Positions 1 through 64,000 of a stretch of 64,000 nt of DNA are shown here, one piece after another. The position numbers and the translations under genes were made by a program. This DNA comes from Alphaproteobacteria bacterium. GTDB lineage: Bacteria; Pseudomonadota; Alphaproteobacteria; Caulobacterales; Parvularculaceae. Under the pieces are notes generated by a model. The model made no database searches. It was not told the origin of the DNA and saw nothing but the letters and a program-made list of their open reading frames with translations. The stretch covers positions 1-64,000 of the forward strand of contig WGLS01000001.1 of NCBI GenBank assembly GCA_016125455.1. Reading direction: 5' to 3'. Numbering within the stretch: position 1 is the stretch's first letter; each line of letters starts with the position of its first letter.

Positions 1-335
1 CCGCCTCTCATCCATGGCGCGAGACAAAGGATAGGGCCGGCGGAAACCTGTTCGATAGATTTCCGCGAAACCGGCGCAGTTTTCGCCTAGTCTATTGTTT
101 TTAATGTGGAAATAGCGACGCGTTTTGTTCGATAGATTTATTTTCAACGTGGTTAATGCGCGCTTATCCGCATCGCGCCCGTCATCGTGACGACAGTCAG
201 GATCCAGACCAACGCCGCAGCTTGCGCGTTCGCTTGCCATTTGGCCAGTCGCATTGCCTCCCGCGGCCAATGGATCCCGGATCAGGTCCGGGACGACGGC
301 GGCGGGCGGAGGCGACCTCAATCGAAACTGCCCGC
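1..335. other. Intergenic region with a 14-bp direct repeat
   Basis: I see no convincing gene here. The stretch is less GC-rich than its surroundings and holds two exact copies of TGTTCGATAGATTT at 49-62 and 126-139, 77 bp apart. An AT-rich patch (about 90-110) lies between them. This looks like a promoter or operator region for a gene to the left of the window, but no gene is visible to confirm it. Confidence 0.45.
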
Positions 336-842
336 CTATCGCCCGTAGATGATGACTGTCGAGAGGAGTTTGTCGGCGCCGCCGCCCGACAGGGCGAACA
401 ACATCCAGATGCCGGCGGAGAATATCGTCCAGATCGTCCCGAAGATCGCCAGAAAGATGATCGACATGTTCATGCCGGTCGCAAGCGTCGCCCGCGACGG
501 ATCGTCGGGCGACACCCGCACGCCCACATGCGCGCCGACCGGCAATGCCGCGGCGATCCCTTCATGATAGCTCCGGCTGGAGGAGCCGGAATAGCCAAAC
601 GCCACCCGCTCGCCGACCAACGCCCGTCCATTCGTCTCGTATTCGTACTTTATCTCGGCCCGCCAGGTTGAACCGCCATCGCTGTCGCTTGATTCCCGGA
701 CGTTCGATTCGATTATCCGGCCCGAGACTGTCGGCCAGTCAGCCGCAGCGGTCGCGCGGTTCCATGAAACATAGGCGAACCCCAGCATGCCAAGGCCAAT
801 GGCGATGAACAGGCCGATAAACACGTTCACGAACGTCGGCAT
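336..842 (-). CDS. DUF3592-type membrane protein
   Basis: A 168-residue protein with a hydrophobic helix near the N-terminus (about residues 5-24) and two hydrophobic stretches near the C-terminus, separated by a soluble domain of about 90 residues. That domain carries the DUF3592 pattern: WPTVSGRI, then a Tyr-rich strand (IKYEYETNG), then a VGVRVSPDDPSRA segment. The start at 842 is preferred over an upstream one at 959 because the helix begins there and a GGGGAGG ribosome site precedes it. The function of the family is unknown. It probably sits in the inner membrane with the central domain exposed. It stands alone. Confidence 0.75.
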   Translation of the reverse strand: MPTFVNVFIGLFIAIGLGMLGFAYVSWNRATAAADWPTVSGRIIESNVRESSDSDGGSTWRAEIKYEYETNGRALVGERVAFGYSGSSSRSYHEGIAAALPVGAHVGVRVSPDDPSRATLATGMNMSIIFLAIFGTIWTIFSAGIWMLFALSGGGADKLLSTVIIYGR

Positions 843-1019
843 GCCGCCTCCCCGACCGGTCCGGTTTCGCTCCGTCAGGGAACCATCCCCGCAAGGCGTA
901 AAGAAGGCGGAAACGCGGCAGGCTGCCTGGGCAGGCCGCATGGGCTGCCCGCCGGACATGCGGACGGAAAAAGGGGCCCCGGGCTACGGAAAAGCCCGGG
1001 GGCAAGAACGGCTGAACGC

Positions 1020-1655
1020 CTATGAGCGCGGCGGCGAAACGAGGGCGGTAAAGCGGCGCAGCTCCGCCTCGTCCAGCTGATCGTCGCCGTTGGCGTCAGC
1101 GAGGTCAAAGTCGGCCGACCGCGCCTCTACGAGATCATCCCGGCTGATAGCGCCGTCGCCCTTGCTGATGAGCGCGAACTGCGCATCCGACGTCGTCTCG
1201 GCGCCGGCGTTCACCGCGGGGTCAGCTTCGGCGAGCGATTCGGTTTCGATCGCATCGTCGGCGCCGAGGCTCGCGAGCGACCGGAACTCCGCGCCGTCAA
1301 GACTGTCGTCTCCGTTGGCGTCGGCCGCGTCGAACTGGTCTTCGGCGTACGCCCTGGCGTCGTCGATGGTGCGCACGTCGGCAAGGGTGACGATATCGTC
1401 GTCAGCGTCATTGACGGCCGCATCTTCCATCACGGTTTCCTCGAAGCCTTCCCGGGCGCTGTCGAGGCCGATTTCGGCGGCGTCCGCGTCCGGCGCAGGC
1501 GCGTCGGGCGCGCTCTCGGCAGGCTCGTCGCCATATTGCGCCGGGGCCTCGGTTTCCTGCGGCTCGGCTGCATACTCGTTCTCCTGTTCCTGGGCGCAGG
1601 CGGCCGCCGTCAGGAGGGCGATTGCCGACGCCCCGGCGTAAATCGATCTAAGCAT
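1020..1655 (-). CDS. EF-hand calcium-binding lipoprotein
   Basis: The first 21 residues form a lipoprotein signal ending in a lipobox-like TAAAC, so the mature protein should be lipidated. An acidic low-complexity stretch rich in Glu, Ala and Pro follows. Two clear EF-hand loops, DANGDDSLDGAE and DANGDDQLDEAE, lie in the second half, with a weaker third (SKGDGAISRDDL) between them. A start at 1709 would put the signal internally, so the ATG at 1655 is chosen. It probably binds calcium in the periplasm or at the outer membrane; the partner is unknown. Confidence 0.75.
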   Translation of the reverse strand: MLRSIYAGASAIALLTAAACAQEQENEYAAEPQETEAPAQYGDEPAESAPDAPAPDADAAEIGLDSAREGFEETVMEDAAVNDADDDIVTLADVRTIDDARAYAEDQFDAADANGDDSLDGAEFRSLASLGADDAIETESLAEADPAVNAGAETTSDAQFALISKGDGAISRDDLVEARSADFDLADANGDDQLDEAELRRFTALVSPPRS

Positions 1656-1874
1656 GGTGGTGCTCCTTCCATTGCCATCGCCGATAACGATCGGCGCACC
1701 GCAAAACATGGGAGAAGCCGCGGAGGTTCCAATACGCCGGGCGATCCTTACGCGAATTTTAAGTTTCTATACTGATTACATGGCCTGACGCGATCGCTGC
1801 AAAGGCGCATAAACGTCCGCAAGGGGTCAAATGCGCGTCCGCGGACAGGCGGGGCGGACGCGACCGCCGCTTCG
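1656..1874. other. Intergenic gap
   Basis: This 219-bp gap lies between the lipoprotein start and the ruvB stop. It contains the promoter side of the lipoprotein gene; I see no further gene or clear terminator. Confidence 0.4.
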
Positions 1875-2918
1875 TCAGCGGTCAAAGAGGCCTTCATCGG
1901 CGCGCGCTGGCGGCGCGAGCCCGAGATGCCGCCATGCGGTTGCCGACAGGACGCGGCCGCGGGGCGTGCGCTGGATAAGTCCTTGCTGCAGCAGGAACGG
2001 CTCGATCACGTCCTCAACGGCGTCGCGCGCCTCAGCGAGGGCGGCTGCGAGCGTCTCGACGCCGACCGGACCGCCGCCAAAATGCTCCGCAATCAGGCCA
2101 AGATAGCGCCGGTCAAGGGGATCGAGCCCGAGCCGGTCGACGTCGAGCCGCGCAAGCGCCGCATCGGCGATCCGGCCGTCGACGGCGGCGTCCGGGCCGG
2201 CTTCCACGGTCGCGACGTCGCGCACCCGCCGCAACAGCCGTCCGGCGACGCGGGGCGTGCCGCGAGCGCGCCGGGCGATTTCATGGGCGCCGTCGCCGGT
2301 CATCGCGAGGCCGAGGAGCCGCGCGCCGCGGGCGACGATGAAGGCGAGATCGTCCTCCGCATAGAAATCAAGGCGGATCGGGATGCCGAACCGATCGAGC
2401 AGCGGCTTGGTCAGAAGGCCTGAGCGCGTCGTCGCGCCGATCAGGGTGAACCTCGGCAGGTCGATCTTCACCGAACGCGCAGCCGGCCCCTCGCCGATCA
2501 TCAGGTCGAGGGCGAAGTCCTCCATCGCCGGATAGAGCACTTCCTCAACGGCGGGGGTTAGGCGGTGGATTTCGTCAATGAACAGAACGTCGCCGGGCTC
2601 CAGGTTCGTCAAGAGCGCGGCAAGGTCTCCCGGCTTCGAGATGACCGGCCCGGACGTCGAGCGAAAACTTGCGCCGAGCTCGTTCGCGACGATCTGCGCC
2701 AGCGTTGTCTTGCCGAGGCCAGGCGGTCCGTGCAGGAGCACATGGTCAAGCGCGTCGCCGCGCGCCTTCGCCGCCTGGACGAAGACGGCAAGGTTGTCCT
2801 TGGCCTTGGCCTGTCCGACGAAATCCGACAGGCGCTTTGGCCGCAGGGCGACATCGGGGTCTTCCTCGCGCTGGAGCGCGTCGATGAGGCGGTCGTGGGG
2901 AATGGCGCGCTCGCCCAT
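1875..2918 (-). CDS. ruvB: Holliday junction DNA helicase RuvB
   Basis: AAA+ motor of the RuvABC branch-migration complex. Walker [10 protein letters not shown] is near residue 65, Walker B is LFIDEIHR, sensor 1 is GATTRSG, and a winged-helix C-terminal domain includes RTPRGR. At 347 residues it matches the family length. The ATG shares one base with the ruvA stop codon (TGATG); a GTG one codon upstream is an alternative start. It is the last gene of ruvC-ruvA-ruvB, in which consecutive genes overlap, implying translational coupling. Confidence 0.97.
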
Positions 2919-3547
2919 CACGCAGCCCCCGCCGTGGCCAGCGCCTTCAGCGCCGTCTTGATGACCAGCCCAAGATCGTCCGCTCCCTGACCAGCAGCGG
3001 CGCGCACCGCCTTGCGCGCCTCAAGCCCGTCATAGCCCAGGTTGACAAGGGCGGAGACGGCGTCGGCCTCAATTCCGCCGGCGGGCGCTCCCGCCATCTC
3101 CGCCGCCACGGCCTTCAGGCGCCGGCCGGGCAGGTCCATCGGCGCGAGGTCGCCAAGCTTTGACTGCAGCTCCACGGCGATGCGCTGGGCGAGCTTGCGT
3201 CCCACCCCATTGGCCCGCGACAGGGCGGCAAGATCCTCGGCGGCAACGGCGTCGTAAAGGTCGGCCGGCGACAGAACCTGAAGAATGGCGAGGGCGTGCT
3301 TTGCGCCGACGCCCTGCACCGTCTGCAGCAGGCGGAAGGCGCGTCGCTCCTGATCGTCCGTAAACCCATAAAGCCGGATGAAGTCCTCGCGCACGACCGT
3401 CTCGATCGCCAGCATCGCCGCCTCGCCCACGCGCAGGGTCGAGAGCACCCGCGGCGAGGCGCTGACCTCGTAGCCAACGCCGCCGACGTCGATCAGGCAA
3501 TGATCCTCGTCGATCGCGGCGATCGTTCCCTTCAACCTGCCGATCAT
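2918..3547 (-). CDS. ruvA: Holliday junction DNA helicase subunit RuvA
   Basis: 209 residues, the normal length for the junction-binding tetramer that guides RuvB. The N-terminal OB fold starts MIGRLKGTI and includes the VGGVGYEV strand. Two helix-hairpin-helix elements follow (VQGVGAKHA and ANGVGRKLA), then the mobile C-terminal domain III that contacts RuvB ([10 protein letters not shown]). A longer reading from 3658 only adds non-homologous sequence overlapping ruvC. The start overlaps the ruvC stop by 4 bp. Confidence 0.96.
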
Positions 3548-4068
3548 GCGGACCTCCGGGCGCGGGCCAGCATATCGGCGGGCGCGTGGTGGGCGTGGCA
3601 GATCGCGACCGCAAGGGCGTCGGCCGCGTCGCCCGCCAGCGCGCCAGCGGCGGGACACAGGACGCGCACCATCATCGCCACCTGCTTCTTGTCGGCATGG
3701 CCCTGTCCGACCACGGATTTCTTGATCGTGTTGGCGGCGTATTCGGCGACGGGCAGGCCGCGGCCCGCCGGCGCGGCCAGGGCCACGCCGCGCGCTTCGC
3801 CGAGCACCAGGGCGTCGCGCGGGCTGGCGTTGACGAAAGTCTCCTCCACGGCGGCTTCATCCGGCGCGAGGCGATCGAGGATGTCGAGCAGCGCGGCGTG
3901 AATGGCGGCGAGCCGTTGCGGACGCCCGGCCCCCCGCTGCGCCCGGATCACGCCGGCCTCGACGAAGCGGAGGCGCGCGCCGTGCACGTCGAGCGCCGCC
4001 CAGCCGGTAGCGTTCGCGCCGGGGTCGATGCCGAGAATTCGTCGCTGGCTGGCGGGCGGTGCGTTCAT
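3544..4068 (-). CDS. ruvC: Holliday junction resolvase RuvC
   Basis: Resolvase that nicks Holliday junctions symmetrically. The RNase H-like fold is visible: first catalytic Asp in LGIDPGAN near residue 15, Glu in AVEETFVN, and the C-terminal acidic pair in [13 protein letters not shown]. At 174 residues it has the typical length. It is first in the ruvCAB run, and its stop overlaps the ruvA start in an ATGA arrangement. The promoter presumably lies in the 80-bp gap up to 4150. Confidence 0.96.
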
Positions 4069-4149
4069 CCGCCCAGCATTAAGCGCTTCGGAACGAAACG
4101 GAAACTTTTTTGCGGGGGCTGAACTTTTCGGCCTGGGCCGGCGAAATAG

Positions 4150-5493
4150 TCAGTCGCGCAAGGCCGAGGCGCGCAGGCGCGGCGCGGGCGCAACCGACAT
4201 CTGCGCAACGGCGGCGGGCGTTTCCCCGGCATTGGCCGCCTGATCGACTGGCGGATCGACCGAAGGCGTCGATTCGCTCGCCGGCCCGCTGGCGACCGCG
4301 AGCCGCGCCAGGAACCGCCCGACATTCTCCGCCAGCTGGTCGCTGACGCCCGGATGCCCGGCAACGTCGCGGGCGAGCCGCTGCGCTTCGCCTTCGTCCT
4401 TCGACCGGCCATCGCCCTCCGCGAGCGCGACGGCAAGGAGGAACCGCCCCTGAAGGTCGCCGGCTTCGGAGGCTTTCTCGAACCAGTCCGCGGCGGCGCC
4501 TTCGGCTTCGCCGCGATGGGCGTAAAGGCCCATGGCCGTCATGGCCGGCGCATACCCGGCATCGGCGGCGGCGCGCATGAGTTTGGCGGCGAAGGCGGCA
4601 TCCGGCGGCCCCAGCGCGTCGGAGCGATGCAACAGCGCAAGATTGTACGCGGCCTCAACGTGACCCGCCTTGACCGCTCGCGAGAGGAGCCGCCTTGCGG
4701 TTTCAGGATCCGCCGCCCGGCCTTCGCCGGTGACGTGGGCCATGCCGAGGTAAAACAACGCGTCCGGATCGTCCTGGGACGCTGCTTTTTCGAGGAGCGA
4801 TGCGCCGACGATGGGGTCGCGGGTCACGCCGACGCCTTCCATGTAGAGCGCGCCGAGTTTCGCAATCGCATGAGGCTCGCCCTCGGCCGCGGCCTCGCGA
4901 AAGGCGGCGGCGGCCCGGACGGCGTCCGCCGGCGTTCTGTTCTGCGCCAGGAGAAAAGATCCGTAGGCGATTTTCGCCTCGGCCGCCCCGGCGGCGGCGG
5001 CGCGTTCGTAGAAGGCTTCCGCGAGGCCAGGATTTACCGCCCCCGACAGGCCGGTTTCATGGAGATAGCCGACAAGGTGCAGCGCATCGGCGTCGCCGGC
5101 GTCCGCGAGAGGCAGCGCGAGCGCCAGCGCCCCGGCGCCGTCGCCCGACTTCAGTTTCTCGACGGCTGGCCGCAACATCCTGCGCACGTCGCCGGCGTTT
5201 TCCGCGGCGATCATTTTCGGCGCGACGCCGGCGCCCTGTGGGCGTTGTCGCAGCATATCGCCTTCGACATCGACGGCGGCCGCGGCCGGATTCTCGGCGA
5301 TCTGGCCTGCGGCGTCCGGACGGTGATCGAGGCTCGCGTCGCGACTGGCAACGCCGCTGGCAGCGCCGCTGGCAATGCCGCTGGCATCTGGTCCGGCAGC
5401 GGACGGTCGTTTGACAATCGATACGAACGTCAGCGCGACAGTCGCCAATGCGAGCGCGAGGACGAGGAAGATACGGGTGGATCGGTCGGCCAT
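4150..5493 (-). CDS. Sel1-repeat (SLR/TPR-like) membrane-anchored protein
   Basis: 447 residues. An N-terminal hydrophobic helix (about 8-27) anchors or exports the protein. A linker contains four-residue repeats (ASGIASGAASGV) encoded by 12-bp tandem repeats. From about residue 115 there are consecutive Sel1-like repeats with the usual A-x-x-x-G/Y-LG-x-x-Y-x-x-G-x-G-V pattern, for example LGALYMEGVGVTRD and LGMAHVTGEGRAAD. Such alpha-solenoids act as protein-interaction scaffolds in the periplasm. No specific partner can be inferred. Confidence 0.8.
   Translation of the reverse strand: MADRSTRIFLVLALALATVALTFVSIVKRPSAAGPDASGIASGAASGVASRDASLDHRPDAAGQIAENPAAAAVDVEGDMLRQRPQGAGVAPKMIAAENAGDVRRMLRPAVEKLKSGDGAGALALALPLADAGDADALHLVGYLHETGLSGAVNPGLAEAFYERAAAAGAAEAKIAYGSFLLAQNRTPADAVRAAAAFREAAAEGEPHAIAKLGALYMEGVGVTRDPIVGASLLEKAASQDDPDALFYLGMAHVTGEGRAADPETARRLLSRAVKAGHVEAAYNLALLHRSDALGPPDAAFAAKLMRAAADAGYAPAMTAMGLYAHRGEAEGAAADWFEKASEAGDLQGRFLLAVALAEGDGRSKDEGEAQRLARDVAGHPGVSDQLAENVGRFLARLAVASGPASESTPSVDPPVDQAANAGETPAAVAQMSVAPAPRLRASALRD
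5351..5386. repeat. 12-bp tandem repeat, three copies (Sel1 gene linker)
   Basis: Three consecutive copies of NCGCCGCTGGCA-type units (5351-5362, 5363-5374, 5375-5386) differ by one or two bases. A fourth diverged unit precedes them. They are in frame and encode repeated Ala/Ser-Gly-Ala-Ala blocks in the linker behind the membrane helix. Confidence 0.85.
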
Positions 5494-5555
5494 GGTTCGT
5501 CCCTGACGACGCGGCCATTATCTTTGGCGACGCGGCCGCATCCCGGGACAAAGCA

Positions 5556-6221
5556 TTATCCGTGCCGCACGAAGGCTTGGTTAAACGCCTCGACCGCGGC
5601 GCGCGGCCCGTCGGGGCCAGCCCAGACGGCGGCGGAGGCCGCCAGGAAGTCGGCGCCGGCCTCGATCAGCGGCCCGCAATTTTCGGGGGTGATGCCGCCG
5701 ATCGCGACGCAGGGCACGGTCGTCGCCGTCGCCCAGTCCGCGATCAGGTCGATCGGCGCGCGGGTCTGCGCGTCCTTGGTGGACGTCGCAAAGAACGCGC
5801 CGAACGCGACGTAATCCGCCCCCGCCTCGCCGGCTTCCATGGCGAGGTGCTTGGACGCGTGGCACGTGACGCCGACTGTCGCATCCTCGCCGAGGATTGC
5901 CCGCGCCTCGCGATAGGGCGCATCGGACTGCCCCACATGGACGCCGTCCGCGCCAGTTTCGCGCGCGAGGCGCGGGTCGTCATTCAAAATGAACGCGACG
6001 CCGCGGGCCCGGCAAACCGGGATCAGCGCAGACGCCGCGCGCCGGATATCGGTAGCAGGGGCCGCCGCGCCATTATCCGCCTTCAGCCGGAGCTGGATAG
6101 CAACGACGCCGCCGGGCGACAGGGCGTCGTCAAGGATCCGCGCAAAGGCGTCTGGGTCGACGATGCGCGACGGCGTGATGAGATAGAGTCGCTTCTCGGG
6201 AATCTGATCAGGGACCTGCAT
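5556..6221 (-). CDS. thiE: Thiamine phosphate synthase
   Basis: TIM-barrel enzyme joining the pyrimidine and thiazole halves of thiamine. Visible family motifs are LYLITPSR at strand 1, the LNDDPRLARETGADGVHVGQ region that binds pyrophosphate, VGVTCHAS, DYVAFGAFFATSTK, and VAIGGITPEN near the phosphate-binding loop. 221 residues is normal. No other thi gene is in the window. It is separated from the Sel1 gene by about 60 bp and could be co-transcribed with it. Confidence 0.93.
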   Translation of the reverse strand: MQVPDQIPEKRLYLITPSRIVDPDAFARILDDALSPGGVVAIQLRLKADNGAAAPATDIRRAASALIPVCRARGVAFILNDDPRLARETGADGVHVGQSDAPYREARAILGEDATVGVTCHASKHLAMEAGEAGADYVAFGAFFATSTKDAQTRAPIDLIADWATATTVPCVAIGGITPENCGPLIEAGADFLAASAAVWAGPDGPRAAVEAFNQAFVRHG

Positions 6222-6358
6222 GGCGGCGGCACGCTAGCCAAGGCAGCGCCCCGCCGGAAGTGCAATCGGGATCAATGCCGGGTGCGCGTCTCAATCGCCC
6301 CCCGCGCCCGCCAATTCGCCCGCCAACGCGCCCGCCGCCACCCCCGCCAACGCAAACG

Positions 6359-7285
6359 CTAGGCGGCAGCGGTCGACGCGCGGCGCTCGCGTTCGGACTG
6401 GGTTTTCGCGACTTTCGGCTTCAGGAGGTTCGCCTTAACGGCGTCCGGGATTGCGGCGTAAACCGTCGGCGCGCCGATATTGAGCGCCGCCCGGACCTCC
6501 TCGATCGGCCGGGCGAGCATCGCCTCGACGTCCTGCTCGAGCAACCAGCCGGCCGCCTTGCCGCGCGCCCGCGCCTCGCGGATCGCGCGGGAAATCGGCT
6601 GGCCGGGCCGCTCCAGCATGGCCACCGTACCGCCGACCGAGACGATCATCCGGATGCCGGCATTGCCAAGCTGGGCTTCGGAAAACGACAGGACGCAGAG
6701 CTCGCCGAGGGCGTCACGGCCATAGCCCGTCAGCACGTGCCAGAGATCGTGCACGACTTCCTGGTGCATCGCGTAACGGCGGAATTCCTCGAACTGGGTG
6801 GGCGACGTGTAATCCGCGCCCATTTCCTCCGCAGCCTTGATGACGCCGTCCGGGGTCAGGCCTTCGCTTTCCATGAAATGGAGATAGGCGCGACCAACGG
6901 AGCCTTCCGGGAACTGGCGCAGGCGTTCGCGGTCGGCAAGGTCGACGTCAAGACGGATCGGCTCGGAAACGACCCTTGCGCCGTAATCGCTACGCACGAA
7001 GCGGGCGAAGTTCTCCACATACTTGCCGCCATCGAGGGCGTTCGCGATTTCAAAGACCTGCCGGGTATCTTCCTTGTTCGCGATCAGCTTCGCCATCGCG
7101 ATGCAGGCGTGCAGCGGACGCACCGGCGCGGGCGGCGGCGCGGCGTAACCGTCGATCCACTGGATCAGTTCTTCAGGACAATGATCCGCGAAGGAAAACG
7201 TCGTGCGATCATAGGGGCGGTCATTGGGGCGGTCGGAGTGGCGGTCGTTGCTTTGGGCGGTCGCATTGTCATTCAGGCGCGCCAT
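6359..7285 (-). CDS. Coq4-family protein
   Basis: 308 residues. The diagnostic Coq4 metal-binding signature H-D-x2-H-x11-E is complete (HDLWH ... LGE, about residues 175-191). Coq4 proteins act in ubiquinone biosynthesis, where a recent view is that they oxidatively decarboxylate C1 of the ring; other bacterial Coq4 relatives may serve different pathways. The first 30 residues are low-complexity with DRHSDRPNDRPYDR encoded by a 12-bp tandem repeat, so the true start could be internal. A 22-bp palindrome lies about 80 bp upstream. No other ubi/coq gene is adjacent, so the exact substrate is open. Confidence 0.8.
   Translation of the reverse strand: MARLNDNATAQSNDRHSDRPNDRPYDRTTFSFADHCPEELIQWIDGYAAPPPAPVRPLHACIAMAKLIANKEDTRQVFEIANALDGGKYVENFARFVRSDYGARVVSEPIRLDVDLADRERLRQFPEGSVGRAYLHFMESEGLTPDGVIKAAEEMGADYTSPTQFEEFRRYAMHQEVVHDLWHVLTGYGRDALGELCVLSFSEAQLGNAGIRMIVSVGGTVAMLERPGQPISRAIREARARGKAAGWLLEQDVEAMLARPIEEVRAALNIGAPTVYAAIPDAVKANLLKPKVAKTQSERERRASTAAA
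7211..7246. repeat. 12-bp tandem repeat, three copies (Coq4 gene N-terminus)
   Basis: Units ATAGGGGCGGTC, ATTGGGGCGGTC and GGAGTGGCGGTC follow each other directly, in frame with the Coq4-type gene on the minus strand, giving repeated Asp-Arg-Pro/His-Asn/Ser blocks. Confidence 0.8.
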
Positions 7286-7620
7286 GGGTCAGCTCTCCAT
7301 CCTTGCTGCATCCTCGCCGCCGGCGTCATCCCGGAAAGCGGGGCGCCAGAGCGATCATTTCCGACAAGTACACTAACCAGTTTACTTGAGGGTAAAATGT
7401 TGACGGCGCCGCCATTCGTCAAGGGGCCCTGCGACGGGCAGCGGCGGCCGGCGACCGATTTCCCTGGCGCGGCGGCGTTGCGGCGGGGCAAAGCCGCGCC
7501 TCAACTCAGCCGGTCACGCAGCAGTCGAAAGACGCGTGGCCTGGTGGGAGAGCAAGCCCAAGTCTATCTCGACCTGGAACTTTTCTTGCGGCGAAAGGGG
7601 CAACCGTCAGGAGTCGGCAG
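7286..7620. other. Divergent intergenic region
   Basis: This 335-bp region between the Coq4-type gene (minus) and the small membrane protein gene (plus) has no credible ORF. It carries the 7366-7387 palindrome and, just before 7621, an AGGAG ribosome site. Confidence 0.5.
7366..7387. promoter_or_regulatory. Palindromic operator, TetR-like
   Basis: AAGTACACT (7366-7374) and AGTTTACTT (7379-7387) form an inverted repeat with 8 of 9 matches around a 4-bp AACC centre. Size and AT-rich arms resemble TetR/AcrR operators. It lies upstream of the Coq4-type gene. No TetR gene is in this part of the window, so the regulator would act in trans. Confidence 0.5.
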
Positions 7621-8010
7621 TTGACGCCTTCAATTCGCGCCGGCGCGATCTATTTCGCCGCCGTCTTTTCGCTGGGATTTGCCCTGGGGACGGTGCGCGT
7701 CCTGTTCCTCGTCCCGCGCTACGGCGAAACCGCCAGCACCGTCTTGGAGCTTCCAGCCATGCTTGTGGCGAGCTGGTTCATTTGCGGCTCGATACTGGCG
7801 CGTTTTCCGACGGTACGCGGGCGCGGCGCGCGCCTAATGATGGGCGCTGCGGCATTCGCGTTGCTGATGCTGGCGGAACTGATCCTGGCGACAACCCTGT
7901 TCGGGCGGCCGCCGGGCGAACATCTTGCGCGCTATGGGACGCTCGCCGGCGCGGTTGGCCTTGCCGGACAGATTTGCTTTGCGCTGATGCCGCTGGTCGC
8001 GCGCCGATAG
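7621..8010 (+). CDS. Small four-helix membrane protein, function unknown
   Basis: 129 residues with four predicted transmembrane helices (about 8-28, 40-60, 72-92, 105-127). It starts at TTG, preceded at suitable distance by AGGAG. I do not assign a family with confidence; the arrangement is that of small conserved proteobacterial membrane proteins. It converges on fba, with 24 bp between the stop codons. Confidence 0.65.
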   Translation: MTPSIRAGAIYFAAVFSLGFALGTVRVLFLVPRYGETASTVLELPAMLVASWFICGSILARFPTVRGRGARLMMGAAAFALLMLAELILATTLFGRPPGEHLARYGTLAGAVGLAGQICFALMPLVARR

Positions 8011-8034
8011 TCCGCCAAAAGGCGCACCGCCCGT

Positions 8035-9063
8035 TCAGGCGGCTTCCATCTCCTTTGACCACTGCCCGAGCTGGGCGAGGCCGTTCATCCGCGCCCGGTG
8101 CGCAAAGGCTTTCTGGCCCGCGGGCACGTTGGCGGCCTTGCCGCCCCACGCCTTCAGCGGCGCCGCCTGGAGCGCGCGGCCATAGGAAAACGACAGCGCC
8201 CATGGCATCTGGTCCGCATACCCCTCATTCATGGCGTTGAGGTGGGCGGTCGCCTCTTCGTCGGACTGGCCGCCCGACAGGAAGACGATCGACGGCACGG
8301 CGGCCGGCACGGCGGCCCGGAAGCAGCGCACGGTCATCTCGGCGACTTCCTCGACTGACGCCTGGGCCGGACACTTCTTGCCGGCAATGACCATGTTCGG
8401 CTTTAGCACGACCCCTTCGAGCGGCACGTCCTGGGCGTAGAGCTCGTCGAACAGCGACTTCAGCGTGAACTCGGTGACGTCGTAGCAGCGGTCGATGTCG
8501 TGGGCGCCGTCCATCAGGACTTCCGGCTCGACGATCGGCACGATGTTCGCTTCCTGGCACAGGGCGGCGTAGCGCGCGAGGGCGTGGGCGTTTACTGATA
8601 TACAGTAGCCGGAGGGAATATCGCCGGCGTCGATGTCGATGACCGCGCGCCATTTCGCAAACCGGGCGCCGAGGTCGTAGTATTCGGCGAGCCGCTCGCG
8701 CAGGCCGTCAAGGCCTTCGGTGACGGATTCGCCTTCGGCGCCGGCGAGCGGCATGGCGCCCTTGTCGACCTTGATGCCCGGAATCGACCCCGCCGCCTCG
8801 ATCAGCTTGACGAGCGGCGCGCCGTCGGCGGCCTTCTGGCGAATCGTCTCGTCATAGAGAATGACGCCGGAAATATGGTTCGTCATCGCCTCTTCGGTGC
8901 GGAACAGCATTTCGCGATAGTCGCGGCGCGTCTCTTCGGTCGATTCGACGCCGATCGAATCAAAGCGCTTCTTGATCGTGCCGGTGGATTCGTCCGCCGC
9001 CAGGATGCCCTTGCCCGGCGCGGCCATGGCGATCGCCACGTCGTTCAGTTGATCGAGATTCAT
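8035..9063 (-). CDS. Fructose-bisphosphate aldolase, class I
   Basis: 342 residues. Glycolytic/gluconeogenic enzyme cleaving fructose-1,6-bisphosphate through a Schiff base. The N-terminus GKGILAADESTGTIKKRF and the downstream GVILYDETIRQ are characteristic of metal-independent class I aldolases; the Schiff-base Lys lies in VVLKPNMV, and the phosphate-binding FLSGGQSDEEAT segment is intact. It lies downstream of pgk (40-bp gap), in a gap - lipoprotein - pgk - fba array on the minus strand. Confidence 0.95.
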   Translation of the reverse strand: MNLDQLNDVAIAMAAPGKGILAADESTGTIKKRFDSIGVESTEETRRDYREMLFRTEEAMTNHISGVILYDETIRQKAADGAPLVKLIEAAGSIPGIKVDKGAMPLAGAEGESVTEGLDGLRERLAEYYDLGARFAKWRAVIDIDAGDIPSGYCISVNAHALARYAALCQEANIVPIVEPEVLMDGAHDIDRCYDVTEFTLKSLFDELYAQDVPLEGVVLKPNMVIAGKKCPAQASVEEVAEMTVRCFRAAVPAAVPSIVFLSGGQSDEEATAHLNAMNEGYADQMPWALSFSYGRALQAAPLKAWGGKAANVPAGQKAFAHRARMNGLAQLGQWSKEMEAA

Positions 9064-9102
9064 GTCAAACCCTCCCGGTTGGCCGCGCGGCGGCGGCCGC
9101 TG

Positions 9103-10302
9103 TTATCGTCTGAGCGCTTCAACGCCCGGCAACGCCTTGCCTTCCATCCACTCAAGGAAGGCGCCGCCGGCGGTCGAGACATAGCTGAATTCGTCCGTCA
9201 CGCCTGCATGGTTGAGCGCGGCGACGGTATCCCCGCCGCCGGCCACGGCCGTCAGCATGCCATCCTTCACGCGCCGGGCGGCAAATCGGGCCGCCTCGAT
9301 CGTTGCGGTGTCGAACGGGGGGATCTCGAACGCGCCAAGCGGCCCGTTCCACACCAGCGTCTTCGCGCGCGCGATCACGTCCGCGATGCGGTCGACGCTG
9401 TCCGGGCCGATATCGAGGATCATCTTGTCCGCAGGCGTTGCATCGGCCGCAACGACCTCGTGCGGCGCATGGGCCCTGAACGCCTGCGCGACCACGACGT
9501 CGGTCGGCAGAACGAGCTCGCAGCCGCTCGCCTGCGCCTGGCGGATGATCTCAAGCGCCGTCGCGGCAAGGCCCGGCTCGCACAACGACGCGCCGACCGA
9601 CATGCCCTGCGCAAACAGAAAGGTATTCGCCATGCCGCCGCCGACAATCAGCGCGTCGGCCCGCGCCGCGAGATTCACCAGCAATTCAATCTTGGTCGAG
9701 ACTTTCGCGCCGCCGACGACGCACGCAAGCGGGCGTTCCGGCGCGGAAAGCGCGGCGGCGAGATAGTCAAGCTCGCGCTCCATCGCCTTGCCGGCCGCCG
9801 ACGGCAACAGCCGCGCCACGCCTTCGGTCGAGCCGTGGGCGCGATGCGCGGCGGAGAAAGCGTCGTTCACGTAGGCGTCGGCATTGGCCGCCAGCGCGCG
9901 GGCGAAAGCCGGCTCGTTGGCCTCCTCGCCAGCGTGAAAGCGCGTATTCTCAAGCATCAGGAGATCGCCGTCGCGGAGGGCGGCGATGGCGTCCGCGGCG
10001 GGGCCGTCGATGCAGTCCGCGGCGAAGGCGACGGGCCGGCCGCGCAGTTCGGCGAGCTTTTCCGCCGCCGGGCGCAGCGACATGCCCTCATTGCGCTCGC
10101 CGTTCGGCCGGCCGTAGTGGGACAGCAGGATGACCTTCGCGCCGCGGGCGGCCAGCGCGTCGATGGTCGGCAACGCCCGCTCGATGCGCGTTGCGTCCGT
10201 CACCTCGCCGTTCTGCATTGGCACGTTGAAGTCGACCCGAACGAGAACGCGCTTGCCCGCGACGTCCAGGTCATCGATCGTTCGGTATCCGGCGACGCCC
10301 AT
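9103..10302 (-). CDS. pgk: Phosphoglycerate kinase
   Basis: 399 residues, the standard bacterial length. Transfers phosphate from 1,3-bisphosphoglycerate to ADP. Motifs in order: [11 protein letters not shown] at the N-terminus, the [10 protein letters not shown] substrate loop, [14 protein letters not shown], the hinge around [14 protein letters not shown], and the nucleotide-binding [10 protein letters not shown] near the C-terminus. Sits between the lipoprotein gene and fba, all reading the same way. Confidence 0.97.
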
Positions 10303-10321
10303 ATCCTATCTACCCGGACGA

Positions 10322-10747
10322 TTATTCGGAAACGCAGCGCACGAATGATGTTTCGGGGTTGTCGCCCCGGGTCATGCGGAGCATCTCCCCGTCGACGTCG
10401 AGATCGGCGTATTCGTCGTAGACGACGCCTTCGCCGAGGCAGGCGAGCGTCAGGCGCCAGCCGCCTTCGGTGCCCTCCTCCAAACCAACGATCGTGCAAC
10501 GGGATTCATAGCCGACGACCTCTTCCGTCGTGATTTCGATCGGTCCCGGATCATCAGCGCCCGGTTCGGCGTCGCACCAGCCTTCCTCGGCCGCCCAGAC
10601 GCCGACGAAGGCCGGAGCTGTCTCGCCCGTTTCGAGTTCAGGCTCAAGCGGCTCCCGGTCGACGTCGGGCGCGCGGGAGCACGCGGCGAACAGGGGGACA
10701 AGGACCGCCGCGGCGATGATGCGGGCGGGAACGCGTGCGACTGCCAT
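10322..10747 (-). CDS. Small exported lipoprotein, function unknown
   Basis: 141 residues starting MAVARVPARI, with a signal of about 20 residues and a lipobox LFAAC. The mature part is acidic, with four Cys that could form two disulfides (in EGWCDAEP, YESRCTIV, TLACLGE and the C-terminal FVRCVSE) and a strand-rich pattern. The start at 10747 is chosen because it puts the signal peptide at the N-terminus. It lies between gap and pgk, 19-20 bp from each neighbour, so it is probably co-transcribed with glycolytic genes. Confidence 0.75.
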   Translation of the reverse strand: MAVARVPARIIAAAVLVPLFAACSRAPDVDREPLEPELETGETAPAFVGVWAAEEGWCDAEPGADDPGPIEITTEEVVGYESRCTIVGLEEGTEGGWRLTLACLGEGVVYDEYADLDVDGEMLRMTRGDNPETSFVRCVSE

Positions 10748-10766
10748 TTGCTGCGACCTCCGTTGC

Positions 10767-11774
10767 CTAGAGGAATTTCGCCATCGCGAGCGCCGTGTCC
10801 GACATCCGCGTGGAGAAGCCCCATTCATTGTCGTACCAGGACAGGACCCGGACAAGCTTGCCTTCCAGCACCTGGGTTTGCGGCAGGGCAAAATAGGACG
10901 AGTGCGCATCATGGTTGAAGTCGGCCGAGACGAGCGGCGCGTCGGTGACGGCGAGCACGCCCTTCAGGCGGCCGTTCGCCGCCTCGACCATCGCGGCGTT
11001 CACCTCCTCCGCCGTCGTGTCGCGAGACGGCGTCACCACGAGATCGACGACCGAGACGTTCGGCGTCGGCACGCGGATTGACGACCCGTCGAGCTTTCCC
11101 TTGAGTTCGGGCAGCACGAGCCCGACGGCTTTCGCCGCGCCTGTAGATGTCGGGATCATCGAGGAGGCGGCCGCCCGGGCGCGGTAAAGGTCCTTGTGCA
11201 TCGTGTCGAGGGTCGGCTGATCGCCGGTGTACGAGTGGATCGTCGTCATGTAGCCGCGCTCGATTCCGATGGCGGCGTGCAGCACCTGGGCCACCGGCGC
11301 CAGGCAATTGGTCGTGCACGATGCGTTCGAGACGACGACGTCGTCGGCGCTGAGGGCGTCATGGTTGACGCCGTAGACGATCGTCTTGTCGGCGCCGGTC
11401 GCAGGCGCCGACACGAGCACGCGCCGCGCGCCGCCCTGCAGGTGGGCCGACGCCTTTTCCTTGTCCGCGAAGATGCCGGTGCATTCGAACACGATATCGA
11501 CGCCGAGATCGCCCCAGGGAAGTTTCGCCGGATCGCGCTCGGCGAAAACTTTCATCGGACCGGCGCCGGCGTCGATGGTGTCGGCAGTTGTCTTGATGGC
11601 GTTCGGGAACCGGCCGTGGATCGAATCATACCGCAGCAGGTGCGCGTTCGTTTCCACCGGGCCGAGGTCGTTGATCGCGACCACCTCGATATCCTTGCGG
11701 CCATGTTCGATGATGGACCGCAGCGTCAACCGCCCGATCCTGCCGAAACCGTTGATGCCTACGCGAACGCCCAT
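10767..11774 (-). CDS. gap: Glyceraldehyde-3-phosphate dehydrogenase, type I
   Basis: 335 residues. Oxidises and phosphorylates glyceraldehyde-3-phosphate with NAD(P). Rossmann N-terminus GINGFGRIGRLTLR; catalytic Cys in the signature SNASCTTNCLAPV; histidine partner in TTIHSYTGDQ; C-terminal WYDNEWGFSTRM. First gene of the minus-strand gap - lipoprotein - pgk - fba array. Transketolase, which precedes gap in many alphaproteobacteria, is absent: the gene is directly divergent from DUF4164-zapA across about 220 bp. Confidence 0.97.
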   Translation of the reverse strand: MGVRVGINGFGRIGRLTLRSIIEHGRKDIEVVAINDLGPVETNAHLLRYDSIHGRFPNAIKTTADTIDAGAGPMKVFAERDPAKLPWGDLGVDIVFECTGIFADKEKASAHLQGGARRVLVSAPATGADKTIVYGVNHDALSADDVVVSNASCTTNCLAPVAQVLHAAIGIERGYMTTIHSYTGDQPTLDTMHKDLYRARAAASSMIPTSTGAAKAVGLVLPELKGKLDGSSIRVPTPNVSVVDLVVTPSRDTTAEEVNAAMVEAANGRLKGVLAVTDAPLVSADFNHDAHSSYFALPQTQVLEGKLVRVLSWYDNEWGFSTRMSDTALAMAKFL

Positions 11775-12004
11775 GCGAATTCTCCTCGACCGCGACGCCG
11801 GCGGCCCCGCCCGGAGACGTCCTGAGCAGCCGACGTTTGAAATTGCTGAAATCCGGCGGTCTTTTGCGGGCGACCCGCTCCGGGGTCAAGTGACGCCGGC
11901 TGGACATCAGCCGCGACGTCCCGCACTTTTGCTCTGATTTAACGTTACCAGCGACCGCCGCCGGCAATTCCGCACGGCCGCGATATGGAGGCGTGTTCGC
12001 CTTG

Positions 12005-12457
12005 ATGCAGGCCGGACCGAGCCAGGAACGATCAACGGACGCCGTCCCCGGTGAGTCAGGGATTCATTCTGGTCGCGATTCTGGTCGCGATTCTGGCGGC
12101 GGCGGGGCAGGCGGCGGGGCAGGCGGCGGGGCAGGCGGCGGCGCGCCGCTGGACGACGCCCTGTCGCGCCTGAATGGCGCCCTTGCGGACCTTGAAGGCC
12201 GCCTGTCGCGCCGCATCGACGACGAAACCGCGCGGCGTGAGGAATCCGATGCTGCAATGGACGAGGCCCGGACGGCGCGCGACGCCGCCCGCCGCGCCGC
12301 CGCAGATGTCGCCGCAGCGATCGCCGCCGTCCGGTCGATGATTGACGAGCTGGACGATGCCGACGACGACCGGAGAAGCGAGGACGGCGACAATGCCGGC
12401 GGCAATGCCGGTGAAGGTGACGATGAACGCGACGCCAACCTTGACGCTGAGGGCTGA
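12005..12457 (+). CDS. DUF4164-like coiled-coil protein
   Basis: About 150 residues. After a Gly/Ser/Arg/Asp-rich N-terminus built from 12-bp DNA repeats there is a long heptad-like coiled coil (LDDALSRLNGALADLEGRL onward) and an acidic tail. Short coiled-coil proteins of this type precede zapA in many alphaproteobacteria, suggesting a link to division or the Z-ring; no activity is established here. The start is uncertain: GTG at 11993, TTG at 12002 and ATG at 12005 are possible around a GGAGG site. The stop is 2 bp before zapA. Confidence 0.65.
   Translation: MQAGPSQERSTDAVPGESGIHSGRDSGRDSGGGGAGGGAGGGAGGGAPLDDALSRLNGALADLEGRLSRRIDDETARREESDAAMDEARTARDAARRAAADVAAAIAAVRSMIDELDDADDDRRSEDGDNAGGNAGEGDDERDANLDAEG
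12066..12133. repeat. Two adjoining 12-bp tandem repeats (DUF4164 gene)
   Basis: ATTCTGGTCGCG occurs twice with a partial third (12066-12101), followed directly by three perfect copies of GGCGGCGGGGCA (12098-12133). Both keep the reading frame, giving SGRDSGRD and GGGAGGGA-type peptide repeats. Confidence 0.9.
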
Positions 12458-12459
12458 AG

Positions 12460-12786
12460 ATGGCGCGCGTCGAAATTGAAGTGAACGGCCGACCATACAA
12501 GGTCACCTGCGAGGACGGACAGGAGCGGCGCCTGACCGAGCTTGCCCGGTATCTCGATCGCCACATCGCCGAACTCGCCGAAACCCTTGGCCAGATCGGC
12601 GAAGCGCGAATCCTGCTGCTCGCCGCCCTGACGGTCTGCGATGAGCTGTTCGAGACGCGAGGCCGCCTCGCCGCCGCCGAAGAGCGCGCGCGCGGCGTCG
12701 CAGACCCGTCCGCAGCAGCCGACCGCATCGACGACGCCAGGGCGCGGATCGAGCAGCTTGCCGAAAAGCTGAAGGATGCCGGCTGA
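12460..12786 (+). CDS. zapA: Cell division protein ZapA
   Basis: 108 residues. ZapA bundles FtsZ filaments. The N-terminal beta-alpha head (VEIEVNGRPYKVTC, then LTELARYLDRHIAEL) and the C-terminal coiled coil (residues about 60-105) match the family. It follows the DUF4164-like gene by 2 bp and is almost certainly translated from the same mRNA. In many alphaproteobacteria 6S RNA and 5-formyl-THF cyclo-ligase follow; neither is evident here. Confidence 0.88.
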   Translation: MARVEIEVNGRPYKVTCEDGQERRLTELARYLDRHIAELAETLGQIGEARILLLAALTVCDELFETRGRLAAAEERARGVADPSAAADRIDDARARIEQLAEKLKDAG

Positions 12787-12990
12787 CGCGGCCACCGCCG
12801 CGACGCCCGGCCGTTGCGCAACGGCGCGGCATGAAGGAGCGCTAACCGTCCGTTGACAGATCGTTCAACGATGGCGGCGGCTCGATCCGGTGCAATCCGC
12901 GCCTCATCTGAATTGCCGCGGCGCGCCGGGCTTTCCTGTCTTGACGCGCCTTCAGGCCGCCAACCAGCCTCGCCCCGGTCGGCACGCGCC

Positions 12991-13842
12991 TTAGCCGCGG
13001 CGGCGGACGTCGGCGATGAGGGCCAGGGCTTCGGCGTGCAGCGGGGCGCTGCCGGCGGCAAGAATTTCGCCGCGGTCGTCCGCGCCCGGCCGCTCGCCGC
13101 GCCAGTTCGTCACGACGCCGCCCGCGCCCTCGATCACCGGGACAAGCGCTGCGTAGTCGTGCCGCTGCAACCCCGCCTCCATCACGAGGTCCATCTCGCC
13201 AAGCGCGAGCAGCGCATAGCCATAGGCGTCGAACCCGAAGCGCGCCAGCCGCGCGGCGTCGGCCACCGCCTCGAACGCCAGGGCCTCGGCCCGGGTGAAA
13301 TACGCCGTCGAACGCGGATCGGTCGTGGTAATGCGGGCCTTGCCCAGTTCAGCGCAACCGCTGACGCGGGACGGCGCCTCGACGCCGGCGCGGCGATAGA
13401 CGCAGGCGGCGCCGTCGCCAATCCAGCGTTCGTCCGTAAACGGCTGATCTATGACGCCAAGCACGGGCGACTGATTGATTTCGTGAGCGATCAGCGTCGC
13501 CCACGTGGCCGCCCCGCACACGAACGCCCGCGTGCCGTCGACCGGATCGAGCACCCACCGCGCAGACGCTTCGGGTCGCGTCTCGCCGAACTCTTCGCCA
13601 AGAATGCCATGATCGGGATACATCGCCTCGATGAGGCGACGCTGGGCGCGTTCGGCTTCGCGGTCCGCGTCCGTGACCGGATCGAACCACATGCCGGCCT
13701 TGTTGTAGATTTGCGCGCCGGCGCGAAAGCGCGGCAGCGTTTCCGCCCGCGCCGCATCGGCGAGGCGTTCGGCAAAGGGCTTTATGTGTGGGTCTGGAGT
13801 CGGGCCGCGCTGGCGGTCTTTGCGGTCTGGCGTCACTGTCAT
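12991..13842 (-). CDS. hisN: Inositol monophosphatase-family phosphatase, probably histidinol-phosphatase
   Basis: 283 residues. Metal-dependent phosphatase fold with DPVTDADRE, GEEFGE and the signature WVLDPVDGTRAF, followed by a C-terminal HDYAALVPVIEGAGG, where His-Asp replaces the Trp-Asp common in inositol monophosphatases. This pattern is that of HisN-type L-histidinol-phosphate phosphatases, which complete histidine synthesis in bacteria lacking HisB-type phosphatase. No other his gene is nearby, so the substrate is inferred from sequence style only. Confidence 0.8.
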   Translation of the reverse strand: MTVTPDRKDRQRGPTPDPHIKPFAERLADAARAETLPRFRAGAQIYNKAGMWFDPVTDADREAERAQRRLIEAMYPDHGILGEEFGETRPEASARWVLDPVDGTRAFVCGAATWATLIAHEINQSPVLGVIDQPFTDERWIGDGAACVYRRAGVEAPSRVSGCAELGKARITTTDPRSTAYFTRAEALAFEAVADAARLARFGFDAYGYALLALGEMDLVMEAGLQRHDYAALVPVIEGAGGVVTNWRGERPGADDRGEILAAGSAPLHAEALALIADVRRRG

Positions 13843-13889
13843 GACAGGACGATGGGCGTTTCACCGCCGCAGGTAAAGCCGCCGCCGCA

Positions 13890-13915
13890 GCGCCGGGCCC
13901 TTTCGGGCCCGACGC
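13890..13915 (-). terminator. Strong GAAA-capped hairpin after the XRE gene
   Basis: An 11-bp stem (one G-T wobble) closes a TTTC/GAAA tetraloop (13901-13904). On the minus strand the loop is GAAA, a GNRA type. It lies 50 bp beyond the XRE stop and before hisN. No T-run follows, so it may be a processing or stability hairpin rather than an intrinsic terminator. Confidence 0.5.
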
Positions 13916-13964
13916 TCCGCAGGCATCGCGGAGGAAAGCGACAGGTTCAGGCGCAGGCGCGCGT

Positions 13965-14354
13965 TCAGGCTTCGCCCGACATCGCCTTTGCAAGGTCGAG
14001 CAGCCGCCGGCGCGGCTCTTCGTTGAGGCGGTAGTAGGCTCGGACGAGATCGATCGTGTCCTTGTCCTGGAAGGCGTCGACCGGAGCGTCCGTGTGCGTA
14101 CCGTTGCCGTTCGCATAGTGGGCGTGTTCTTCTGCGTCTTCCGCGCCGTCAAAAAAGTATGCGACGGGCACTTCAAGCGCCTTGGCGAGCGCCCACAGGC
14201 GCGACGCGGAAATGCGGTTGGCGCCGCTTTCGTATTTCTGGATCTGCTGGAACCGGATGTTGACGGCGTCCGCGAGCTTTTGCTGCGTCATGCCGAGCAG
14301 CCGCCGCCGCTGGCGCAGGCGCTTGCCGACATACAAGTCGATGGGATGGGCCAT
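13965..14354 (-). CDS. XRE-family regulator, PraR-like
   Basis: 129 residues. N-terminal Cro/CI helix-turn-helix: GKRLRQRRRLLGMTQQKLADA, then FQQIQKYESGANRISASRLWALAKALEVPVAYFF. This matches the PraR-type regulators of alphaproteobacteria, which have a DNA-binding domain followed by a short acidic linker and a C-terminal helix (here LVRAYYRLNEEPRRRLLDLAKA). PraR relatives control biofilm, surface or symbiosis genes in rhizobia; the targets here are unknown. The upstream region holds an AT-rich TATTATTAT promoter-like patch at about 14460-14472. Confidence 0.85.
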   Translation of the reverse strand: MAHPIDLYVGKRLRQRRRLLGMTQQKLADAVNIRFQQIQKYESGANRISASRLWALAKALEVPVAYFFDGAEDAEEHAHYANGNGTHTDAPVDAFQDKDTIDLVRAYYRLNEEPRRRLLDLAKAMSGEA

Positions 14355-14641
14355 GTCGCTATTCCTCCTTGCGACGCCCGCCGCAGCCCTGATGCCGCGC
14401 CGGCGCGTGCCGAAGGAAAGGCAAAGCGCGTGCCGCTCGCCGTTAACTCGTTGATTTTGTTATATTATTATCCGGCGACGCGACGCCTTCGCCTGATTGG
14501 GGCGCGAAAACAGCGGTCCGGATTCCCCTTTCGGGGCGCCTGGAGCGGAATGCCGCGAAAATGGGTCGCGGTTTCGCGGCCGCACCTGTTCATGCCGCGC
14601 TGGTTAAAACAGCGCTGATTCAGGCCGCGCGTGGGGCGGCT
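14355..14641. other. Structured intergenic region with three hairpins
   Basis: No ORF is credible. Three inverted repeats follow one another: CCCC-TTTC-GGGG (14525-14536), GCCGCGAAA / TTTCGCGGC (14552-14580, 11-bp loop) and GCGCTG / CAGCGC (14597-14615, 7-bp loop). They lie just beyond the stop of the glycosyltransferase and upstream of the XRE gene, so they could form its 3' end structure or belong to the XRE leader. Confidence 0.5.
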
Positions 14642-16069
14642 TTAGTCGATCATCCGAGCCGAGCGCAGCCAGAACTCCTCGTCGAAGCCGGGCATTTCGA
14701 GATTTGCGACGAACTGGCGGGTTGCAGCCTCCCATGAGAAATTCTGCGCCCAGGCGCGGCACGCCTCAGGATCGCGGCGCTCAAGGGCGGCGAGGCAGGC
14801 CGTGCGCAAGTCCTCGTCGAGGGCGCCGCAGCCCGGCGGCGCGCTCTCAAGAATGTCGACCGGGCCGCGCACGGGATAGGCCGCAACCGGGACGCCGCAG
14901 GCGAGCGCCTCGACGTTGACGAGTCCGAACGTGTCGGTCCGCGAAGGGAAAACGAAGACGTCCGCCGCTCGATAGCAAGCCGTCAGGTCTTCGCCGAATT
15001 TCGGGCCGACAAAGACGGCGTCCCTGTACCGGGCTTCGAGTTCTGCCCGTTGCGGCCCCTCGCCGACGATGACCTTAGAGCCCGGCAGGTCCAGCTCGAT
15101 GAAGTCCTCGATGCTCTTCTCCACCGCGATGCGCCCGACATAAAGCCAGATCGGTCCTTTGATGCCGTCGAAGACATTGGAATCGCCAGGCGAGAATGCG
15201 TCAAGATCGACCCCGCGGGGCCACAGCCGCATCTTGTTGAAGCCCCTCTCGGCCATCTCGTCCATGACGCCCTTGGTGGCGACCATCATCGCCTCTCCGT
15301 CGCGGTGGAAGTCGCGCAACACCGCATAGCCCCACGACAGGGGCGCGCCAGTGCGCGCGTTCACGTACTCGGCGAATCGCGTGTGAAAACTCGTCGTGAA
15401 CGGATAGTTCCGCCGTTTGCAGAACCGGCGCGCCGCCCGGCCGATCGGGCCTTCGGTCGCGATATGGATCGCGTCGGGCTTGAAGTCGTTCAGTAGCTTG
15501 GACACCTTCCGGTTCGGCAGGATCGCCAGCCGGATCTCGGAGTAGGTCGGCAGGGGCACCGAATGGAACATGTCCGGCGTGATGTAGAGCACTTCATTGC
15601 CGAACTCGGTAAGCACGTCGCCGAGCGTTTCCAGGGTTCGGACAACGCCGTTGAGCTGCGGCTTCCAGGCATCGGTCGCGATCGCGATCCTGATCCCCTG
15701 GCGACCGGTCGGCATCTGGAACCGCTGCTTGGCGCGGGTCAGCCGTCCAACGCCTGCGCGGATGCGTTTCAGCCGCCCGGGGCGATCGGCCGGGATGTCC
15801 GCACGCGCATCGAAGGGAACATCGCCGGTTGCAGGCGCGGGCGTTTCACGATCGCCGCCGTCTTCAGCATCTTGCGCAGCATTTTGCGCAGCATTGCCGG
15901 CGGCGTCGCCTTCCCGCACGTCGCCGGCCGCCCCTTCCGTTTCGTCGGACGACGTAGACTCGGTTGCGCCAGCCCCGGTCGCAAGAGGGCCAGCCGCACG
16001 CGTGTCGGGCATTGAAGGGTTGGGCGCGTCCGGCGCCGCGGTCGGTTTGTTGGTTGAATCGTCAGTCAT
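14642..16069 (-). CDS. GT4-family glycosyltransferase
   Basis: 475 residues. The first ~125 residues are low complexity (Ala, Asp, Thr) with 12-bp-encoded NAAQNAAQ repeats. The GT-B domain then starts IRIAIATDAWKPQLNGVVRTL, with FHTRFAEY in the acceptor half and LYVGRIAVEKSIEDF, the nucleotide-sugar EX7E-like region (SRTDTFGLVNVEALACG) and VRGPVDIL in the C-half. It resembles alpha-mannosyl/glucosyl transferases acting on diacylglycerol-type lipids in alphaproteobacteria. Donor and acceptor cannot be read from sequence. A start downstream of the repeats remains possible. Confidence 0.82.
   Translation of the reverse strand: MTDDSTNKPTAAPDAPNPSMPDTRAAGPLATGAGATESTSSDETEGAAGDVREGDAAGNAAQNAAQDAEDGGDRETPAPATGDVPFDARADIPADRPGRLKRIRAGVGRLTRAKQRFQMPTGRQGIRIAIATDAWKPQLNGVVRTLETLGDVLTEFGNEVLYITPDMFHSVPLPTYSEIRLAILPNRKVSKLLNDFKPDAIHIATEGPIGRAARRFCKRRNYPFTTSFHTRFAEYVNARTGAPLSWGYAVLRDFHRDGEAMMVATKGVMDEMAERGFNKMRLWPRGVDLDAFSPGDSNVFDGIKGPIWLYVGRIAVEKSIEDFIELDLPGSKVIVGEGPQRAELEARYRDAVFVGPKFGEDLTACYRAADVFVFPSRTDTFGLVNVEALACGVPVAAYPVRGPVDILESAPPGCGALDEDLRTACLAALERRDPEACRAWAQNFSWEAATRQFVANLEMPGFDEEFWLRSARMID
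15865..15894. repeat. 12-bp tandem repeat (GT4 gene N-terminus)
   Basis: CAGCATCTTGCG and CAGCATTTTGCG are adjacent, followed by a half copy (CAGCAT). In frame on the minus strand they encode repeated Asn/Asp-Ala-Ala-Gln. Confidence 0.75.
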
Positions 16070-16477
16070 CAGCCTGGCGTAGCTCTCCTCGACGCGCTGC
16101 CTCGGTTCGGTTCGGGCTTTGTTGATTGCGCCTGTCTGGCCTTAATTGAGGGGTGGTGCGGGTGCGCCCGCCGAGCGCGCCGCCGCCAACGGGCCCAGGC
16201 GGATTGCGAAGGTCGCCTGCCTATGCGAGGGCATCGGGTCGGGCGTCGATAACGGCGTCGCCAACGATCTACTGCCTCCGGATAGCGCCCGTCCAGACCG
16301 ACCGCGGCACAACCATGCGGCGTCGCCGACAGGTCAGGATCAGGCGCTCAGCGCGACAAGGTCAACGCAAAAGCGGCAACGCCACTGGCCGAAACAAGCC
16401 GAAAAGCGGTTCAGAAAATTTCTTGCTGCGGCGCCATATTTTTGTTGCGGCGCAAAAAACCGCCCGATAGGCTCTGC
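16070..16477. other. Gap without a gene, ending in an sRNA promoter region
   Basis: No ORF in these 408 bp has family features. The right end holds a possible promoter for the sRNA: TTGTTG (16442-16447), 18 bp, then GATAGG (16466-16471). Confidence 0.4.
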
Positions 16478-16562
16478 GTTGCGGCGCTCGCGCGCCGTGG
16501 CCCTTCTTGGGCGTTTCCTCCCTATGACTTCGCCGCGAGGTTCGCCTCGCGGCCTTTTTTTT
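16478..16562 (+). ncRNA. MmgR/alpha-r8-like small RNA with UUUCCUCCCU
   Basis: About 85 nt. The predicted structure is hairpin GGCGC-TCGC-GCGCC (16483-16496), hairpin GCCC-TTCTT-GGGC (16500-16512), a single-stranded TTTCCTCCCT (16514-16523), and an intrinsic terminator: stem CCGCGAGG / CCTCGCGG with a TTCG loop (16533-16552) and eight Ts to 16562. The conserved 10-mer UUUCCUCCCU between a stem and a rho-independent terminator is, from memory, the hallmark of the alpha-r8 family, whose Sinorhizobium member MmgR limits polyhydroxybutyrate accumulation. The 10-mer is anti-Shine-Dalgarno-like and could block translation starts. The 5' end is estimated. Confidence 0.72.
16533..16562 (+). terminator. 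Rho-independent terminator of the sRNA
   Basis: A perfect 8-bp GC stem, UUCG tetraloop, two C and then eight T residues. It ends 6 bp before the stop codon of the convergent N-formylglutamate amidohydrolase gene. Confidence 0.9.
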
Positions 16563-16568
16563 GCGCTT

Positions 16569-17501
16569 TTACTCCGCGGCGTGGGCGGGGCGCAAGAAGT
16601 AAGGCGAAATGTCGCCAAGGGAATCGATCAGCTGGCAGATGGATTCCCGCAGGCCCGCGAAGCCGTCGTGCCGGGCAAGCCGGCGTTCATCAAGATATAG
16701 CGAACGGTTGATTTCGATCTGCAGGACATGGACGCCTTCGTCCGGCCGGCCATAGGTGGCGGCCACATGTCCGCCTGCATAAGGATTGTTGCGCGAGACC
16801 GCGTAGCCCATGCTGGCGAGCGACTGCTCCACAAGGGCGGTCAGGCTGCTCGCGCACGAGGAGCCATAGCGGTCGCCAAGCACGAAATCGATCGCCCTTT
16901 CGCCGCGCCGGAACGGCGCCCCGCCAAGCGACGGCATGGAATGGCAGTCGATCACGACGGCGCAGCCGAATTCCGCGCGGGTTCGCCCGATCAGGTCGGC
17001 GAGCGCGCGATGGTAGGGGTCGTAGCAGGTCTCAAGGCGTCGGCGGGCCTCGAAGAATTTCAGCTTGCGGGAATAGATATCGTGTCCGTCGGCGACGATG
17101 CGCGGAATGACCCCGAGCCCGGCCCGCACCCTGTGCGACCGCGGATCGACTTCCTCCGTCTCCGGATCAACGAACATGCGCGGGTCGATCTCGTTCCGGG
17201 CGCGGTTCACGTCAACATAGGCCCGCGGGAACAGCGCGCGCAGCAGCGGCGAACCGAACCGCGGCGCGTCGTCGAACAAAAGATCAACGTACCCGTCCTC
17301 CGACTGGCGCAGGGCGTGCCGGTCGAGGCGGCTGATCGCGAGAAACTCAGGCGCATAGCGCCGGCCCGAATGGGGCGAAGCGTAAATCAGCGGGCTCGTC
17401 TGGATGCCCGGCTCGATGACCTCGACAACGCGCGCAGGCGCCTCGCCGGCCGCATCCGCGACGCCGCGTCCTTCTCGGGATCCGGAAAAGCGTTCGTTCA
17501 T
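16569..17501 (-). CDS. N-formylglutamate amidohydrolase family protein
   Basis: 310 residues. Family motifs are YASPHSGRRYAPEF with an early His, the SEDGYVDLLFD acidic motif, FPRAYVDVNRARNEIDP, VIDCHSMPSL and the C-terminal YGRPDEGVHVLQIEINRSLYLDE. The fold is that of Zn-dependent amidohydrolases releasing formate from N-formylglutamate in histidine breakdown; many alphaproteobacterial copies stand outside hut operons, as here, so the physiological substrate is uncertain. It is divergent from cpdR, a conserved alphaproteobacterial arrangement. Confidence 0.88.
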   Translation of the reverse strand: MNERFSGSREGRGVADAAGEAPARVVEVIEPGIQTSPLIYASPHSGRRYAPEFLAISRLDRHALRQSEDGYVDLLFDDAPRFGSPLLRALFPRAYVDVNRARNEIDPRMFVDPETEEVDPRSHRVRAGLGVIPRIVADGHDIYSRKLKFFEARRRLETCYDPYHRALADLIGRTRAEFGCAVVIDCHSMPSLGGAPFRRGERAIDFVLGDRYGSSCASSLTALVEQSLASMGYAVSRNNPYAGGHVAATYGRPDEGVHVLQIEINRSLYLDERRLARHDGFAGLRESICQLIDSLGDISPYFLRPAHAAE

Positions 17502-17693
17502 GATTGGACGTTTATCGTGCTTCAGCGGCGGCGGACGGTAACATATGAGTCGTTAACGCCCCGCCCGGTCAACTCGAACCTCGGGACGACCGCGACAATT
17601 CATGTGACGGGCGCGAGAAAAATTGCGTTGGAACGGCGAACTGAGCTAACGGGCCAATAAAGTTCGCAACGCAGTGCGAAGGATTCAGAGACC

Positions 17694-18050
17694 ATGGCGA
17701 CCATCCTGCTGGCCGAAGACGACGACTCCATGCGGCGGTTCCTGCGCAAGGCGCTGGAGCGCGCCGGCCACGCAGTCGTCGACGCGGCCCAAGGCGACGA
17801 CGCGCTGACCGAGCTGCAACTGCGCGAGTTTGATCTTCTGCTCACCGATATTGTGATGCCGGTGATGGACGGCATCGAGCTCGCCCGCCGCGCCGCGGAA
17901 ATCGATCCGGACATGAAGATCATGTTCATCACAGGGTTCGCGGCGGTCGCCCTGAACCCCGTGAACAAGGCCCCGGAGGACGCGAAGGTCCTGTCAAAGC
18001 CGTTTCATCTCAAGGACCTGGTCGCCGAAGTGGAGCGCGCTGTCGCCTAG
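17694..18050 (+). CDS. cpdR: Response regulator CpdR
   Basis: 118 residues, a stand-alone receiver domain. Acidic pocket LAEDDDSM, phosphoacceptor Asp in LLTDIVMPVMDGIELARR, conserved Thr in MFITGFAAVALNP, and Lys in VLSKPFHLKDL. The FITGFAAVALNP and KVLSKPFHL stretches are close to Caulobacter CpdR, which in its unphosphorylated form delivers substrates such as PdeA and, with RcdA/PopA, CtrA to the ClpXP protease. Phosphorylation would come from the CckA-ChpT relay, not encoded here. Confidence 0.93.
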   Translation: MATILLAEDDDSMRRFLRKALERAGHAVVDAAQGDDALTELQLREFDLLLTDIVMPVMDGIELARRAAEIDPDMKIMFITGFAAVALNPVNKAPEDAKVLSKPFHLKDLVAEVERAVA

Positions 18051-18056
18051 GCCATT

Positions 18057-18098
18057 CGCGATTGGCCTTGCGCGATTGGCCTTGCGCGATTGGCTTGA
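18057..18098. repeat. 14-bp tandem repeat downstream of cpdR
   Basis: CGCGATTGGCCTTG is perfectly repeated at 18057-18070 and 18071-18084, with a degenerate third copy to 18098. It begins 7 bp after the cpdR stop and is non-coding. Confidence 0.85.
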
Positions 18099-18254
18099 GC
18101 CGCTGTTGCGCACAGGGACCCGGCGGCGCCCGCAGCAACTTGCCGAGACGCCAGCTGGAGACGACCGGCCAACGCAGCGGGCGCACGGACCGCTCCACGT
18201 TTCGAAGCGCTTGAACACCCTGGCATCCTCCGCTATGCCTCCGCTCCTTGGTGC

Positions 18255-18329
18255 GGGCGTATAGCTCAGCGGGAGAGCGCTTCGTTGACATCGAAGAGGT
18301 CCCAAGTTCGATCCTTGGTACGCCCACCA
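18255..18329 (+). tRNA. tRNA-Val (GAC)
   Basis: Cloverleaf is complete: acceptor GGGCGTA (18255-18261) pairs with TACGCCC (18319-18325), D arm GCTCAGCGGGAGAGC, anticodon loop TTGACAT with GAC, T arm with GTTCGATC, discriminator A, and encoded CCA (18327-18329). Confidence 0.97.
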
Positions 18330-18448
18330 GTCCTTCCGAAAATTTTGAATGCCTTGCCGACGGACGGCCGCGCCTTCGGACGCGCCCAGTCCGAGCCGGC
18401 GCCCTGTCCAACCTGGCTCGCTGTCCGATCCGGCCTCAGTCCAGCCCG

Positions 18449-18991
18449 TCAGTCCGCCGCTGCATAGGTCTGTCGCGTTTCCGGCAACTCCGCCGGCCGT
18501 CTGTCGCCATAGGCGCGCTGACGCTCGCGCGTGGACAAGGCTGCGGCGTACTCGTCCACTGGAACGTAGTAGAAAAAGTGCAGGTTCCGGTCGGCGATGC
18601 GCCATGCGCCGCCTTCGCGCACGTATTCGTCATAGTACCGCATACCGACGACCATCGCCCGTCCATTGCGCACGACCTCCGCATGGGAGGACACGATGCC
18701 GACGGCGCGATCGGGATCCGCGTCGTCGAGGTCGATGACGTGGTCCTGGGTCGTATGGAACCCGAAGCGCAGCGCCTTGAACCGTTCCTTGTATTGCGCG
18801 CAGATCGCCTCGCGCCCGATGGCGTCCATCACGCCGTCCGCGGATCGAAAGCGCCCGTTTCGCGCAAACAGGGGCGCGACCCGCGCCAGGTCGTGGTCGT
18901 CGATGAAGATCGTGTAACGCGCCTGAATGCCGGCGATTTCAAGCCGGTCCTCAAGGCGCCTGACTCGCGTTTCCATCTCCTGCGCCGTCAT
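18449..18991 (-). CDS. SnoaL-like / NTF2-fold protein
   Basis: 180 residues. A helical N-terminus (VRRLEDRLEIAGIQARYTIFIDDHDLARVAPLF) leads into the cone-shaped alpha+beta fold typical of SnoaL-like proteins, with SAEVVRNGRAMVVGMRYYDEYVREGGAWRI near the end. Members of this group include small-molecule isomerases, dehydratases and ring-modifying enzymes. The start at 18991 has a good AAGGAGG ribosome site. It follows the SDR gene by 34 bp and is probably co-transcribed with it. Confidence 0.78.
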   Translation of the reverse strand: MTAQEMETRVRRLEDRLEIAGIQARYTIFIDDHDLARVAPLFARNGRFRSADGVMDAIGREAICAQYKERFKALRFGFHTTQDHVIDLDDADPDRAVGIVSSHAEVVRNGRAMVVGMRYYDEYVREGGAWRIADRNLHFFYYVPVDEYAAALSTRERQRAYGDRRPAELPETRQTYAAAD

Positions 18992-19025
18992 GTCTTGCCT
19001 CCTTTCGCTTCGGTTCCCGCCGCGT

Positions 19026-19769
19026 CTAGAAGGTCGACATCGCGCCGCCGCAGACCCGGATGCCGGCCCCCGACACGAAGCGCGACCCGTCCGTGGCCAG
19101 GAACAGCGCGGCCGCGGCCACGTCTTCCGGATCGCCGATCCGCCCCATCGGCGCTTTCGACTCCCAGTACTTGCGAAAGTCGGCGTCCGCCATGAACGGC
19201 CGCGACATGCCGCTCCAGATGGAGCCCGGCTGGAGGTAGTTGACCGTGATGCCATACTTGCCGAGATCGGCGGCCATGCCCTTCGAAAGGCCCGCGACGG
19301 CGTGTTTCGAGGTGCCGTAGGCGCATAGCCCCGGCCCGCCGAACTCGGACATGATCGAGCCGAGATTGATGATCCGGCCGCCGCCGCGCTCCTTCAGCAT
19401 GGGAATCGCCGCCTGGCTCGTGCGGAACGGCGCAGTGACGTTGATCGCGAAGGTTTTTTCCCAGTCCTCCAGCGACTGGTCTTCGATTGAACCCGGCAGG
19501 CAGACGCCGGCGTTGTTGACGAGAATATCGAGGCCGCCGAACGCGTTGGCCGCCGCGCCGCAGAGTCGAGCCGGCGCGTCATCGTCGGTCACGTCGCAGA
19601 CGAGCGAAAGAAGGGCGTCGGGCGACCCATCTATGCGAGGGGCCGTGAGGTCCGCCGCGACAACCTTTGCGCCCGCCGACAGGTAGGCCTTCGCGATCGC
19701 CTCGCCTATGCCGCTGGCCGCGCCGGTGACGATTGCGACCTTTCCGTCCAGCGCGACTGAGTGGGTCAT
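19026..19769 (-). CDS. Short-chain dehydrogenase/reductase
   Basis: 247 residues. Classical SDR: nucleotide motif TGAASGIG near residue 14, ILVNNAGV, catalytic Ser in NLGSIMSEFGG, Tyr-Lys pair in YGTSKHAV, and a C-terminal GAGIRVCGGAMSTF. An acidic residue after strand 2 (VAADLTAP) favours NAD(H). The start at 19769 is preferred over 19814. With the SnoaL-like gene it suggests a small catabolic or modification step on a cyclic or hydroxylated compound; the substrate is unknown. Confidence 0.85.
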   Translation of the reverse strand: MTHSVALDGKVAIVTGAASGIGEAIAKAYLSAGAKVVAADLTAPRIDGSPDALLSLVCDVTDDDAPARLCGAAANAFGGLDILVNNAGVCLPGSIEDQSLEDWEKTFAINVTAPFRTSQAAIPMLKERGGGRIINLGSIMSEFGGPGLCAYGTSKHAVAGLSKGMAADLGKYGITVNYLQPGSIWSGMSRPFMADADFRKYWESKAPMGRIGDPEDVAAAALFLATDGSRFVSGAGIRVCGGAMSTF

Positions 19770-20084
19770 TTGCAGGTCCTCGCGGTTCTTGCCTGAGCCT
19801 CGTTCGTACGCCAACGGAAAGATTCGCGGCGCCGGCTCGCGCCCTGGCCGCGGCCTTTTCCGCAGCGGCGAGCGTCAATAATGCCCATTCGGCCAGGACT
19901 GGCCCGTCGGAAAGCCTATCCCGGCCCTGATCAGCCGCCAAGACCGCCGCAAAGTCCCTTAGCCGGAAGCAGCTATCCATCGCCGCGCCTCATCGCTGCA
20001 CGGGCCGCAAACGCGACGAGGAACGGTCCAGGCGCGCCATTGCGCGCGTTGCGTCGCAGCGGCAAAAGCCCTACCCAAAACGCC
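19770..20084. other. Divergent intergenic region
   Basis: 315 bp between the SDR gene (minus) and dapE (plus). It must hold both promoters. I see no convincing small gene or palindrome. Confidence 0.35.
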
Positions 20085-21293
20085 ATGTCCGCTCGTGTCT
20101 CGTCCGTCGCCGCGCCGCCCGCCATCGATCCGGTCGAGTTGTGCCGGGCGCTGATCCGTCGCCCCTCCGTGACGCCGATCGACGCCGGCGCGATTGACGT
20201 GCTGATCGAGACGCTGACGCCGCTCGGCTTTCGATGTCGCGACGTGACTTTCGAAGAAAGCGGCGCGGCCCCGGTGCGCAATCTCTATGCGAGGCTCGGC
20301 GCGGAAGGCCCGAATTTCTGTTTTGCCGGCCATACGGACGTGGTCCCGCCGGGCGATGAAAGCGGCTGGCGCGCGCCGCCCTTCGACGCCGCCGTCGACG
20401 ACGGGCGCATCTGGGGCCGCGGCGCCGCCGACATGAAGGGCGCGATCGCGTCTTTCCTCGCCGCCGTCTCGCAAATCGTCGGGACGGGACCGCCGAACGG
20501 ATCGATCAGCCTCCTGATTACCGGCGACGAGGAAGGACCGGCGATCAACGGGACGCGCAAGGCGCTAGCCATGCTTGCCGACGCCGGCGAGCGCATCGAC
20601 CATTGCCTTGTCGGGGAGCCGACCAGCCTTGAACGGCTCGGCGACATGATGAAGGTCGGCCGCCGCGGATCGATGAACGCCTGGCTGACGGTGTACGGCG
20701 TACAGGGCCACGTCGCCTATCCCCATCGCGCCAACAACCCCATCCCGGCCCTCATGCGGACGCTGACGGCCCTTTGCGACGGGCCGCTTGACGACGGCTA
20801 TCCGCGGTTCCAGCCGTCAAGCCTTCAGATCACGGATATCCACGTCGGCAACCCCGCCCACAACGTCATCCCTGGCCGCGCGACTGCGCGGTTCAACATA
20901 CGGTTCAACCCGACATGGACGGGCGTCTCGCTCGAGGCGTTCCTCAAGGAACGGCTGGACGAGGCGGTCGCCGCGCTTGGGGGCGCCCGCTACGCCCTTG
21001 AGTGCGTCGTTTCCGGCGAAGCCTTCCTGACCGAGGACGACGCCTTCGTCGATCTCGTCGCGAATGCGGTCGCGGCCGTCACCGGCGCGCGCCCCGAACT
21101 CTCCACGTCGGGCGGCACGTCGGACGCGCGATTCATCAAGGATGCCGCGCCCGTCGTCGAGTTCGGCCTCGTCGGGGCGAGCATGCACAAGGTCGACGAG
21201 CACGTGGCGATCGACGACCTTGAGGCGCTGTCGACTATCTACGCCAAGGTCCTCACCGACTATTTCGCGGCGCCGCCGGCGCCGCGCCGCTGA
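20085..21293 (+). CDS. dapE: Succinyl-diaminopimelate desuccinylase
   Basis: 402 residues. Di-zinc peptidase-family enzyme producing LL-diaminopimelate for lysine and peptidoglycan. Metal-ligand motifs [22 protein letters not shown], and [12 protein letters not shown] are intact, and the dimerisation domain ([15 protein letters not shown]) is present. C-terminal [21 protein letters not shown] matches DapE. The start at 20085 removes a low-complexity upstream extension. dapE often lies near truA in alphaproteobacteria; here it converges on truA. Confidence 0.95.
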
Positions 21294-21307
21294 AACGGGC
21301 GTTCGCT

Positions 21308-21937
21308 TTGACCAGTTACTTTGATTACGCAATCGGCCAGATCGGCGCGGTCTGGAAAATGGCGACAAACGACCCGCGCTGGCGCGACGAACTCGACTAC
21401 AGCGTGGACGGGGTGTTCCGATCGTTCAGCGCGGCAAATGTCGCCGTGCCCCTCGCCGTCGCGCTCTACTGGTTGTCCTGGCGCGCCGCGGACGTCGCCG
21501 TGTCGAATGCGGAGGATCTCGGCCTCGCCGCTTCGCCGCTGCTGCAGGGCGCGGCGATCGGCTACATCGCGACGATGGTCGTCGCCTACGCCGCGGAGTG
21601 GGCGGCGAGCCTGGGATTTCTCGCCATTGCGGCCCGTGGCCTGAAGGCCGAACGGCGGATCGCGCCGGCGATCGTCGGCTACAACTGGGCGCAGCCGCCG
21701 ATCACCCTGATTCAGGCGATTGCGATGGGCGGCGTCGCGGTGTCCGAATCAACGCAAATCGCGAGCGTTCTCGCATTGCCGGCGCTCGTGCTTCAGATCC
21801 TGATTCTCTGGGGCGTCCTGCGCCGCGGGCTAGATCGAAAGGTGGGCGAGACGCTGGCCGTTCTATTCGGGCTGATCTTCGTCAGCATTGCAGTCACCAC
21901 CCTGGTCGGCGCGGTCGGCGCCGCCGTTGCGGCCTGA
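21308..21937 (+). CDS. Multi-pass membrane protein following dapE, function unknown
   Basis: 209 residues, starting at TTG 14 bp after dapE. About five transmembrane helices (near 42-58, 78-98, 120-140, 150-170, 183-207). The layout is reminiscent of Yip1-like membrane proteins, but I cannot confirm the family. Its last 75 bp overlap the 3' end of truA on the other strand. Confidence 0.7.
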   Translation: MTSYFDYAIGQIGAVWKMATNDPRWRDELDYSVDGVFRSFSAANVAVPLAVALYWLSWRAADVAVSNAEDLGLAASPLLQGAAIGYIATMVVAYAAEWAASLGFLAIAARGLKAERRIAPAIVGYNWAQPPITLIQAIAMGGVAVSESTQIASVLALPALVLQILILWGVLRRGLDRKVGETLAVLFGLIFVSIAVTTLVGAVGAAVAA

Positions 21938-22681
21938 ACCCTCGCCATATTCCGCCCACAGAAAGTAAAGGCCGTGCGGCGGCGCAACCTGGCCGCAGCG
22001 CGACCGGTCGCGCGCATTGAGCGCGTCGGCAAGGGCGTCGGCGTCCCACCGGCCCATGCCGACTTCGACGAGACTGCCGGCGATCGACCGCACCTGATGG
22101 TGCAGGAATGACGGCGCCCGGACGAAGATGCGGATGCGATCGCCGTCGGCGCTGACGGCGATCTCTGAAAGCGTCTTGACCGGCGAGGCGGCCTGGCAGG
22201 CAGCAGCGCGGAAGGTCGTGAAGTCATGCCGGCCAACGAGCCGCCGGGCCGCCGCATTCATCGCGGCCGCGTCAAGGGCGCCGGGGAGCCGCCACGCCCG
22301 GCCCGCCTCCAGCGCAAGCGGCGCCCGGCGCGCGACGATTCTGTATTCGTAGGCGCGGGCGGTCGCCGAAAAGCGGGCGTGAAACCCGTCAGGCGCAAGC
22401 GCCGCTTCGAGCGCCGCCACCGGGGCCGGTTTCAGGTGGTGGTTGAGCGCGTCGCGCACGACATCCGCCGGCCAAGCCTTCGCAAGATCGACATGGACGC
22501 ACATCGCCCGCGCGTGCACGCCGGCGTCCGTGCGGCCTGCCGCGACGGCGGCAATTCGCTCGCCAGCGAAGCGGAACACGGCCTCCTCAAGCGCTTCCTG
22601 TACGGATGGTCCGTTGTCCTGGCGCTGCCAGCCTACAAAAGGCGCGCCATCATATTCCAGAAGGAGACGATAGCGCGGCAT
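21863..22681 (-). CDS. truA: tRNA pseudouridine(38-40) synthase TruA
   Basis: 272 residues. Modifies U38-U40 in tRNA anticodon stems. Visible motifs: RYRLLLEYDGAPFVGWQRQ, catalytic Asp in AAGRTDAGVHA, FHARFSATARAYEYRI, and FLHHQVRSIAGSLVEVG. The last ~24 residues (Gly/Asp-rich) extend beyond the usual C-terminus and lie antisense to the convergent membrane protein gene. It follows fmt by 6 bp. Confidence 0.95.
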   Translation of the reverse strand: MPRYRLLLEYDGAPFVGWQRQDNGPSVQEALEEAVFRFAGERIAAVAAGRTDAGVHARAMCVHVDLAKAWPADVVRDALNHHLKPAPVAALEAALAPDGFHARFSATARAYEYRIVARRAPLALEAGRAWRLPGALDAAAMNAAARRLVGRHDFTTFRAAACQAASPVKTLSEIAVSADGDRIRIFVRAPSFLHHQVRSIAGSLVEVGMGRWDADALADALNARDRSRCGQVAPPHGLYFLWAEYGEGSGRNGGADRADQGGDCNADEDQPE

Positions 22682-22687
22682 CCGCCC

Positions 22688-23623
22688 TCACACGCGATGG
22701 CCGGCGGCGATCGGGAATCCGCGAATGAATGTTTCTGCGTCCTGCGCCGATTTGCCGGCGCGTTGCAGGCGCAACAGCTCGACCGAACCATCGGCGCAGG
22801 CGACGGTCACGCGATCGTCCACGCCAAGCACCACGCCCGGCGCTGCGTCCGCGCGGGCCGACGAAACGCGCGACATCAACGCCTTCACGCGCTGGGGCCC
22901 GCCGGGCGACGGCGCTTCGAACCAGGCGCCCGGAAACGGCGACAATCCTCGAATATGGGCGTCGACGACGGGCGCGGGCCGGTTCCAGTCGATGCGCGCC
23001 TCGTCAGGCGAGATTTTTTCCGCGTAGGTCACCCCTTCGGCGGCCTGCGGCGTTTCCACGACGCCGCCGCGCGCGAGGGCCGCCAGAAACCGCGGCAGGA
23101 GCTGAGCGCCGATGTCCGCGAGGCGGTCGTGCAGGCTCGCCGCCGTATCGTCCGCCCGGATCGAGGTCATCTCGGACAGGAGAATGGGGCCGGTATCGAG
23201 GCCAGTCTCCATGCGCATCACCTGAACGCCTGTGACGGCGTCGCCGGCCATGATCGCCCGCTGGATCGGCGCCGCGCCGCGCCAGCGCGGCAGCAGCGAC
23301 GCATGCAGATTAAAACACCCGAGCCGCGGCGCCTCAAGCGCCGCCGCCGGCAGGATCAGCCCGTAGGCGACGACGATCGCCGCATCCACGTCGAGCGCCT
23401 GCAGTTCCGCGACCGCATCGCCGCGCCGAAAGGTTTTCGGCGTACGGACCACAAGGCCGTGCGCGTCGGCGAGATCGTGAACGGGACTGCGACGCTCTTT
23501 TTTGCCGCGCCCGGCGGGCTGCGGCGCGCGGGTATAGACCGCCGCAACGTCAGCGCCCGACGCGATCAGCTCGCCAAGGCACTTTGACGCGAATTCGGGC
23601 GTTCCCATGAAGGCCAGCCGCAT
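22688..23623 (-). CDS. fmt: Methionyl-tRNA formyltransferase
   Basis: 311 residues. Formylates initiator Met-tRNA. N-terminal [12 protein letters not shown]; formyl-THF/catalytic segment [21 protein letters not shown] with Asn and His; [11 protein letters not shown]; then an OB-fold C-terminal domain. It lies between def and truA in the usual translation-initiation run. Confidence 0.95.
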
Positions 23624-23716
23624 GGCGAGCGCAATCCTTTCCGGAGAAGGCCATCCGCCGACGGCCGCGCAAAACAGGAGCGGCGCGCCGAACCGGGAGC
23701 GCCGTGACGCGCCCGC

Positions 23717-24235
23717 CTATTCGGCGGCGGCGAGGCGCTGATCCTTTTTCAACTTCTTGAGAATCCGCTCGCGCTTGAGGCGCGAGATATGGTCAACGAA
23801 CAGAATGCCGTTCAGGTGATCCATCTCGTGCTGGATGCAAACGGCGAAGAGACCCTCCGCGACTTCCTCGCGCTCGGTCCCGTCATAATCGAGATACCGG
23901 ATCCTGCAACCGAGCGGGCGGTCGACATCCTCGAAAAAATCGGGGACCGACAGGCAGCCCTCCTGATACGGACCGACGTCCGCCGACGGGTCAAGAATTT
24001 CGGGATTGACGAAGAACTGCGGGCGCGGCTCTTCGTCCTCGCCGGCGAGGTCCATGACGATCACGCGCTTCGGCACGCCGACCTGTATCGCCGCGAGGCC
24101 GATGCCCTTGGCGTCGTACATCGTCTCCAGCATGTCATCCATCAGCGCGCGAAGCGCCTCGTCGACCTTGTCGACGGGCGTTGAGACTTCCCGAAGGCGG
24201 GGATCGGGCGCGATGAGAATTTCACGAATGGCCAT
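23717..24235 (-). CDS. def: Peptide deformylase
   Basis: 172 residues. Metal-dependent removal of the N-terminal formyl group. The three signature motifs are intact: [17 protein letters not shown] (Cys ligand) and QHEMDHLNG (His ligands and Glu). The start at 24235 gives the standard N-terminus [15 protein letters not shown]; an upstream start at 24361 adds only non-homologous residues. First gene of def - fmt - truA; 93 bp separate it from fmt. Confidence 0.95.
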
Positions 24236-24434
24236 GCGCGGCGAGGTAAGTCCGGCGGGCGCGCCCGTCAAGCGAGCGTCGGGGCCAGCCATGGTCGCCC
24301 ACCAGTGGCGCTGGCGTTGCGAATCCGCCGCCTCGACGCCGGAAAACGCCGCATTAACCATAGGCTTCCCTAGTGCTAGGTTTAAGCTGTGTTAAGATAT
24401 TTGAAAGTGTTGCGTTTTCTTGGGGGACAAGCCC

Positions 24435-26756
24435 ATGGCCGCCCGTAGTGACGATCCAGCGACGAGGGACCTTCGCTTCCTCCAGAGCGACGATGGCGCC
24501 GAGGCCGACCAGCCTGCAGGCGCGGACGATCCGGCCGACGCGGCAAGGGCGTCAGAGGCGGATGCGCCGGGCGTCCTGCAAGGCGGCGCTCAGGGCGATC
24601 CGCTATCGAGCGCCGTCGTCGGGATCGAGGAACTCGCCAGCGAACCGATCTTCGATTCGCCCGCGCACGTGATGTGGGCGGGCGTCATCGCGGTGCTTGC
24701 CGTGATGTTCCTGCTCTTTTTTGTGATGATGCGCGGACGGGCGACCCGGCGGCGTTCAGCCGCCACCGCGAAAACGGACTTCTTCGCCCCGCCCGAAGAC
24801 GACGCCCAGGACAGCCGCTTTACCCCGCGCCGCAGCGACCGGGACGACTATGACGACGAACGCGCGGCCGAAGAAGCCGTCGTCGTGCGGGTCGACGAGT
24901 CAGGGGATGAGCCCCGCGCCCGGCGCGCCGGCCTTTTCGGCAGCAAGAAAGGCGACGACGGCAAGCCGGATCGCGCGCGCAAGGAAGGCTTCCACCCGCC
25001 CGATCGCCGCGAGGCGCCGGGCGAGGATCGACGCGAGGCGCGCCGGCATGATCGAGGCGAAGATCGGCGCGATGATCGAAGCGACGACCGTCGCGCGGAG
25101 CTCGGCGCGATGCGGCAGGACCGCATGGATCCAGTCGCAAGCGGACGAATGGAACACGAGTTCCGGCGCCTCAGCGATCGCCTCGAGGAACGCATGGGTC
25201 GTTTCGAAGAGGCGGCGCGGCGGATGACCGAAACGCGCGCCGGCGGCGAGGACCTTTATGGCCTTATCGCAGGGGTCGAGGATGCGCTGACCGCCCAGAG
25301 CGAAATGCTGAAAGCGGACACCCGCAATCTGCTTGAGGAGTTTGCATCGGCGCTCGACCGCCGGCTTGAGGATACGCCGCTGGCCGGCGGCGACCGGCTC
25401 GCCGGGGCGATGGACGGCGCTGGCGGCGACGTGCTCGGCGAAATCGACCGGCTGCTGGCGAGCCACGAACAAGCGCTGGCGCGGGAGTTCGAGACGCTCC
25501 GTTCGATGATTGACCACGGCGGAGTCAACGAACTCCGCGACGAGATCGCGCGGCTGCGCGATACGCTCGGCGGACGAGCGAGCGGAGCAGCCGCCCCGCG
25601 CATCCAGTTGATCGACGCAATGCAGCGGGCGTTGCCTGCAAGCGCGTACCAGATCAACGCGCCGATCGACAGTCGCGGGCGGGCGGACGCTGTGATCAGA
25701 CTCGCGCCGAAGCGACCCCCGATCGCCGTTGACGCCCAGTTTCCCCTTGAGATTTACGACGAGTATCTGAGGACGAAGCGTAACGCCGAAAGTGATCCTT
25801 ATGGAAATGAACGGGAGTCGCGGCGCGCCGAACAGGAATTCCGCCGCATGGCGGTCGGGCATGTGGTCGACGTTGCGGAACGGATGATCCGCCCGCCGCG
25901 CACCGTCGACGGCGCGCTCCTGTTCCTGCCGTCCGAAGACCTTTATGGTGAACTTCAGGCGAACTTCCCGGACGTCCTGCATGACGCAATGCGCGCGCGG
26001 GTCTGGATCGTGACGCCGGCAAGCTTTACCGCCAGCCTCAACATCGTGCGCGCGCTGTTCCACGCAGGCGGCGCAGCCGACGACGCGGAGGACGGCCAGC
26101 GCGTGGCCTCGGCCCTCGACGACCTGCGCCGCCATGTGGAGCGCATTGAAGCGCGATTGCCCGAAGGCGCGCCGGGCGCGATGTCTGACGTTTCTTCTGG
26201 CGCATCGTCCGGTCCGATGTCTCGCCCGATGTCTCGCCCGATGTCTGGCCCGATGTCTGGCGCCGGACGGCCGGACCGGCTGGCGTCCGCCATGGGCGAT
26301 CGGCATCAGGCCGCGCCGCCGGCAGGGCCGCGCCTTGGCGAACGCCGTTTGGCCGCCGGCGCCTCGCGGACGCCCTATGACGATGGCGCGGCAAGCGATG
26401 CCCCAGAGTCGGGCGATCGGCGGATGACGGACGACGACGTCCGCGCGTCGCTCGGCGCTTTCGGCGAGGAAACGCGCGAACCCGACGGCTCCAGGCCCGC
26501 TGTCGGCCGCGATCGCTTCGACGCCACGAGGGAAACGCGCGACGACGTCGGCGGCGGCGCGCGCCCGCCCGAGACATCCTACCGGGGCGAACCGCGAACC
26601 TTCACCGAGCCCTACGCATCCAGCCTCTGGTCAACCCAGGCGACGCGCGGCGACGAAGGGGATCTGGAAGCGGAAGGGGAAGAATTCGGCAGGTCCGACG
26701 CAGCGTCGGACCGCGACGGGGGCGATACTGACGAACGTCGTTTTCCCCTGCGCTGA
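24435..26756 (+). CDS. Membrane-anchored RmuC-like protein with altered active site
   Basis: 773 residues. Acidic N-terminus, one transmembrane helix (about 78-99), a charged linker with 12-bp-encoded Asp/Arg repeats, coiled coil (about 245-395), and a central domain (about 400-540) that aligns by eye with the neighbouring RmuC: GRADAVIRLAPKRPPIAVDAQ against the paralogue's TPDMVVNLPGGRVIAVDAK, then VDGALLFLPSEDLYGELQ and ARVWIVTPASFTASL. In RmuC this is a PD-(D/E)XK-like fold; the conserved Lys is Gln435 here, so nuclease chemistry is doubtful. A disordered tail has four PMS-type repeats. GGGGGA precedes the ATG. Convergent with canonical rmuC. Confidence 0.78.
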   Translation: MAARSDDPATRDLRFLQSDDGAEADQPAGADDPADAARASEADAPGVLQGGAQGDPLSSAVVGIEELASEPIFDSPAHVMWAGVIAVLAVMFLLFFVMMRGRATRRRSAATAKTDFFAPPEDDAQDSRFTPRRSDRDDYDDERAAEEAVVVRVDESGDEPRARRAGLFGSKKGDDGKPDRARKEGFHPPDRREAPGEDRREARRHDRGEDRRDDRSDDRRAELGAMRQDRMDPVASGRMEHEFRRLSDRLEERMGRFEEAARRMTETRAGGEDLYGLIAGVEDALTAQSEMLKADTRNLLEEFASALDRRLEDTPLAGGDRLAGAMDGAGGDVLGEIDRLLASHEQALAREFETLRSMIDHGGVNELRDEIARLRDTLGGRASGAAAPRIQLIDAMQRALPASAYQINAPIDSRGRADAVIRLAPKRPPIAVDAQFPLEIYDEYLRTKRNAESDPYGNERESRRAEQEFRRMAVGHVVDVAERMIRPPRTVDGALLFLPSEDLYGELQANFPDVLHDAMRARVWIVTPASFTASLNIVRALFHAGGAADDAEDGQRVASALDDLRRHVERIEARLPEGAPGAMSDVSSGASSGPMSRPMSRPMSGPMSGAGRPDRLASAMGDRHQAAPPAGPRLGERRLAAGASRTPYDDGAASDAPESGDRRMTDDDVRASLGAFGEETREPDGSRPAVGRDRFDATRETRDDVGGGARPPETSYRGEPRTFTEPYASSLWSTQATRGDEGDLEAEGEEFGRSDAASDRDGGDTDERRFPLR
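25026..25097. repeat. Degenerate 12-bp period in the RmuC-like gene
   Basis: Six consecutive 12-bp blocks related to GATCGARGCGAN encode a His/Asp-Arg-Arg/Gly-Asp/Glu series in the linker after the membrane helix. The copies are diverged but keep the 12-bp register. Confidence 0.6.
26214..26261. repeat. 12-bp tandem repeat, four copies (RmuC-like gene C-terminus)
   Basis: CCGATGTCTCGC twice and CCGATGTCTGGC twice, directly adjacent and in frame, encoding Pro-Met-Ser-Arg/Gly units in the disordered tail. Confidence 0.92.
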
Positions 26757-26845
26757 ACCGGGATACATCCCTCAACTGGCCCTTCGCTGATCCGGACCGA
26801 TGGGCTCAGGCGGGCTTTGACGTCGAGCGCCACGCCGCCCGGAGA

Positions 26846-28258
26846 TCATCGTCCATCGTCAGCTAACGGCACGTCTTCATCGTCCGCCGACGGCGCGTCT
26901 TGATGGCGGACGTCCGGCCCCTCGGCCCGCGCGATCGCCACCGTTGCCGGCGTCGTCTCGATGGGCTTCAGCCTTGGAATGTCGGCGCCGACGCCGGGCA
27001 ATTCGTACTCGGCGAACTTGCGCGCGCGCGGCAGCACGCGCCGCTCGAACCCGGCGACCGTCGCGTTATACTTGCCGACGGCCCGCTCCATCGCCTGGCC
27101 GAGGTCGGCAAGCCGCCCCGACATCGTCTGAACGCTCTCGTATAGATCCTTGGCGAGCGCCGCGACTTCATGGGCATGGCGTACGGCGCCTTCCTGCCGC
27201 CAGTTGAACGCCGCGGCCTTGAGGATCGCGACCAGCGTCGTCGGCGTCGCCAGGAGGATCTTGCGGTCAAAGGCGTCCTGGAACAGCCTCGGCCGGGCTT
27301 CGGCCGCGGCGGCGAAATAGTTCTCGCCAGGGACGAACATAACGACCACGTCAAGGGAGTCGCGAAGCGCGGCCGCATAGTCGCGGCTCGCCAGGGTCTT
27401 GACATGCGTCCATAGATCATCCGCATGCTGCGCGATGAGCGCATCGCGGACGGCAGCGTCATCGGTCTCGGTTGCATCGAGGTAGGCGGCAAGCGAGACC
27501 TTGGCGTCGACCGCGATCACCCGACCGCCCGGCAGGTTGACGACCATGTCGGGGGTCTTGCGCGCTTCGCCGTCCGACAGGGACGCCTGTTCCACAAAAT
27601 CGACATGGGCCGTCATGCCGGCCGTCTCAACGACGTTCTTCAGCTGCTCCTCGCCCCATCTGCCGCGGGTGCGCGGCCCGGCGCGCAGCGCCGTCGACAG
27701 CTTGCGCGCTTCTGCCTGCACCGCGTTCGCCGACCGGGCGAGATCCTCGATCCTGCCCGTTAATTCGCCGCGCGCCCGGGCCTGTTCTTCGCGAAGGTCC
27801 GCAAGCCCCTTTTCGTATCGCTTCAGCGTCTCGGTCATCGGCGCGATCGCAGCGTCGAACGATGCCCGACGCGACGTCGCTTCGGCCGCTTCCACTTCGC
27901 GATGGCGCGAAAACGCTTCGTTCGCGCGTTCAAGGAACGATGTCTGCGCCGCATCGAGCGCACGGGAGGCGGCAGCTCGGAATTCCCCGTCGAGCCGCGC
28001 GCGCATCTCCTCAAGGGCGCGTTCGCGCTCTTCAAGATGCGCCTCCAGGGCGGAGCTCCGTGCGGCGCCCTCCGCGAGCTGGGCCCGCAAGGCCGCCGTT
28101 TCGCGCGCGTCCCGTTCCAGCACCGAACATGTCGCGCGCAGCCGCAGCGCCTCGCCCCGCCACCGCGTCGCCCGTCGTTCGGCGCGCCAGGCGGCGCGCA
28201 GCAAGGCGCCAGCGGCCACAAACGCGACGATCGAAATAAGGATGGCGGAGGTCGTCAC
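26846..28258 (-). CDS. rmuC: DNA recombination protein RmuC
   Basis: 470 residues from a GTG start preceded by AAGGA. N-terminal hydrophobic helix (ILISIVAFVAAGALL), a long coiled coil (about 30-190), then the RmuC domain: RTRGRWGEEQLKNVVETAGM, TPDMVVNLPGGRVIAVDAKVSL with the conserved Lys, DVVVMFVPGENYF and LATPTTLVAILKAAAF. RmuC limits inversions at short inverted repeats; the domain is related to endonuclease folds. It faces the membrane-anchored paralogue, with 89 bp between their stop codons. Confidence 0.93.
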   Translation of the reverse strand: MTTSAILISIVAFVAAGALLRAAWRAERRATRWRGEALRLRATCSVLERDARETAALRAQLAEGAARSSALEAHLEERERALEEMRARLDGEFRAAASRALDAAQTSFLERANEAFSRHREVEAAEATSRRASFDAAIAPMTETLKRYEKGLADLREEQARARGELTGRIEDLARSANAVQAEARKLSTALRAGPRTRGRWGEEQLKNVVETAGMTAHVDFVEQASLSDGEARKTPDMVVNLPGGRVIAVDAKVSLAAYLDATETDDAAVRDALIAQHADDLWTHVKTLASRDYAAALRDSLDVVVMFVPGENYFAAAAEARPRLFQDAFDRKILLATPTTLVAILKAAAFNWRQEGAVRHAHEVAALAKDLYESVQTMSGRLADLGQAMERAVGKYNATVAGFERRVLPRARKFAEYELPGVGADIPRLKPIETTPATVAIARAEGPDVRHQDAPSADDEDVPLADDGR

Positions 28259-28395
28259 GACACGTCCTTTCGGCGGGCGGAGGCGACGGCAAATGCGCCG
28301 GCGGCCCCATTGCGCCCGCCGAAAACTAGACAAGACAGGAACGATTCGGAACGGGCGCAGCCTCAGGCGCGCGCAGCGCGGGCCGCCCCGCGCAT

Positions 28396-29592
28396 TCAGG
28401 CGTCGTCCGTGGCTGGCCGGTCGAGCAACAGCGGCGGTTCCGCGTCCCGAACAATTTCCCGGGCAACGCCAGTTGCCGGGCCGGATTCGGTGTCTGATTC
28501 AGGGCCGGATTCAGGGCCGGATTCAGGGTCAGCTACGACGGCGCTTTCGGGCGCGACGAACTCCGACACGAAGTAAAGCGGCCGCCGCTTCGTTTCATTG
28601 AAGATACGGCCGACATACTCGCCCATGACGCCCAACACCATCAGCTGCACGCCCCCCATGAACAGTATGACGACGATCAGCGTCGGGAAGCCGGCGACCG
28701 GGTCGCCGAGGATGATCGTCTTCGCGGCGTAGAAAACGCCGAGCACGAAAGCGGCGAGCGCCGTGGAAAAGCCGAAATAGGTCGACAGCTTCAAGGGCGC
28801 CAGCGTCGACGACGTCACGCCTTCAATCGACAGGTTCCAGAGCTTCCAGTAGTTCCATTTCGTCGACCCGACGCTCCGCGGCTCGCGGAAGTATGGAACT
28901 TCCTTGGACGGAAAGCCGACCCAGGCGAAAACGCCCTTCATGAAGCGGTGCCGCTCGCGAATGGCGCAAACGGCGTCGATCGCCTTGCGGCTCAACAGGC
29001 GAAAATCGCCGACATTCTCAGGAATGGGCGCCTCGCCGACATTGCGCATGATGGCGTAGAAGGCGCCGGCGGTCGCCTTCTTCAGCCAGCTGTCGCCTTC
29101 CCGCGCCATTCGCTTTGCGTAGACGACGTCGTACCCCTCGCGCCAGCCGGCGATCAGTTCACCGATGATCTTTGGCGGATCCTGAAGGTCCGCATCCATC
29201 ACGACGGCGGCGTCGCCTTTGGCGTGATCGAGGCCGGCGGTCGTCGCGACCTCCTTGCCGAAGTTCCGCGACAGGTCGACGATGGCGATGCGGCCATGGG
29301 CCGCCCGCAGGGCGCGCATGACCGACAGCGTCGCGTCGCGACTGCCGTCATTGACGAAGACGATCTCGAAGGGCTGGCCGAGCCGGGACAATTCGGTGCG
29401 CACCGCCAGTTCAAATGCGGAAAGCGCCGCTTCCTCATTGTAGCAGGGACATACTACTGAAAGCAGCGTCGGGCGCGCCTGCGCGCGCGGGGTGACGGAC
29501 GCGCCGGCGGCGCGCGGCCGTTCGTTCGCCGCAGAGGTTTCCTCAACGATGCGTTCGGTCAGCCAGTCGGCGAGCTGCATTTCGGCGCCCAT
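28396..29592 (-). CDS. GT2 polyprenyl-phosphate glycosyltransferase (GtrB/DPM-like)
   Basis: 398 residues. GT-A domain: LSVVCPCYNEEAAL, EIVFVNDGSRDATL, DLSRNFGKEVATTAGLDHAKGDAAVVMDADLQDPP (DxD region), and VGDFRLLSRKA. Two C-terminal helices follow (near 250-275 and 285-310). This is the layout of enzymes loading a sugar onto undecaprenyl phosphate for later transfer outside the membrane. The tail carries SGPE repeats from 12-bp tandem DNA. The start at 29592 has a GGAG site. Divergent from the GT87 gene, a possible user of lipid-linked sugar. Confidence 0.88.
   Translation of the reverse strand: MGAEMQLADWLTERIVEETSAANERPRAAGASVTPRAQARPTLLSVVCPCYNEEAALSAFELAVRTELSRLGQPFEIVFVNDGSRDATLSVMRALRAAHGRIAIVDLSRNFGKEVATTAGLDHAKGDAAVVMDADLQDPPKIIGELIAGWREGYDVVYAKRMAREGDSWLKKATAGAFYAIMRNVGEAPIPENVGDFRLLSRKAIDAVCAIRERHRFMKGVFAWVGFPSKEVPYFREPRSVGSTKWNYWKLWNLSIEGVTSSTLAPLKLSTYFGFSTALAAFVLGVFYAAKTIILGDPVAGFPTLIVVILFMGGVQLMVLGVMGEYVGRIFNETKRRPLYFVSEFVAPESAVVADPESGPESGPESDTESGPATGVAREIVRDAEPPLLLDRPATDDA
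28484..28531. repeat. 12-bp tandem repeat, four copies (GT2 gene C-terminus)
   Basis: GATTCAGGGCCG at 28496-28507 and 28508-28519, with one-to-several-base variants before (28484-28495) and after (28520-28531). In frame on the minus strand it encodes Ser/Asp-Gly/Thr-Pro-Glu units. Confidence 0.9.
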
Positions 29593-29661
29593 GGCGGAAT
29601 CTCCGTTTCCAGGCCCGGACCCTAAGGTTTCCTTTATTGACGACAGGTAACCATTCCCAAC

Positions 29662-30924
29662 ATGAGCCGCATGATCGACGCGATAGAGGGCGGTCTGCCC
29701 GTGATTCACGCGCTGCTTACGCGTCGCCTTGGCGCGACGCTGGCGGCGACCGCGGCGTTTTTTCTGTGCCTTCAGTGGGGATACTACGCCATCGTGCTCG
29801 CCGCGTCCAAAGACTACGTGACGTCGTTCGGCCCGGTGATCGGGGGCGACTTTGCGGTGTTCCACGAGGGCGCCAAGGCGGCGTGGAGCGGGCCGGCCGC
29901 GCTCTACGGCTATGAGACGCTGAACGCGCGCCTCGCCGAAGCCTTTCCCGCCTTCGCCGACGAATTCCGGCTCGGGTGGCAATATCCGCCGACCATGCAC
30001 CTTGCTCTCGCGCCGCTCGCCGCCGCGCCGTATCCGGTCGCATACGGAGCATGGGTCGCCGGCGGCCTTGCGGCATTCCTTCTTGCGGCGAGTTCGCACT
30101 GGCGCTCGCCGTTCGCGCTCTTGTTGCTGGCCGCGACGCCGGCGGTGTTTCAGGCGGCGATCACGGGCCAGACAGGCCTGTTCGCCGGCGCGCTGTTCCT
30201 CCTCGCCGCCTGGGCGCCGGACAAGCGGCCCATCGTCGCCGGCCTCGCCGCCGGGCTGTTGACGTTAAAGCCGCAGCTCGGGCTGCTCATCCCGATTGCC
30301 TTCGCCGCCGCGGGGGCGTGGCGCGCGTTCGCCATTGCGGCGATCGCCGCCGCCAGCCTGGCCGCAGCGGCCTATGGCGCGTTCGGGGAAGTGTCATGGC
30401 GCGCCTTCTTCGATGCGGCGGCCCTGCAAGGGGGCTACATGGGCGGATCCATTGGCGGGGACGGGCGCGGCATCGTCTTTCCGCTGGAAAAACTGACGAG
30501 CATTTTTGGCGCAGTCGCGGTCGCCGGCGCGCCGTCTACCGTGGCGATCGCCGCCCAGGCGGTCGGCTTTCTCGTCCTTGCCGCCGTCGTCGTCAACGTC
30601 TGGCGAGGCAAAGCCGGGCCAGATACGAAAGCCGCCGTCCTGATGCTCGCAAGTCTCCTCGCGACGCCGTACGGGTTCTATTATGAACTGCCGATTGCGG
30701 CCGGCGCGTTGTTCCTCCTGATACGGAGCGCCAGGGCGACGAGGTTCCTAGACGGCGAAGGCCTTGGGGTCGCCGCATTGTGGCTCGCGCCGATGTTCAT
30801 GCCGGGCCATGCCGCGCCCGCCGTGCCGCTTGTCGCCGGCGCGACGTTCGCCGCGTTCGCTCTCGCCGCACGCCGGGCCCTGCACGAGGACCGAGCAATC
30901 CGTCGCAACGGAGTTACGCCCTGA
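29662..30924 (+). CDS. GT87-family membrane glycosyltransferase
   Basis: 420 residues with about ten transmembrane helices. An acidic motif in the first periplasmic loop (VIGGDFAVFHEGAKAAW) and the LTLKPQLGLLIP motif in the middle are typical of the GT87 (DUF2029) family, which uses polyprenyl-phosphate sugars as donors. The adjacent divergent GT2 enzyme would be a natural source of such a donor. Acceptor unknown; probably an envelope glycan or glycolipid. Confidence 0.85.
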   Translation: MSRMIDAIEGGLPVIHALLTRRLGATLAATAAFFLCLQWGYYAIVLAASKDYVTSFGPVIGGDFAVFHEGAKAAWSGPAALYGYETLNARLAEAFPAFADEFRLGWQYPPTMHLALAPLAAAPYPVAYGAWVAGGLAAFLLAASSHWRSPFALLLLAATPAVFQAAITGQTGLFAGALFLLAAWAPDKRPIVAGLAAGLLTLKPQLGLLIPIAFAAAGAWRAFAIAAIAAASLAAAAYGAFGEVSWRAFFDAAALQGGYMGGSIGGDGRGIVFPLEKLTSIFGAVAVAGAPSTVAIAAQAVGFLVLAAVVVNVWRGKAGPDTKAAVLMLASLLATPYGFYYELPIAAGALFLLIRSARATRFLDGEGLGVAALWLAPMFMPGHAAPAVPLVAGATFAAFALAARRALHEDRAIRRNGVTP

Positions 30925-30958
30925 CAGGCGGCGCCGGAAAGCGAGCGGGGCGAGGTCG

Positions 30959-31564
30959 TCAGGTCGGCCGACGCGAGCGCATCGCCGCGGCAATCGTGCC
31001 TTCGTCAAGATAGTCCAGTTCGCCGCCCACCGGCACGCCTTGCGACAACTGGGTGATGCTGACGTCCTTGCCGAGCAGCTGGTCCGCCACATAGTGGGCG
31101 GTCGTCTGGCCGTCGACGGTGGTCGCGAGGGCGAGAATGACTTCGGTGACGCCTTCCTCGCTGGCGCGCGCGACCAGCTTGCCGATCTTCAGATCGTCCG
31201 GCCCCACCCCATCAAGCGGCGACAATAGGCCGCCGAGCACGTGGTATGTTCCCCGGTGTGCGCCGGCCCGCTCCATCGCCCATAGATCGCCGACGCTCTC
31301 AACGATGCAGATGACCGACCGGTCGCGCGCCGGATCAGCGCAAACCGCACACGGATTGATCGAATCGAGATTGCCGCACGTCGCGCAAGCCTGAACCTTG
31401 TCGGCCGCCTCGGCAATCGCGTAGGCGAGCGGCCGCATCAGCGGGTCGCGACGGTTCAGGAGGTGCAGCGCGGCGCGCTTCGCCGACCGCGGCCCGAGGC
31501 CGGGCAGCTTCGCCAGCAGATCGATCATCCGCTGCAGTTCAGGGCCGATGTTCGAGGAGGCCAT
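30959..31564 (-). CDS. recR: Recombination protein RecR
   Basis: 201 residues. HhH N-terminus ([20 protein letters not shown]), a four-Cys zinc site (CATCGNL ... PCAVCADP), Toprim domain ([17 protein letters not shown]), and the C-terminal Walker-B-like region. With RecF and RecO it loads RecA at gaps. It ends the dnaX - ybaB - recR run; 23 bp separate it from ybaB. Confidence 0.96.
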
Positions 31565-31587
31565 CTACGCAACGCGCCGATCGCGGC

Positions 31588-31911
31588 CTAAAACGGCAGC
31601 TTCATGCCGGGGGGCAGCGACAGGCCCTCGGTGAGCTTCGACATCTCTTCCTGCATCGCGGCTTCGGCTTTCGACTTGGCGTCATTGATCGCCGCAGCGA
31701 CAAGGTCTTCGAGCACCTCGCCATCGTCGGGATTGAACAGCGAACGGTCGATGGCGACGCCCTTGCAGTAGCCCTTCCCGTTGAGCACCACCTTGACCAT
31801 GCCGCCGCCGGCGACGCCTTCGGCCTCCATGGCGGCGACGCGTTCCTGCATCTCCTCCATTTTCGCCTGCATCTGGCTCGCCTGCTTCATCAGATCGCCA
31901 ATATTCTTCAT
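31588..31911 (-). CDS. ybaB: YbaB/EbfC nucleoid-associated protein
   Basis: 107 residues. N-terminal helix MKNIGDLMKQASQMQAKMEE, then VKVVLNGKGYCKGVAIDRSL and VAAINDAKSKAEA, the typical two-layer DNA-binding dimer fold. It lies 3 bp after dnaX, the usual arrangement. Confidence 0.95.
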   Translation of the reverse strand: MKNIGDLMKQASQMQAKMEEMQERVAAMEAEGVAGGGMVKVVLNGKGYCKGVAIDRSLFNPDDGEVLEDLVAAAINDAKSKAEAAMQEEMSKLTEGLSLPPGMKLPF

Positions 31912-31914
31912 CGA

Positions 31915-33717
31915 TCAGTCCTCGTCGGTTTCGCCCGTCTCTGCGGGAGTTTCATCGCCAGCGCCGCCGGGCGCATTGTATACGCCCATTATTTCGGCGT
32001 TCGGGAAAAGCTCGAACGCGCGCTTGACGATCGGGTCGGCCATGACCGTCGCTATGCGCCGATCACGGATTGTTTCCTTGCCCATGGCGCCGGCGTCGAC
32101 CGAGACTGCCCAGGCTTCGCCGGTCCAGTCCTTCAGGCGCTGGAGGAGCTTGCCGGGCAGCTCCTTCGGCGCGCCATCAGCTAGCGCTATCGCCACCCTG
32201 CCCTGTTCGAATGAAACAAGGCGAACGAACGTTTCCAGTTCGACCTTGAACTTTGTTTCGCGCGCCGCCTCGGCCTGTTTCACCACGTCCTCGAACGTCG
32301 CAAAACGCGGCGCGGCGGACGGTCTTGCGGAGGGTTCGGGCGCATCGCGCCCCGCCGGATCGCTGCGCGCCGCGATGCTGAGCGCCGCAACGCCAGCCGC
32401 CGGGCCGCCCCGCGAGGAATGAGCGCTCCGGGCCCGAAGGACGGCGCGCGGGCCTTCACCGCCGCGCCCGTCGCGGGTTGGCGCGCCGGCAGCGGCCCGA
32501 TGCTCCCCCTTCGCCAGCATCCGCAGCGCCTCGTCAGGGGTCGGAAGATCAGCGGCGTAGGCGAGCCGGATGATCGCAATCTCGGCGGCCGCTGCCGCGT
32601 CAGGGGCGACTTGCGTTTCCTGCAGCCCCTTCATCAACAGGCCCCAGGCGCGGGTCAGGGCGTTCATCGACAGGCCTTCGGCGACTTCGACGGCGCGCGG
32701 GGCGTCAGCCTCGCCAGCGGCGCCGTCCGCCGCCGCGCCGCGGCCGGCCGCCTTCACCCGGGTCGCCAGATGAACCACTTCAAGGAGGTCGCGCATCACG
32801 GTCGCCGGCTCGGCGCCCGCGTCGTACTGGACGGCGAAAACGTTGAGCGCCGCCGGCGCATCGCCCGACAGGGCCGCCTGCAAAAGGTCCCAGACGAGGG
32901 TCCGGTCGGCGAGGCCCAGCATGTCGCGGATGGCGTCGGCCCTGACCGCCGCGCCGCCGTCGCCTGCATGCTGCAAGAGCGCCTGGTCTAGGATCGACAG
33001 GGCGTCACGCACCGAGCCTTCCGCCGCCCGCGCGATCATCGCGAGCCCGCCCGGCTCCACCGCGCCGCCTTCCTTTTCGGCGATCCGGCTCAAGTGCGCG
33101 GCGAGAGTCGCCTCGTCGATCCGTTTCAGGTCAAAGCGCTGGCAGCGCGATAACACCGTCACTGGCAGCTTGCGGATTTCCGTCGTGGCGAAAATGAACT
33201 TCACATGGGCTGGCGGCTCTTCGAGCGTCTTCAGGAGCGCGTTGAAGGCCGCCGTCGAGAGCATGTGCACTTCGTCGATGATGTAGACCTTGAAGCGCGC
33301 CTCGACCGGCGCATAGCGCACGCCATCAATCAGCTCACGAATGTCGTTGACCCCGGTTCGCGAGGCAGCGTCCATTTCCATCACGTCCGGATGGCGGCTT
33401 TCGGCGATCGCGCGGCAGTGGCGCCCTTCGACGGGCATGTCGACGGTCGGTCCGTCGTCTTCGCCGCCCGGACCCACATAGTTGAGCGCACGGGCGAGGA
33501 TGCGCGCGGTCGTGGTCTTGCCGACGCCGCGCACGCCGGTCAGCACCCATGCGTGCGCAATCCGGCGAGTGGCGAACGCGTTGCGAAGCGTGCGCACCAT
33601 GGCCTGGTGGCCAATCAGGTCGTCGAAGCTCTGCGGCCGGTATTTGCGCGCCAGCACTTGATAGCTGTCGGAGCTGGCTATCGGGCTTTCGCCAATTGGG
33701 CCGTCACCGATGGACAC
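31915..33717 (-). CDS. dnaX: DNA polymerase III subunits gamma/tau
   Basis: About 600 residues from a GTG with AAGGAG six bases upstream; a longer reading from TTG at 33744 is less likely. Clamp-loader ATPase: YQVLARKYRPQSFDDLIG, Walker A GVRGVGKTTT, Walker B IIDEVHML, SRC arginine finger in VTVLSRCQRFDLK. The usual four-Cys zinc module between Walker A and B is reduced to one Cys (EGRHCRAI). A Pro/Ala/Arg-rich linker leads to a tau-like C-terminal domain. It heads dnaX - ybaB - recR. Confidence 0.95.
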   Translation of the reverse strand: MSIGDGPIGESPIASSDSYQVLARKYRPQSFDDLIGHQAMVRTLRNAFATRRIAHAWVLTGVRGVGKTTTARILARALNYVGPGGEDDGPTVDMPVEGRHCRAIAESRHPDVMEMDAASRTGVNDIRELIDGVRYAPVEARFKVYIIDEVHMLSTAAFNALLKTLEEPPAHVKFIFATTEIRKLPVTVLSRCQRFDLKRIDEATLAAHLSRIAEKEGGAVEPGGLAMIARAAEGSVRDALSILDQALLQHAGDGGAAVRADAIRDMLGLADRTLVWDLLQAALSGDAPAALNVFAVQYDAGAEPATVMRDLLEVVHLATRVKAAGRGAAADGAAGEADAPRAVEVAEGLSMNALTRAWGLLMKGLQETQVAPDAAAAAEIAIIRLAYAADLPTPDEALRMLAKGEHRAAAGAPTRDGRGGEGPRAVLRARSAHSSRGGPAAGVAALSIAARSDPAGRDAPEPSARPSAAPRFATFEDVVKQAEAARETKFKVELETFVRLVSFEQGRVAIALADGAPKELPGKLLQRLKDWTGEAWAVSVDAGAMGKETIRDRRIATVMADPIVKRAFELFPNAEIMGVYNAPGGAGDETPAETGETDED

Positions 33718-33811
33718 ACCGTCTCCTTGCGTTACGCAAATCAAGTGCGCAGAGAAATATCCGGCTCAACGCCGCAACGCCACCGCTCAACGATTCAGGC
33801 GGCCGCGCCAA

Positions 33812-33837
33812 ACAAAAATGATTCCTCGTCCTGAGGA
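33812..33837 (-). terminator. Possible terminator after the YbjN-like gene
   Basis: On the minus strand TCCTC and GAGGA form a short stem around a 5-nt loop, followed by ATCATTTTTG. The stem is short, so this is a weak candidate. It lies between the YbjN-like gene and dnaX. Confidence 0.35.
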
Positions 33838-33959
33838 GAAAAATCGCCTTGTCCTTTGAGACGCTTCTCTCGCGGGAATGAAGCGCAGCTTTGTATCGAA
33901 GGATTGAGAGCGCCTCGCAAGGCTCTGGCGGAACAATCCGCCCAGGCGACCGCCGCTGA

Positions 33960-34730
33960 TCACTTCGGCCGCGTCAGCCGCGGCGCATTGACGCCCACGG
34001 CGTTGCGGACAGGCCGCGCAACAAGTCCAGTCGCCGCAGCAAGGCCAGCCGGCGCGCCAATCACGGGGGAAGCGCCGTAGCCATCGATTTTCGAGGCCGC
34101 CTGCGCCCCATCAACTTGCCCCGGCGCGCCCGGAAAGCTGACGCCCACGGCCGCGCCCGGGGTCAGGCTTGTCAGGAACAGCTCCACGTCGCCAAGGAAG
34201 GCCCCGACCTGCGCGGCGAGATTTCCATAAGTCACCCCGTCGCGCAGCAGGATGCGCCGGGCAATGATGCCGTCCCGTTCATCGAGCATGATCGTCGAGG
34301 CGATCACTGTGTTCTGATGGGCGTCATTCACGGCGGACAACGTCACGCCCTGTGGATTGAAGTACGCGAACACCTCCACGACGTCGCAGGCGCCATCGGA
34401 ACATCCGAGCAGCGCCACATAGAACGCCCCGCCGCCCTCGGCGTCCTCACGCAGGACGATGGCGTCCGCGTCCTCGCGCTCGACGGCGACCGAGTAGCCA
34501 TCCGCAGCGAAGAACGCGGTCATCGCCTCCTTGCCGACCGACGCGATGACCGGCGCCGCACCGGTTGCGTACTTCGCCGTGAAGTCCTGGCCGGCTGCGT
34601 CGTTCGCCTCGCTCTCCTGGGCCATTGCCGCGCCCACGGTTGCTGGCAACACGGCCGTTCCAAGCGCAACCGCCGTCGCCAGCGAGATGACGGGCGCGAG
34701 CGAGCGCGCGCGGATGTAAGATGTTTTCAT
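33960..34730 (-). CDS. Exported YbjN-like protein (paralogue A)
   Basis: About 256 residues with a signal peptide (about 1-37, ending AAMAQ). The domain resembles YbjN: FYVALLGCSDGACDVVEVFAYF with a Cys pair, then DGIIARRILLRDGVTYGNLAAQVGAFLGDVELFL. Family members are linked to envelope or stress phenotypes without a defined mechanism. The C-terminal tail contains NAVGVNAP, shared with the neighbouring paralogue. ATG 34730 and ATG 34742 are both possible; the leader carries a triplicated AAAGAGG. Confidence 0.75.
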   Translation of the reverse strand: MKTSYIRARSLAPVISLATAVALGTAVLPATVGAAMAQESEANDAAGQDFTAKYATGAAPVIASVGKEAMTAFFAADGYSVAVEREDADAIVLREDAEGGGAFYVALLGCSDGACDVVEVFAYFNPQGVTLSAVNDAHQNTVIASTIMLDERDGIIARRILLRDGVTYGNLAAQVGAFLGDVELFLTSLTPGAAVGVSFPGAPGQVDGAQAASKIDGYGASPVIGAPAGLAAATGLVARPVRNAVGVNAPRLTRPK

Positions 34731-34748
34731 GCCGATCCCCATTGCCAA

Positions 34749-34790
34749 ATCCTCTTTGCCGAACCCTCTTTGCCGGACCCTCTTTGCAGG
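34749..34790 (-). repeat. Triplicated 14-bp Shine-Dalgarno-like leader repeat
   Basis: On the minus strand GCAAAGAGG with a short tail recurs three times at 14-bp spacing just before the YbjN-like start codons. Each copy supplies an AGAGG ribosome-binding-like core. Confidence 0.8.
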
Positions 34791-34896
34791 TCGTTGCGGC
34801 AAGTTATGTTGGCCAGTCCCTTCTTGCCGGCGTCTCGCACCGTGCGCAGCCCGGAGTGCGACCCGACCCGTCTAGCGGCGACGACCATTCGCCACT

Positions 34897-35601
34897 CTAG
34901 TCGGCGACGCCGTCAAGGGAAAAGGCCGGGGCGTTCACGCCGACAGCATTCAGCTCCCGGGCCCCGACATGAAATGCCGCCTCCACCGACGACATGGGCC
35001 CGTCCGTCGCGCCCGGCGCGTCGGCGCGGAACGAAACCCGTTCGACGCCGCCCGGCTTCAGTCGACGCAGGGCCGTCGATGCCTCGCCCAGAAAAGCGCC
35101 GAGCTGGTAGGCGAAATTTTCCCGGGTCGCGCCCTCGCGGAGGTAGATGCGCCGCCGCATCACGCCGCGGTCATAGGTGCGATAGGCTCCGCCACTGTTC
35201 AAGCTTGAGCTTTCGACTTCGCTGAGGCGGCTGAGCGAAATGCCGTCTGGCCGGAAGAAGACATAGGCGTCCGCCACGCCACAACGCGCGTCTTCGCACG
35301 CCGACATCAGAAGATAGAAGATCGCGCCGGTCGACCGCTCGCACTTGACGACAATGCCGCCATCGCCCGTCGGTTTCGACTCCAGGGCATACCCGCCGTC
35401 GCCAAGCACGTCCGACACGTCTTCGAGCGACAACCCGTTCAGGAGGCCGGCGTCCGCGGCGCTGGCGGGCCCGGCCGAGGCCGCGACGATCGACATGGCG
35501 GCGATCACGGCGCGAACGGGGCTGCCCCCAGCGCCAGCCCGATGCAAATGGCGGTGCAAACGGGCATACCAATACCGGCGCAAACTGCGGCGCAAATACA
35601 T
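34897..35601 (-). CDS. Exported YbjN-like protein (paralogue B)
   Basis: 234 residues. The N-terminus (MYLRRSLRRYWYARLHR) is basic and followed by a hydrophobic stretch ending ASAGPASAAD, a plausible long signal. The core matches paralogue A: IFYLLMSACEDARCGVADAYVFF, then RTYDRGVMRRRIYLREGATRENFAYQLGAFLGE. The tail also has NAVGVNAP. A GGGGAGAGA ribosome site supports the start at 35601 rather than 35748. It lies between paralogue A and the SRP RNA gene. Confidence 0.75.
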   Translation of the reverse strand: MYLRRSLRRYWYARLHRHLHRAGAGGSPVRAVIAAMSIVAASAGPASAADAGLLNGLSLEDVSDVLGDGGYALESKPTGDGGIVVKCERSTGAIFYLLMSACEDARCGVADAYVFFRPDGISLSRLSEVESSSLNSGGAYRTYDRGVMRRRIYLREGATRENFAYQLGAFLGEASTALRRLKPGGVERVSFRADAPGATDGPMSSVEAAFHVGARELNAVGVNAPAFSLDGVAD

Positions 35602-35769
35602 GTGCGTCTCTCCCCAGACGACGGGCGGTTGCTGCCGCCTCTTGTTGAGGATTTTACGCATCCGGGCCGCCGGCCACAAACGCCGATGGCAGCGGTAGCG
35701 TCGCGCATCGGCGCAGGCCGCAATACAGCCGCCGTCAACGGCATTCACCGGGCTATTGGGGATCGAAGT

Positions 35770-35860
35770 GGAAGGCTGAAACGACCCGAACCGAAACTCG
35801 TTACGGCTGCTTCCTTCCGGACCTGACCGGGTTGGCGAGAGATTCGTCCGCCAGCCTTCC
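35770..35860 (-). ncRNA. ffs: Signal recognition particle RNA (4.5S)
   Basis: The minus strand contains the universally conserved apical domain GGTCAGGTCCGGAAGGAAGC followed by AGCC, closed by an outer stem GGAAGGCT / AGCCTTCC (35853-35860 with 35770-35777). Length about 91 nt fits small bacterial SRP RNA. It guides Ffh-FtsY targeting of membrane proteins. Its position upstream of dnaX is common in alphaproteobacteria; here the two YbjN-like genes lie between them. Confidence 0.93.
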
Positions 35861-35934
35861 GCGGCCTATATCGATCGCGCGCGGCAGGAACGCAAGGGTT
35901 TGCCCCGTCGGGCGGCGCCGCCTAGAAGCGAACG

Positions 35935-36912
35935 ATGACGCGGGACACCGCCACGATCGACGCCGCCGCGAAGGGCGGGCCTGACGCCAGGACAGTCTGC
36001 GCGTTCGACGCTGCGCCGCTCGACCGGGCGTCGGAACTGCGCAGCGATCCGGAATGGGTTGCGGCACAGCAAGCGCGCGAGGATGCGGTTCTCCTGCCTT
36101 TGTGGCGCGGCGACCCACTGATTGTCGACGGCGCCGCCGGCTGGCTGTCGTTTGCAGCGCGCAGCGAGTTTCGGGAAGCGGACCCGGTCGTTTTCCTCGG
36201 TCTCGACAAACAGGGGCGCAAGCCGGGCCGTCCGCGGTTCGCCATCGACTGCGGGTCCCGTCCTTCGCCGGAAACGGCCCCGTTCACGGATTTCGGTGCC
36301 TATACAAACCTGCGCGAGGCGGCGGGCGTCCTGTCGCCGGACGATCTTGCGATTGTCGGACAGGCGCGCTGGCTGCTGGATTGGCACGCCCGGCACGGCG
36401 CGTGCGCCCGATGCGGCGCTGAAACGGTCATGCGCGACGCCGGCGCCAAGCGCGAATGTCCATCGTGCGGCGCGGAGCATTTCCCGAGGTCGGACCCGGT
36501 GGCGATCGTTCTGGCGACGAACGCCGACGCCTGCCTTCTCGGCCGCGGGCCGCATTTCCCGCCTGGCTTCTACTCCGCCCTGGCCGGCTATGTCGAAGCA
36601 TGCGAGACGCCCGAAGCCTGCGCCATCCGTGAACTGAAGGAAGAAGCCGGCATCGATATATCGAACGTGCGCTATCAGTTTTCCCAGCCCTGGCCGTTTC
36701 CCTCATCCCTGATGATGGGGTTCTTCGCCGAGGCTGCTGGCCGCGAACTCACCCTCGATCCGAGGGAAATCGCCGATGCGCTATGGGTTCCGCGCGCGAC
36801 GATCCGTAAACGCCTCAATGGGGAGGACATTGAAATCGACGGAACATCGGTAAACGTGCCGCCGCGGTTCACGATCGCGCGCAGGCTGATCGAGCGCTGG
36901 GCGGCTGATTGA
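35935..36912 (+). CDS. nudC: NAD(H) pyrophosphatase / deNADding Nudix hydrolase NudC
   Basis: 325 residues. Zinc-ribbon CARCG ... CPSCG (around residues 162-182), then the Nudix box GYVEACETPEACAIRELKEE followed by AGI, and the NudC-specific SQPWPFPSS array. The enzyme hydrolyses NADH and removes NAD caps from RNA. It starts 75 bp beyond the divergent SRP RNA and converges with the CadC-like regulator (18 bp between stops). Confidence 0.95.
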   Translation: MTRDTATIDAAAKGGPDARTVCAFDAAPLDRASELRSDPEWVAAQQAREDAVLLPLWRGDPLIVDGAAGWLSFAARSEFREADPVVFLGLDKQGRKPGRPRFAIDCGSRPSPETAPFTDFGAYTNLREAAGVLSPDDLAIVGQARWLLDWHARHGACARCGAETVMRDAGAKRECPSCGAEHFPRSDPVAIVLATNADACLLGRGPHFPPGFYSALAGYVEACETPEACAIRELKEEAGIDISNVRYQFSQPWPFPSSLMMGFFAEAAGRELTLDPREIADALWVPRATIRKRLNGEDIEIDGTSVNVPPRFTIARRLIERWAAD

Positions 36913-36930
36913 CGCTCAGCCGGCCGGACA

Positions 36931-39243
36931 CTAGGCGCACACGAATCCGACGCCAGCTTTTTCCTCGCATCCCGACGGCGCGCCATGCACGCGCCAGGCC
37001 GCCGCGAGCCCGACCCGCTCGGCGAAGGCCGGAAAGTCCGGATGCCGGCGCAGCCCCGCGGTGCGATCCCTGTCATCCCACAGGATATTGAGCACGAAGG
37101 TTGCGCCCCCGAATGCGCGCGACTGGAACGTCCGCATGAAGAGGTCGTACTGGCCCGACTGGAGCATCATGCCGAGGATCGCAGGATTGAGGGCGATGTC
37201 AGGGTTGGTCGCGACCCCTTCGAGGCCGGCGCGCACCATCCGGATCGCTTCGGCATCGTCGCCATAAAGCGCGTTCGCGACCACATCCGACGGCCGCGCG
37301 CGGTCCTCGGCGCCGCTTTCAGCGCCACCTCGTTCGCCATCTTGAGCGCTTGGCCCGAACAGCGACCGCAGCGCGGGGTTCGCCATGTCGAAGCCCGCCG
37401 CAAACCGCCTGACCGCCTCATCCTGTCGCCCTTGCAACGCGAATATCTGCGGCAGGATCAGGGCAGCCGGCGTATGGCCAAGCTCAATCGCCCGGCGCAT
37501 CAGCGCCTCCGCCTCGTCGAGCTGGCCAGCGTTCATCCTTGCGATGCCAAGGGTCATGAGGTTGGACACATTGATCGGATCGAGATCAGCCGCCTCCTCG
37601 AGAAGCGGCAATGCCCGCTCCGGATGGCCAAGGTATGACCAGTAATACCCGACCGCGCCGACGATGTCCGCGTCGCCGGGGTCAAGCTCCATCGCCTTCG
37701 ACAGCGCCTCATAGGTTTCGACGAACTCGCCGCGGTAACTGTGAGTGGCGGCGATGGCGAGATAGGCACGGGCGAGACTCGGATCGAGATCAAGGGCGCG
37801 TCTCGCCGCCGCGTTCGATTTGTCGAGATAGGCGTCCGCGTCCGTAACCGGGAGGTATTGCGGCAGGAAATACGTCGCTCGCGCGAGCTCGGCCCACGCC
37901 TCGGCGAAGTCGGGATCCAGATCGACGGCCGTGTCGAGAAGGGCGATCGCGTTTGACAGGGTCGCTTCGCTGAAGCGGTGAGCGACAAGCGATCGCGCCT
38001 TGAGGAACAGGTCGTACGCCTCCTTTGAGGAGGTCAGCCGTTTCGCCAGACGCTCGCCGCTCTCAACATCGAGCAGGACGGCCAGTTCGTCCGCGACATT
38101 GCGGGCAATCCGTTCCTGCAACTCGAAAATATCGGACAGCGAGCCGTCATAGGTGTCCGACCACAGGTGATATCCGTCCGACGCCTGAATGAGCTGGGCG
38201 GTGACGCGAACGCTGTCGCCCTGCTTGCGCACGGAGCCTTCGAGAATCGTCTCGACGTTCAGTTGCCGGGACACCTCGCGCAAGTCGAGATTGCGCCCGC
38301 GGAACGCGAATGAAGACGTCCGCGCCGCGACGTGAAGGGCGGGCGCGCGGACAAGCGCGTTCAAAATCTCCTCGGCGACGCCATCGGAGAAGTATTCCTG
38401 GTCGCCGTCGGGACTCATGTCGTCGAATGGAAGGACCGCAATCGACTTTGCCGGCGGTTTCGCCACAGGCGTCAGAGGCGGCGTTGCTGACGAGCGTGCC
38501 GGCGCAGCCGCCAGGCCGGTCAATCCGGCTGTCGGCGGATCGGCCCTGGCAACCTTGTCAGACGGCGGTCCGTCGCGCCCGAAGAGCATGAACCCGATTG
38601 CCGCGACAAGCGCTACGAAGAGTGCGCCCGCCAGAACTGACATGCGCGGCATGGCGGCGGGCGCCGGGCGAGCCGCCGCAATCGGCGCCGTTGACGCCAA
38701 CGCCAGCGGCCGGGAGGCGCGAACCCCCGTCTGATCAGACCCAGCCGGGTTCTCAAGCGTAGGGGCCGCCCCCATTGGCGGGGTCGGCGCGGCGATTGTG
38801 GGAGGGTCGACTGACGGCGCCCCTTCCCTCGACCCGGCAGCGGACCGGGCGTCTCCGACGGCCGCCGCGCGAGGCGCATCAAGGGCGTCGCACCTCTCCA
38901 CCGGCTTGAGAAACCGATAGCCGCGGCCGTGGACCGTTTCGATCCAGGTCGGCGTCCGGGCCGGGTCGCCGAGGGCGTGACGGGTTTCCTTGACCGCCGT
39001 CGTTAGGACTGCATCGCCAAACGCCAATCCGCCCCACACCTCTTCGATCAGCGCTTCCTTCGTGACCAGGACTTGCGGCTGCCCCATCAGGGCGCGCAGC
39101 AACGCGAAGGGCTTGGGCGACAGGCCAAGTGCCTCGCCATCGAGAAATGCCCGTTCATCCTTCAGGTCAACCGTGAGGTCGCCGGCGATAAGATACCGTC
39201 CGGCGCCGGTCATTGATCCATCGATCATTGCTTCGCCCGACAC
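36931..39243 (-). CDS. CadC-like regulator: winged helix, membrane helix, TolB/FlgO-like domain and TPRs
   Basis: 770 residues. OmpR/PhoB-type winged helix (about 15-115; LLRALMGQPQVLVTKEALIEEVWG, GRGYRFLKPV), a Pro/Ala linker, one transmembrane helix (about 202-221), a periplasmic domain starting KSIAVLPFDDMSPDGDQEYF (about 265-395), and Sel1/TPR-type helical repeats to the C-terminus. Such one-component regulators sense a periplasmic signal and act on DNA from the membrane. GTG 39243, ATG 39228 and ATG 39213 are all possible starts. A palindrome with a direct-repeat half-site lies just upstream at 39311-39347. Confidence 0.85.
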   Translation of the reverse strand: MSGEAMIDGSMTGAGRYLIAGDLTVDLKDERAFLDGEALGLSPKPFALLRALMGQPQVLVTKEALIEEVWGGLAFGDAVLTTAVKETRHALGDPARTPTWIETVHGRGYRFLKPVERCDALDAPRAAAVGDARSAAGSREGAPSVDPPTIAAPTPPMGAAPTLENPAGSDQTGVRASRPLALASTAPIAAARPAPAAMPRMSVLAGALFVALVAAIGFMLFGRDGPPSDKVARADPPTAGLTGLAAAPARSSATPPLTPVAKPPAKSIAVLPFDDMSPDGDQEYFSDGVAEEILNALVRAPALHVAARTSSFAFRGRNLDLREVSRQLNVETILEGSVRKQGDSVRVTAQLIQASDGYHLWSDTYDGSLSDIFELQERIARNVADELAVLLDVESGERLAKRLTSSKEAYDLFLKARSLVAHRFSEATLSNAIALLDTAVDLDPDFAEAWAELARATYFLPQYLPVTDADAYLDKSNAAARRALDLDPSLARAYLAIAATHSYRGEFVETYEALSKAMELDPGDADIVGAVGYYWSYLGHPERALPLLEEAADLDPINVSNLMTLGIARMNAGQLDEAEALMRRAIELGHTPAALILPQIFALQGRQDEAVRRFAAGFDMANPALRSLFGPSAQDGERGGAESGAEDRARPSDVVANALYGDDAEAIRMVRAGLEGVATNPDIALNPAILGMMLQSGQYDLFMRTFQSRAFGGATFVLNILWDDRDRTAGLRRHPDFPAFAERVGLAAAWRVHGAPSGCEEKAGVGFVCA

Positions 39244-39310
39244 CCGCTTGCCGTCCGATCAAAGGCGCGCCGCTGCGAAAAAGCGGCGGCGAGCATCCTC
39301 ATAACTTCCT

Positions 39311-39347
39311 CAGAACTCGGCAGAGTTCTGAAAACCCTTTGAGTTCA
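39311..39347. promoter_or_regulatory. Operator-like palindrome plus third half-site
   Basis: CAGAACTC (39311-39318) and GAGTTCTG (39323-39330) form a perfect inverted repeat with a GGCA spacer; GAGTTCAG recurs at 39340-39347, making a direct repeat of GAGTTC at 17-bp spacing. It lies between the CadC-like gene and the divergent secreted-protein gene, so autoregulation is likely. Confidence 0.55.
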
Positions 39348-39504
39348 GCCGCAGTGGCCACGTTTCCGATGCGGGGAGTCGTCCCTGAAACCCGCAGGAA
39401 TACTGCGCTGCAATCGGTGTCCTAGCATTCCTCAGATCATTTCACAAAAGCGCCATGCCCCGCTCAAGCACTCGGCCGCAGGCGCCCCAATATCGTGGAT
39501 GTCG

Positions 39505-40343
39505 ACGGCGCGAAGGAGAGAGCGCGACGCCGACCGGTTCGCCGCCGGGAGGATGGCGGGACCAGGCGGAAAGGCCAGGGGGAGAACCTGGCGGAGCGAT
39601 CGGCGGGCGACCGCCACGGGAGAAAGAGATGAACAAGACAGTCCTGTTCGCATCGATCATCGGCCTGGCGCTTATCGCCAATGCAGCGCTCGCGGACGAC
39701 GGCATGGCCGGCCCGCGGAACGGCGAGTCTCGTCGCCCGGCGACGGTCGCGATGATCGTCGCGCCGGCCGCCGAGCAAAGCGCGCCGACGCCGGCTGTCG
39801 CCCTCGCCCGGCAAGCCCGGATCGATCGCAACGTGTTTCGTCGTCTCGCCGGCCCCTCCGCAGGCGAAGGCGCGAATGAGCCTCTGACGTCGCCCTCCGA
39901 CGTCTGAGGCGATCCGGCGCCACTGCGCCCCCCGGCGCAGCGGTCTCGGGAACGAACCCCGAGGGGGAGACGGCGTCCAACGCCCTGACGGACGACGCCT
40001 TGGGTGTGGCTGGGGGAGAAACCGGGGGAGAAGCGCCTTGCGCAAGGCGGCAGGCCGACGGGGGAGAGCGGCTTGTCCCGCGAAGCGCCGCGGGGAAGGA
40101 CCGATGGCCCGAGGGGAGACCGGGCCGCGTACGGTCCGACCGCCGACTCGCCAGGATGCGACGCCAGTCGCCGCATCGGGCGATGACGCAGTCACGCCCT
40201 GCCTCGCGGCGGCGAACGGAACTACCGGGCGCCAGGCGTAGACGGACGGCGCGCTTCGATCAGGCCCTGACCCTGGGTCGCCCACACTGGATCGAAGCGC
40301 GTCGCTCCGCTCGCAAGGACCGACCGACGGAGAGAGCGGTCGG
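39505..40343 (+). other. Array of GGGAGA motifs in hairpin loops around a small ORF
   Basis: Exact GGGAGA occurs at 39580, 39618, 39965, 40014, 40026, 40062 and 40114; near-forms are at 39515 (GGAGAG), 39547 (GGGAGG) and 40329 (GGAGAG). Several sit in loops of GC stems: CCGCC/GGCGG (39542-39559), GCCAGG/CCTGGC (39574-39592), GGCCCG/CGGGCC (40106-40126) and CCGACCG/CGGTCGG (40320-40343). None falls inside the 92-codon ORF at 39629. Stem CTGCGCC/GGCGCAG (39923-39940) follows the ORF stop. Loop-displayed GGA resembles CsrA/RsmA target RNAs; this is inference. Confidence 0.5.
39629..39907 (+). CDS. Small secreted protein, function unknown
   Basis: 92 residues with a clear signal peptide (MNKTVLFASIIGLALIANAALA, cleavage before DDG when split as 1-22). 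The mature part of ~70 residues is Ala/Pro/Arg-rich with no recognised domain. ATG is preceded by GGGAGAAAGAG, one base different from the leader of the partial gene at 63989. It is divergent from the CadC-like regulator and embedded in the GGGAGA array. Confidence 0.65.
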   Translation: MNKTVLFASIIGLALIANAALADDGMAGPRNGESRRPATVAMIVAPAAEQSAPTPAVALARQARIDRNVFRRLAGPSAGEGANEPLTSPSDV

Positions 40344-40467
40344 GACGCCGGGGCGGCGATGGCGCGGCGCCATCGCAGCTCCGGCGTTTCCGCGCGACAA
40401 AAGACTGGACACAACAAGATGGCGAAGATGGGCTGGCGGGGATGGGCCGGAGATCCTGCCCCGGCTG
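39908..40467. other. 560-bp non-coding stretch, highly structured
   Basis: It contains the downstream half of the GGGAGA array, the hairpin at 39923-39940, the palindrome GCCTTGCGCAAGGC (40035-40048) and several further GC stems. A plus-strand reading frame runs through it but only as an antisense shadow of pheA with no codon or family support. Confidence 0.5.
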
Positions 40468-41352
40468 TCAGCCGCCGATTTCCAGTCGCCGGGCGTCCGC
40501 CCGATAAACCCCCAGCACCTTGAACGAGGACGAAAAGAACGACAGCTCTTCAAGGGCGCGGCGCAAGGGTGGGTCTTCTGGGTGACCCTCAACGTCAGCA
40601 TAGAACATCGTCGCCGTGAACGAACCCTCGCGCATGTAGCTTTCAAGTTTCGTCATGTTGACGCCATTGGTCGCGAAACCGCCAAGCGCCTTGTAGAGAG
40701 CGGCGGGAATGTTCCGGACCTGGAACACGAACGACGTAACTATCGGCCCCTCCCCCGGTTCGACGTCCGCCGGCTCTCGCGCCATCAGAAGGAAACGGGT
40801 CGTGTTGTGTCCCGCATCCTCGACATTGGCGCGCGCGACCTGGAGCCCGTACAATTCCGCCGCCCGCGCCGACGCAATCACCGCTTCGGTTCGTTCGCCA
40901 GTCTCGGCGAGCCGCTTGGCGGCGCCGGCCGTATCTCCAGCCGCTTCCGCCTCCATCCCGAGTTCGTTGATCACGCCAAGGCACTGGCCGAGCGCCATGG
41001 CATGGCTGCGCACGCGTCGGACGTCCTTGAGGTCGACGCCTGGCAGGGTCAGCAGCTGGTGGCGAATGGACAGGAAATGCTCGGCAATGATCTGTAGATC
41101 CGTTTCGGGCAATAACCGGTGAATGTCCGCAACGCGCCCGGCGAGCGAGTTTTCCACGGGCAGCATCGCCTGGATCGCGCGCCCTTCCGTGACGGCATCG
41201 AGCGCGGCATCGAACGACCCGCACGGCAAGGGATCAAGGTCCGGCGCAAACAGGCCGCAGGCGATTTCGGAGTACGCACCAAGGGACCCCTGAAACGCGA
41301 TTCGCCCACGCTCCTTTCCGTCGTGATCCTTCCCTCTGCTGCTTGCGGTCAT
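40468..41352 (-). CDS. pheA: Prephenate dehydratase
   Basis: 294 residues. Converts prephenate to phenylpyruvate. Catalytic domain: IAFQGSLGAYSE, MLPVENSLAGRV, SHAMALGQC and NTTRFLLMAR with the essential Thr-Arg; regulatory ACT domain with FVFQVRNIPAALYKALGGFA, NGVNMTKLESY. No chorismate mutase domain, as is usual in alphaproteobacteria. It is divergent from the cytochrome c gene, a common arrangement in this group. Confidence 0.96.
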   Translation of the reverse strand: MTASSRGKDHDGKERGRIAFQGSLGAYSEIACGLFAPDLDPLPCGSFDAALDAVTEGRAIQAMLPVENSLAGRVADIHRLLPETDLQIIAEHFLSIRHQLLTLPGVDLKDVRRVRSHAMALGQCLGVINELGMEAEAAGDTAGAAKRLAETGERTEAVIASARAAELYGLQVARANVEDAGHNTTRFLLMAREPADVEPGEGPIVTSFVFQVRNIPAALYKALGGFATNGVNMTKLESYMREGSFTATMFYADVEGHPEDPPLRRALEELSFFSSSFKVLGVYRADARRLEIGG

Positions 41353-41587
41353 GATCGCCTCATTCTCTTTCTAGTCGCTGGCGCGACGGCTCATCACTGG
41401 CCAGACGCCATCAGGATGCCTTCACCGAAAATGCCGGCATTTCAACTGGTCGGGCAATTTTCCCGGCGAGGCGGCCAGCGGCTCGAATTCCGCAAAACTG
41501 CGGTTCGCGTCTTCGTCGCATTGCGAAATGAAGGGGGCGGCGATATCTGACCGCAAAACAATTTCGCGCAGGTACCGGACGCCCGTC

Positions 41588-42211
41588 ATGAATGATCCGC
41601 TTTTCAGCAACAAACTCGCTTTCGCGATCCTATTCTCGCTGCTCATGGTGGCCGGATTGCCGCAACTCGCCAACGCCCTTTTCGGGGGCGGCCACCATGG
41701 CGGTGAGCTGCACCTCGCCTACCCAATCGAATTTGCGACGGCGGCTGAAGGCGGAGAGGAGGCAGGGACTGTTTCGTTTCCGCAACTTCTGGTCGCCGCG
41801 TCGCCGAGCGCCGGCGAACGCCGGGCCGGCCTGTGCAAGTCCTGCCACAGCTTTGAAGAAGGCGGCGCCAACGGCACCGGCCCCAATCTGTGGGACGTTG
41901 TCGGCCGCGACGTCGCGGGCGTTGCCGGCTTCGGCTATTCCGGCGCGCTTCAGGCGGCGGGCGGCGAGTGGTCCTATGAACGGTTGAACGAGTACCTCGC
42001 CAATTCCCAGGAATACATTCCCGGCACGGCGATGGTGCAGCGGATCGGCAAGCCGGACCACCGGGCGGAAATTATCGCCTATCTGCGGACGCTTTCGGAC
42101 GACCCGGCCCCGTTACCCGACGTCGCCAGCGACGCGACGGCTGAAACCGAAGAAGCCGCCCTGCCCGCAGCTGGCGAAGCTAGCGAACCCGCCGACGCCA
42201 ACGAAGAATAA
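41588..42211 (+). CDS. Membrane-anchored class I cytochrome c
   Basis: 207 residues. N-terminal uncleaved helix (about 9-30), a Gly/His linker, one haem-binding CKSCH motif (near 82), the conserved GPNLWDVVGR, YSGAL and a C-terminal axial Met in IPGTAMVQRIG, then an acidic Ala/Glu tail. The layout is that of CycM-type cytochrome c552 which shuttles electrons from the bc1 complex to oxidases. Start at 41588 chosen because the membrane helix begins there. Confidence 0.9.
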   Translation: MNDPLFSNKLAFAILFSLLMVAGLPQLANALFGGGHHGGELHLAYPIEFATAAEGGEEAGTVSFPQLLVAASPSAGERRAGLCKSCHSFEEGGANGTGPNLWDVVGRDVAGVAGFGYSGALQAAGGEWSYERLNEYLANSQEYIPGTAMVQRIGKPDHRAEIIAYLRTLSDDPAPLPDVASDATAETEEAALPAAGEASEPADANEE

Positions 42212-42442
42212 GCGCAGGTCGGGGGGAAGAATACCCAATGCGACCCTCAGCCGGACGCTCCGTAAACTGAGGGGCGCTGGCGGCGCGTCTCCGGTGGCGT
42301 CTGCCGCAATCGCGGCCTGCAGCGGTTGAAATCACCTTGCCGATGGCGTGAACTGGCTTTTCAGGCAACCGAAAGGACGCGCCGGCGCGTCGCTCCGGCC
42401 TTGTTGGCCGCCGCTGAATCGCTGACGCGTAAATGTTCGTGC

Positions 42443-43783
42443 ATGTCCCACCCCGCTCTGAAGATGCGCGCGATGCTGGACGACCGCGACTGGGTCGTGG
42501 ACGCATTTTCGCGCATTCGCGACGGCACCGAACGGCTCGCCGCCCAGCTTCACCCTGAGGACATGGCGATCCAGGCCATGCCCGACGCGAGCCCCACAAA
42601 GTGGCATCTCGCCCACACGACCTGGTTTTTCGAAGAATTCATCCTGAAAGCGTTCGAGCCGGACTTCGCGCCCCATCATGAGGCCTACGGCTACCTCTTC
42701 AATTCTTACTATGACGGCGTCGGCCCGCGCTGGGCGCGTCCGGACCGGGGCCTTCTGTCGCGGCCGACGGTCGCCGACGTGTTCGGCTATCGCGAGGCGG
42801 TCACGCGGCGAACGCGCGAGCTGATCGAAAGGTCGGGCGAAAGCGACTGGGCGGCGATCGCGCCGATCCTCGAACTCGGATTGCATCACGAACAACAGCA
42901 CCAGGAACTGATCTGCACGGACATCAAATACGCCCTATCGCTAAACCCGATTGCGCCAACGGCGTTCGCAAGCCCGGAACCGAGGCCGACAATTGCCAAT
43001 GATCCTGAAACGGATGATATAGCATGGGTCAGCTTCAACGGCGGCCTGTTTGAATTCGGCGCCGACGGCGCGGACTTCCATTTCGACAATGAAGGGCCGC
43101 GACGGCGGGCCTACCTCGACGACTTCGAGCTGGCTGCAACGCCGGTGACGAACGGCGACTTTCTCGCCTTCATCAATGACGGCGGCTACGACGATCCGCG
43201 TCTGTGGCTGTCCGACGGCTGGGACTGGCGCAAAGCGCGCGCGGCCACGCGCCCGTTATACTGGCGCTCGTCGGACAACGGATGGTCGGAATTTACGCTC
43301 CACGGCGAACGGCCGCTCGACCGGGCAGCCCCGGCATCGCACCTGTCCGCCTACGAAGCATTCGCCTACGCGACATGGGCCGGCGCGCGTGCGCCGACGG
43401 AGTTCGAACTGGAGCTTGCGACCCTGACCGCCCATGACGGCGCTGCCGAATTCCTTGATCCGCACGCAATCGGCGGGGGCGGACGCGCACACCCGACGCC
43501 CGTCGCACGGCCGGCGGCGGGCAAGGTTGGCGGCCTGGCTGGCGGCGTCTGGGAATGGACCACGAGCGCCTACGCCGCCTATCCCGGCTACTCCCCGCCA
43601 GATGGCGCCATCGGCGAGTACAACGGGAAGTTCATGTCGAGCCAGCTTACCTTGCGCGGCGGCTCATGCCTGACGCCCGAGGGCCATTGGCGACCGACAT
43701 ACCGCAATTTCTTTCCGCCCGCGGCGCAATGGCAGTGCGCTGGATTGCGTCTCGCGCGCGGACCGGTTGCCCTGCGAGTCTGA
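42443..43783 (+). CDS. egtB: Ergothioneine biosynthesis protein EgtB (sulfoxide synthase)
   Basis: 446 residues. N-terminal DinB-like domain with iron-ligand histidines in KWHLAHTTWFFEEF and LHHEQQHQEL, and a C-terminal formylglycine-generating-enzyme-like domain (VSFNGGLFEFGADG ... GGVWEWTTSAY ... LTLRGGSCLTPEGHWRPTYRNFF). EgtB couples (gamma-glutamyl)cysteine to trimethylhistidine using O2. The histidine methyltransferase EgtD, usually its neighbour, is not in the window. ATG 42443 is preferred; an internal ATG at residue 11 is possible. Confidence 0.92.
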   Translation: MSHPALKMRAMLDDRDWVVDAFSRIRDGTERLAAQLHPEDMAIQAMPDASPTKWHLAHTTWFFEEFILKAFEPDFAPHHEAYGYLFNSYYDGVGPRWARPDRGLLSRPTVADVFGYREAVTRRTRELIERSGESDWAAIAPILELGLHHEQQHQELICTDIKYALSLNPIAPTAFASPEPRPTIANDPETDDIAWVSFNGGLFEFGADGADFHFDNEGPRRRAYLDDFELAATPVTNGDFLAFINDGGYDDPRLWLSDGWDWRKARAATRPLYWRSSDNGWSEFTLHGERPLDRAAPASHLSAYEAFAYATWAGARAPTEFELELATLTAHDGAAEFLDPHAIGGGGRAHPTPVARPAAGKVGGLAGGVWEWTTSAYAAYPGYSPPDGAIGEYNGKFMSSQLTLRGGSCLTPEGHWRPTYRNFFPPAAQWQCAGLRLARGPVALRV

Positions 43784-43813
43784 CAACCGCGAGCATGAGT
43801 AACGGTGAGCTGC

Positions 43814-43887
43814 TGGAGCGGGTGAAGGGAATCGAACCCTCGTCTTAAGCTTGGGAAGCTTCTGCTCTACCATTGAGCTACACCCGC
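43814..43887 (-). tRNA. tRNA-Gly (CCC)
   Basis: Acceptor GCGGGTG (43887-43881) pairs with CACCCGC; D arm GCTCAATGGTAGAGC; anticodon loop TTCCCAA with CCC (43853-43855 on the plus strand GGG); T arm GAGGGTTCGATTCCC; discriminator T and encoded CCA (43816-43814). Confidence 0.96.
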
Positions 43888-44340
43888 AAAGCGGTGGGTA
43901 GGTGCGCCGAGGGGCCCGTCCTTGTCAATCGGCCGGCGGTCCCTTGAGCCCGCTCATTGAGACTGACTTTAACCCCCGCCCTTTCAGGCCAAACTGACGG
44001 ATCGCGCCTGAGTCACGTCTCCGGCCACTCCTTTGGCACAGACTTGCCGCCAGATCCGGAATGCCCTCCTGACCGGAAACTTCTTGGCGGCGGCCGCGAA
44101 GCAGCCCAGCGTCACGTTATTTCCACAGTCGCGCCCCAGCGCCGTCGCAAACCGGGCGCAACTGACGGATCCCAGGCTGCCGCTCTGGACAGGTCGTTCG
44201 TGCGGCGCCGGTACGCGCCTTAAGTCGTCGTAATGGAACTTGAAGGCGACATGGCGCGTTTCGAACTCGAAACAGCCGGCGTGCGTTCGCCGGCGACAGG
44301 GGCCCTCGCTGCCCCAGCACCGGTCCAAGGAGACGACGCC
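43888..44340. other. Gap without a convincing gene
   Basis: 453 bp. AACTGACGGATC is repeated at 43992-44003 and 44160-44171. A minus-strand frame (43984-44352) has no recognisable features. An AAGGAG site precedes the SYLF gene at the right end. Confidence 0.4.
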
Positions 44341-45198
44341 ATGTCGAAGCACATCCGAACCACGTTCACCCGCCGTGCGGCCGTCGCCGGCGTCGCCGCC
44401 GCCGTTGGCCTGGTCGGCGGCGCCCAGGCGGGCGATCCGCGCATGGAAGCGACAGAACTGGTCGCCGACGCGACGGAAACCACCCTCTATTTTGCAGCGG
44501 ACTCTGCCTTCGAACCGATGTGGAGCCTCGCAGAGAACGCGAAGGCCGTCGTCATCATTCCTGAAAAGGTGCGCGCCGGCTTCATCATTGGCGGTTCGGC
44601 CGGCGACGCCGTCATGCTCGCCCGGAACAAGGACGGCACCTGGTCCCAGCCGACGTTCCTGACGGTCGGGTCTCTCTCGTTCGGCTTTCAGGCCGGCGGC
44701 GAGGTGTCGGAGATCGTCCTTCTTGTCATGAGCGAGTCCGGCAAGGCCGCCATACTCGGGTCATCGGTCAAGCTGGGCGGCGACGTTTCGATCGCCGCCG
44801 GCCCGGTAGGCGCGGGCGCCAAAGCTCAGACGACGGACGTCCTGGCGTTCTCACGCTCGCGCGGGCTTTATGGCGGCATAAGCCTTGAAGGCGCAATTCT
44901 GAAAACCAAGGAAAAGTGGAATCGCGCCTACTACAACGCTGACGTGGCGCCGGCCGAAGTCGTGTACCGCGGCGAAGCTTTCAATTCCGCCTCGGCCCCG
45001 CTGCAAAACGCGGTCTGGCGTCTCGCCAACAAGACGGCGCCCAAGCCGGCCCCGGCCGCCCTTTCATCGGCGCCGATCGACCCAGACGCCGAGCGCGAGC
45101 TCGACGGCCTGAGCGGCGGCGCGCCAATCAAATCCGATGGATTTTACGAGGACGACGCCGCCTGGTCCGGCGCGGTTCGCGGCGAAGGCGACCAGTAA
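44341..45198 (+). CDS. SYLF/Ysc84-domain exported protein
   Basis: 285 residues. Signal with a twin-arginine (TFTRRAAVAG) and hydrophobic core ending GGAQA suggests Tat or Sec export. The SYLF lipid-binding domain shows ENAKAVVIIPEKVRAGFIIGG, TFLTVGSLSFGFQAGGEVSEIVLLVM and SRGLYGGISLEGAIL. SYLF domains bind phosphoinositides in eukaryotes; bacterial versions are thought to be envelope lipid-binding proteins. A Pro/Ala tail follows. A terminator lies 70 bp downstream. Confidence 0.87.
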   Translation: MSKHIRTTFTRRAAVAGVAAAVGLVGGAQAGDPRMEATELVADATETTLYFAADSAFEPMWSLAENAKAVVIIPEKVRAGFIIGGSAGDAVMLARNKDGTWSQPTFLTVGSLSFGFQAGGEVSEIVLLVMSESGKAAILGSSVKLGGDVSIAAGPVGAGAKAQTTDVLAFSRSRGLYGGISLEGAILKTKEKWNRAYYNADVAPAEVVYRGEAFNSASAPLQNAVWRLANKTAPKPAPAALSSAPIDPDAERELDGLSGGAPIKSDGFYEDDAAWSGAVRGEGDQ

Positions 45199-45269
45199 GC
45201 CTGTTTGCCGGCGCCCGGACTGACGCGTCGGTTCAAGGCGCCTGACTAACTTGCCTCACTAACCTGAAA

Positions 45270-45305
45270 GCGACGCGGCCCTGGGGGCCGCGTCGCTTGC
45301 ATTTT
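45270..45305 (+). terminator. Rho-independent terminator
   Basis: Perfect 11-bp stem GCGACGCGGCC / GGCCGCGTCGC with a 5-nt loop, then TTGCATTTT. It ends the SYLF transcript and insulates the radical SAM gene. Confidence 0.8.
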
Positions 45306-45375
45306 GGCGGACGCTCGCGTTCCCTCAAGAGCGGATATGCGGCAAGAGATGACGCAACGAGAGGGTCGGAAGAGC

Positions 45376-46383
45376 ATGGCGACTGACGCCCGGGCAAGCG
45401 CTTGCTGGTCGCCGCAGCGCCCTGACCAGCGGCGCGACACGCCGCATGCTATGCCGCACGCCATGCCGTTCCTCGATCCCTTTACGACCGCGACCGGCGC
45501 GCAGCGCGCGACCGTCGCCCTTGCCGGCCTTGAAACGCTGTGGATCAATACCGGCACGCTCTGCAATCTCGCCTGCAAGACCTGCTACATTGAAAGTTCG
45601 CCGACGAACGATGCCCTGGCCTATCCAACCTTACACGAAGTATCGCCCTACCTGCGCGAGGCGAAGCGGCGCGGCGCGGCGAAGATCGGCTTTACCGGCG
45701 GCGAGCCATTCCTGAATCCGGACGCCATTCCAATGATCGAGGAAAGCCTGTCCCTCGGCTTTTCCGTCCTTGTCCTGACGAACGCCATGCGCCCTATGAT
45801 GCGACCGGCCGTCCGCCAGGGGCTGAGCCGGCTGCAAGCCGCCCATGGCCGCAGGCTCGTCCTTCGCGTCAGCCTCGATGGATACTGCGCTGAAGTCCAT
45901 GACGCTGAGCGCGGCGCAGGCAGCTTCGCCGCCGCGCTCGACGGGATCGCCTGGCTCGCCGGTCGCGGGTTTAGGCTGGCGATCGCCGGCAGGCTATTGT
46001 CCGGCGAGGACGAGCCGGCGATGCGCATGGGTTTCGCCGAGCTGTTCGCCCGCGAAGGCATCGATCTCGACGCCTCGTCGCCATCCGATCTCGTCATTTT
46101 TCCGCAAATGAGCGAAGGGACCCCAACCCCTGAGATCACCGAGGCGTGCTGGGACCTCCTCGGCAAATCGCCGAACGACGTCATGTGCGCGTCGTCAAGA
46201 ATGGTGGTCAAGCGCAAAGGCGCCGACCGCCCTTCCGTTCTCGCCTGCACGCTCATTTCGCGAGACATGGCATTTGATCTGGGCGCCGACCTTGACGCAG
46301 CATGCAACGCCATCGTCCCGCTGAACCATCCGTACTGCTCGCGCTTCTGCGTCCTTGGAGGCGCAAGCTGCTCGGGCGCCTGA
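45376..46383 (+). CDS. Radical SAM protein, function unknown
   Basis: 335 residues. The cluster motif CNLACKTCYIES is a standard CxxxCxxC, followed by KIGFTGGEPFLNPD (SAM-binding GGEP). Additional Cys cluster near the C-terminus (YCSRFCVLGGASCSGA) suggests an auxiliary Fe-S site. The N-terminus carries two 12-bp DNA repeats (HAMPHAMP). ATG 45376 with GGAAG is chosen over 45304. The next gene is a DUF938 methyltransferase 26 bp away, suggesting a two-step modification. Confidence 0.82.
   Translation: MATDARASACWSPQRPDQRRDTPHAMPHAMPFLDPFTTATGAQRATVALAGLETLWINTGTLCNLACKTCYIESSPTNDALAYPTLHEVSPYLREAKRRGAAKIGFTGGEPFLNPDAIPMIEESLSLGFSVLVLTNAMRPMMRPAVRQGLSRLQAAHGRRLVLRVSLDGYCAEVHDAERGAGSFAAALDGIAWLAGRGFRLAIAGRLLSGEDEPAMRMGFAELFAREGIDLDASSPSDLVIFPQMSEGTPTPEITEACWDLLGKSPNDVMCASSRMVVKRKGADRPSVLACTLISRDMAFDLGADLDAACNAIVPLNHPYCSRFCVLGGASCSGA
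45441..45464. repeat. 12-bp tandem repeat, two copies (radical SAM gene)
   Basis: GCCGCATGCTAT and GCCGCACGCCAT are adjacent and in frame, encoding the duplicated Pro-His-Ala-Met near the N-terminus. Confidence 0.7.
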
Positions 46384-46409
46384 ACGCTCGACATCGGGAG
46401 ATTGCCGCC

Positions 46410-47078
46410 ATGCCAGAAAAGGAAATCGCCCTGGAGGACCGCGCCAGCGACGAGGATCGCCTTTTTTCGCCTTCCGCCGCGCGCAATCGCGACGTCATCC
46501 GAGAAGCATTCCTCGATCTTGCGCGAGCGCCGCGAACCGTCGTCGAAATCGCCGCCGGCACTGGCGAGCACGCGGTTCACATCGCCGCCGCGCTGCCGGA
46601 GGCTGAATGGCGCCCTGGCGATCCCGACGAGGCGTCGCGACGGTCGATCGCAGCCTGGACGCATCATCTGGGGCTGACGAATGTCGCGCGCCCCCACGCA
46701 GTCGACGTAATCGGCGCCGAATGGCGGACTGGCGCGACCGGCGAGCCGCCGTTTGACCGGCCTGCCGACGCGATCGTGTGCATCAACATGATCCACATTG
46801 CGCCGTTCGCCGCAGCGCAAGGATTGATTGAAGGGGCCGGACGGCGCCTTGCGCCGCACGGGATATTATTTCTCTACGGACCATTTTCCCGGAATGGCGC
46901 GCATGTTTCGTCGTCCAATGCCGATTTCGACGCCAGCCTGCGGTCTCGCGACGCGCGCTGGGGCGTGCGCGATCTTGAACGCGACATCGTCCCGATCGCT
47001 GACGGCGCCGGACTTCGCCTTATCGATGCGCGAGCGATGCCGGCGAACAATCATGTAGTCGTATTTGAGCGGCCCTAG
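46410..47078 (+). CDS. DUF938-family SAM-dependent methyltransferase
   Basis: 222 residues. DUF938 signature FSPSAARNRDVIREAF, SAM-binding VVEIAAGTGEHAVHIA, CINMIHIAPFAA and LYGPF. Substrate unknown. Start at 46410 (MPEKEIAL); an upstream start at 46302 overlaps the radical SAM gene and adds no homology. Probably translated from the radical SAM mRNA. Confidence 0.87.
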   Translation: MPEKEIALEDRASDEDRLFSPSAARNRDVIREAFLDLARAPRTVVEIAAGTGEHAVHIAAALPEAEWRPGDPDEASRRSIAAWTHHLGLTNVARPHAVDVIGAEWRTGATGEPPFDRPADAIVCINMIHIAPFAAAQGLIEGAGRRLAPHGILFLYGPFSRNGAHVSSSNADFDASLRSRDARWGVRDLERDIVPIADGAGLRLIDARAMPANNHVVVFERP

Positions 47079-47099
47079 GCGACGTGCGCGTTCCGCGGA

Positions 47100-47822
47100 T
47101 CACGGTCGCGAAAAGAAGTCCGCAGGCACCCAGTCGCGCAGGCGCGTCGCAGCCATGCTTTCGATCGCGTGGGTCGCATCGCCGTCGACGGGCAGCTCAA
47201 AACTGACGTCAGAAGCCGTCGGTTGCGGATCGCCCGGCTCGCGCACGACCTTTGACGAGACTTCCGTACCGCCGCCGAGGTTCAACGCCTGCATGTACCC
47301 GTCAGCCGCCCGAAGGTAGTTCAGGACGCTGGCGGCGACAGTGCCGCGCGTGCAGCCATAGTCGCAGAAGGCGTATCGCGTGAACATTGACGAGCCGTCC
47401 GGCGCATTGGACGCGTGGGCGATGAAGGCCTCGAGGTTGTAGTCGTTGAGGCGCTCGAGCCCCATCGCTGCAGGGAAGAACATGAAGCTGAACAAGCCGG
47501 CGCATGCGGCGGACGGCCCGTCGCCGCAGGCGTTCGGCACAAGGATGATAATGCGGCCGCCAAAATCGGCGCGCAATGCATTGCGGCCAAGAAATGTGAC
47601 TGGCTGGACGTCGGTTGTCATTTCCGAGACGACCGAACTCACCAAGCCGATTTCGAAACTCGGCATGATCTGGGTCGGCTGGGAAACCGGGGCCATTCTG
47701 TTTTGCGCCAGCGTCACGCCGGGCGCGAGCGCCAGGGCGAGCGCGGACCCTATCGCAAGGCCGATGCCGACCCCGGGCGCACGCCTGGTTACGCCGGTCC
47801 GTCGTCCAAAATTGATCACCAT
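47100..47822 (-). CDS. Exported YbjN-like protein (paralogue C)
   Basis: 240 residues. Arg-rich N-terminus and hydrophobic stretch (GIGLAIGSALALALAPGVTLAQ) form a signal. The core has the YbjN layout, with a Cys pair (NACGDGPSAACAGLFSFMFF) and, later, NDYNLEAFIAHASN and RYAFCDYGCTRGTVAASVLNYLRAADGYM, with two more Cys. The NAVGVNAP tail of paralogues A and B is missing. Convergent with the DUF938 gene, 21 bp apart. Confidence 0.68.
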   Translation of the reverse strand: MVINFGRRTGVTRRAPGVGIGLAIGSALALALAPGVTLAQNRMAPVSQPTQIMPSFEIGLVSSVVSEMTTDVQPVTFLGRNALRADFGGRIIILVPNACGDGPSAACAGLFSFMFFPAAMGLERLNDYNLEAFIAHASNAPDGSSMFTRYAFCDYGCTRGTVAASVLNYLRAADGYMQALNLGGGTEVSSKVVREPGDPQPTASDVSFELPVDGDATHAIESMAATRLRDWVPADFFSRP

Positions 47823-47905
47823 TTGCTGACGCCCCCTCTAGAATGAAGGGAGAGGCTCGCCGATGACGCGGTAATTGGCAAGCGGCCGGCGTGACAGACC
47901 GCTGC

Positions 47906-48298
47906 TTAATCGGCGACGGCGCGTCTCGGATCGAGGCAATAGCTCGACGTCAGCCGATCGCCTTTCCGCACGGCGCGCACGAGGTAGCGCTTGCCATAGT
48001 CGAATGCGAGGCCGCACTTGGCCGGTTCCGTCGAATGGTGGACCTTGACCGTGCCGGAAATCGACTCGTCGCTTGCGGATATAACCGTGAACACCGTCGC
48101 CTGTTCGGGCAGGACGCTTTTGCCGTTCGGAGCGAGGCGAAGTTCGGCGTCGCGCACAACCCCATCAATTTCGATGATATCGTCCGGCGCCGACGACGGG
48201 CACGCGCAGGACGCATAGTCGTCTTCCCGGATGAGTTGCGGCGGCGTCGTGTCCGGCGAGGACTGGATCATGGCGGCAATGGCGACGATTGACAGCAT
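47906..48298 (-). CDS. Small exported TIMP/NTR-like protein
   Basis: 130 residues. A short hydrophobic N-terminus is followed by a CAC motif (YASCACPSSAPDD), strands IDGVVRDAELRLAP and ATVFTVISAS, then AKCGLAFDYGKRYLVRAV and a C-terminal SYCLDP. The order Cys-x-Cys, OB-like strands, xCGxxxxxGxxYLV and a final Cys matches netrin/TIMP-like domains by eye. In animals the mature N-terminal Cys chelates protease zinc; bacterial versions are uncharacterised. A GAAGGG ribosome site precedes the ATG. Confidence 0.65.
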   Translation of the reverse strand: MLSIVAIAAMIQSSPDTTPPQLIREDDYASCACPSSAPDDIIEIDGVVRDAELRLAPNGKSVLPEQATVFTVISASDESISGTVKVHHSTEPAKCGLAFDYGKRYLVRAVRKGDRLTSSYCLDPRRAVAD

Positions 48299-48337
48299 TT
48301 GCGTCCCTTCAGGCTACTGGACGATTGTTTCCGGCGC

Positions 48338-49441
48338 TTAGCGCGTTCGGAAGTGCCTGGACAACTTAAGCGCCTGACCCTGGTAATTCGAGGCCATATC
48401 CTCCCCATAGAGGCGCGTTGGCCGCGCCGCCATCCGCTCATAGGCGAGCCGCGCCACCGGTTGCCCATCCTCCAGCACAAAGGGAGCGTCGTGGCTGCGC
48501 ACTTCAAGAACGGCCCGGGACCCATTCTGCGCGCGATCGCCGGACCAGCCGAAGCCCGGGTCGAAAAAGCCCGCGTAGTGCACCCGGAACTCGCCGAGCC
48601 CCGGGCTGATCGCCGCCATTTCTGCTGCGAAATCCGGCGGGATCGCCAGTTCTTCCTTGGAGGCGAGGATATAAAATTCGTCGGGATCGAGAATGAGTAT
48701 CCCGCCGGGTGTGCGATCGATCGGATCGAAGTACGCTTCGGCGTCGCAGGCGCCCGACTGGTCGACATCGATCAGAGCCGCATGGCGCCGCGCCCTCCAG
48801 CCGATCGGCTCGCCTGGCGCTCGCCGCGCAAGATCGACCGACACCTGAAGCCCGCCGGCAATCAGGGCGGCGCCGTTCACAAGCGGCTCGCGTTCATGCA
48901 GCGCCGTAAGCTCGGCATCGGTCAGCGCAGCAACCCCGCGCTTGAATCGCGCCTGATTGAGCGTCGAACCTTCGCGCGCCAGGATCGAAAAGGTCCGCGG
49001 GCAAACCTCTGCGAACAAGGCGCCCGCATAGCCGGCCGGGATTTCATCGAATGCGGCAGGCCGGGAAATGGCGCTTTCGGTCACGAGACGAACGAACACG
49101 TCAATCCGGCCAGTTGAGCTTTTCGGGTTCGCAGCGCCGCACACGTTTTGCGGCAGCCGAAGGCTTTCGCGCAACTCGACGAGATAGACGCACCCCCGCT
49201 CGAGGACGGCTCCGTCCGTCAGATCAAGCTCATGCATGGCGAGCCCGTCGGCGAGGCGTTCAGTGACGGTCTTTCCAGGCCGCGGCAAAAACGACGCGCG
49301 GATGCGCCAGGCGCGGCGGCCGAGGGTCAGATCGAGCGATGCGGGCTGAACCTGACGCTCGCCAAGCCCGGCGGCCGCAACGATCCCCCCGTCCGCGGCG
49401 AGCGCAGATATTGCTGCGTCCGGCAGCACGCCGTCTGTCAT
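48338..49441 (-). CDS. dcd: dCTP deaminase, tandem-domain form
   Basis: 367 residues, about twice the length of the E. coli enzyme. Two dCTP-deaminase/dUTPase-like domains: the first with NPKSSTGRIDVFVRLV and ALFAEVCPRTFSILAREGS, the second with FFDPGFGWSGDRAQNGSRAVLEVRS and FVLEDGQPVARLAYE. Long Dcd proteins of this type are widespread in alphaproteobacteria. It makes dUTP for dTTP synthesis. ATG 49441 preferred over GTG 49453. Confidence 0.92.
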   Translation of the reverse strand: MTDGVLPDAAISALAADGGIVAAAGLGERQVQPASLDLTLGRRAWRIRASFLPRPGKTVTERLADGLAMHELDLTDGAVLERGCVYLVELRESLRLPQNVCGAANPKSSTGRIDVFVRLVTESAISRPAAFDEIPAGYAGALFAEVCPRTFSILAREGSTLNQARFKRGVAALTDAELTALHEREPLVNGAALIAGGLQVSVDLARRAPGEPIGWRARRHAALIDVDQSGACDAEAYFDPIDRTPGGILILDPDEFYILASKEELAIPPDFAAEMAAISPGLGEFRVHYAGFFDPGFGWSGDRAQNGSRAVLEVRSHDAPFVLEDGQPVARLAYERMAARPTRLYGEDMASNYQGQALKLSRHFRTR

Positions 49442-49602
49442 GCCTGTCGCCACGTCGTCCTCATTCTCCCGTTGGCCGCGTCGGCGAGGCGTCAGGCCTC
49501 CGACTTAAATTTTCATTCAGACTCGGGCCAATCCGCGATATGCTGCAAGGCTGAACGGAGCCAGCACCAGCGGACCGCGCCGATCCCGACGGAGTAGCCC
49601 AA

Positions 49603-49995
49603 ATGTACGAGCGCACGACCAACGGCATCCGCATATGCGTCGAACCCCAGTTCCTAGACGACCAGTCCGACCCGGAGGAGGACCACTACGTCTGGGCCTA
49701 CACCGTTCGGATCGAAAATGAATCCGCCGAAACAGTAAGGCTGCGCAACCGCGAATGGACAATTACCGATGCGCACGGCCAGAGCGAAGTCGTCACGGGC
49801 GAAGGCGTCGTCGGCGAACAGCCGACGCTGAAGCCCGGCGAAGGCTTCGAATACACGTCCGGCGCGCCGCTTGCGACGCCGTCCGGCCTCATGGTGGGCC
49901 GGTATGGCATGGAAACCCCCGACGGTCGAAAGTTCACGGTCGACATACCGGCCTTTTCCCTCGACAGCCCGCACGAGCGCCGGCAAATCCACTGA
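49603..49995 (+). CDS. apaG: ApaG protein
   Basis: 130 residues. Fibronectin-III-like fold with [32 protein letters not shown] and the glycine motif [19 protein letters not shown]. ApaG is linked to Ap4A/magnesium phenotypes in enterobacteria, with no defined activity. It is divergent from dcd and 69 bp before trkH. Confidence 0.93.
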
Positions 49996-50064
49996 GGCCG
50001 CGCTTCAGCACTCTCAGGCGTCAGCATTCGCGGCGCTTTAACGTCGCTGCGCGATAGCTCGCTT

Positions 50065-51537
50065 ATGGGCGAATTCAGACCTGTCCTGCTTGTCGTCGGC
50101 GCGCTTGTCGCCGTCCTCGGCGTGTCGATGGTCGCGCCGATGATTGCCGATCTGACGGCGCCGGACCCGGTGGACCGCAAGGACTGGTCCGCTTTCGCTA
50201 TCGGCGCCTTCGTCGCAATGCTGGCCGGCGGGGGCCTTACCGCGGCGAGCTGGGGCGCCGTCAGCACGATCGGCGTCCGGCAGGGCTTTCTTGTCGTCAC
50301 CGCAAGCTGGGTGGCGCTTGTCACCTTCGCCGCCGTGCCGCTCTGGCTCGGCTCACTTGGCATGACCTACACCGACGCGTTCTTCGAGGCGATGTCCGGC
50401 CTCACGACAACCGGCGCAACCGTCATCGTCGGCCTTGACGACGCGCCGCCGGGAATCCTCCTCTGGCGGTCAATGCTGCAGTGGTTCGGCGGCGTCGGGG
50501 TCATCATCATGGCTTTCGCCGTGCTGCCTGCGCTGCGGGTCGGGGGCATGCAGATCTTCAAGTCGGAAGCGTGGGATACGTCTGAAAAGTTCGTCGCAAA
50601 CGCCGCGCAATACTCCGTCTTCCTGACGACGATCTATCTCGTTCTGACGGCAATCTGCTTCATGTGCCTTTGGGCGATGGGCATGACCGCATTCGACGCC
50701 GCAAATCATGCGATGACGACAATCTCGACCGGCGGATTTTCGACAAAGGACGCATCGGTCGGCTATTTTCTGTCAACGGAGGACACGCCCATTGATGTCG
50801 TCATTTCGATATTCATGGTGATCGGAAGTCTGCCTTTCGGAATTTATCTGGTCGTTATCCTGCGCGGCGAATTAGGAAGGCTCTTCAGCGACGATCAGGT
50901 TCAGTTCTTTATCGCGGCTCTGGCCGGCTTAACCCTCCTTATGCTGATTTATGTCTACGATAGATTCAATGTCGATCTGTTTACGGCGTTTCGCCTTGCG
51001 TTCTTCAACATTACCTCAGTGATGACCGGCACAGGATTCGCGACGACGGCCTATGACGTCTGGGGCGGCTTCGCGATCGGCTTTTTCTTCTGCATCATGT
51101 TCATCGGCGGATGCGCCGGCTCAACCTCCTGCGGCATGAAGATATTCCGGTTCCAGGTCGCCCTTGCCGCCGCACGGCTCTATGCGCGGCGCATCGCCCA
51201 TCCGCACGGCGTTTTCGTTGCTCGATACAACAACCGTCCAATTACCGATGATGTGTTCATATCGGTGCTCAGCTTTTTCTTCATATATTTTGCAAGCTTC
51301 GCGACGCTCGCCGTCATGCTGAGCGGTTACGGTCTCGATCCTCTGACGGCGTTGTCATCAGCGGCGACAGCCATTGCGAACGTCGGGCCCGGCCTAGGCC
51401 CGATCGTTGGCCCATCCGGCAACTTCACGAGCCTCGAGGACGGCGCAAAGTGGTTGATGTCAGCCGGCATGCTCCTTGGCCGGCTTGAGTTTCTCACAGT
51501 GCTCGTGGTGTTTTCGCCCGGCATGTGGCGTAACTGA
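50065..51537 (+). CDS. trkH: TrkH/KtrB-family potassium transporter
   Basis: 490 residues with the 4 x (M1-P-M2) layout. The four pore loops are visible: SGLTTTGAT, TISTGGFST, VMTGTGFATT and IANVGPGLGP, each with the selectivity-filter Gly. LLWRSMLQWFGGVGVIIM and GGCAGSTSCGMKIFR are also characteristic. It needs a TrkA/KtrA regulator, not present in the window. Immediately follows apaG in the same direction. Confidence 0.95.
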   Translation: MGEFRPVLLVVGALVAVLGVSMVAPMIADLTAPDPVDRKDWSAFAIGAFVAMLAGGGLTAASWGAVSTIGVRQGFLVVTASWVALVTFAAVPLWLGSLGMTYTDAFFEAMSGLTTTGATVIVGLDDAPPGILLWRSMLQWFGGVGVIIMAFAVLPALRVGGMQIFKSEAWDTSEKFVANAAQYSVFLTTIYLVLTAICFMCLWAMGMTAFDAANHAMTTISTGGFSTKDASVGYFLSTEDTPIDVVISIFMVIGSLPFGIYLVVILRGELGRLFSDDQVQFFIAALAGLTLLMLIYVYDRFNVDLFTAFRLAFFNITSVMTGTGFATTAYDVWGGFAIGFFFCIMFIGGCAGSTSCGMKIFRFQVALAAARLYARRIAHPHGVFVARYNNRPITDDVFISVLSFFFIYFASFATLAVMLSGYGLDPLTALSSAATAIANVGPGLGPIVGPSGNFTSLEDGAKWLMSAGMLLGRLEFLTVLVVFSPGMWRN

Positions 51538-51562
51538 GGCGCAACAAAAAGGGAGCGACAAC

Positions 51563-52132
51563 ATGGCCGAGGCAATCCGGGTCTATCATGCGTTCAGGAG
51601 CCCATACTCCCGGCTCGGACTGCACGTTCTGAAGCGCGCCGGGTTAACGTGCGATGTCATCCCATTCACCGGCCCGCCGGACGGCATCCCTTTCGCTGAC
51701 CCCACGAAGAATGCGCCAAAGCTTCGCTATTATAATCAGGATGCGCCGCGAATGACGATGCGCATGGGCCTGCCGATAAGGCCGCCAAAGCCTTTTGACG
51801 TCGACTATTCACTCGCCAATCGGGCGCTCGTGGCGGCTCAGGCGGACGGCTTCGGTCTGGACTACGCCATCGCCGTTTCGGACGCGCGCTGGGGCGACGG
51901 CAAGAATGTCTCCGACCTCGACGTCCTGAAAGACGCAGCAACGGCGATCGGCTGGCGCGCGGATGCGGTAGATGCGGCCCAGTCGGACGATGATGTCGCC
52001 GACAGGTTGGGGCAGATGCGGGAAATGATCGAGAAAGACGGCGTCTTCGGCGTGCCCTTCGCGGTGATCGGCGACCAGAAGTTCTGGGGCCACGATCGCT
52101 TCGACCTTATCGCCGAAACACTCGCGGGCTAG
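51563..52132 (+). CDS. DsbA-family protein, 2-hydroxychromene-2-carboxylate isomerase-like
   Basis: 189 residues. Thioredoxin fold with inserted helices: VYHAFRSPYSRLGLHVLKRAG in place of CxxC (Ser at the active-site position), and a cis-Pro in FGVPFAVIGDQKFWGHDRFDLI. This is the layout of HCCA isomerase/kappa-class GST-like proteins, which use glutathione. A specific naphthalene-type substrate is unlikely without other catabolic genes. ATG 51563 is preceded by GGGAGCGA; it starts 25 bp after trkH. Confidence 0.85.
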   Translation: MAEAIRVYHAFRSPYSRLGLHVLKRAGLTCDVIPFTGPPDGIPFADPTKNAPKLRYYNQDAPRMTMRMGLPIRPPKPFDVDYSLANRALVAAQADGFGLDYAIAVSDARWGDGKNVSDLDVLKDAATAIGWRADAVDAAQSDDDVADRLGQMREMIEKDGVFGVPFAVIGDQKFWGHDRFDLIAETLAG

Positions 52133-52178
52133 GCCGCGATCGCCCGCGCCCGACGGACGGAGCGCCGGTCCCGGCGTT

Positions 52179-52463
52179 TCAGCCCTTCAGCGGGATCATC
52201 TGGACGTCTATGACCGCGTTGCCTCCCGCCGGATCAATGTCGATCTTGCTGTAAGCCTTGCGGACGATCGCTTCGCCGACCTGCAGCTCCTGAGTGGTTC
52301 CGTCGAACTTGACCTTGACTTCATTGGCTCGGGTCAGGCCTTCGGGCGGCTTGTCCCAGAGGAACTTGACGGCGAAAAGCACCCCGCCGCCTTTCTTGTT
52401 TTCATACAGCCGCCAGGTCCGGTCGACGAACAGGCCTTTCAGCTCGATTTTTTCGCCATCCAT
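52179..52463 (-). CDS. Conserved-looking small cytoplasmic protein, function unknown
   Basis: 94 residues with no signal. Alternating hydrophobic pattern suggests a mostly beta protein (IELKGLFVDRTWRLYEN, GGVLFAVKFLWD, NEVKVKFDGTTQELQVG, KIDIDP). A GGGAGGG-rich sequence precedes the ATG. I do not recognise the family. It lies just downstream of the zinc metallopeptidase, 41 bp apart, reading the same way. Confidence 0.6.
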   Translation of the reverse strand: MDGEKIELKGLFVDRTWRLYENKKGGGVLFAVKFLWDKPPEGLTRANEVKVKFDGTTQELQVGEAIVRKAYSKIDIDPAGGNAVIDVQMIPLKG

Positions 52464-52504
52464 CGCGCCCTCCCGAAGCCCGCATTCAGGCTACTTGCAT
52501 ACGC

Positions 52505-53401
52505 CTACAGTTTATCCGTACGGAATGTATCGCACGCGGCGACGCTGCCCTCCCGATAGCCGATAGTGAACCAGCGCACCCGTTGATCCGACGCCCCGTG
52601 CGTGAAAGTTTCCTGGCGGACCTCGGCGCCAGCCTGGCGCTGGAGCGCATCATCGCCAATCGCCGAGGCCGCTCTCAGCCCTTCCTCAATGTCGCCCGGC
52701 TCAAGTATGCCGGCGGTCCGGTCGGCGTCGTGCGCCCAGATGCCCGCATAGCAATCCGCCTGGAGCTCCATGCGAACCTGAAGCGCGTTCCGTTGCACCT
52801 CGCCGACAGCCGCCTGGCGCTGGCGCACATCGTCGGAAATCCCGGTGATCGTCTGCACATGGTGACCGACTTCGTGAGCGACGACATAAGCCGCCGCAAA
52901 GTCGCCGACCGCGCCGAACCGGCGGGCGAGTTCGTCAAAGAACGCCGTATCAAGATAAATCTTTCGGTCGGCCGGGCAATAGAACGGCCCCATGGCCGAC
53001 GAGGCCGGACCGCAGCCCGACTGGGTGCCTTGGGAGAACAGCACCAGGCCCGGTTCGACGTAGTCGCTGCCGGCCGCCGCAAAGCGCTGGCCCCAGGTGC
53101 GTTCGGTTTCCCTCAGCATCACCGAAACAAAGTCGCCGGCTTGTTCCTCTTCAGCGCTCAGTTCCCGAGACTGGCCGCCGCTGACCATCGCAGTCTGGCC
53201 GTTCAGTAGCGCGAGCGGGTCGATGCCCACCTGCCGCAGCGCAAAATATCCGCCGACAAGAACGACAACCCCAACAATCCCGAAGCGCGAAAGGACGAAC
53301 CGGATCAACAGGAAGGCGAGCGCGCCCATGCCAGCGGCGCCGGCCGCGCCCCGTCGGTCCTCAATATTGTCGCTTTTCTCGCGACCGCGCCATTTGACCA
53401 T
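52505..53401 (-). CDS. Neutral zinc metallopeptidase, YpfJ family
   Basis: 298 residues. Starts MVKWRGREKSDNIEDRRG, the typical YpfJ N-terminus, followed by two hydrophobic stretches. The catalytic domain has the zinc motif AHEVGHHVQ and the family features SGCGPASSAMGPFYCPADRKIYLDTAFF, MELQADCYAGIWAH with the third ligand, and RVRWFTIGYREG at the end. A GAGGGG site precedes the ATG at 53401; the longer upstream reading lacks homology. Substrate unknown. Confidence 0.93.
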   Translation of the reverse strand: MVKWRGREKSDNIEDRRGAAGAAGMGALAFLLIRFVLSRFGIVGVVVLVGGYFALRQVGIDPLALLNGQTAMVSGGQSRELSAEEEQAGDFVSVMLRETERTWGQRFAAAGSDYVEPGLVLFSQGTQSGCGPASSAMGPFYCPADRKIYLDTAFFDELARRFGAVGDFAAAYVVAHEVGHHVQTITGISDDVRQRQAAVGEVQRNALQVRMELQADCYAGIWAHDADRTAGILEPGDIEEGLRAASAIGDDALQRQAGAEVRQETFTHGASDQRVRWFTIGYREGSVAACDTFRTDKL

Positions 53402-53600
53402 TTTCCCCTCGCCCGAGTATCGACCCGAGCGAGTATTCCCCTCACGGCAGCGGAATGTCGAGACCGCGGGGCCCCGCGAGGCGCCGACGCTTCCACGCCA
53501 CACTCGCCCGCCAACGGCCTGGACGTCCTTGACCTGCCGGGCTTCGAGGCCGATTTTGCAGCGCCGGGAACTGGGGCCTGGCGAGAGGGGTTCGGCGACA

Positions 53601-54986
53601 ATGTACTTCGGGCGACTTATTGCGACGCTTGGCGTGGCGGCGGCGCTCATCGGCATTATCATCGCGCCGACCGCGCCGTCAAAATTCGCCGCCGGCGTAG
53701 CGCGCCTTGCGCCTGAACCGCCGACGCTCGCGAATGCAAGCTGTCCGACAACCGATGATATCTTCGCCGTCGCATTTGCGGACGTCGCGGACGTTGTGTC
53801 GGTGACGCCGCTGGGCGGCGTCACTGCGCCCGGCGAGCCGCTGCCGGCGCCGTTCATTCGGATCAATACAAAGCGCGGCGCGACGGCGTTCGACCGCCGC
53901 CAGACCGCGGTCCTGGCCCCTGCGCGCGCCGATCTTGTCGCGATTGAGCGACAGATAGTTCGAGATGACGCCGGCGAGGCCACAGGACAATCTTGGACCG
54001 CGCATTTTGTCGCCTGCAAAGACGTGGCGTTCCAGATCGGCGACCTCGACGCATTTGACACCGACCTGATCCGTCGCGCGGGCGGCGTTGCGGCTTTTCG
54101 GGAAGTCTCGGGACCGGACCACACGGCCGTGCGCACGCGTATCCGCCTGCAGCCCGGCGCGACAATTGGCGCCGCCGACGGCTTCGACGTCGCCATCACA
54201 GATCAGCGCGTCGTCGCCCAGGATCTCGTCAGGCCGGAGCGCTATCGCTCCAACCCTTATGTCGAAGCGCGGGTCTATGACACACCGCCGGACCTGCTCA
54301 AGGCAATCGCCTTTGACCACACCAAGGCGCGGTGCCCGCTCGCCTATCTGCCGCCGGCGCTCGAAGCGGAATGGTCGGAACTGCTGGGCGGCGATTTCGG
54401 GATGCGCAAGGCGAAGGGCGAAAACGCCTGTCGCGCCGCAGTGATCGACACGCCCGGCACGGCGCAGGGAGCATGGTTCACCGACGCCGCCAACAACGGC
54501 GTCGCCGCGAAGATCAGCGCAATCGCCCTGGCGCCGGACGCCGTAGATCCCCGTCGGCAAATCCTCGCGCTGCATGGACGCTTGAAGTCGCTGACGCCAT
54601 CCATGGTGGCGCTGACGCCAAAACAGACCTCGGCGCGCGAAGCCGCGTCAAAGGATTTCCTGACATTCGAGGCGTCGAAGGTTTCCGAGGAAGAGGCCGG
54701 CGTCATGCTGGTGAACGCAACGACCGCCGGCGATGCGATGGCCGCATATGTCAACCGGCCGTTCGCCAGGACGACGCCAGGCGCAATCTATTGCTATGAA
54801 GGGCTGCGCGCGAATTTTGTCGGGCCGCGCATCAATGGCGTCGTGCTGCTACAGGTCGCCGCCGACCACGCGGAAGACGCAGCAGGCGCGACCATGAAAA
54901 TGGAAGCGCGCGACGATGCGCAGTCTTGCGCTGACCTCACGCAACCTTGGGCGTTTTCCGACCGCGCCACCACTTTCTACAGATAG
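53601..54986 (+). CDS. Exported protein of unknown function
   Basis: 461 residues. A hydrophobic N-terminus (LIATLGVAAALIGIIIA) acts as signal or anchor. The rest is soluble, with scattered Cys (NASCPTTDD, FVACKDV, ARCPLAYL, ENACRAA, IYCYEGL, QSCADL) that could form disulfides. No catalytic motif is evident. The start is chosen at the ATG before the hydrophobic segment; AGGGG lies about 11 bp upstream. It is divergent from the YpfJ-family gene (199 bp). Confidence 0.65.
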   Translation: MYFGRLIATLGVAAALIGIIIAPTAPSKFAAGVARLAPEPPTLANASCPTTDDIFAVAFADVADVVSVTPLGGVTAPGEPLPAPFIRINTKRGATAFDRRQTAVLAPARADLVAIERQIVRDDAGEATGQSWTAHFVACKDVAFQIGDLDAFDTDLIRRAGGVAAFREVSGPDHTAVRTRIRLQPGATIGAADGFDVAITDQRVVAQDLVRPERYRSNPYVEARVYDTPPDLLKAIAFDHTKARCPLAYLPPALEAEWSELLGGDFGMRKAKGENACRAAVIDTPGTAQGAWFTDAANNGVAAKISAIALAPDAVDPRRQILALHGRLKSLTPSMVALTPKQTSAREAASKDFLTFEASKVSEEEAGVMLVNATTAGDAMAAYVNRPFARTTPGAIYCYEGLRANFVGPRINGVVLLQVAADHAEDAAGATMKMEARDDAQSCADLTQPWAFSDRATTFYR

Positions 54987-55109
54987 GCGCTTGTTTGCGG
55001 ATCGCCTTGGCCGCGACAGCAATGCGTGACGCGAACATTTCCGCGTATTCGCCTAGACTTGCGCGCCATCGCCGCTCTTTGCGCCCCGCCAATCTTCACG
55101 CCCTGCCAA

Positions 55110-55298
55110 TCAGCTGAAGTCGATTGCCCGGCCGCCACGCTCCCAGTCGCCATACCTGGTTGGCTCGGGGCCCTTCGGACCGCCCTTTTCCGTCGAGTGC
55201 CGTTTCTCTGCGTTCGCCCGGGCGCGCCGCTCAGCGGCTTCAGCCAGGGCCCGTTGCGCCGCGGGCGGCAGGTCCCGCGCATCGTCATCCTTCGTCAT
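55110..55298 (-). CDS. DUF1674 / SdhAF4-like succinate dehydrogenase assembly factor
   Basis: 62 residues. The C-terminal signature GPKGPEPTRYGDWERGGRAIDF is diagnostic of the family (quoted here as GPxGPEPTRYGDWERxGRxxDF). Homologues bind flavinated SdhA and promote succinate dehydrogenase assembly. The N-terminus is a charged helix. Adjacent and divergent to htpX, an arrangement seen across alphaproteobacteria. Confidence 0.9.
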   Translation of the reverse strand: MTKDDDARDLPPAAQRALAEAAERRARANAEKRHSTEKGGPKGPEPTRYGDWERGGRAIDFS

Positions 55299-55469
55299 GC
55301 AATCGCCGTCCTTGTATCTCGGTTCCCTGACGTCTCGCTAACTTTGGCTCCCGGTTCGCCATTATTCTGGTTCGCGGCGCCTTTGTTCGTCGTCAGGGTC
55401 GCCTTCGCCGTATTGAAGGCGTCGGGATCTCGACTCATATAAGCGTCACTTTTGGGATGGAAAATACAG

Positions 55470-56372
55470 ATGTCGAACTACCTGCGCACTGGAATGCTGA
55501 TTGCCGCGTTGACGGCATTGTTCGGGGTCATCGGCATGATGCTCGGCGGCAAGGCGGGGATGTTGCTCGCCCTTTTGTTCGCCGCAGGCACGAACCTCTT
55601 CGCGTATTGGAATGCCGACAAGATCGTCCTGCGGATGTACAAGGCCCAGGAAGTAGACGAGAGCCACGCCTCCGGCGTCGTACGCCGGTATGCCGAGACG
55701 ACCCGCGCGCTGGCGTTGAACGCGGGCATGCCGGTCCCGAAAATCTATGTCGTCGAGAACCCGCAGCCGAACGCCTTCGCCACGGGACGAGACCCGGAAC
55801 ATGCGGCCGTCGCGGCGACAACGGGGCTGCTGGGCATGCTTACCCAGGAAGAGGTCGCGGGCGTCATGGCCCATGAGCTCGCGCACGTGAAAAATCGCGA
55901 CACGCTGACCATGACGATCACCGCGACCATCGCCGGCGCCATCACGACGCTTGCGAACTTCGCGATGTTCTTCGGCGGCGGCAACCGCAACAATGGCGGG
56001 ATCATCGGCGCCATCGCGGTCATGATCCTTGCGCCGCTCGCGGCGAGCCTTGTGCAGATGGCGATCAGCCGCGGTCGGGAATATGAAGCCGACCGCATCG
56101 GCGCCGAAATCTGCGGCAATCCGGAGTGGCTGGCGGCAGCGCTTGCGAAAATCTCCAATGGCGCGGCAAGGATCCCGAACGAGACGGCGGAGATGCATCC
56201 CGAGACCGGACAGTTGATGATCATCAACCCGCTTTCGGGCCGGGGGTCCGACAATCTGTTTTCGACCCACCCGGCGACCCAGAATCGCATCGATCGACTG
56301 ATGGAGATGGCCGGCCGCGGCGGCGTAGGCATGACGGCGCGCGCCGGCGCCGGCGCCGGCCCCTGGGGATAG
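55470..56372 (+). CDS. htpX: Membrane protease HtpX
   Basis: 300 residues. Two N-terminal transmembrane helices, then [21 protein letters not shown], the zinc motif [12 protein letters not shown], two more helices ([19 protein letters not shown] and [19 protein letters not shown]), and [15 protein letters not shown] with the third ligand. Degrades misfolded membrane proteins. ATG 55470 chosen over TTG 55452. Confidence 0.95.
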
Positions 56373-56418
56373 GCTGAGCGGCTCCGCATCCGGCGAATGC
56401 GCACTGCAAGGATCAATA

Positions 56419-56447
56419 ACGCGCCCGCCTTTCGGGCGCGTCCTGTT
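56419..56447 (+). terminator. Terminator-like hairpin between htpX and DUF2721
   Basis: Perfect 9-bp stem ACGCGCCCG / CGGGCGCGT with a 5-nt loop, then CCTGTTT. It ends 3 bp before the next start codon. Confidence 0.6.
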
Positions 56448-56449
56448 TC

Positions 56450-56917
56450 ATGGCGAGCGAATTGGAATTTTCCGCATCTTCACATGTCATCGGCGAAGTA
56501 ATCCAGCTGTCGCTGGCGCCAGCCTTCCTGCTTGTTGCAATCGGTTCGTTCCTGAACGTTGTGACCCAAAGGCTTGCGAGGGTCATCGACCGCGCCCGAC
56601 GGCTGGAAGCCCTGTGCCGGGAGAGCGGCGAGGTACGCGCCGATCCGAGCATCCGCGATGAACTGACAAGCCTCGGCCGCCGCATCGTCTATGCCCAGTG
56701 GGCCACGAATTTTTGCGCCATCTCAGCCTTGCTTGTGGCGGTTCTGGTGGCGATCCTCTTTGTCACGGATCTATTGAGCGCAAATGCGGCAACCATGCTC
56801 GCCGCATTGTTCACGCTCGCCATGATTGCCCTGATTGCAGCGCTGGTGTCGTTCATGGTCGAGATCGTCATCGCGACTCGAACCGTGCGGGTCCGGACGG
56901 AACTCCTAAACCGTTGA
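56450..56917 (+). CDS. DUF2721 membrane protein
   Basis: 155 residues. Helix near 20-40 (VIQLSLAPAFLLVAIGSFLNVVT), conserved RLARVIDRARRLE in the loop, and two more helices (about 82-105 and 112-138). Family function unknown. The ATG follows a terminator-like hairpin with no room for a Shine-Dalgarno site, so translation may be leaderless. The last 12 bp overlap the GT2 gene on the other strand. Confidence 0.82.
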   Translation: MASELEFSASSHVIGEVIQLSLAPAFLLVAIGSFLNVVTQRLARVIDRARRLEALCRESGEVRADPSIRDELTSLGRRIVYAQWATNFCAISALLVAVLVAILFVTDLLSANAATMLAALFTLAMIALIAALVSFMVEIVIATRTVRVRTELLNR

Positions 56918-57973
56918 ACCTGCGCCGCCAGCCTTGCGCACGTGCGGCAGGTCTTCAATCTCCCTACGGATCGCCGACTCCGCTATCGACCGACGCGACG
57001 GCTGGCCGCCGAGATCATCGCAAGACAGCATCGCGCTCGCCTCAATCCGCCGCACCCGTTCGAGGGTCAGCTCCAGTAGGTGTCGATTGTAGGCGACTAG
57101 ATCGGCGACCATCGCGAACATGATCGCCATGCCGCCCAGCAGTACGAAGGCCGCGCCGATGATCAGCGACTGGACCATGCCCTGCCCATCGCCGGCCAAA
57201 TAATGAAACAGGAACCTAACCATCGGCGCCGCCCCGATGACCATCAGAGCCAGACCGAGTACAAGAAAGATCTTCAGCGGCTCATACATCGCGTAGGCAC
57301 GAAGCATGGTCCTGGCCGAGTTCATCAGGAACTGGGGAATCGATCGAAAAAGTCTCGATGGGCGCGTTTCCCCATTGGTTCGAACCGGGACGGTTTTGAC
57401 GACCAATCGCTTCTTGCCGGCCTGGATGAGGGTTTCAGTCGTGTAGGAAAAAGTCGACCGCACCGTCAGACTCATCGCCGCATCCCGGGAGAACGCGCGA
57501 AAGCCGCTGACGGCGTCGGGCGTGTCGACGCCGGACAATCGGCCCACGACCGCACTGCCCCAGGCCTGGAGCGTCTTTTTCAACGGCGAGAAATGCGCGA
57601 TGCTGCCGGTCTGGCGATCGCCGACAACAATATCGGCGTCGCCCGCCACAATCGGCGCAATCAGCTTGGGAATGTCCGCTCCAGCATACTGATTGTCGCC
57701 ATCGGTGTTGACGATGATGCTGGCGCCGCGCGCGATGGCCGCGTCGAGACCGACCTGAAAGCTCTGCGCAAGGCCTATATTCTTCTTGTTCCGGACAATA
57801 TGATCAGCCCCGGCAAGGCGCGCGGCCTCCGTCGTGCCGTCCGTCGATCCGTCATCGATGACGAGAATCTCGACCTGATCGACGCCATCAACGCGACGCG
57901 GAATGTCAGCAAGCGTCGCCGGCAAGGTCGCCGCCTCGTTGTAGCACGGTATCTGTATGATCAGCTTGCGCAT
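56906..57973 (-). CDS. GT2-family glycosyltransferase (polyprenyl-phosphate type)
   Basis: 355 residues. GT-A motifs LIIQIPCYNEAATL, EILVIDDGSTDGTTEAA, NKKNIGLAQSFQVGLD, IIVNTDGDNQYAGADIPKL (DxD) and ISGF-like VSGFRAFSRDA; two C-terminal transmembrane segments (about 235-258, 272-297). Last gene of a four-gene minus-strand operon with the flippase-like, methyltransferase and GT4 genes. Probably builds a lipid-linked sugar for an envelope glycan. Confidence 0.88.
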   Translation of the reverse strand: MRKLIIQIPCYNEAATLPATLADIPRRVDGVDQVEILVIDDGSTDGTTEAARLAGADHIVRNKKNIGLAQSFQVGLDAAIARGASIIVNTDGDNQYAGADIPKLIAPIVAGDADIVVGDRQTGSIAHFSPLKKTLQAWGSAVVGRLSGVDTPDAVSGFRAFSRDAAMSLTVRSTFSYTTETLIQAGKKRLVVKTVPVRTNGETRPSRLFRSIPQFLMNSARTMLRAYAMYEPLKIFLVLGLALMVIGAAPMVRFLFHYLAGDGQGMVQSLIIGAAFVLLGGMAIMFAMVADLVAYNRHLLELTLERVRRIEASAMLSCDDLGGQPSRRSIAESAIRREIEDLPHVRKAGGAGSTV

Positions 57974-58082
57974 GCCGGTCAGTATCCTTCGCCGCCGTAC
58001 GATCGATCTCCACCAGCCGCTATCGCAAAAGATCGTTAACGAAGATGATCCCAAACCGGGGCCGGGCAGGTTCAAAACTGAC

Positions 58083-59210
58083 TCATGCGGCGCAAAGCGC
58101 GGCGAACAGGTCGTCGGCAAGCGCTTCAGACGCGATTCGCGCGCGCGCGCCGGAATGAAGCGGCCGCAGAGAAGCGTCGCGGCCGTAGATGGCGTTCTGA
58201 GCGTCTCGGACGGCCGCAAGCAATGCTTCCGGCGAACCCGCCTCGATTAGCCATACGCCGTCATCGTCCGGCGAAAACAATTCGCGCATGGCGCTCGAGT
58301 CACGCGAAATGAATGGTTTTTCCATCGCCACGTACTGGAACACCTTGTTCGGGATGACGCGGCCCGCCTTTTCGCTGTCGCCGAAAATTCCGAGACAGAC
58401 GTCCGCGGCCGCGATTCGCGCTGGCAACGTTTCGTATGGAACCCACCTCTCCCAGTTCAACATCGGCAGCGGGCGTGAACCGAGAAAGCGCTCGATGACA
58501 TCAGCCTCCTGACCATCTCCAATGATGGACCACTCAATTGATTGATCATCGACAGCGAGCGCGGCGGCTTCCAGAATCACGCGGACGCCATGGAGCGGAA
58601 TGCACTGGCCATAAAAAAGCGCCCTGAAGGGCCGAGCTGGCGACGTTTCCGCGCCTTCCAAGGCGGCGTTGAAGATTTCAAGCTCGGCGCCGACGAGCAC
58701 TGCGCGAGTCTTTTTCCTTGCGCCGGCATAGGCGGCTTCGAAATACCGACCATGCTCGTCCGTATCAACGAGAATAACGTCCGCCGCGCGGCAGGCGACG
58801 CCTTCAATCAATCGGACGAGACGCGCCATTGCGCCCCCCGGCCGAATAAGCGCGCGATCAATGACTATTGTGTCGTACAAGGATAAAAAAGCATCCCACG
58901 CCACCGGAACGCCCCGCATTCGGGCGAATGGCCAGATAACAAGAACGTCAATGACACCGAGATACGGAACAAAGAGAATGTCGGGTTTCGGGCTCGCCAG
59001 AAACCGTGCGACAAGGGTCGGATAGGCGAATAGCATAATGACGAGGATGCGCACGATGCGTCGCCATTCGCGAAGCCGGGACTTGTCTTCGACGCCGCCC
59101 CAAGGACTGAGCGTCATTCTCCGGACGCGCGCCCGTCGCTCCAGATTCGCGACCAGGATGCGCGTGCGCGGCTTGCCATAGTCGGCGAGCCCCCAGACCA
59201 GAACTGTCAT
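58083..59210 (-). CDS. GT4-like glycosyltransferase
   Basis: 375 residues from ATG 59210. N-half begins MTVLVWGLADYGKPRTRIL, with a hydrophobic stretch (ILVIMLFAYPTLVARFL); C-half has FRALFYGQCIPLHGVRVILEAA, WSIIGDGQE, ADVCLGIFGDSEKAGRVIPNKVFQYVAMEKP, the typical sugar-nucleotide binding end of GT-B enzymes. The start lies 8 bp after the methyltransferase stop. Confidence 0.82.
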   Translation of the reverse strand: MTVLVWGLADYGKPRTRILVANLERRARVRRMTLSPWGGVEDKSRLREWRRIVRILVIMLFAYPTLVARFLASPKPDILFVPYLGVIDVLVIWPFARMRGVPVAWDAFLSLYDTIVIDRALIRPGGAMARLVRLIEGVACRAADVILVDTDEHGRYFEAAYAGARKKTRAVLVGAELEIFNAALEGAETSPARPFRALFYGQCIPLHGVRVILEAAALAVDDQSIEWSIIGDGQEADVIERFLGSRPLPMLNWERWVPYETLPARIAAADVCLGIFGDSEKAGRVIPNKVFQYVAMEKPFISRDSSAMRELFSPDDDGVWLIEAGSPEALLAAVRDAQNAIYGRDASLRPLHSGARARIASEALADDLFAALCAA

Positions 59211-59217
59211 CCGACCG

Positions 59218-60072
59218 TCACTCACCCGGCGCCTCGCGCTTGCGTGCGATTGCAATCAGGCCATTCCCCCATGGCGCTTGCAGGAAAGCGCGCTGCATCA
59301 GGTTGGCCGTATGCAGAATGATGGAGCCCGGAAACCGGGCGTAGTATGGAAAGAGCCTTGTTTCAATCGATCTGTCGACGCCGCTGCGCGCCGAGTTCGC
59401 GGCCTGACTTTCGGCAATTTCGGCAGGCGTCATCTCAAGGTATCGACGGTCGCGCCCGGCGCGCATGGACTCAATCATGTTTGCAAGAGGAAAGCCGTAA
59501 GTCTCGATGCGTTCCACCACGAACCCCGCCGCGTCGAGCGCCGCGGCAAGGGTCGATCGAGCGTAGCGTCGAAAGTGGCCAGCCCAGACATCGGAACCAT
59601 TCCAGCGATCCGGATCCGCCGGCGCGGAAATCACGGCGAGTCCGCCTGGCTTCAGCCAGCCGGCCCAATCGGCGAGCGCGCGAACGTCGTCCTCGATATG
59701 TTCGATGACTTCAAATGCGAAGAGGTAGTCGAAGGAGGACTGCCAGGCAGGGTCCGGCGCCGCGGCGATCCTGATCTTTCCGCCGTTTAATGACAACGCA
59801 GTCCGGTTCGCGGCCGGCGACGTTTCCAGTCCCGTGCAGGAGAACCCCATATCGGCCAGTTCAGACAGGAGGGCGCCGGTTGCGCAGCCAACCTCTATCG
59901 CCCGGCCGGGCGGCATGTCCGCCAGTAGCCGCATGATCCGGTCACGTCGCATAATATAGCGGGGGCTGGGGACCCAGCCATAATCGGGATACGCGGGCCC
60001 GAACGCGCCTTGACGGCGCGCCAGGCGCATTGATTGCCGTTCCGCACCTTGATCTTCGGAAATTGTCGTCAT
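59218..60072 (-). CDS. Class I SAM-dependent methyltransferase
   Basis: 284 residues. SAM-binding AIEVGCATGALLSELADMG (about 58-76), acidic residue in CTGLETSP, and FDYLFAFEVIEHIEDDVRALADWAGWLKPGGL. UbiE/COQ5-like fold without a quinone context; more likely acts on a sugar or lipid in this glycan operon. Overlaps the flippase-like gene by 4 bp (ATGA). Confidence 0.85.
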   Translation of the reverse strand: MTTISEDQGAERQSMRLARRQGAFGPAYPDYGWVPSPRYIMRRDRIMRLLADMPPGRAIEVGCATGALLSELADMGFSCTGLETSPAANRTALSLNGGKIRIAAAPDPAWQSSFDYLFAFEVIEHIEDDVRALADWAGWLKPGGLAVISAPADPDRWNGSDVWAGHFRRYARSTLAAALDAAGFVVERIETYGFPLANMIESMRAGRDRRYLEMTPAEIAESQAANSARSGVDRSIETRLFPYYARFPGSIILHTANLMQRAFLQAPWGNGLIAIARKREAPGE

Positions 60073-60962
60073 AACGCCTCCGATGCCGGATTTGCGCTGC
60101 CGTGCGCCGACGCGATGGCGACTGCTGCGACCCCATAAGCGGCGGCGGTGATGAGGTGCAGAAGGGCGGTCGCGGAGAATGCGAGCGCCGGATCCATGCC
60201 GACAAGAATCGCGATCGCTGCGGCGCTCGCTTCCCGGACGCCGAGACCGCCCGGCGCGATAGAAGCCGCGCTGCCAATAACGCCTGCAACGGCGACGACG
60301 CCGAGCGCATCAATGGGCGTCGCGCCGCCAAGCGCGCCCACGGCTAGCCAGAGCCCGCCGACATATGAGATGGCGCTTATTAGTCCGTATACGATTGACT
60401 TGACCACTTCGGTTCTTGTCGATGACTGCCGGGACGCCAACCGCGCGCCTACGACCAGGAGCGCGGCAGATGCAACGGCGAGCGATAGCGCAAGCGAATA
60501 GGCATCAAGGCGCGCCGCGCAGATCGCCGCAACGATTAACCCCATTGCTAGCCAGATCACGCCGTAGACGAATGTCATGCGCGTCGCGGATGCGAACGTC
60601 GCGCCAGCGTCGCAGTAGGCGGAAACCCTCACCGCGGCGCCTCCCGGCAAGGGCAACTGGTTCGCAGCATTCGCGAGGATTGCCAGCCGCGCGGCAGGCC
60701 CTATTGCAATATCGGCGCCCGCGGCCGCCGCCGCCGCCCGCATGGCGAACGCGTTCAGCATCATGATGGCGGGCGAATAAATTGCAAAGGCGGCGAGCGC
60801 GAACCGAAGATCGAGGCCTTGAACGAGCGACGGTCGAGCGTGGATTGACGCGACAAGGCCGCCCACAAACCCGATGGCTGCCAACGCATAGGCGCCCCGA
60901 CGCACAGCGGGACGTCGGCGCCACGCGTCGATCCGAGACAGGGCGTTCAAGAGAGCTTCCAT
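60069..60962 (-). CDS. Lysylphosphatidylglycerol-synthase-TM / YbhN-like membrane protein
   Basis: 297 residues with about eight transmembrane helices. The ANQLPLPGGAAVR and SIAPGGLGVREASAAAI motifs are those of the LPG_synthase_TM family, often a lipid flippase-like component in glycan operons. First gene of the operon that continues with the methyltransferase, GT4 and GT2. Confidence 0.85.
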   Translation of the reverse strand: MEALLNALSRIDAWRRRPAVRRGAYALAAIGFVGGLVASIHARPSLVQGLDLRFALAAFAIYSPAIMMLNAFAMRAAAAAAGADIAIGPAARLAILANAANQLPLPGGAAVRVSAYCDAGATFASATRMTFVYGVIWLAMGLIVAAICAARLDAYSLALSLAVASAALLVVGARLASRQSSTRTEVVKSIVYGLISAISYVGGLWLAVGALGGATPIDALGVVAVAGVIGSAASIAPGGLGVREASAAAIAILVGMDPALAFSATALLHLITAAAYGVAAVAIASAHGSANPASEAL

Positions 60963-61057
60963 GCGGGCGCCAATAGATCCGAGGTCCCTGCGACAGATGC
61001 CATTGAGGCATATGCCTGGGAGAAGTGGATTTTCGGCGGGCCGGCCTTAAGGCGTCG

Positions 61058-63853
61058 TTAATGCGCTTCGTCCCAGCTCGCTCCCGCGCGCGCCTCAACG
61101 ACGAGCGGCACATCGAGCGCGACCGCCGGCGACGGCGCCGCCGACATGACAGAGGAGACGACTTCGCACGCGTCGTCCGCTTCCGCCTTGGGGCACTCAA
61201 AAATCAGCTCGTCATGCACCTGCAACAACATGCGCGCCGACAACCCGGCGCGGCGGAGAGCCGCCGGCATGCGGATCATGGCGCGCCGGATGACGTCCGC
61301 GGCCGCGCCCTGTATCGGGGCGTTGATAGCCTGCCGTTCGGCGTATCCGCGCATCGCAGGGTTTTTGTCATTGATGCCAGCGACATAGGTACGGCGTCCG
61401 AAGATCGTCTCGACGAAACCATCCGCACGCGCCCCTTCAACCGTTGCGTCCATATACTTGCGAATGCCGGGGAACTTCTCGAAGTAGCTGTCGATGTAGG
61501 CCTTTGCTTCGCTGAGCTGGATGCCTAGCTGATTGGCGAGGCCGAAAGCGGAAATGCCATAGATGATCCCGAAATTGATCGCTTTCGCGCGACGCCGGAT
61601 CATCGGGTCCATGCCTTCGACCGGCACGCCGAACATTTCCGACGCCGTCAGCGCATGAATGTCAACGCCGTTCGCAAACGCCTCTTTCATGGTCTTGAGA
61701 TCGGCGATATGGGCCAGTAGGCGCAACTCTATCTGGCTATAGTCAGCGGAGATGAGCACGTTGCCTTTTTCGGCGACAAACGCCTTGCGGATCTTGCGGC
61801 CGTCTTCAGTACGGATTGGAATGTTCTGGAGATTCGGTTCGTTTGACGCGAGGCGCCCGGTCGTCGTCGCCGCGAGTGAATACGAGGTATGAATGCGGCC
61901 CGTCTCCCGGTTGATTGATTCCGGCAAGGCATCCGTATACGTGCTTTTGAGCTTTGACAGTCCGCGCCACCCGAGGATCGCCCGCGGGAGGTCGTGGCCC
62001 TCAGCGGCGAGTTCTTCCAGAACGTCAGCCTTCGTCGACCAGGCGCCTTTCGACGTCTTGCGCCCCCCTGGCAGCCCAAGCCGGCCAAAGAGAATTTCGG
62101 AAATCTGCTTCGGCGAACCGATATTGAATTCCTCTCCGGCCAGTTCGTGCGCCTCCGCCTCATGGGCGGCCATACGCTGGGCGAACTCGCCGGAAAGACG
62201 CGAGAGCACCTTCACGTCGACCTTTACGCCTTCGCGCTCCATGTCGGCTATAACCTGCGCAAGCGGACGCTCCAGCGTTTCGTAGACCGTCGCCTTGCCC
62301 TCCGCGGCGAGGCGCGGCTTGAGAACGGCATGCAGGCGCAAGGTGACGTCAGCGTCCTCGGCGGCGTACTTCGCCGCTTCCTTTATTGGAATCTGGTCAA
62401 ACGTTTTCTGTTTCTTGCCTGTGCCCGCGATATCCGAAAACTTGATCGTCGCATGGCCGAGGTGGCGCTCGGCAAGCTCGTCCATGCCATGCCCGCCACG
62501 CCCGCAGTCCAGCGCATAGGAGATCAGCATCGTGTCGTCGATCGGCGCGACCTTGACGCCATATCGTCCGAGCACGTTCAAATCGTATTTCAGGTTCTGC
62601 CCGATCTTTAGAATAGCGGGGTCGGACAAAACGGGCCGGAGGATATCGAGCGCCGTCTCGATCGGCATCTGGCGCTTTGCGTCGGCGTCGCCGCCCGCGC
62701 CGTCAAGGTCTAGATCGAGGCTGTCGCCGCCGTGGCCAAGCGGCACATAGCAGGCTTCGCCGGGCGCAACTGCAAGGCACACGCCGACAAGGTTGGCGGA
62801 CATTGCCCGCAGGCTGTTCGTCTCGGTGTCGACCGCCAGCAGGCCCCGGCGATAGGCTCGGGCGACAAATTCTCTTAGCCGCGCCGGATCGAACATGGTC
62901 TCATATTCCGATTTTTCCGGCGAGGGGACGGGCGGCGCGGTCGCGGGCGCCCCGCCCGATCCGAGATCGCTTTCAACGCGCCGGGCTATTGTCGTGAACT
63001 CCATTTCCCTGAAGAAGCGAAGCAATGGTTCCGGATCAATCTTGCGAACCGCCATTGCGTCAATCGGTTCGGGCAGCGGCACGTCGTCCTTGAGCTGAAC
63101 GAGTTGCTTTGAAATCCGCGCATTTTCGGCAAACTCGATAAGGTTCTCGCGACGCTTGGTCTGCTTGATCTCGCCGGCGCGGGCGAGAAGCGTTTCAACG
63201 TCGCCGAATTCCTCGATCAATTGCGCTGCCGTCTTGACGCCAATTCCGGGCACGCCAGGCACATTGTCGACGCTGTCGCCAGCGAGAGCCTGGATGTCGA
63301 CGACCTTCTCCGGGCCAAGACCGAATTTCTCAATGACTTCTTCGCGGCCGATCCGTCTGTTTTTCATTGTGTCGAACATCGTCACGCGGTCGGAGACGAG
63401 TTGCATCAGGTCCTTGTCCGAGGAGATGATGACGCATTCCCCGCACCCGCGTTCGATTTCCCGGGCATAGGACGCAATGATGTCGTCGGCTTCGACGTTT
63501 TCGACCTCTATGCACGGAACGCCAAAGGCGCGCGTAGCGTCGCGGACAAGCGGGAATTGAGGCGCAAGGTCTTCGGGCGGGGGCGGCCGGTTGGCTTTGT
63601 AATCCTTGTAAAGATCGTTTCGAAACGTCTTTGAGGAGTAATCGAAAATGACGGCGAAGTGCGTCGGATCATGCTCGTCGCCCATATCGGTCAACAACTT
63701 GTAGAGCATGTTGCAAAAGCCGGAGACGGCGCCGACGGGCAAGCCGTCCGACTTCCGCGTCAATGGCGGGAGAGCATGGTAGGCGCGAAAAATGTAGGCG
63801 GAGCCGTCGACAAGATAGAGACGGCGGTCGTTGTTGCTGTTTTTGCTCGGCAT
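61058..63853 (-). CDS. polA: DNA polymerase I
   Basis: 931 residues. Domains in order: 5'-3' exonuclease (YLVDGSAYIFRAYHALPP, IISSDKDLMQLV, PGVPGIGVKTA), 3'-5' exonuclease with intact acidic pair (LLAVDTETNSL near 340, and NLKYDLNVLGR), and the polymerase domain with SADYSQIELRLLAHI (near 700), RRRAKAINFGIIYGIS and the C-terminal VHDELIFECP (near 880). Proofreading therefore looks functional. Stands alone, with about 95 bp to the flippase-like gene. Confidence 0.97.
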   Translation of the reverse strand: MPSKNSNNDRRLYLVDGSAYIFRAYHALPPLTRKSDGLPVGAVSGFCNMLYKLLTDMGDEHDPTHFAVIFDYSSKTFRNDLYKDYKANRPPPPEDLAPQFPLVRDATRAFGVPCIEVENVEADDIIASYAREIERGCGECVIISSDKDLMQLVSDRVTMFDTMKNRRIGREEVIEKFGLGPEKVVDIQALAGDSVDNVPGVPGIGVKTAAQLIEEFGDVETLLARAGEIKQTKRRENLIEFAENARISKQLVQLKDDVPLPEPIDAMAVRKIDPEPLLRFFREMEFTTIARRVESDLGSGGAPATAPPVPSPEKSEYETMFDPARLREFVARAYRRGLLAVDTETNSLRAMSANLVGVCLAVAPGEACYVPLGHGGDSLDLDLDGAGGDADAKRQMPIETALDILRPVLSDPAILKIGQNLKYDLNVLGRYGVKVAPIDDTMLISYALDCGRGGHGMDELAERHLGHATIKFSDIAGTGKKQKTFDQIPIKEAAKYAAEDADVTLRLHAVLKPRLAAEGKATVYETLERPLAQVIADMEREGVKVDVKVLSRLSGEFAQRMAAHEAEAHELAGEEFNIGSPKQISEILFGRLGLPGGRKTSKGAWSTKADVLEELAAEGHDLPRAILGWRGLSKLKSTYTDALPESINRETGRIHTSYSLAATTTGRLASNEPNLQNIPIRTEDGRKIRKAFVAEKGNVLISADYSQIELRLLAHIADLKTMKEAFANGVDIHALTASEMFGVPVEGMDPMIRRRAKAINFGIIYGISAFGLANQLGIQLSEAKAYIDSYFEKFPGIRKYMDATVEGARADGFVETIFGRRTYVAGINDKNPAMRGYAERQAINAPIQGAAADVIRRAMIRMPAALRRAGLSARMLLQVHDELIFECPKAEADDACEVVSSVMSAAPSPAVALDVPLVVEARAGASWDEAH

Positions 63854-63988
63854 GCGAGTCCTGGCGTGGAAGACTTTTCGGCGGCGGCGGCCGGACGCCT
63901 AGCTTATGCGATCCGCAACTTGCCGACGCAAGAAGCACGCGCCGTCGCGGCCGCTCAGGCTCGCTGCGAAGAAAAATGGGAGAGAGAG
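63854..63988. other. polA upstream region
   Basis: Short divergent gap upstream of polA; it must contain the polA promoter and that of the partial gene at 63989. No other feature seen. Confidence 0.35.
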
Positions 63989-64000
63989 ATGAAAGTGCTG
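63989..64000 (+). CDS. Partial gene, first four codons only
   Basis: ATG preceded by GGGAGAGAGAG, reading Met-Lys-Val-Leu before the window ends. The 16-bp leader-start GGGAGAxAGAGATGAA is identical, except for one base, to that of the small secreted protein at 39629. Nothing else can be said. Confidence 0.4.

Follow-up and report, generated by a model that had tools for sequence, protein, structure and literature searches.

Introduction

In decoy RNAs of the CsrB/C and RsmX/Y/Z type, GGA is repeated many times in the loops of a single molecule. The targets of CsrA likewise hold several GGA sites in single-stranded loops, one of them on the Shine-Dalgarno (SD) site. Titration by base pairing is known from SroC, an mRNA-derived sponge of the small RNA (sRNA) GcvB. 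6C RNAs, an actinobacterial family, possess two C-rich loops.

The cuckoo RNAs of the alpha-r14 (NfeR1) type are described as having hypervariable stems and an anti-SD sequence left unpaired in all loops (PMC7143759). CcsR1-4 are processed from the ccaF1 3' UTR (PMC8625941), and their transcription depends on RpoE/RpoHI/RpoHII (PMC8307010). AbcR1 and AbcR2 (alpha-r15) are anti-SD sRNAs encoded beside the LysR gene lsrB, AbcR2 being driven by RpoH1 (PMC8844928), and the CCCC loop of CcnA from Caulobacter pairs with GGGG in mRNA leaders (PMC8959179). The literature considered also covers RusT (PMC11005374) and PmaR (PMC6234868).

The locus analysed here differs from SroC in that a site is repeated about nine times, to either side of an ORF. 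It also differs from CsrB/C and RsmX/Y/Z, since no CsrA is found here, the proposed binder is an RNA and the decoy would reside on an mRNA. With about nine sites round one ORF, the candidate transcript would be, to our knowledge, the largest known mRNA-borne sRNA decoy array in bacteria. A narrow literature search, from which absence is not implied, returned no paper tying GGGAGA, GGGGA or GGGGAGA to small RNAs, or describing alphaproteobacterial anti-SD sponges.

A cluster of GGGAGA motifs around a 92-codon ORF

The window, that is the whole 64-kb stretch of DNA that was analysed, comes from contig C20 of a 3.6-Mb genome (G000). The relatives used for comparison are Parvularculaceae, whose order in GTDB we take to be Caulobacterales. 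The features considered are the following, where "sRNA" denotes the gcvA-linked sRNA presented below.

16493..16568, + strand: mmgR/suhB sRNA (RF00519; Rfam, 64.1 bits, gathering score 41)
36931..39243, - strand: winged-helix (Trans_reg_C) regulator with TPR repeats, from a domain search
39441..39470, no strand assigned: block conserved with G002, TCACAAAAGC-CCA-GCC-CGCTCAAGC, from a pairwise alignment; about 45 nt upstream of the first motif
39501..39534, + strand: hairpin with the variant GGAGAGAG at 39515; 8-nt complement of the sRNA loop CUCUCUCC
39547..39553, + strand: variant GGGAGGA; 7-nt complement of mmgR UCCUCCC, not of the sRNA
39574..39592, + strand: hairpin GCCAGG-GGGAGAA-CCTGGC, GGGAGA at 39580; 10-nt complement of the sRNA
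39618..39623, + strand: GGGAGA forming the SD site of the ORF, without a hairpin; 7-nt complement of the sRNA
39629..39907, + strand: ORF of 92 codons whose start resembles a signal peptide (by eye)
39965..39970, + strand: GGGAGA site; 9-nt complement of the sRNA
40014..40019, + strand: GGGAGA site; 9-nt complement of the sRNA
40026..40031, + strand: GGGAGA site; 9-nt complement of the sRNA
40054..40072, + strand: hairpin GCCG-ACGGGGGAGAG-CGGC, GGGAGA at 40062; 9-nt complement of the sRNA
40106..40126, + strand: hairpin GGCCCG-AGGGGAGAC-CGGGCC, GGGAGA at 40114; 7-nt complement of the sRNA
40320..40343, + strand: hairpin CCGACCG-ACGGAGAGAG-CGGTCGG, GGAGAGAG at 40329; 8-nt complement of the sRNA
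40344..40391, + strand: long terminal hairpin ACGCCGG...CCGGCGTTTCC, from sequence and alignment; CGGCG-TTCCGCGCG is kept in G002
40468..41352, - strand: prephenate dehydratase gene pheA, convergent with the ORF

A motif count verified the seven exact GGGAGA copies that a preliminary description of this DNA had placed on the + strand (39580, 39618, 39965, 40014, 40026, 40062 and 40114). None of them falls within the ORF and, as had also been claimed, the copy at 39618 constitutes its SD site. Across both strands the window contains 25 GGGAGA, compared with a shuffled mean of 31, and these are split into 18 on the + strand and 7 on the - strand. Seven copies within 911 nt of one strand correspond to a Poisson P of 4e-10 at the rate given by the other 11 + strand copies, a value obtained after the fact for a cluster that was chosen for being a cluster. 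The clustering of the motif is solid, and the claim that it is displayed in hairpins is good for a few sites only. Three stems named in the preliminary description do exist, and about five hairpins of the array present GGA in their loop, but the hairpins of the exact copies in G000 do not surpass those at positions drawn at random from this region (p = 0.13). For the counterpart locus of G002 they do (p = 0.006).

Folding of the window locus provides no consistent strand signal. The segment 39908-40140 folds no better than its dinucleotide shuffles (z = -0.2) with no strand preference, the 5' segment favours the - strand by 1 sd, with the 39501..39534 hairpin pairing better on that strand, and 40141-40400 favours the + strand by 2 sd. 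A scan of the window transcript recognised no promoter or terminator; its sole terminator-like match lies within the start of the ORF on the - strand, at a frequency equal to the shuffled rate. No CRP box and no RpoH-like promoter were found at the locus, and on the - strand an RpoH-like promoter was found neither in G000 nor, apart from one loose match, in G002. The conserved block at 39441..39470 is a possible promoter or operator and has no sigma-70, CRP or RpoH-like match in G000. The hairpin at 40344..40391, which was not scored as a terminator, is possibly the 3' end of the transcript. Runs of at least four A on the + strand, equivalent to U-runs on the - strand, occur at 39446 and 40399 only, neither of them just after a - strand motif hairpin. 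Rfam gave no match in the array at its gathering score.

Conservation of the locus

The ORF probably encodes a small secreted protein, as suggested by its predicted N-terminus, and matched no Pfam or NCBIfam family. A diverged homologue with 35-37% identity occupies the same place in G002, a member of the same genus, and the differences between the two ORFs by codon position (41/40/51 of 92) represent a weak coding signal. The comparison with relatives that had been proposed as a check showed that the layout is kept in G002, where the flanking genes are retained and six GGGAGA lie on the same strand within different stem sequences, for instance a stem of 12 bp enclosing AGGGAGAG. G001, whose genome is 66% complete, lacks the locus beside pheA. 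Orthologs of the winged-helix regulator were found in 2 of the 62 family genomes (its own and G002), together with a partial paralogue in its own genome. The locus is thus known from two species. The paralogue, on contig C22 (L276), is not accompanied by a cluster, GGGAGA and TCTCCC being found once each in 4.7 kb, and weak matches of the ORF elsewhere (L003-L008) have 0-2 GGGAGA each. Positions 35765-35862 of the window (- strand) hold an SRP RNA by Rfam.

CsrA and mmgR as candidate partners

The preliminary description compared the array with target and sponge RNAs of CsrA/RsmA and proposed a genome search for csrA. This search found the Pfam family CsrA (PF02599) in 0 of 41 related genomes, the window's own included, and its control was positive in 3 of 14 named genomes. 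CsrA/RsmA was therefore rejected as the binder. The other suggestion, that the motif is bait for an anti-SD sRNA such as the one at 16.5 kb, is supported as to the kind of partner, but the 16.5-kb sRNA is not the best candidate. The 16.5-kb RNA is mmgR, which is present in 35 of the 41 genomes with CCUCCC in every copy listed. The GGGAGGA of 39547 is the only place in the array that its CCUCCC stretch matches over 7 nt, and the array contains GGAGA nine times and GGAGG once. With this single well-fitting site, mmgR was rejected as the main partner, whereas the gcvA-linked sRNA fits nine sites.

A structured RNA family linked to gcvA

The 62 family genomes were searched on both strands for pairs of GGGGAGA, and 16 of the 30 loci returned were read. 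The search gave 65 pairs against 29 for a reversed control pattern, so that most single GGGGAGA pairs mean little. Palindromic repeats in G022, G046 and G056 were left out of the array counts; in G046 and G056 (g3 genomes) the repeated palindromes read GGGGAGAGGTCCAAATC...GATTTGGGGAGA. Several genomes share, among the loci read, a two-hairpin element after a LysR gene, which is of the GcvA type by NCBIfam in the one member scanned. A gcvA match at E <= 1e-60 occurs in 58 of the 62 genomes, a few of these perhaps being paralogues, and the region downstream of it was examined in 51 of the 58. A covariance model built from 11 training regions matches 29 of the 51 at E <= 0.1, 23 of them at E <= 0.01, and the training set itself accounts for 11 of the 29. 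Two hairpins covary in these 29 copies, and 20 of 21 pairs show changes on both sides. The proportion of cells paired is 90.8%, compared to 74.8% after shuffling and 37-50% after sliding, in an alignment that is fitted to the model. Rfam has no match for the element at gathering score in the loci scanned, and within that scope the element would add a conserved sRNA that no Rfam family matches at this score. Outside the family, model R2 detected it in 3 of 200 genomes sampled from the order, where the loops match, and in 1 more of 385 genomes of the class. These counts are lower bounds because the model describes the other strand and the filters were strict.

Several tests identify the C-rich strand, with loops UCUCCCCC, as the functional one. 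Read on the G strand, the stems contain 29 A.C mismatches and 10 G.U pairs, in 16 sequences versus 2; this asymmetry stems from hairpin 1 (23 to 5), hairpin 2 being neutral (6 to 5). On the C strand 94.1% of cells are paired. Raw folding energies favour the G strand in 9 of the 29 copies, and once composition is corrected for, all 29 are more stable on the C strand (mean z -5.3 versus -2.4). In the flank that follows the final hairpin of the C strand, U is enriched on average (0.49 versus 0.26), with runs of up to seven. Finally, CTTGA-N17-CCAYNT, which we take to be an RpoH-type promoter, is located 11-14 nt upstream of the first hairpin in 12 copies out of 29, several of them from close relatives (mean in base shuffles, 0.03). 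Taken together, the G.U asymmetry, folding, U-runs and promoter make the family look like an sRNA of about 80-90 nt with UCUCCCCC loops, and the first three of these overturned our initial candidate, an RNA with G-rich loops. Models R1 and R2 represent the non-functional strand, and genome searches with R2 were therefore less sensitive than possible. A recurring TRAC-N6-GTMA-like box was noticed by eye before the sRNA promoter in g2 genomes, for example at L137 and L131. Hfq is present in both G000 and G002.

The gcvA-linked sRNA is reminiscent of the cuckoo and CcsR RNAs in that its stems vary and an anti-SD sequence is predicted to be unpaired in every loop across the 29 aligned copies, and of CcsR also by the RpoH-like promoter of 12 of the 29. 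It differs from alpha-r14 in having two hairpins instead of three, and from both groups in its loop, UCUCCCCC rather than CCUCCUCCC, and in a promoter of its own beside gcvA. Rfam ar14 and CcsR1 were not reached at gathering score: the best values in five loci were 30.6 of 58.8 bits and 25.5 of 65.3 bits, respectively, and L155, L120 and L134 have no match to either at E up to 1. The best Rfam resemblance is to 6C RNA (RF01066), for which L102 scores 44.5 bits and the gathering score is 47; sub-threshold 6C matches were obtained for 3 of 5 loci in one C-strand scan and for none of the 9 sources of another scan. The sRNA thus stays below the 6C threshold, and its host group differs from the actinobacteria. 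Compared by description, it resembles AbcR as an anti-SD type sRNA beside a LysR gene and CcnA as a C-rich loop that would face G-rich mRNA leaders. Unlike AbcR, the LysR gene is here of the GcvA type (one member scanned), the sRNA converges on it, and the loops differ.

The copy in the window's own genome is a weaker case, which rests on position, structure and loops. It lies at C20:549001-549074, its C strand being the + strand of the contig, with predicted loops UUCUCCCCCUU and CUCUCUCCCCCUUU. It matches the first model weakly (E = 0.042) and the second model, which includes it, at E = 0.002. It shows neither a U-run nor an RpoH-like promoter, and Rfam gave no match to it at E up to 1.

Complementarity between the array and the sRNA

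The array holds nine sites with perfect complements of at least 7 nt to this sRNA, compared to a mean of 1.25 and a maximum of 5 in 200 shuffled sequences. Over both strands of the 64 kb, 7 of the 14 sites at 8 nt and 9 of the 49 at 7 nt fall in the 0.9 kb of the array. The complement extends over a mean of 8.6 nt at GGGAGA copies of the array versus 7.2 nt at 18 other copies of the window (p = 0.006), and the second loop of the sRNA is matched by both GGAGAGAG variants (39515 and 40329). In G002, the array has 6 sites for that genome's own sRNA (shuffled mean 1.28, maximum 5). As the search that led to the sRNA started from this very motif, complementarity of the core is not independent evidence. 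Independent evidence comes from the strand result, the two variants and the longer extension. Repeated complementarity to the exposed seed of a resident sRNA, as looked for in a sponge, is present, the core match being partly by construction.

Proposed mechanism and alternative explanations

We tentatively propose, with a probability of roughly 0.45, that the + strand transcript serves the gcvA-linked sRNA as a multi-site target and decoy. The + strand would be transcribed into an mRNA for the small secreted protein, whose 5' leader, including its own ribosome site, and 3' UTR would together carry about nine copies of GGGAGA or GGAGAGAG. Provided that the copy in this genome is active, these sites may pair with the loops of the trans-encoded, cuckoo-like sRNA. 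Pairing at the ribosome site would repress the ORF, and the extra sites would capture the sRNA and titrate it, so that production of the mRNA relieves its other GGGGAGA-type targets. Such a transcript would be a base-pairing counterpart of CsrB, with many-site decoy logic placed on an mRNA in a group without CsrA.

The failure to recognise a promoter or terminator at the locus counts against transcription of either strand. In favour of the + strand are the SD copy, the retention of the ORF in G002 and the fact that no U-runs follow hairpins on the - strand. The odds of the + strand are lowered, and those of the - strand raised, by the own sRNA copy without U-run, promoter or Rfam resemblance and by the asymmetry confined to one hairpin. 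On the - strand, the functional RNA would be a pheA 3' UTR whose hairpins carry UCUCCC loops, a large cuckoo-like anti-SD array similar to CcsR1-4. The gcvA-linked element, which shares the motif, does work on its C strand; the hypervariable stems of alpha-r14, with an anti-SD in all loops, would also fit the window hairpins read backwards, and both the 39515 hairpin and the 5' segment lean to that strand, the latter by 1 sd. This reading nevertheless leaves aside that one copy is the SD site of the ORF and that four other genomes have the motif in sense orientation downstream of an ORF. The position of the two U-runs, the dearth of - strand RpoH-like promoters and the 2-sd preference of 40141-40400 for the + strand also count against it, and we regard it as rather unlikely.

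An RNA-binding protein could recognise GGGGAGA instead. The layout, with several GGA in loops and one on the SD site, is that of CsrA targets, and the transcript would then be a CsrB/RsmZ-like decoy combined with a repressed leader. The protein would have to be CsrA-like in genomes of which 41 of 41 miss CsrA, while a base-pairing partner with matching loops exists and two variants follow its sequence, which makes this explanation improbable. More improbable still is that mmgR and/or other anti-SD sRNAs act on the ORF mRNA as on any ordinary target, with no titration involved, its 3' copies being stability or termination hairpins: mmgR is conserved (35 of 41 genomes), and every copy listed has CCUCCC, but the sequence that it fits, GGGAGGA, occurs once in the array, and GGAGA outnumbers GGAGG nine to one. 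Chance clustering of purine-rich sequence in GC-rich intergenic DNA would agree with a main array that folds no better than shuffles and with a G001 that lacks the array. Set against the cluster P of about 4e-10, although calculated after the fact, and the diverged copy in G002, we consider it very improbable.

Candidate sponge transcripts in other genomes

Further candidate transcripts compatible with the decoy mechanism were seen within the family. G064, G055, G052 and G045 have small ORFs behind a TGTGAN6TCACA box, followed by 4, 2, 2 and 1 GGGGAG sites, respectively, and the predicted products are probably secreted. One of these genomes, Marinicaulis flavus SY-3-19 (G052), has both the sRNA and the CRP-box ORF with GGGGAG sites. 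In G051, G043 and G007 (L091, L092 and L093), a CRP-like box precedes two GGGGGAGA sites by about 110 nt; a terminator-like hairpin was scored in G043 and not in G007. G007 has the candidate sponge transcript, yet no sRNA was found beside its gcvA. A CRP-like box was present at 5 of the 16 loci read. In the six of these candidate sponge genomes tested, matches to the resident sRNA amount to 2-4 sites, numbers that at least 1 of 200 shuffles reached in five of them.

The idea that the window ORF is homologous to the CRP-box ORFs was considered and dropped: it ranks 14th among 5539 sequences, with E = 7.5, against a profile from which it was left out, and a hint of homology in alignment A7 was set aside because A7 contained both ORF sets.

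It may be, which we hold doubtful though somewhat plausible, that in Parvularculaceae an RpoH-type anti-SD sRNA is wired to multi-site GGGGAGA sponges on small-protein mRNAs, some of them behind CRP-like boxes. If so, a metabolic signal would release the targets of a stress sRNA.

Minor observations concern individual loci. The CRP-box small proteins of L279, L280, L281 and L101 form a family of 96-138 aa, of which the one member scanned has no NCBIfam match. The next gene at L092 encodes a Crp-type HTH with a TPR-S domain. In L110 (G068), positions 1300-1860 contain two tandem units, each made of a CRP-like box, a 28-codon ORF and a hairpin with a GGGGGAGA loop, and the 28-codon ORF of the first unit is MGIVEIILIGFIGINATLGLSSLVTVGR. 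Lastly, in L057 (G009:C204), from a lower-GC relative, GGGAGA is found at about 2140-2250 (- strand) in the linkers of a structured intergenic region upstream of recG.
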